Below are positions 1 to 13,145 of a stretch of 13,145 nt of DNA, one piece after another; position 1 is the first letter of the stretch, and every line of letters begins with the position of its first letter. The position numbers and the translations under genes were made by a program. This DNA is from Spirochaetales bacterium UBA1265 (lineage in GTDB: Bacteria > Spirochaetota > Spirochaetia > Sphaerochaetales > Sphaerochaetaceae): assembly GCA_002308475.1 (NCBI GenBank), contig DBVL01000132.1, forward strand, positions 1-13,145. Direction: 5' to 3'. Below the pieces are notes generated by a model, which made no database searches, was not told where the DNA came from, and saw only the letters and a program-made list of their open reading frames with translations.

Positions 1-382
1 CCTGCCAGTACTTGAACTCGTTTGTAGCACTGTTTCCCTGGTACTTGTCTTCAATCTTGATACCAAGCTTCTTCTCTACTTCAACCCAAGTCGGCTTGAG
101 GTCGCCTGTGTGGTAGGTAACGCCGCCAAGTGTGATTCCCTGACCTGCGGTATCTGCATCAAAGGAGAGACCTGTCTTCTTACTGTTGTAACCGGTTGCT
201 GTTCTGAGAACTGTTCCGGGAGCATAAGTAAGAGGCTCAACCTTCTTTTCTTCTACTACGGGAGCAGAAGCTGTTTCGGTAGTTGTTGATGACTGTACAG
301 GAACAGCATTCTTGGAACATCCAACGAATGCAGTTACAAGTGCTGCCAGTACAAGCAATGTAACCAATACTCTTTTCTTCAT
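1..382 (-). CDS. Sugar ABC transporter substrate-binding lipoprotein, N-terminal part (LplA-like)
   Basis: Only the first 127 residues are visible; the frame runs off the left edge without a stop. The protein opens MKKRVLVTLLVLAAL and reaches a lipobox ending FVGC, with the lipidated cysteine at residue 22. A Ser/Thr/Glu-rich linker (about residues 27-50) follows, typical of a lipoprotein tether, and then the mature fold begins. The ATG at 382-380 is preceded by a clear GGAGGA 5 bases upstream. It is the last gene of an operon with two permeases of the LplB and YtcP/LplC type, so by context it is the extracytoplasmic binding protein of that importer. Family members are usually 500 residues or more, so most of the gene lies outside. 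The lipoprotein and the context are clear; the substrate (an oligo- or polysaccharide fragment in related systems) is inferred and cannot be read here. Confidence 0.85.
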   Translation of the reverse strand, partial: MKKRVLVTLLVLAALVTAFVGCSKNAVPVQSSTTTETASAPVVEEKKVEPLTYAPGTVLRTATGYNSKKTGLSFDADTAGQGITLGGVTYHTGDLKPTWVEVEKKLGIKIEDKYQGNSATNEFKYWQ

Positions 383-395
383 TTTTTCCTCCATC

Positions 396-413
396 TGATT
401 CCCTTTTGAATCA
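396..413 (-). promoter_or_regulatory. Small hairpin before the binding-protein gene
   Basis: A 6-base perfect stem (TGATTC/GAATCA) with a 6-base loop lies in the 46-base gap between the second permease gene and the binding-protein gene, just before its ribosome site. Hairpins here often stabilise the downstream message or reduce upstream transcription, so that the binding protein is made in excess. There is no U-run after the stem, so it is not a normal terminator. A stem this short could be chance. Confidence 0.25.
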
Positions 414-428
414 ATATGTTAACGTTAA

Positions 429-1319
429 TTATTCCTTTACACCACCAACGTTTACACCCTTGGCAAAATACTTTTGGATGAACGGGTAAATGATAAGGAT
501 GGGGACAATAGAACAGACAATGAGAGCATAGACAACAGAGTCGGATGCATATGTTTCATTCCAACCTGCCATAGCCTCAGCGTCAGTATACTCCTCAAGC
601 TTAAGTCTGATGAAAACCATGAGCGGATGCTCGTTCTGGTTTGTAATCATCTGTCTTGCCCAGAAGTATCCGTTCCAACGTGAAATTGCAAAGAACAGTG
701 CAACAGTTGCAATTGTGGATTTGCTCATTGGTATGTAAACCTTTGACAAAACCTGGAACTCAGTTGCTCCGTCAACAATTGCAGCCTCTTCAATCTCAGA
801 AGGAACGTTTTCAAATGCGTTACGAAGCAGGATAACGTTCATGGCCGCCATACCCATGGCTATGATAACAAGCCACTTATCATCAGTAATACCTATTCCG
901 TTGAAGACCTTCTTGGTACTCAGGTAGTTGAGGTACTGAGGAACAATACCTGCAGAGAACCACATGGTGAAAACCAGGAAGAAGTTGAATGCCTTTCTGA
1001 AAAGAAGTCTTTTCTTTGAAAGTGCATATGCTCCGAGGATTGAGTATCCTACTGCGAAAAGTGTTCCGTAAAGTGTTATGAACAGTGTATTTGAATAGGA
1101 GTTCCAGAACATATTGTTTGTGAACATCCTCTTGAAGGCTTCAAACTGAATCTGTTTCGGGAAAAGGACAACCTGTGCATATTCGACTGCATGTCTACCG
1201 CTTATAGCAGCGGAAATGGCATAAACGAACGGGTAAAGGCACATGATTGAGAACATGGTAAGGAACAGATAGCTTATGATCTTGAAGATCAGTTCTGAAA
1301 TTTCAAGTTTTCTTTTCAT
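429..1319 (-). CDS. Carbohydrate ABC transporter permease, YtcP/LplC type
   Basis: This 296-residue polytopic inner-membrane protein has about six hydrophobic segments (roughly residues 12-38, 75-100, 111-130, 148-166, 202-220 and 262-282). The MetI-like permease signature, the EAA loop that docks on the ATPase, is visible as EEAAIVDGA at residues 177-185, followed by the usual YIPMSKS turn. Length and layout match the CUT1 subfamily permeases YtcP/LplC, which pair with an LplB permease. The ATG at 1319 has GAGAGGAG about 8-10 bases upstream, and the gene starts 15 bases after the LplB-like stop. With the other permease it should form the membrane channel of a sugar or glycan-fragment importer. 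No ATPase gene is present; such systems commonly borrow a shared MsmX/MsmK-type ATPase. The substrate is not readable from the sequence. Confidence 0.92.
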   Translation of the reverse strand: MKRKLEISELIFKIISYLFLTMFSIMCLYPFVYAISAAISGRHAVEYAQVVLFPKQIQFEAFKRMFTNNMFWNSYSNTLFITLYGTLFAVGYSILGAYALSKKRLLFRKAFNFFLVFTMWFSAGIVPQYLNYLSTKKVFNGIGITDDKWLVIIAMGMAAMNVILLRNAFENVPSEIEEAAIVDGATEFQVLSKVYIPMSKSTIATVALFFAISRWNGYFWARQMITNQNEHPLMVFIRLKLEEYTDAEAMAGWNETYASDSVVYALIVCSIVPILIIYPFIQKYFAKGVNVGGVKE

Positions 1320-1334
1320 ATCCTGACTCCTCTC

Positions 1335-2387
1335 TTAGTAAAGTGAAACGTTAGATGCCTTTCTGGCAATCGTGTTGGATCCTATAACGAGCAGCATACC
1401 AATGACGTTGTTCATCATTTCAGCGGCAGAAGCTATTCCCTTTGCAGAACCCTGAAGACCGTAACGCTGTGCGAAAGTTGATACAACATCAGCAGTTACA
1501 TAAGTATTTGCATTATAAAGAAGAAGGACTTTCTCGTATCCTATGCTGAGCAGAGAACCAATTCTGGTGATCAGCATGATAACAATTGTTGAAAGAATAC
1601 TTGGAAGAACCACGTACTTCATCTGAGCCATCTTTCCTGCTCCATCTATCTGAGCAGCCTCGTAGCTGGTCGGAGAAACGGCAATAATAGCTGCAAAATA
1701 GACAATAGAACCGTAACCGGCAGTCTCCCAAATACCGCTGAGCTCATAGATGGTTCTGAAATATGCGGGATTGTTGAGAAGACCAGCGTAAGCGGTTTCT
1801 TCTGAAATAATACCTATTTTGGCAAGAAGCTGAGAAAGGACACCATAACCTGTTGTAACAGAACCCTGCTTAACAAGCATGGCAACAAGAGATGTCATGA
1901 CAACAGTTGACATGAACTTAGGAAGGTATGTCAGAACCTGATAGATACTTCTTGCTGCGTTTGATCTGACTTCATTGAAGAACAGAGCAAGGACAATCGG
2001 GAACGGGAAGCCAAAACACAGTCCATAGAAACTAAGAATGAATGTGTTACGAAGGGCTCTCCAGAACTCTGTTGAAAGGGCATCTCCAGAAACGAGCAGA
2101 CGCTTGAAATATGAGAAACCCGAGAACAACTGCTCTGACACCGGAAGAATCTCATCGGACACCTTGAAACATCCGAGAAGTTCATACATGGGGAAATATC
2201 TCCAGAACAGGAAGACAAGCAACATAGGAACGAGCATGACATACAGTCTCCAGTCTTTTACAATTGTGAGACCGACATGCTTCCAATAATGCTTTTCCAC
2301 ATCATCCCTGACTATTTGTTCAGGGTCTTCTTTGTAGAGTTTCTTCTCTTCATCATAGATAAGGTAATCAGCTGCCTTAACTTTCAT
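1335..2387 (-). CDS. Carbohydrate ABC transporter permease, LplB type
   Basis: The product is a 350-residue membrane permease partnering the YtcP/LplC-type gene downstream. The EAA loop reads EAAQIDGAG at residues 243-251, followed by VVLPSI, as in LplB. About six membrane segments are visible (roughly 48-64, 113-138, 158-173, 225-238, 263-283 and 325-338). The first ~45 residues form a charged, acidic cytoplasmic extension before the first helix; LplB proteins often begin nearer that helix. The frame stays open upstream to 2468, but the ATG at 2387 is preferred: GGAGG stands 6-7 bases before it, and the extra upstream residues are non-membrane and coded inside the neighbouring gene. With this start it overlaps the upstream membrane-protein gene by 11 bases, which implies translational coupling. 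The family is clear; the substrate is unknown. Confidence 0.92.
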   Translation of the reverse strand: MKVKAADYLIYDEEKKLYKEDPEQIVRDDVEKHYWKHVGLTIVKDWRLYVMLVPMLLVFLFWRYFPMYELLGCFKVSDEILPVSEQLFSGFSYFKRLLVSGDALSTEFWRALRNTFILSFYGLCFGFPFPIVLALFFNEVRSNAARSIYQVLTYLPKFMSTVVMTSLVAMLVKQGSVTTGYGVLSQLLAKIGIISEETAYAGLLNNPAYFRTIYELSGIWETAGYGSIVYFAAIIAVSPTSYEAAQIDGAGKMAQMKYVVLPSILSTIVIMLITRIGSLLSIGYEKVLLLYNANTYVTADVVSTFAQRYGLQGSAKGIASAAEMMNNVIGMLLVIGSNTIARKASNVSLY

Positions 2388-2958
2388 TACGCTCCTCCTC
2401 TTCTTCCCTGTTGATTCTGAACAGGTAGGCCTTCTGATCTTCAAAAACACCATCAAGCCGCCTGACAATCCAAACGATTACTAAAGCAAATACGCCGGAC
2501 AGTGAATCTGTCAAAACGAATTTCAGTACTATCCCAATCGGGTTGCCCAGAAAGAAAGCCACCAGGCCACGACCAATCTGCATAAGCAGTGTCACAAAAA
2601 CGGAATAAAGAAGAGACCAAAAAACCTTTGACCTTATCTTTTCCTTACCCACATACAGAAGAACCAGAAGTGACACCCCGGAAAGCAGATTACCTACTAC
2701 ATAAATCTCGTACTGTGCAGCATCCGCACCGGATGCAATGCAAAATACCAGACCCCCGAGTGCAGCATGGATGACTCCCCATACTCCCCATCTCATGTAA
2801 ACAACACATGTTATGGCCGGCACTATTGACAGTGAGTAAGGCTGTGAAGAAAAGCGGGGAGCTGCTTTGACTACAATTGTTTCAAAAACAATCATAATCA
2901 CTGCCAATACGAACAAATCATTTGCTCTGTATTGTTTAAAGCTCATCTTTTTTCCCAT
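2377..2958 (-). CDS. Six-helix integral membrane protein, first gene of the sugar ABC operon
   Basis: This 193-residue protein has six likely membrane helices (about 12-31, 41-55, 58-76, 83-102, 113-137 and 143-165) and a highly charged C-terminal tail (166-193) with a run of five glutamates. I do not recognise a named family with certainty. Size, helix count and the glycine-rich second and third helices resemble ECF-transporter S components, and I recall similar proteins upstream of LplB-type permeases in Clostridia and spirochaetes, but that is memory, not a search. It overlaps the LplB-type gene by 11 bases, so it is probably made in step with the permeases. Two starts are possible: the ATG at 2958 (AAGG 6 bases upstream) and a second at 2946, four codons in (GGGA upstream). 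Roles as an accessory importer subunit, an S component or a sensor are all inference. Confidence 0.8.
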   Translation of the reverse strand: MGKKMSFKQYRANDLFVLAVIMIVFETIVVKAAPRFSSQPYSLSIVPAITCVVYMRWGVWGVIHAALGGLVFCIASGADAAQYEIYVVGNLLSGVSLLVLLYVGKEKIRSKVFWSLLYSVFVTLLMQIGRGLVAFFLGNPIGIVLKFVLTDSLSGVFALVIVWIVRRLDGVFEDQKAYLFRINREEEEERNES

Positions 2959-3086
2959 ACCATACCTTGTGACGGAATTCCCAGAATCCGCCTAGTTTCA
3001 AATCCTAAACCATGAAAAAATCACCTGCAAGAAAAAGTTTAAAGATGTCGGCAAATTATTAAGCCACTACGGAAAAAGACAATTTT

Positions 3087-3104
3087 GCACTTTTAGGCAC
3101 TTTT
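3087..3104 (+). repeat. Direct repeat GCACTTTT, spaced 10 bases
   Basis: GCACTTTT occurs at 3087-3094 and again at 3097-3104, one helical turn apart and about 40-55 bases before the proposed start of the hydroxylase transcript. Tandem sites on the same face of the helix just upstream of a promoter are what an activator would use. The repeat is short and lies in AT-rich DNA, so chance is a real alternative. Confidence 0.3.
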
Positions 3105-3129
3105 TAATGTAGTTTCAGCCCTTTTTATA

Positions 3130-3135
3130 TATAAT
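3130..3135 (+). promoter_or_regulatory. -10 box (TATAAT) of the hydroxylase gene, probably leaderless
   Basis: A perfect TATAAT ends 7 bases before the ATG at 3143, so transcription would begin at or within a base or two of the start codon. There is no Shine-Dalgarno sequence in front of the ATG; the 25 bases before it are almost only A and T. No good -35 box is seen at the expected spacing (around 3107-3112), which fits an activator-dependent promoter. Confidence 0.5.
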
Positions 3136-3142
3136 ATATTGT

Positions 3143-6142
3143 ATGGCTATTTTTACGGTTAACAACAAAAAACAAGAAGTCCTTGAAGAAAAAAGACTCA
3201 TCAACTACCTGAGATATAACCTACACCTGACATCTGTCAAAGACGGCTGCTCAGAGGGTGCTTGCGGATCCTGCACCATCCTGATTGACGGAGTTCCAAC
3301 CAAAGCCTGTACGCTTCTCACAACAGAGGTGGACGGGAAGAACATTCTCACAGTTGAAGGTCTGACAGAGAGGGAAAAGGATATTTACACCTTTGCCTTC
3401 GGAGAGGCCGGAGCAGTTCAGTGCGGGTACTGCACCCCAGGCATGATCATGTGTGCCAAGGGACTGCTCGACAAAAACCCCTCCCCTACCGAGAAAGAGA
3501 TAAGGCATGCTATAAGAAACAACCTCTGCAGGTGCACCGGATATGTGAAAATAGTTAAGGCAATCCAGATGGCCGCTTCCCTTTTCAGAAATGAAGGATC
3601 AATTCTGGAAAATTTTTATGATGACAGGAAGTGGATTGTTGGAGAAAGAGTTCATAGACTGGATGTTAAAGACAAGGTCACAGGAAAAGGAAAGTATCCT
3701 GATGACATTTATATGGAAAACCAGCTGAATGTTGTTGCCGTTAGATCAAAACACCCAAGAGCAAAGATTCTTTCCATAGACACAGAGCTTGCTAAGGCTG
3801 TGCCCGGGGTTGCAGCCGTCCTCACTGCAGAAGATGTTCCCGGAGACAAAAAGGTTGGACACATAAACAAGGACTGGGACGCCCTCATAGCAGTAGGAGA
3901 AATAACCAGATACCGTGGAGATGTGATAGCTTTGGTTGTTGCAGAGACAAGAAGCGTGGCAATCAAGGCAAGAGACCTGGTGAAGGTTGAATATGAGGTC
4001 CTTCCCTTCGTCAGGAATCCGGAAGAAGCCATGAAAGAAGGCGCTCCACTGGTTCATGAGGAAGGAAACCTTCTTGGAGAAACCCACCTTGACAGAGGAG
4101 ATGTGGAAAAAGCCCTCTCAGAATCTGATTTTGTAGTTTCAGGGCACTTCGAGACTCCTTGGACAGAACACGCCTTCATAGAAACCGAATGTGCATTTGC
4201 TATTCCACTTGAGAACGGGGGAGTAAGAATATACTCAACAGACCAGAGCGTTTATGACACAAGGCGTGAGACAGCACCTTTCCTTGGTCTGGATGAGGAG
4301 ATGGTTGTAGTTGAGAACTGCTACGTAGGCGGAGGCTTTGGAGGAAAGGAAGACGTAACTGTTCAGCATTTGAGTGCCCTGGCAGCCATGATCACAAAAC
4401 GGCCTTGTAAGATGAAGCTTTCAAGACAGGAAAGCCTGGAAGTTCATCCAAAGAGACACCCAATGAGCATTGATATGACCATGGGGTGCACAAAAGAAGG
4501 AATAATAACAGCTCTTAAAGCAAATCTTGTAACAGACACCGGCGCCTATGCTTCTTTGGGTCTTCCAGTTCTGCAGAGAGCCTGTACCCATGCCTCAGGG
4601 CCATACAACTATCAGAACTTCAAAGTTGACGGCTATGCCTGGTACACAAACAACCCACCGGCAGGAGCCTTCAGAGGCTTTGGCGTAACCCAGAGCTGTT
4701 TTGCAGTAGAGACACTGCTCAACCGACTGGCTGACAAGGTCGGAATTTCCGGCTGGGAGATAAGGTACAAAAATGCCATCAGAGCCGGTCAGGAACTTCC
4801 TAACGGACAGATTGCAGACTCATATACCGGGCTTGCTGAAACACTTGAAGCAGTTAAAGACGAATATTTCTCAAACGAGCTTGTAGGAATAGCCTGCGCC
4901 ATGAAAAATGCAGGTGTAGGCGTAGGACTTCCGGACTATGGAAGAGTTGATCTGGAAGTCAGAAACTCAAAGGTCATAATCCACTGCGCAGGCTCATGCC
5001 TGGGGCAGGGACTGTGCACTGTACTCAAGCAGATGGTCTGTACAGCATCAGGACTTGACGGGAAGTACATAGAGGAAGAGAAGGCAAGAACAGATCTGGC
5101 GCCGGACAGTGGAACAAGTTCCGGCTCAAGGCACACAACTGTTACTGGAGAGGCTGCCCGCAGAGCCGGGTTGAAGCTTAGAGAAGCTTTGGAAGGCAAA
5201 ACGCTTTCAGACCTGGAAGGAGAACACTTCTACGCAGAGTATCTGGCAGAGACAGACGAGTTCGGATCAAAGAAGAAGCATCCGAAGAGCCATGTAGCCT
5301 ACGGATTTGCCACCCAGCTGTGTGTTCTGGATACAAAGACACACAAAGTAGAGAGAATTGTTGCTGCGCATAATGTAGGAAGAGCTATCAATCCAACTAA
5401 TATTGAAGGTCAGATAGAAGGCGGAGTGGTCATGGGCCTGGGGTTTGCCTTGCGTGAGAACTTTGAGGTCAAGAACTGCGTGGTTAAGAGCAAGTTTGGA
5501 AGTCTGGGCCTTTTCAGGGCAGATGAGCTACCGGACATAAAGGCAGTCATAGTTGAGAAAGAAGGCCTGGATACGTCTTTTGGTGGAATAGGGATTGGAG
5601 AGATAACCTGCATCCCTACTGCTCCGGCAGTTGCCTCAGCCTACGAGCATCTGGACAAAGAGGAGAGAAACTCTCTGCCCATTATCCATACCCCATATCA
5701 GAATCAGGCTTCAGAAGGAAAAATCAAAGACAGACGTGTCCTTGTTGCAGACAACAGCAAGAGATGTATAGGATGCAAGGAATGCATGAGAGCCTGCTCC
5801 ACCACATATTTCAAAAGCGAACAGTCAGCTCTCTCATTCATTCAGGTAAGAGAGAGAAAGGGGATTGGAAACGAAAGCGGTATTTCAGGTATAATAGTCC
5901 GGCCGGTCACCTGCATGCAGTGCGGTGCCTGTGCTAAAGTTTGTCCTAAGGGGGCAATCAGCAAGAACCGCTTTGGCGTGTATGTTGTCGACCTTAAGCT
6001 GTGCGACGGCTGTGGTCAGTGTGCAATAGCCTGTCCACTAGATCTCATAGTGGTGAGAGGTCAGACAGCACTTAAGTGCATAAGCTGCGGCAAATGTGCT
6101 AAAGCTTGCCCCATGGATGTTTTGCGGATAGAAAATGGATGA
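3143..6142 (+). CDS. Molybdenum hydroxylase (xanthine dehydrogenase family), 2Fe-2S/Moco/polyferredoxin fusion
   Basis: A single 999-residue chain holds three modules. Residues 1-150 are the small [2Fe-2S] subunit, with C36, C41, C44 and C56 in the plant-ferredoxin fold and C94, C97, C129 and C131 in the helical fold. Residues about 165-860 are the molybdopterin domain, with GGGFGGKE at 396-403, GAFRGFG around R511 and the catalytic glutamate in GIGE (E820). Residues 870-999 carry four CxxCxxCxxxC sets (starting at C875, C924, C954 and C979), room for four [4Fe-4S] clusters as in HycB/CooF-like electron carriers. The FAD subunit of classical xanthine dehydrogenase is absent. The Moco part resembles, from memory, the selenium-dependent xanthine dehydrogenase family (TIGR03311); such enzymes hydroxylate purines. 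The N-terminus aligns with the family from the first residue, which supports the ATG at 3143. Electrons probably leave through the C-terminal clusters to an unknown carrier. The exact substrate is inferred. Confidence 0.9.
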   Translation: MAIFTVNNKKQEVLEEKRLINYLRYNLHLTSVKDGCSEGACGSCTILIDGVPTKACTLLTTEVDGKNILTVEGLTEREKDIYTFAFGEAGAVQCGYCTPGMIMCAKGLLDKNPSPTEKEIRHAIRNNLCRCTGYVKIVKAIQMAASLFRNEGSILENFYDDRKWIVGERVHRLDVKDKVTGKGKYPDDIYMENQLNVVAVRSKHPRAKILSIDTELAKAVPGVAAVLTAEDVPGDKKVGHINKDWDALIAVGEITRYRGDVIALVVAETRSVAIKARDLVKVEYEVLPFVRNPEEAMKEGAPLVHEEGNLLGETHLDRGDVEKALSESDFVVSGHFETPWTEHAFIETECAFAIPLENGGVRIYSTDQSVYDTRRETAPFLGLDEEMVVVENCYVGGGFGGKEDVTVQHLSALAAMITKRPCKMKLSRQESLEVHPKRHPMSIDMTMGCTKEGIITALKANLVTDTGAYASLGLPVLQRACTHASGPYNYQNFKVDGYAWYTNNPPAGAFRGFGVTQSCFAVETLLNRLADKVGISGWEIRYKNAIRAGQELPNGQIADSYTGLAETLEAVKDEYFSNELVGIACAMKNAGVGVGLPDYGRVDLEVRNSKVIIHCAGSCLGQGLCTVLKQMVCTASGLDGKYIEEEKARTDLAPDSGTSSGSRHTTVTGEAARRAGLKLREALEGKTLSDLEGEHFYAEYLAETDEFGSKKKHPKSHVAYGFATQLCVLDTKTHKVERIVAAHNVGRAINPTNIEGQIEGGVVMGLGFALRENFEVKNCVVKSKFGSLGLFRADELPDIKAVIVEKEGLDTSFGGIGIGEITCIPTAPAVASAYEHLDKEERNSLPIIHTPYQNQASEGKIKDRRVLVADNSKRCIGCKECMRACSTTYFKSEQSALSFIQVRERKGIGNESGISGIIVRPVTCMQCGACAKVCPKGAISKNRFGVYVVDLKLCDGCGQCAIACPLDLIVVRGQTALKCISCGKCAKACPMDVLRIENG

Positions 6143-7205
6143 TTTACTGAACAAACTTCCTGGCTTCAGAAGCCAGCTGGAAGAAACAGACAGAAAACTC
6201 TCGGACCCGGAAATTATGAAAAACATGGAAGCCTACCGCTCCCTCATGTTGGAGCGTAGCCATGTGGTTCCGGTTGTTGAAGAGCTGGAAAAGCTTGAAT
6301 CCCTTATTACACGTATATCTGAAAATGAGGAAATGCTCAAAGAAGGTGGTGAGTTGGCTGAAATGGCCAAAGAGGAACTGGGTCTTTTGAAGACTCAGGA
6401 AGAGGATTGCAGGAAAAAATGCAAGATGCTTCTTGTCCCGCCGGATCCACTGGAGGGAAAAGACATAATTATGGAAATAAGGGCCGGAACAGGTGGAGAT
6501 GAGGCAGCTCTTTTTGCTGCAGACCTGTACCGCATGTATATGTACTACGCCGAGACCATGAGGTGGAAGGTCCGGGAGATAAGCTCAAATGAAACCGGAC
6601 TTGGTGGTTACAAGGAAATAATTCTCTCTATCAGCGGTAAGGATGTTTACGGCTCCCTGAGATGGGAAAGCGGAGTTCACCGCGTCCAGAGAGTTCCAGA
6701 GACAGAATCAGGTGGAAGAATACACACCTCTGCGGTGACGGTTGCTGTTCTGCCGGAGCCAGAGCAGACAGATGTGGTCATAAGACAGGAAGACCTCAGA
6801 ATAGATGTCATGCGCGCCGGAGGTCCGGGTGGACAGTGTGTCAACACTACGGAAAGCGCGGTAAGAATCATTCACCTTCCCACGGGTCTTACCGTCATTT
6901 GTCAGAACCAGAAGTCCCAGCTTCAGAACAGAGAAGAAGCCATGAGAGTCCTGCGTTCCAGACTTTTTGATATGGAAACCGAAAAGAAGAACCGCGAGAG
7001 AGCTGAGGAGAGAAAAAGCCAGGTCGGAAGCGGAGACAGAAGTGAGAGAATCAGAACATATAACTTCCCTCAGAACCGTCTGACTGACCATAGAATAAAC
7101 CTCACACTCTACAATCTGGATCTTGTCATGGAAGGCCACCTTGAGCAGGTGATTGAGGCCCTCAAGATCAGCGCAGGAGAAGCAGCTCTCAAAGAGGCAA
7201 AATAA
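6135..7205 (+). CDS. prfA: Peptide chain release factor 1
   Basis: RF1 recognises UAA and UAG stop codons in the ribosomal A site and triggers peptide release. The 356-residue length is normal. The stop-reading tripeptide PxT is PET at 188-190, in the context RVPETESGGRIHTS, which marks RF1 and not RF2. The catalytic GGQ is at 232-234, followed by VNTTES. The N-terminal 100 residues form the usual charged helical domain. The residue after GGQ is cysteine, where E. coli RF1 has histidine. The start overlaps the end of the hydroxylase gene by 8 bases with only a weak GGA-type site before it, so translation is probably coupled to that gene. The next gene, prmC, encodes the enzyme that methylates the GGQ glutamine, a common and functional pairing. 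Confidence 0.96.
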   Translation: MDDLLNKLPGFRSQLEETDRKLSDPEIMKNMEAYRSLMLERSHVVPVVEELEKLESLITRISENEEMLKEGGELAEMAKEELGLLKTQEEDCRKKCKMLLVPPDPLEGKDIIMEIRAGTGGDEAALFAADLYRMYMYYAETMRWKVREISSNETGLGGYKEIILSISGKDVYGSLRWESGVHRVQRVPETESGGRIHTSAVTVAVLPEPEQTDVVIRQEDLRIDVMRAGGPGGQCVNTTESAVRIIHLPTGLTVICQNQKSQLQNREEAMRVLRSRLFDMETEKKNRERAEERKSQVGSGDRSERIRTYNFPQNRLTDHRINLTLYNLDLVMEGHLEQVIEALKISAGEAALKEAK

Positions 7206-7208
7206 GAG

Positions 7209-8087
7209 ATGACAGTTGGTGAGAAGTACAGGCTCTGCACAAAAGCACTAGAAGGACACACAGACTCCCCTGCTCTGGATGTGTCTCTTTTCTTTGAAGA
7301 TATCTGCTCTTTGACCAGAACTGATCTTATACTCCACGGCTCAGATCAACTCACTGATGAACAGGAGAAGAGGATAGATGAATGTGTGTCTTCTCGCCTT
7401 AGCGGGGTCCCTGTTGCTTATATTCTCGGACACAAGGGCTTCTATAAGTCAGATTTCCATACACCTTTAAATGTCCTCATTCCTCAGCCAGATACGGAAA
7501 TTCTGGTGGAGAACACTGTCTCTGTATCTTCCTTTTTTTTCCATGAAGAGAAACTGAGCATACTGGATCTCTGCGCTGGTACAGGGTGTGTGGGAATAAG
7601 CGTGGCTTTGGAGATAAGTGAACGTCTTCCTATGGACCTCTATCTTTCAGATATAAGTCAGGACGCCTTCAACGCCTTTTCCAAAAATGCCACTACCCTT
7701 CTTCCTCCATCTGTCAGAACTCATTTTGTTCTTTCAGATCTCTTTGAAGGAGTAAAAGGAAAGAGGTTTCAGATAATAGCATCAAATCCGCCATACATAC
7801 GCAGCTCAGTGATAGAGACCCTAAGTGCAGAGGTCAAGGCAGAGCCTTACCTGGCTCTGGATGGAGGAGAAGACGGGCTATTTCTGATAAAAAAGATTAT
7901 TTCTGAAGCTCCTGCCTTCCTTGTTCCAGGAGGATTTCTGCTGCTGGAGATAGGCTATGATCAGGGCCCGGAAGTAAAAAGACTGTTTGAAGAAGGCCCA
8001 TTTACGGATGTAGAAATCAAAAAGGACCTTGGAGGCCGGGACAGAGTTGTTCTGGGGCGCTATTCACGTTGCCAAAATGGCCTATAA
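7209..8087 (+). CDS. prmC: Release factor glutamine N5-methyltransferase
   Basis: PrmC (HemK) uses S-adenosylmethionine to methylate the glutamine of the release-factor GGQ motif. The 292 residues show an N-terminal helical domain (1-75), the IPxPDTE segment at 91-97 (Q at the position that is usually R), SAM-binding motif I around LDLCAGTGCVG (119-129), and the NPPY motif at 193-196 that holds the target amide. The C-terminal GGFLLLEIGYDQG segment is also typical. It begins 3 bases after the prfA stop with a weak AGAGG site, so the two are surely one transcript. A run of eight T residues (7533-7540) codes for FFF before motif I. No key motif is missing. Confidence 0.95.
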   Translation: MTVGEKYRLCTKALEGHTDSPALDVSLFFEDICSLTRTDLILHGSDQLTDEQEKRIDECVSSRLSGVPVAYILGHKGFYKSDFHTPLNVLIPQPDTEILVENTVSVSSFFFHEEKLSILDLCAGTGCVGISVALEISERLPMDLYLSDISQDAFNAFSKNATTLLPPSVRTHFVLSDLFEGVKGKRFQIIASNPPYIRSSVIETLSAEVKAEPYLALDGGEDGLFLIKKIISEAPAFLVPGGFLLLEIGYDQGPEVKRLFEEGPFTDVEIKKDLGGRDRVVLGRYSRCQNGL

Positions 8088-8092
8088 AATTG

Positions 8093-8098
8093 TATAAC
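8093..8098 (+). promoter_or_regulatory. -10-like box (TATAAC) before rel, possibly leaderless start
   Basis: TATAAC ends 8 bases before the rel ATG at 8107, and no Shine-Dalgarno sequence is present in the 19 bases between prmC and rel. A second AT-rich match, TATAAAAT, lies at 8083-8090 over the prmC stop. As with the hydroxylase gene, a transcript from the first box would begin at or beside the start codon. No clear -35 box was found. Confidence 0.35.
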
Positions 8099-8106
8099 CT
8101 TATTCT

Positions 8107-10146
8107 ATGTACGAAGAGTTAGTAAACAGATTTCTTTCAAAGACCGAGAAATACTCACCCGAAGACAGGGAAAAGATAAGCAGAGCCGCCTGGTATGCAA
8201 ATGAGAAGCATATAGACCAGAAAAGAAAGAGCGGTGAACCTTACATAATCCACCCCTTGGCTGTTGGAGAGATTCTCGTGCAGAAGTTCAACATGGACGC
8301 AGACACAGTCTGTGCCGGTCTTCTGCATGATGTGATAGAAGACACTGATTCAACAGAAGAAGAAGTGACAGAGCTCTTTGGAAAGAATGTTTGTGAACTT
8401 GTACAGGGTGTAACAAAGATAAAGGCAATCAAGAACCTCTCAAGAAGCCTGGCTGAAGCCGAGACCATCAGAAAGATGTTCATAGCCATGAGTAAGAACA
8501 TGCCGGTCATAATCATAAAGCTCTCAGACAAACTTCATAACATGAGAACCCTTCAGTACATGGACCCTGCCAGAGCTAGGGAAAAGGCAAACGAATGTCT
8601 GGACATCTATGCTCCATTGGCTGACAGGCTCGGTATCTTCTGGATGAAGGCTGAACTTGAAGATCTGTGCCTGAAAGCTTTAAAACCAGACACATATGAG
8701 TATATTACGAAGTACCTCAAGGAAAAGAAAGCTGAGAGCATTCAGTATCTGGACACTGTAAGAAAGAAGATATCAAACGCCTGTATAAACGCAGGGATAA
8801 AGGGAATAACAATCAAGACCAGGCAGAAGCACGTCTACTCCGTCTACATGAAGATGAAGAAGAGAAGAAAGGAAATAGATGAGATTTTTGACCTTCTCGG
8901 AGTAAGAGTCATCTGCAACAGTGTAACAGAGTGCTACACTCTGATAGGAATAATCCACCAGCTGTGGCCACCCATGGAAGGCCGCTTCAAGGATTATATT
9001 GCCATGCCTAAGGCAAACAACTACCAGAGCCTGCACACCACAATCATGGCCATGAACGGCGTGGTTCTTGAAGTTCAGATAAGAACCTATGAGATGGACC
9101 AGATAGCTGAGTACGGTGTGGCATCTCACTGGGCATACAAGGCTCAGAGCGGAAGCGGGGAAGCTTCTCAGGACTGGTCAAACATGGACAGTCAGCAGCT
9201 TTCGAGGATAGCTACAAAACTCAAGTCTTGGAATAATGAGATTGAGCAGAGTGAATCCTTCATGGAAGACCTCAAGGATGAACTTCTGAAAGACACCATC
9301 TACGTGTTCACACCAAAAGGTCAGGCCATTGAGCTTCCCATAGGGGCTACAGCCTTGGATTTTGCATATCTTATTCATACGGAGATAGGAAACCACACGG
9401 TAAGTGCCAAGGCAAACGGAGCAATCATTCCTCTAGGACAGAGTCTTGAGAACACCCAGGTGATTGAGATAATCACCCAGAAAAACGCACATCCGCGTGT
9501 CACATGGCTTAAGTACGCACACACAACCAGTGCAAGAAGAAAAATACGTAACTGGCTGAACAAGTATGATGACAATCTTGTGATTGAGAAGAATATCATT
9601 GCCCGTAAGAAGGAGATTGAAGAGGCAGTCAAGAACGAGCCTGTTCAGGAACCTGAGCTTAAGGACAGTGATATAGTCCGCTCAATCTCTGATATCTCCA
9701 GGAGCTCCGTAACGGTCGGTTCCTCAAAGAACATGATGATCCAGATAGCCCAATGCTGCAATCCGGTTCCAGGAGACAAGATTGTAGGCTATGTTTCAAG
9801 AGGACGAGGAATAATTGTTCATAAGGAAGACTGTCCGAACCTTGAGCACATGACTGAGATCAACCAGAGAAAGATCAGTGTTGAGTGGGAGTCTGATTCT
9901 GAGACCATCACAAGACGTTTTGTTGTCACAAGCAAGAGGACACAGAACCTCTTCAGTGAGATAGAAGGAGCCATAAGAAGTTTCAAAGGCCACCTCATTT
10001 CCGGCAGTCTGATTGATGATGAGATGGGGAACCTCCAGGGCACCTTCATGCTTGAGTGTGACAAAGAGGAATCTTATAAGAAAATAGTTAAGGCAATCCG
10101 TGGAATTCCTAGTATAATCAAGATAGCACAGGCACCGATGTCTTAA
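8107..10146 (+). CDS. rel: Bifunctional (p)ppGpp synthetase/hydrolase, Rel/SpoT family
   Basis: This enzyme makes and degrades the stringent-response alarmone (p)ppGpp. The 679 residues carry the full long-RSH layout. The HD hydrolase domain (about 25-160) has H49, H74-D75 with E78-D79, and D141, so hydrolysis should be active. The synthetase domain (about 220-345) has D262 and E322, with RFKD at 293-296; that basic form is found in bifunctional enzymes, whereas RelA-type synthetases carry ExDD. Then come TGS (about 396-457), a helical linker, the conserved-cysteine region with C550-C551 and C576, and a C-terminal ACT domain (about 603-675). It lies 19 bases after prmC and 20 before rpiB. The start lacks a ribosome-binding site but fits the family N-terminus. 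Both activities are predicted from intact residues, not proven. Confidence 0.95.
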   Translation: MYEELVNRFLSKTEKYSPEDREKISRAAWYANEKHIDQKRKSGEPYIIHPLAVGEILVQKFNMDADTVCAGLLHDVIEDTDSTEEEVTELFGKNVCELVQGVTKIKAIKNLSRSLAEAETIRKMFIAMSKNMPVIIIKLSDKLHNMRTLQYMDPARAREKANECLDIYAPLADRLGIFWMKAELEDLCLKALKPDTYEYITKYLKEKKAESIQYLDTVRKKISNACINAGIKGITIKTRQKHVYSVYMKMKKRRKEIDEIFDLLGVRVICNSVTECYTLIGIIHQLWPPMEGRFKDYIAMPKANNYQSLHTTIMAMNGVVLEVQIRTYEMDQIAEYGVASHWAYKAQSGSGEASQDWSNMDSQQLSRIATKLKSWNNEIEQSESFMEDLKDELLKDTIYVFTPKGQAIELPIGATALDFAYLIHTEIGNHTVSAKANGAIIPLGQSLENTQVIEIITQKNAHPRVTWLKYAHTTSARRKIRNWLNKYDDNLVIEKNIIARKKEIEEAVKNEPVQEPELKDSDIVRSISDISRSSVTVGSSKNMMIQIAQCCNPVPGDKIVGYVSRGRGIIVHKEDCPNLEHMTEINQRKISVEWESDSETITRRFVVTSKRTQNLFSEIEGAIRSFKGHLISGSLIDDEMGNLQGTFMLECDKEESYKKIVKAIRGIPSIIKIAQAPMS

Positions 10147-10166
10147 GCCTGTATTACGGAGGAATA

Positions 10167-10628
10167 ATGTCTGACAAACTGAGAATAGTCATGGCAAATG
10201 ACCATGGAGCAACAGAGCTTTCAAGAGATCTGAAGGATTACCTTGAGTCCAAGGGCCATGAGGTTGTATGGCTTGGAACACAGACAAATGACAGCATTGA
10301 TTATCCAGATCAGGCAGAACTGGCCTGTAGGGAGTTTCTGAAAGGTTCATATGACTTTGGAATTCTCTGCTGCGGAACCGGAATAGGTATCTCCATCTCT
10401 GCTAACAAGATTCATGGCATAAGATGCGCCCTTCCCCAGAACTGCTATGCAGCGAGGATGGCAAAAGAGCATAACAATGCCAACTTCATAGCCTTTGGTG
10501 GAAGAATAGACTATCCAGAGTCTCCTCAGTCCATGGTTCAGACTTTCATAGATTCAACTGTCTCTCCTGACAGCAGACACAGAAACAGAGAAGCCAAGAT
10601 GATGGCTCTTGAGAAGGCAGAGTTCTGA
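10167..10628 (+). CDS. rpiB: Ribose-5-phosphate isomerase B (RpiB/LacAB family)
   Basis: RpiB interconverts ribose 5-phosphate and ribulose 5-phosphate in the pentose phosphate pathway; some relatives act on allose 6-phosphate or galactose 6-phosphate. The 153-residue length is typical. Visible features are the N-terminal NDHGA (residues 11-15, where the usual form is SDHAG), the catalytic cysteine in CCGTGIGISISANK (C69), and the EHN motif around H102. The ATG has a strong GGAGG at 10158-10162, four bases upstream, in contrast to rel before it. The gene is the last of the rightward block and stops 2 bases from the convergent gene, with no terminator hairpin between. The changed first motif leaves the exact sugar phosphate slightly open, but RpiB is the best call. 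Confidence 0.9.
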   Translation: MSDKLRIVMANDHGATELSRDLKDYLESKGHEVVWLGTQTNDSIDYPDQAELACREFLKGSYDFGILCCGTGIGISISANKIHGIRCALPQNCYAARMAKEHNNANFIAFGGRIDYPESPQSMVQTFIDSTVSPDSRHRNREAKMMALEKAEF

Positions 10629-10630
10629 AC

Positions 10631-11167
10631 TTATCTCAAATCTCTCCAGCTACCTTTTATGTAGTGGTCATAGATTGTGAGGCTGAAAAACACGGAAAAC
10701 CTGTTCTCTTTGAAATTCCATGCCACACCTATAGGCAGAAATGACTGTCTGGAGCCGGTGTGTGGGGTTCCCATTGTTATGGGAGTTATTCTAAGTGTCA
10801 TATATGTTGGAGAGAATTCTCCATTATGATTTGAAGCAAAGAAGCCCAAGCTAATTATGGTATTCATGTAGAAGCCTGCGTTTTTATCCGCATTTACCCT
10901 GTTTCCCAGAATGCTGTAGCCTATCTCAGTTCCCACCGCCACTTCTGAAAAAGGTGAAGGTGTTATCTCTGTTATAGCTTCCACATTTATCTCAAGACGC
11001 TCAGTAAGCCCAAATGTCACTCCTCCGAGAACGCTTAAACCATAGTCCCCATCATGGGCAACAAAACTTCCATGCCCTATTCTCAGTCCTATATCTCCAA
11101 GAAAAGTGGATGCGCAAAGAGGAAAGACAAACAAAAACAGCAAACAAATAAGAAAAGTCTTTTTCAT
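10631..11167 (-). CDS. Exported small beta-rich protein, probable outer-membrane barrel (second of a pair)
   Basis: The 178-residue product has a clear signal peptide (MKKTFLICLLFLFVFPLCA, cleavage near residue 19) followed by alternating polar and aromatic residues with many glycines, the pattern of outer-membrane beta-strands. It ends with an FSVFFSLTIYD-type strand and a short polar tail. I do not recognise a named family. The start is taken at the ATG at 11167, with GAGAGG 5 bases upstream; a GTG two codons earlier sits too close to that site. It follows the gene ending at 11177 by 9 bases and is the last gene of the leftward operon headed by cytidine deaminase and a PLD-type lipoprotein. 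The barrel topology is inferred from residue pattern only. Confidence 0.75.
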   Translation of the reverse strand: MKKTFLICLLFLFVFPLCASTFLGDIGLRIGHGSFVAHDGDYGLSVLGGVTFGLTERLEINVEAITEITPSPFSEVAVGTEIGYSILGNRVNADKNAGFYMNTIISLGFFASNHNGEFSPTYMTLRITPITMGTPHTGSRQSFLPIGVAWNFKENRFSVFFSLTIYDHYIKGSWRDLR

Positions 11168-11176
11168 GCACACCTC

Positions 11177-11671
11177 TCAAAACAAAGCTGTCATACGCAG
11201 GAAGCTGACGCTCCACTCTCTTATGCCGGATTCAAAGGTGGCAGAAAGAACAAACCACTCATACATGTAGTCCTTATCAAGGACTCTGAACAGAGAAATC
11301 TCTCCATACGGATAAATGCATGAGTTCTCCACACTTATGCCTCCACCTATGCTCGGGCTCCAAGGTCCTGGGTTAGACATGGTGAAGGAAAGCGGATTCC
11401 ACATACTCTTGAACAGTTCAAGATTTGCAGTGGCCTTCAGACCTGACCACCTTAGTCCTTCCTCAGAGATGCAAAGACCGCTCTGAACCCTGGCATACGG
11501 ATTCAGATAGGTCAGGGAAAATGGCTTGAAAACAAAACTCAGTTCTGCGCTTGTTTCTGCCTCAGATGTTCCTGTAAATGAAAATCCCGCACCAACAGAG
11601 AACCGCTCCAGTGCAAAAATAGGAGCGAGAATCAGAAAACATAGAATAAAGACAAACAGGACTTTCTTCAT
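11177..11671 (-). CDS. Exported small beta-rich protein of unknown function (first of a pair)
   Basis: The 164-residue product begins with a strong signal peptide (cleavage after about residue 20, at ...APIFA). The mature part is rich in short alternating strands, Gly, Ser, Tyr and Phe, and ends in ALF, a hydrophobic C-terminus with the final Phe seen in many outer-membrane proteins. No named family was recognised. The ATG at 11671 has GAGGAG 6 bases upstream. It starts 9 bases after the PLD-type lipoprotein gene and is followed after 9 bases by another exported beta-rich protein. The two share size, export signal and a similar penultimate strand, but I cannot claim common descent by eye. A periplasmic or outer-membrane role linked to the lipoprotein is inferred from context. 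Confidence 0.75.
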   Translation of the reverse strand: MKKVLFVFILCFLILAPIFALERFSVGAGFSFTGTSEAETSAELSFVFKPFSLTYLNPYARVQSGLCISEEGLRWSGLKATANLELFKSMWNPLSFTMSNPGPWSPSIGGGISVENSCIYPYGEISLFRVLDKDYMYEWFVLSATFESGIREWSVSFLRMTALF

Positions 11672-11680
11672 ACAGACTCC

Positions 11681-12961
11681 TCAACCTGCCATCATAGCTA
11701 TGATAAAGCTTAACAGACCGCTAAAGGTCCTCCACTGCTCTGCAAGATCTTCTGTCAGAACTATGGTATCCTCCGCAAGAGTCATGAAACGTGAACGCAC
11801 AAGAGAAGCAAACTCAGGACTGTCTATGACCAGTGCTATCTCATTTGAAAGAACCATACTGCGGTAGTTGAGGTTCACAGAGCCTATGACAGTGTACTGC
11901 CCGTCCACCACAATGAGTTTCTCATGGAGAAGATTCTCTGTGTTGTACAGAGCCTTCTCACTAAAAACCGTTATTCCTGCACTCTGAAGGTCCTTTACGC
12001 TGTAGTGCGCTGCTTTGAAGTTCAGAGTTCTTGGGTCATTTGGAAGAATTATTTTAAACTCCACTCCACGCTCAGTTGCATTCTTTATGGACTGTGCCAT
12101 GTCTGAGTTAAGAAGAGGAAGAAGTGGCAGACATAGAATCTCGGACTTTGCACTTGAGAAAAGAGAGCCAAACAGAGCAGGCATGATTACCTTATCATCA
12201 CTCTGGTTAACAACCCAGGCATCCAGATAGCCATCCTCGGGATAAGAGACGTCCACCGCTTTCGGAAGAGAAGCTATCTCTTCCCAGCTGTAGGTATTCC
12301 AGTTTTCCATAAACTGCTCTGAGAGAATTCGGGCCACCTCAGGAGATTCAAATATATACATGGAGTCTCTCTGCCCCTTGTCCTTTGAACTTATATCTGA
12401 CATGAAGTTGAAGTTCATTCCACCGGTCATGACTGTATGTCCGTCAATTATGACCTGCTTTCTATGCTCTCTGATAAACAGCTTTGCACCTGAAACAAGT
12501 CGGTTGAGTGAAAACGGGTTGTACTTGTAAAGATGCACGCCCTCCTCTCTGAGGTACTCAATGCTTCTCATGTGGTACTTGCTTTCCGTCATATCCATGT
12601 CTCCGGCACTGTCAAAGAGAAAGTATATCTCCACTCCTTCACGTGCCTTTTCAGCAAGAGCCTGGAAGAAAGCCTTATTCTCATCACACTCAGAGACAAG
12701 GAAAGAAGATATGAAAATATAGCTCTTAGCCTTTTTCACATACTCAGTAGCAGCTTCTATCCACTCATCTCCCTCATAGAAAACCTGTATATCCCTAAGT
12801 CTTGCAGAGGGAAAGCCAAGGGCATTCAGCTTATAGGGAAGATCTGTGGAAGTATCAGTAACCAGAGGATCCTTTGTCATTACAGAAGTGGAGGAACAAG
12901 AGACAAGACCAGCACAGAGGGCAAGAACAGTAACGAGATAAAGCAGTCTATTTTTAATCAT
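11681..12961 (-). CDS. PLD-superfamily lipoprotein (cardiolipin synthase/phospholipase D-like, two HKD motifs)
   Basis: The 426-residue product has a lipoprotein signal ending LVSC (lipidated C22), a short linker, and two phospholipase D catalytic motifs HxKxxxxD: H166-K168-D173 followed by GGMN, and H346-K348-D353 followed by GSVN. Two intact motifs form one active site, so the enzyme should be active on phosphodiesters, as in phospholipases, cardiolipin synthases or related nucleases. Anchoring outside the cytoplasm by a lipid is unlike classical cardiolipin synthase, which has N-terminal membrane helices. The start ATG overlaps the cytidine deaminase stop (ATGA) with no Shine-Dalgarno site, so translation is coupled. 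Two exported beta-rich proteins follow at 9-base intervals. The substrate is unknown; envelope phospholipid is the natural guess from location. Confidence 0.88.
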   Translation of the reverse strand: MIKNRLLYLVTVLALCAGLVSCSSTSVMTKDPLVTDTSTDLPYKLNALGFPSARLRDIQVFYEGDEWIEAATEYVKKAKSYIFISSFLVSECDENKAFFQALAEKAREGVEIYFLFDSAGDMDMTESKYHMRSIEYLREEGVHLYKYNPFSLNRLVSGAKLFIREHRKQVIIDGHTVMTGGMNFNFMSDISSKDKGQRDSMYIFESPEVARILSEQFMENWNTYSWEEIASLPKAVDVSYPEDGYLDAWVVNQSDDKVIMPALFGSLFSSAKSEILCLPLLPLLNSDMAQSIKNATERGVEFKIILPNDPRTLNFKAAHYSVKDLQSAGITVFSEKALYNTENLLHEKLIVVDGQYTVIGSVNLNYRSMVLSNEIALVIDSPEFASLVRSRFMTLAEDTIVLTEDLAEQWRTFSGLLSFIIAMMAG

Positions 12962-13145
12962 AGTTGAAAAGCCAGTGGCAAGAGCTCTCCAAAGCTGTAA
13001 TGAAGCCTCTTACCGCTCTTGATTGAGAAAATATAAACCTGTGTATCAATCTTAGAGAACTCATTCAGTACCTGACGGCAGATAGCACACGGAGGAGCAG
13101 GCTCATCCACTTCTGAAGCCACAGCAAAGGCTTTTATCTCAACTT
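12958..13145 (-). CDS. cdd: Cytidine deaminase, C-terminal part
   Basis: A frame entering from the right edge gives the last 61 residues of a protein with PPCAICRQVLNEF, the second zinc-binding motif of cytidine deaminase (two zinc-ligand cysteines, C19 and C22 of the visible part), and the usual FGELLPLAF ending. The first zinc motif (H/C-A-E) lies outside the window. The enzyme deaminates cytidine and deoxycytidine to uridine and deoxyuridine in pyrimidine salvage. Its TGA overlaps the ATG of the PLD-type lipoprotein by the ATGA arrangement. It is the short, tetrameric type judging by the distance from PCxxC to the end. Confidence 0.9.
   Translation of the reverse strand, partial: VEIKAFAVASEVDEPAPPCAICRQVLNEFSKIDTQVYIFSIKSGKRLHYSFGELLPLAFQL

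Follow-up and report, generated by a model that had tools for sequence, protein, structure and literature searches.

A FAD-less molybdenum hydroxylase with a fused four-cluster ferredoxin tail in the spirochaete family Sphaerochaetaceae

To which partner does a molybdenum hydroxylase hand its electrons when its chain carries no FAD domain and ends in a ferredoxin-like tail? This question is raised by a gene found in the window, i.e., the whole stretch of 13,145 nucleotides that was analysed. This gene is a single open reading frame with an ATG start that encodes 999 amino acids. The parts of the locus are as follows:

3143..6142, + strand: whole chain, Se_dep_XDH (TIGR03311) with a fused four-cluster ferredoxin domain (TIGR03311 match over residues 4-853)
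3143..3577, + strand: N-terminal part with two putative [2Fe-2S] clusters, residues 1-145 (Fer2_2, 98 bits; cysteines invariant in 52/52 sequences)
3635..5701, + strand: molybdopterin part, residues 165-853 (MoCoBD_1 252, MoCoBD_2 118 and Ald_Xan_dh_C 94 bits)
5702..5764, + strand: linker to the first cluster motif (from the alignment of 52 tailed proteins)
5765..5797, + strand: cluster motif 1, CIGCKECMRAC, residues 875-885
5912..5944, + strand: cluster motif 2, CMQCGACAKVC, residues 924-934
6002..6034, + strand: cluster motif 3, CDGCGQCAIAC, residues 954-964
6077..6109, + strand: cluster motif 4, CISCGKCAKAC, residues 979-989
6135..7205, + strand: prfA-like gene, context outside the enzyme, overlapping the end of the hydroxylase gene by 8 bases

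The last gene is one that we take to be prfA from its translation. No RNA family reached the gathering threshold in the window, and a promoter scan gave no + strand site upstream of the hydroxylase gene.

Pfam domains follow each other along the chain in the order Fer2/Fer2_2 (residues 5-142), Ald_Xan_dh_C (the hammerhead domain, 180-288), MoCoBD_1 (306-545), MoCoBD_2 (581-797) and Fer4-type domains (874-992). Cysteines 36/41/44/56 and 94/97/129/131 correspond to the family's two [2Fe-2S] sites, while the tail holds 16 cysteines in four CxxCxxCxxxC motifs within about 125 residues. Four such motifs compare with a mean of 0.0035 per protein in 2000 shuffles of the same residues. The open reading frame, Pfam and motif readings thus agree with the first-pass annotation, which had described one chain joining two [2Fe-2S] clusters, a molybdopterin domain and 16 cysteines in four sets. 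It had also noted that the FAD domain is missing, and a Pfam search of the whole 999-residue protein found no FAD_binding_5.

The same annotation likened the tail to a HycB/CooF-type module, a likeness borne out by the four motifs and by sequence matches that cover most of the tail with the HycB/CooF-type chains 7z0s_B, 7qv7_A/B and 9mqx_E (E 2.8e-8 to 4e-5). The best matches among solved structures are nevertheless polyferredoxins (9sw6_G and 9sfi_O), which score higher (E 3.5e-23) over a partial stretch. HycB/CooF-type chains and polyferredoxins are separate proteins or subunits, whereas the module of the window is fused to a molybdenum hydroxylase. Free-standing relatives of the tail measure about 125-130 residues; among the best 120 of 4001 matches, six carry Clostridia names (42-47% identity), and one of the matches listed, P0238, is named CO dehydrogenase iron sulfur subunit. 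For the whole chain, AlphaFold gives a model with a mean pLDDT of 88 and a pTM of 0.90. Ten-residue blocks of its tail stand at pLDDT 74-94, and the stretch 395-403, near the molybdenum site, falls below 50. Fold comparison of this model gave matches that cover residues 1-855, i.e., not the tail, and folding of the tail alone without an alignment gave a useless model (pLDDT 36).

The core of the protein belongs to a known group. It scores 1213.5 bits against TIGR03311 (selenium-dependent xanthine dehydrogenase; cut-off 830.45), its residues 4-853 covering positions 3-847 of the 848 of the model. TIGR03313 (XdhD type), the other family against which a search had been advised, gave 256.2 bits, far under its cut-off of 1101.9, and NF045668 (molybdopterin aldehyde oxidoreductase) gave 475.6 bits, under its cut-off of 1100. 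Neither FAD_binding_5 nor a dedicated FAD subunit, by which the classical FAD-containing xanthine dehydrogenase (XdhABC) is recognised, was found for it. Members of TIGR03311 carry the molybdenum and [2Fe-2S] parts in one chain, as does the core of the window protein, but the model stops at 848 residues and the four-cluster tail falls outside it. Judged from its sequence, the gene is therefore a member of the TIGR03311 family that encodes a FAD-less single-chain molybdenum hydroxylase with an added tail, that is to say a variant of a known enzyme group.

Relatives named in print are EF2570 of E. faecalis and xdhA5 of C. difficile, which are likened here by description and not by TIGR03311 score. 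According to excerpts of PMC11448449, the molybdenum and iron-sulfur parts of C. difficile xdhA5 are encoded by one gene, and FAD genes occur at three of the five loci of this species, those of xdhA1, xdhA2 and xdhA4 only. XdhD-YgfM of E. coli (TIGR03313) has a fused [2Fe-2S]/molybdenum chain within a purine cluster, like the chain of the window; however, it has a FAD partner, and the window protein lies far below the TIGR03313 cut-off. The open-licence literature yielded no characterised tailed enzyme and no mention of TIGR03311.

The residues of the active site suggest which substrate the enzyme may use. By alignment, the counterparts of E403, R479 and F513 in rat xanthine oxidoreductase are the Glu in GGFGGKE, the Arg in ERALFH and the Phe in FRGFG, and that of E820 in the Desulfovibrio gigas aldehyde oxidoreductase (MOP; 1sij), an enzyme without tail, is the Glu in GVGEL. 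In the bovine enzyme the four would be E802, R880, F914 and E1261, the last being the catalytic residue. Together with Q622, all four are invariant in 52/52 aligned sequences. The pocket looks purine-like since E403 is kept, while the alignment places Phe at this position in the D. gigas enzyme and Leu in a nicotinate dehydrogenase. It is not identical to that of rat xanthine oxidoreductase, which has Gln where the window protein has T341. The substrates would thus be purines at the level of hypoxanthine, xanthine or urate.

Selenium is likewise predicted at the molybdenum site. Excerpts of PMC2276186 tie selD and accessory genes to the selenium-dependent enzyme class. The first-pass annotation had recommended looking for selD, and this gene is present in the genome of the window (G000:C41:8577-9500; TIGR00476, 361.7 bits). 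It scores above the cut-off in 117/139 genomes of the family and has a match (E <= 0.001) in 21/26 genomes with a tailed enzyme; the 5/26 without match include G411, which is 93% complete, a gap that tells slightly against the explanation favoured below. A YqeB/XdhC-like protein encoded 4 kb from selD (L143:3555-4376) matches NF045664 and TIGR02964, both below their cut-offs, and TIGR03309 (YqeB, SDMH accessory) is not among the families listed for this protein.

Taken together, we consider it probable that the enzyme hydroxylates purines and is wired to ferredoxin of low potential. A four-[4Fe-4S] ferredoxin domain would have been fused once to the C-terminus of the hydroxylase, and electrons would pass between the molybdenum centre, the pair of [2Fe-2S] clusters and the four [4Fe-4S] clusters of the tail. 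The latter would exchange them with soluble ferredoxin or another low-potential partner, not with NAD(H), and would have been added as a relay or docking piece to an enzyme whose redox partner was already of the iron-sulfur type. The substrate, the selenium at the molybdenum, the filling of the clusters, the order of the wire, the partner and the direction of flow all enter this reading as predicted features. A precedent exists for the partner. Excerpts of a 2025 paper on the reductive breakdown of urate propose that the XdhD of C. difficile works with reduced ferredoxin, because its FAD subunit is missing, and report that XdhD reduces urate (PMC12507026). If the ferredoxin-wired reading is right, purine breakdown in these spirochaetes would be coupled to the low-potential pool (H2, pyruvate oxidation) rather than to NAD(H).

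The best surviving alternative is that the enzyme works mainly in reverse: reduced ferredoxin would feed the tail, and the molybdenum site would reduce urate to xanthine or to 2,8-dioxopurine, thereby disposing of electrons. The proposal of reduced ferredoxin for the FAD-less clostridial XdhD and its reported urate reduction (excerpts of PMC12507026) would fit this direction. So would the surroundings of the tail-less core relatives, as genes of the reductive urate cluster (YgfK/SsnA/HyuA/YgeW-X-Y) lie around 9/37 tail-less spirochaete loci and 19/20 Clostridia loci. Within the stretches fetched, these genes are absent at the other 28/37 tail-less spirochaete loci, and the cluster does not surround the four loci from the genus of the window either, which counts against the purine hydroxylase reading. 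The own genome also holds YgfK and SsnA, on contig C3, together with an XdhA-type gene accompanied by [2Fe-2S] and FAD genes. However, a separate enzyme could do the job, namely a TIGR03313-like (XdhD-type) chain encoded beside a FAD gene on contig C14 (L010), which is cut by the contig end and reaches 974 of 1101.9 bits. Furthermore, uptake genes adjoin some tailed forms and suggest purine nucleosides as input: PnrA-type ABC transporter genes lie directly upstream in 7/25 tailed loci, with a 4-base overlap in 6 (their identity comes from Pfam in L132, and some tailed contigs end nearby). A prfA-like gene lies directly downstream in 11/25 tailed loci, and it is this side only that the window displays. 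A mainly reductive enzyme is thus a possibility to be taken seriously, even though we do not expect it.

Attempts to tie the tail to a particular partner gave no contrast. YgfK occurs in 133/139 genomes of the family and [FeFe]-hydrogenase-type domains in 139/139, with a tail or not; co-occurrence of the tail with either is uninformative, both being near universal. The first-pass annotation had let electrons go to or come from ferredoxin, a hydrogenase or another low-potential partner. The low-potential iron-sulfur route remains likely, and these counts show no specific tie to a hydrogenase. A Rosetta-stone search with the free-standing relative P0238 was no more productive. Among 398 genomes of the phylum to which G495 belongs (this genome carries L026 and is titled Clostridia bacterium), it found one with a match at E <= 1e-25. 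No hydroxylase gene was seen closer than about 9 kb to this match, so gene neighbours lend no support to a ferredoxin-hydroxylase pairing. A low-potential outlet is nonetheless plausible, and better grounded than the first-pass annotation alone could make it.

Could a FAD- or NAD(P)H-dependent protein act in trans instead, the tail being a mere docking surface? Candidates would be one of the three FAD subunits of the genome or YgfK, a flavin and Fe-S protein whose wide occurrence in the family and proximity to many tail-less members speak for such a role. YgfK is however found independently of the tail, and all three FAD subunits adjoin other molybdenum subunits. Indeed, separate FAD subunits, for which a look in the genome had been advised, were found three times: in this genome (a MAG 79% complete, in 139 contigs), FAD_binding_5 occurs in three genes and MoCoBD_1 in four. 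The FAD genes lie on C3, C14 and C90, where each adjoins a different one of the other three hydroxylases, and the window's own contig, C120, has none. The more complete genome G480 (96%), from the same genus, likewise has three FAD genes, as well as a single tailed enzyme. Supply of a flavin in trans therefore appears unlikely.

More doubtful still is the earlier proposal that the tail took the place of a lost FAD subunit. It draws on the fact that classical xanthine dehydrogenases have such a subunit and the window protein has none. The tail-less relatives, however, do not show a dedicated FAD gene either, which argues against the tail as a FAD substitute. A FAD gene was seen near 1/37 tail-less spirochaete loci (L085) and 5/20 Clostridia loci (L208, L211, L212, L216 and L224), in each case beside another molybdenum subunit, and at none of the 25 tailed loci; as the queries were single E. 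coli sequences, with the own FAD subunits added for the Clostridia loci, a very divergent FAD gene could have escaped these look-ups. Moreover, the number of FAD_binding_5 domains per genome is not lower where a tail is present: the median is 3 both in the 26 genomes with a tail (range 2-4) and in the 113 others (range 1-9). On both the locus look-ups and these counts, replacement of a FAD subunit by the tail is rejected.

A wider view, which we put forward tentatively and consider slightly less likely than not, is that ferredoxin may serve the whole group of selenium-dependent xanthine dehydrogenases without FAD, and the spirochaete fusion would be a frozen enzyme-ferredoxin pair with six clusters per chain. 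If true for the whole group, anaerobic purine oxidation or urate reduction would be tied directly to the ferredoxin/H2 economy. A natural fusion that spans seven genus labels and keeps its 16 cysteines provides genomic evidence independent of, and in favour of, the ferredoxin proposal made in the excerpts of PMC12507026. The fusion hints at how a little-studied enzyme group hands on its electrons, and offers a one-gene test object for the electron partner of the FAD-less family.

How widespread the fusion is had been asked from the start. At E <= 1e-100, 73/392 Spirochaetota genomes match the protein, and the alignment runs through the tail only in G000, G318 and G326, some other matches ending at contig ends. 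Within the window's family (f1, labelled Sphaerochaetaceae from the member records L013 and L014), 126/139 genomes match. With P0238 as query (E <= 1e-12), tails were found in 26/139 genomes of this family (27 matches, seven genus labels), and P0238 had no other match in the family at this threshold. G412 (63% identical, cut) may be a further tailed case. In none of the 139 genomes were tailed and tail-less forms of the same branch seen side by side. In the phylum that contains the Clostridia, 82/368 genomes match at E <= 1e-100, with 34 rows at E < 1e-250, and the CxxCxxCxxxC motif occurs in 0/30 Clostridia loci, whatever the frame, over the gene and flanks of up to 1.5 kb. The tailed lineage is thus seen, for now, in one spirochaete family.

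The tail is well conserved where it occurs. All 8 + 16 cluster cysteines are invariant in 52/52 aligned sequences, and the linker from residue 852 to Cys875 measures 21-24 residues across the 52 tailed proteins aligned. Among the matches listed, the window's own included, 123/124 proteins carry the full set of four motifs, and the remaining one, P0114, carries two. Fer4 domains are present in 119/120 of them, and, these being the best 120 of 7993 relatives in the protein search, the counts of tailed proteins are a lower bound. In three close pairs, dN/dS is 0.04-0.06 for the core and 0.05-0.08 for the tail; in two pairs with L014, dS of the tail is saturated. A chimeric assembly or a decayed, unused tail, for which the incomplete and fragmented MAG might plead, can be set aside with near certainty given this recurrence of the fusion across genomes and proteins, the 16/16 invariant cysteines and the low dN/dS of the tail.

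The history of the fusion was approached by two quick trees made from the core alone, the tail being left out, without bootstrap and midpoint-rooted for drawing. The tailed rows (38/75) need one change in the first tree (support 100). The same is true (38/94; support 99) in an extended tree to which 20 Clostridia rows were added and from which the long-branched L098 was dropped. One change fits a gain as well as a loss; since rows without the tail occur in two phyla, it is best read as one gain of the tail. Tailed rows cluster with two Clostridia rows and with rows from families f29 and f3 that have no tail, and stand apart from the tail-less enzymes found elsewhere in their family; the gene therefore probably moved between lineages. 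A tailed or split form may also occur outside the spirochaetes, as P0142, a protein of 125 residues named Eubacteriales bacterium, matches the C-terminal end of the tailed P0075 exactly from its second residue on.

The region comprising the hydroxylase gene, the prfA-like gene, prmC and rel is present twice, as a whole, in a single MAG of the Sphaerochaetaceae, RUI345 (loci L013 and L014), and the hydroxylases of these two copies share 84% and 79% identity with the window protein. The pair more likely corresponds to two co-binned species than to paralogues.

These loci, as well as the related locus L012, also hold relatives of other genes of the window's contig:

Window 11681-12961: PLD-like gene (PLDc_2)
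L059 14023-15393, on the window's contig outside the window, about 8 kb downstream: amidohydrolase (Amidohydro_1; similarity to HyuA, 263 bits)

A relative of the PLD-like gene was found in each of L012, L013 and L014, while the amidohydrolase, which could be a ring-opening enzyme, is kept in L012 and L013.

Upstream of the hydroxylase ATG (window 3130-3142), no clear ribosome site was seen and a TATAAT, not picked up by the promoter scan, ends 7 bases 5' of the ATG. This arrangement is resembled in L012 and L013 and not in L014; the hydroxylase message may possibly be leaderless.

Near many tail-less hydroxylases, another type of gene is encountered:

L083 11489-12118: cytidine/deoxycytidylate-deaminase-type protein (PF00383)

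In 12 tail-less loci, a protein of the same cluster is encoded close to the hydroxylase gene. A guanine deaminase supplying xanthine would fit.

The free-standing four-cluster ferredoxin family that includes P0238 has Clostridia names among the matches listed. Its member in genome G742 (L176 10575-10994) shares 69% identity with P0238; no hydroxylase was found within about 9 kb of it and no obvious partner gene was seen at this locus.

One tailed relative (L142 7803-11135, genome G483) is enlarged to 1110 residues; the approximately 100 extra ones apparently lie within the Mo-domain region, because the G483 match to the query falls into three pieces.
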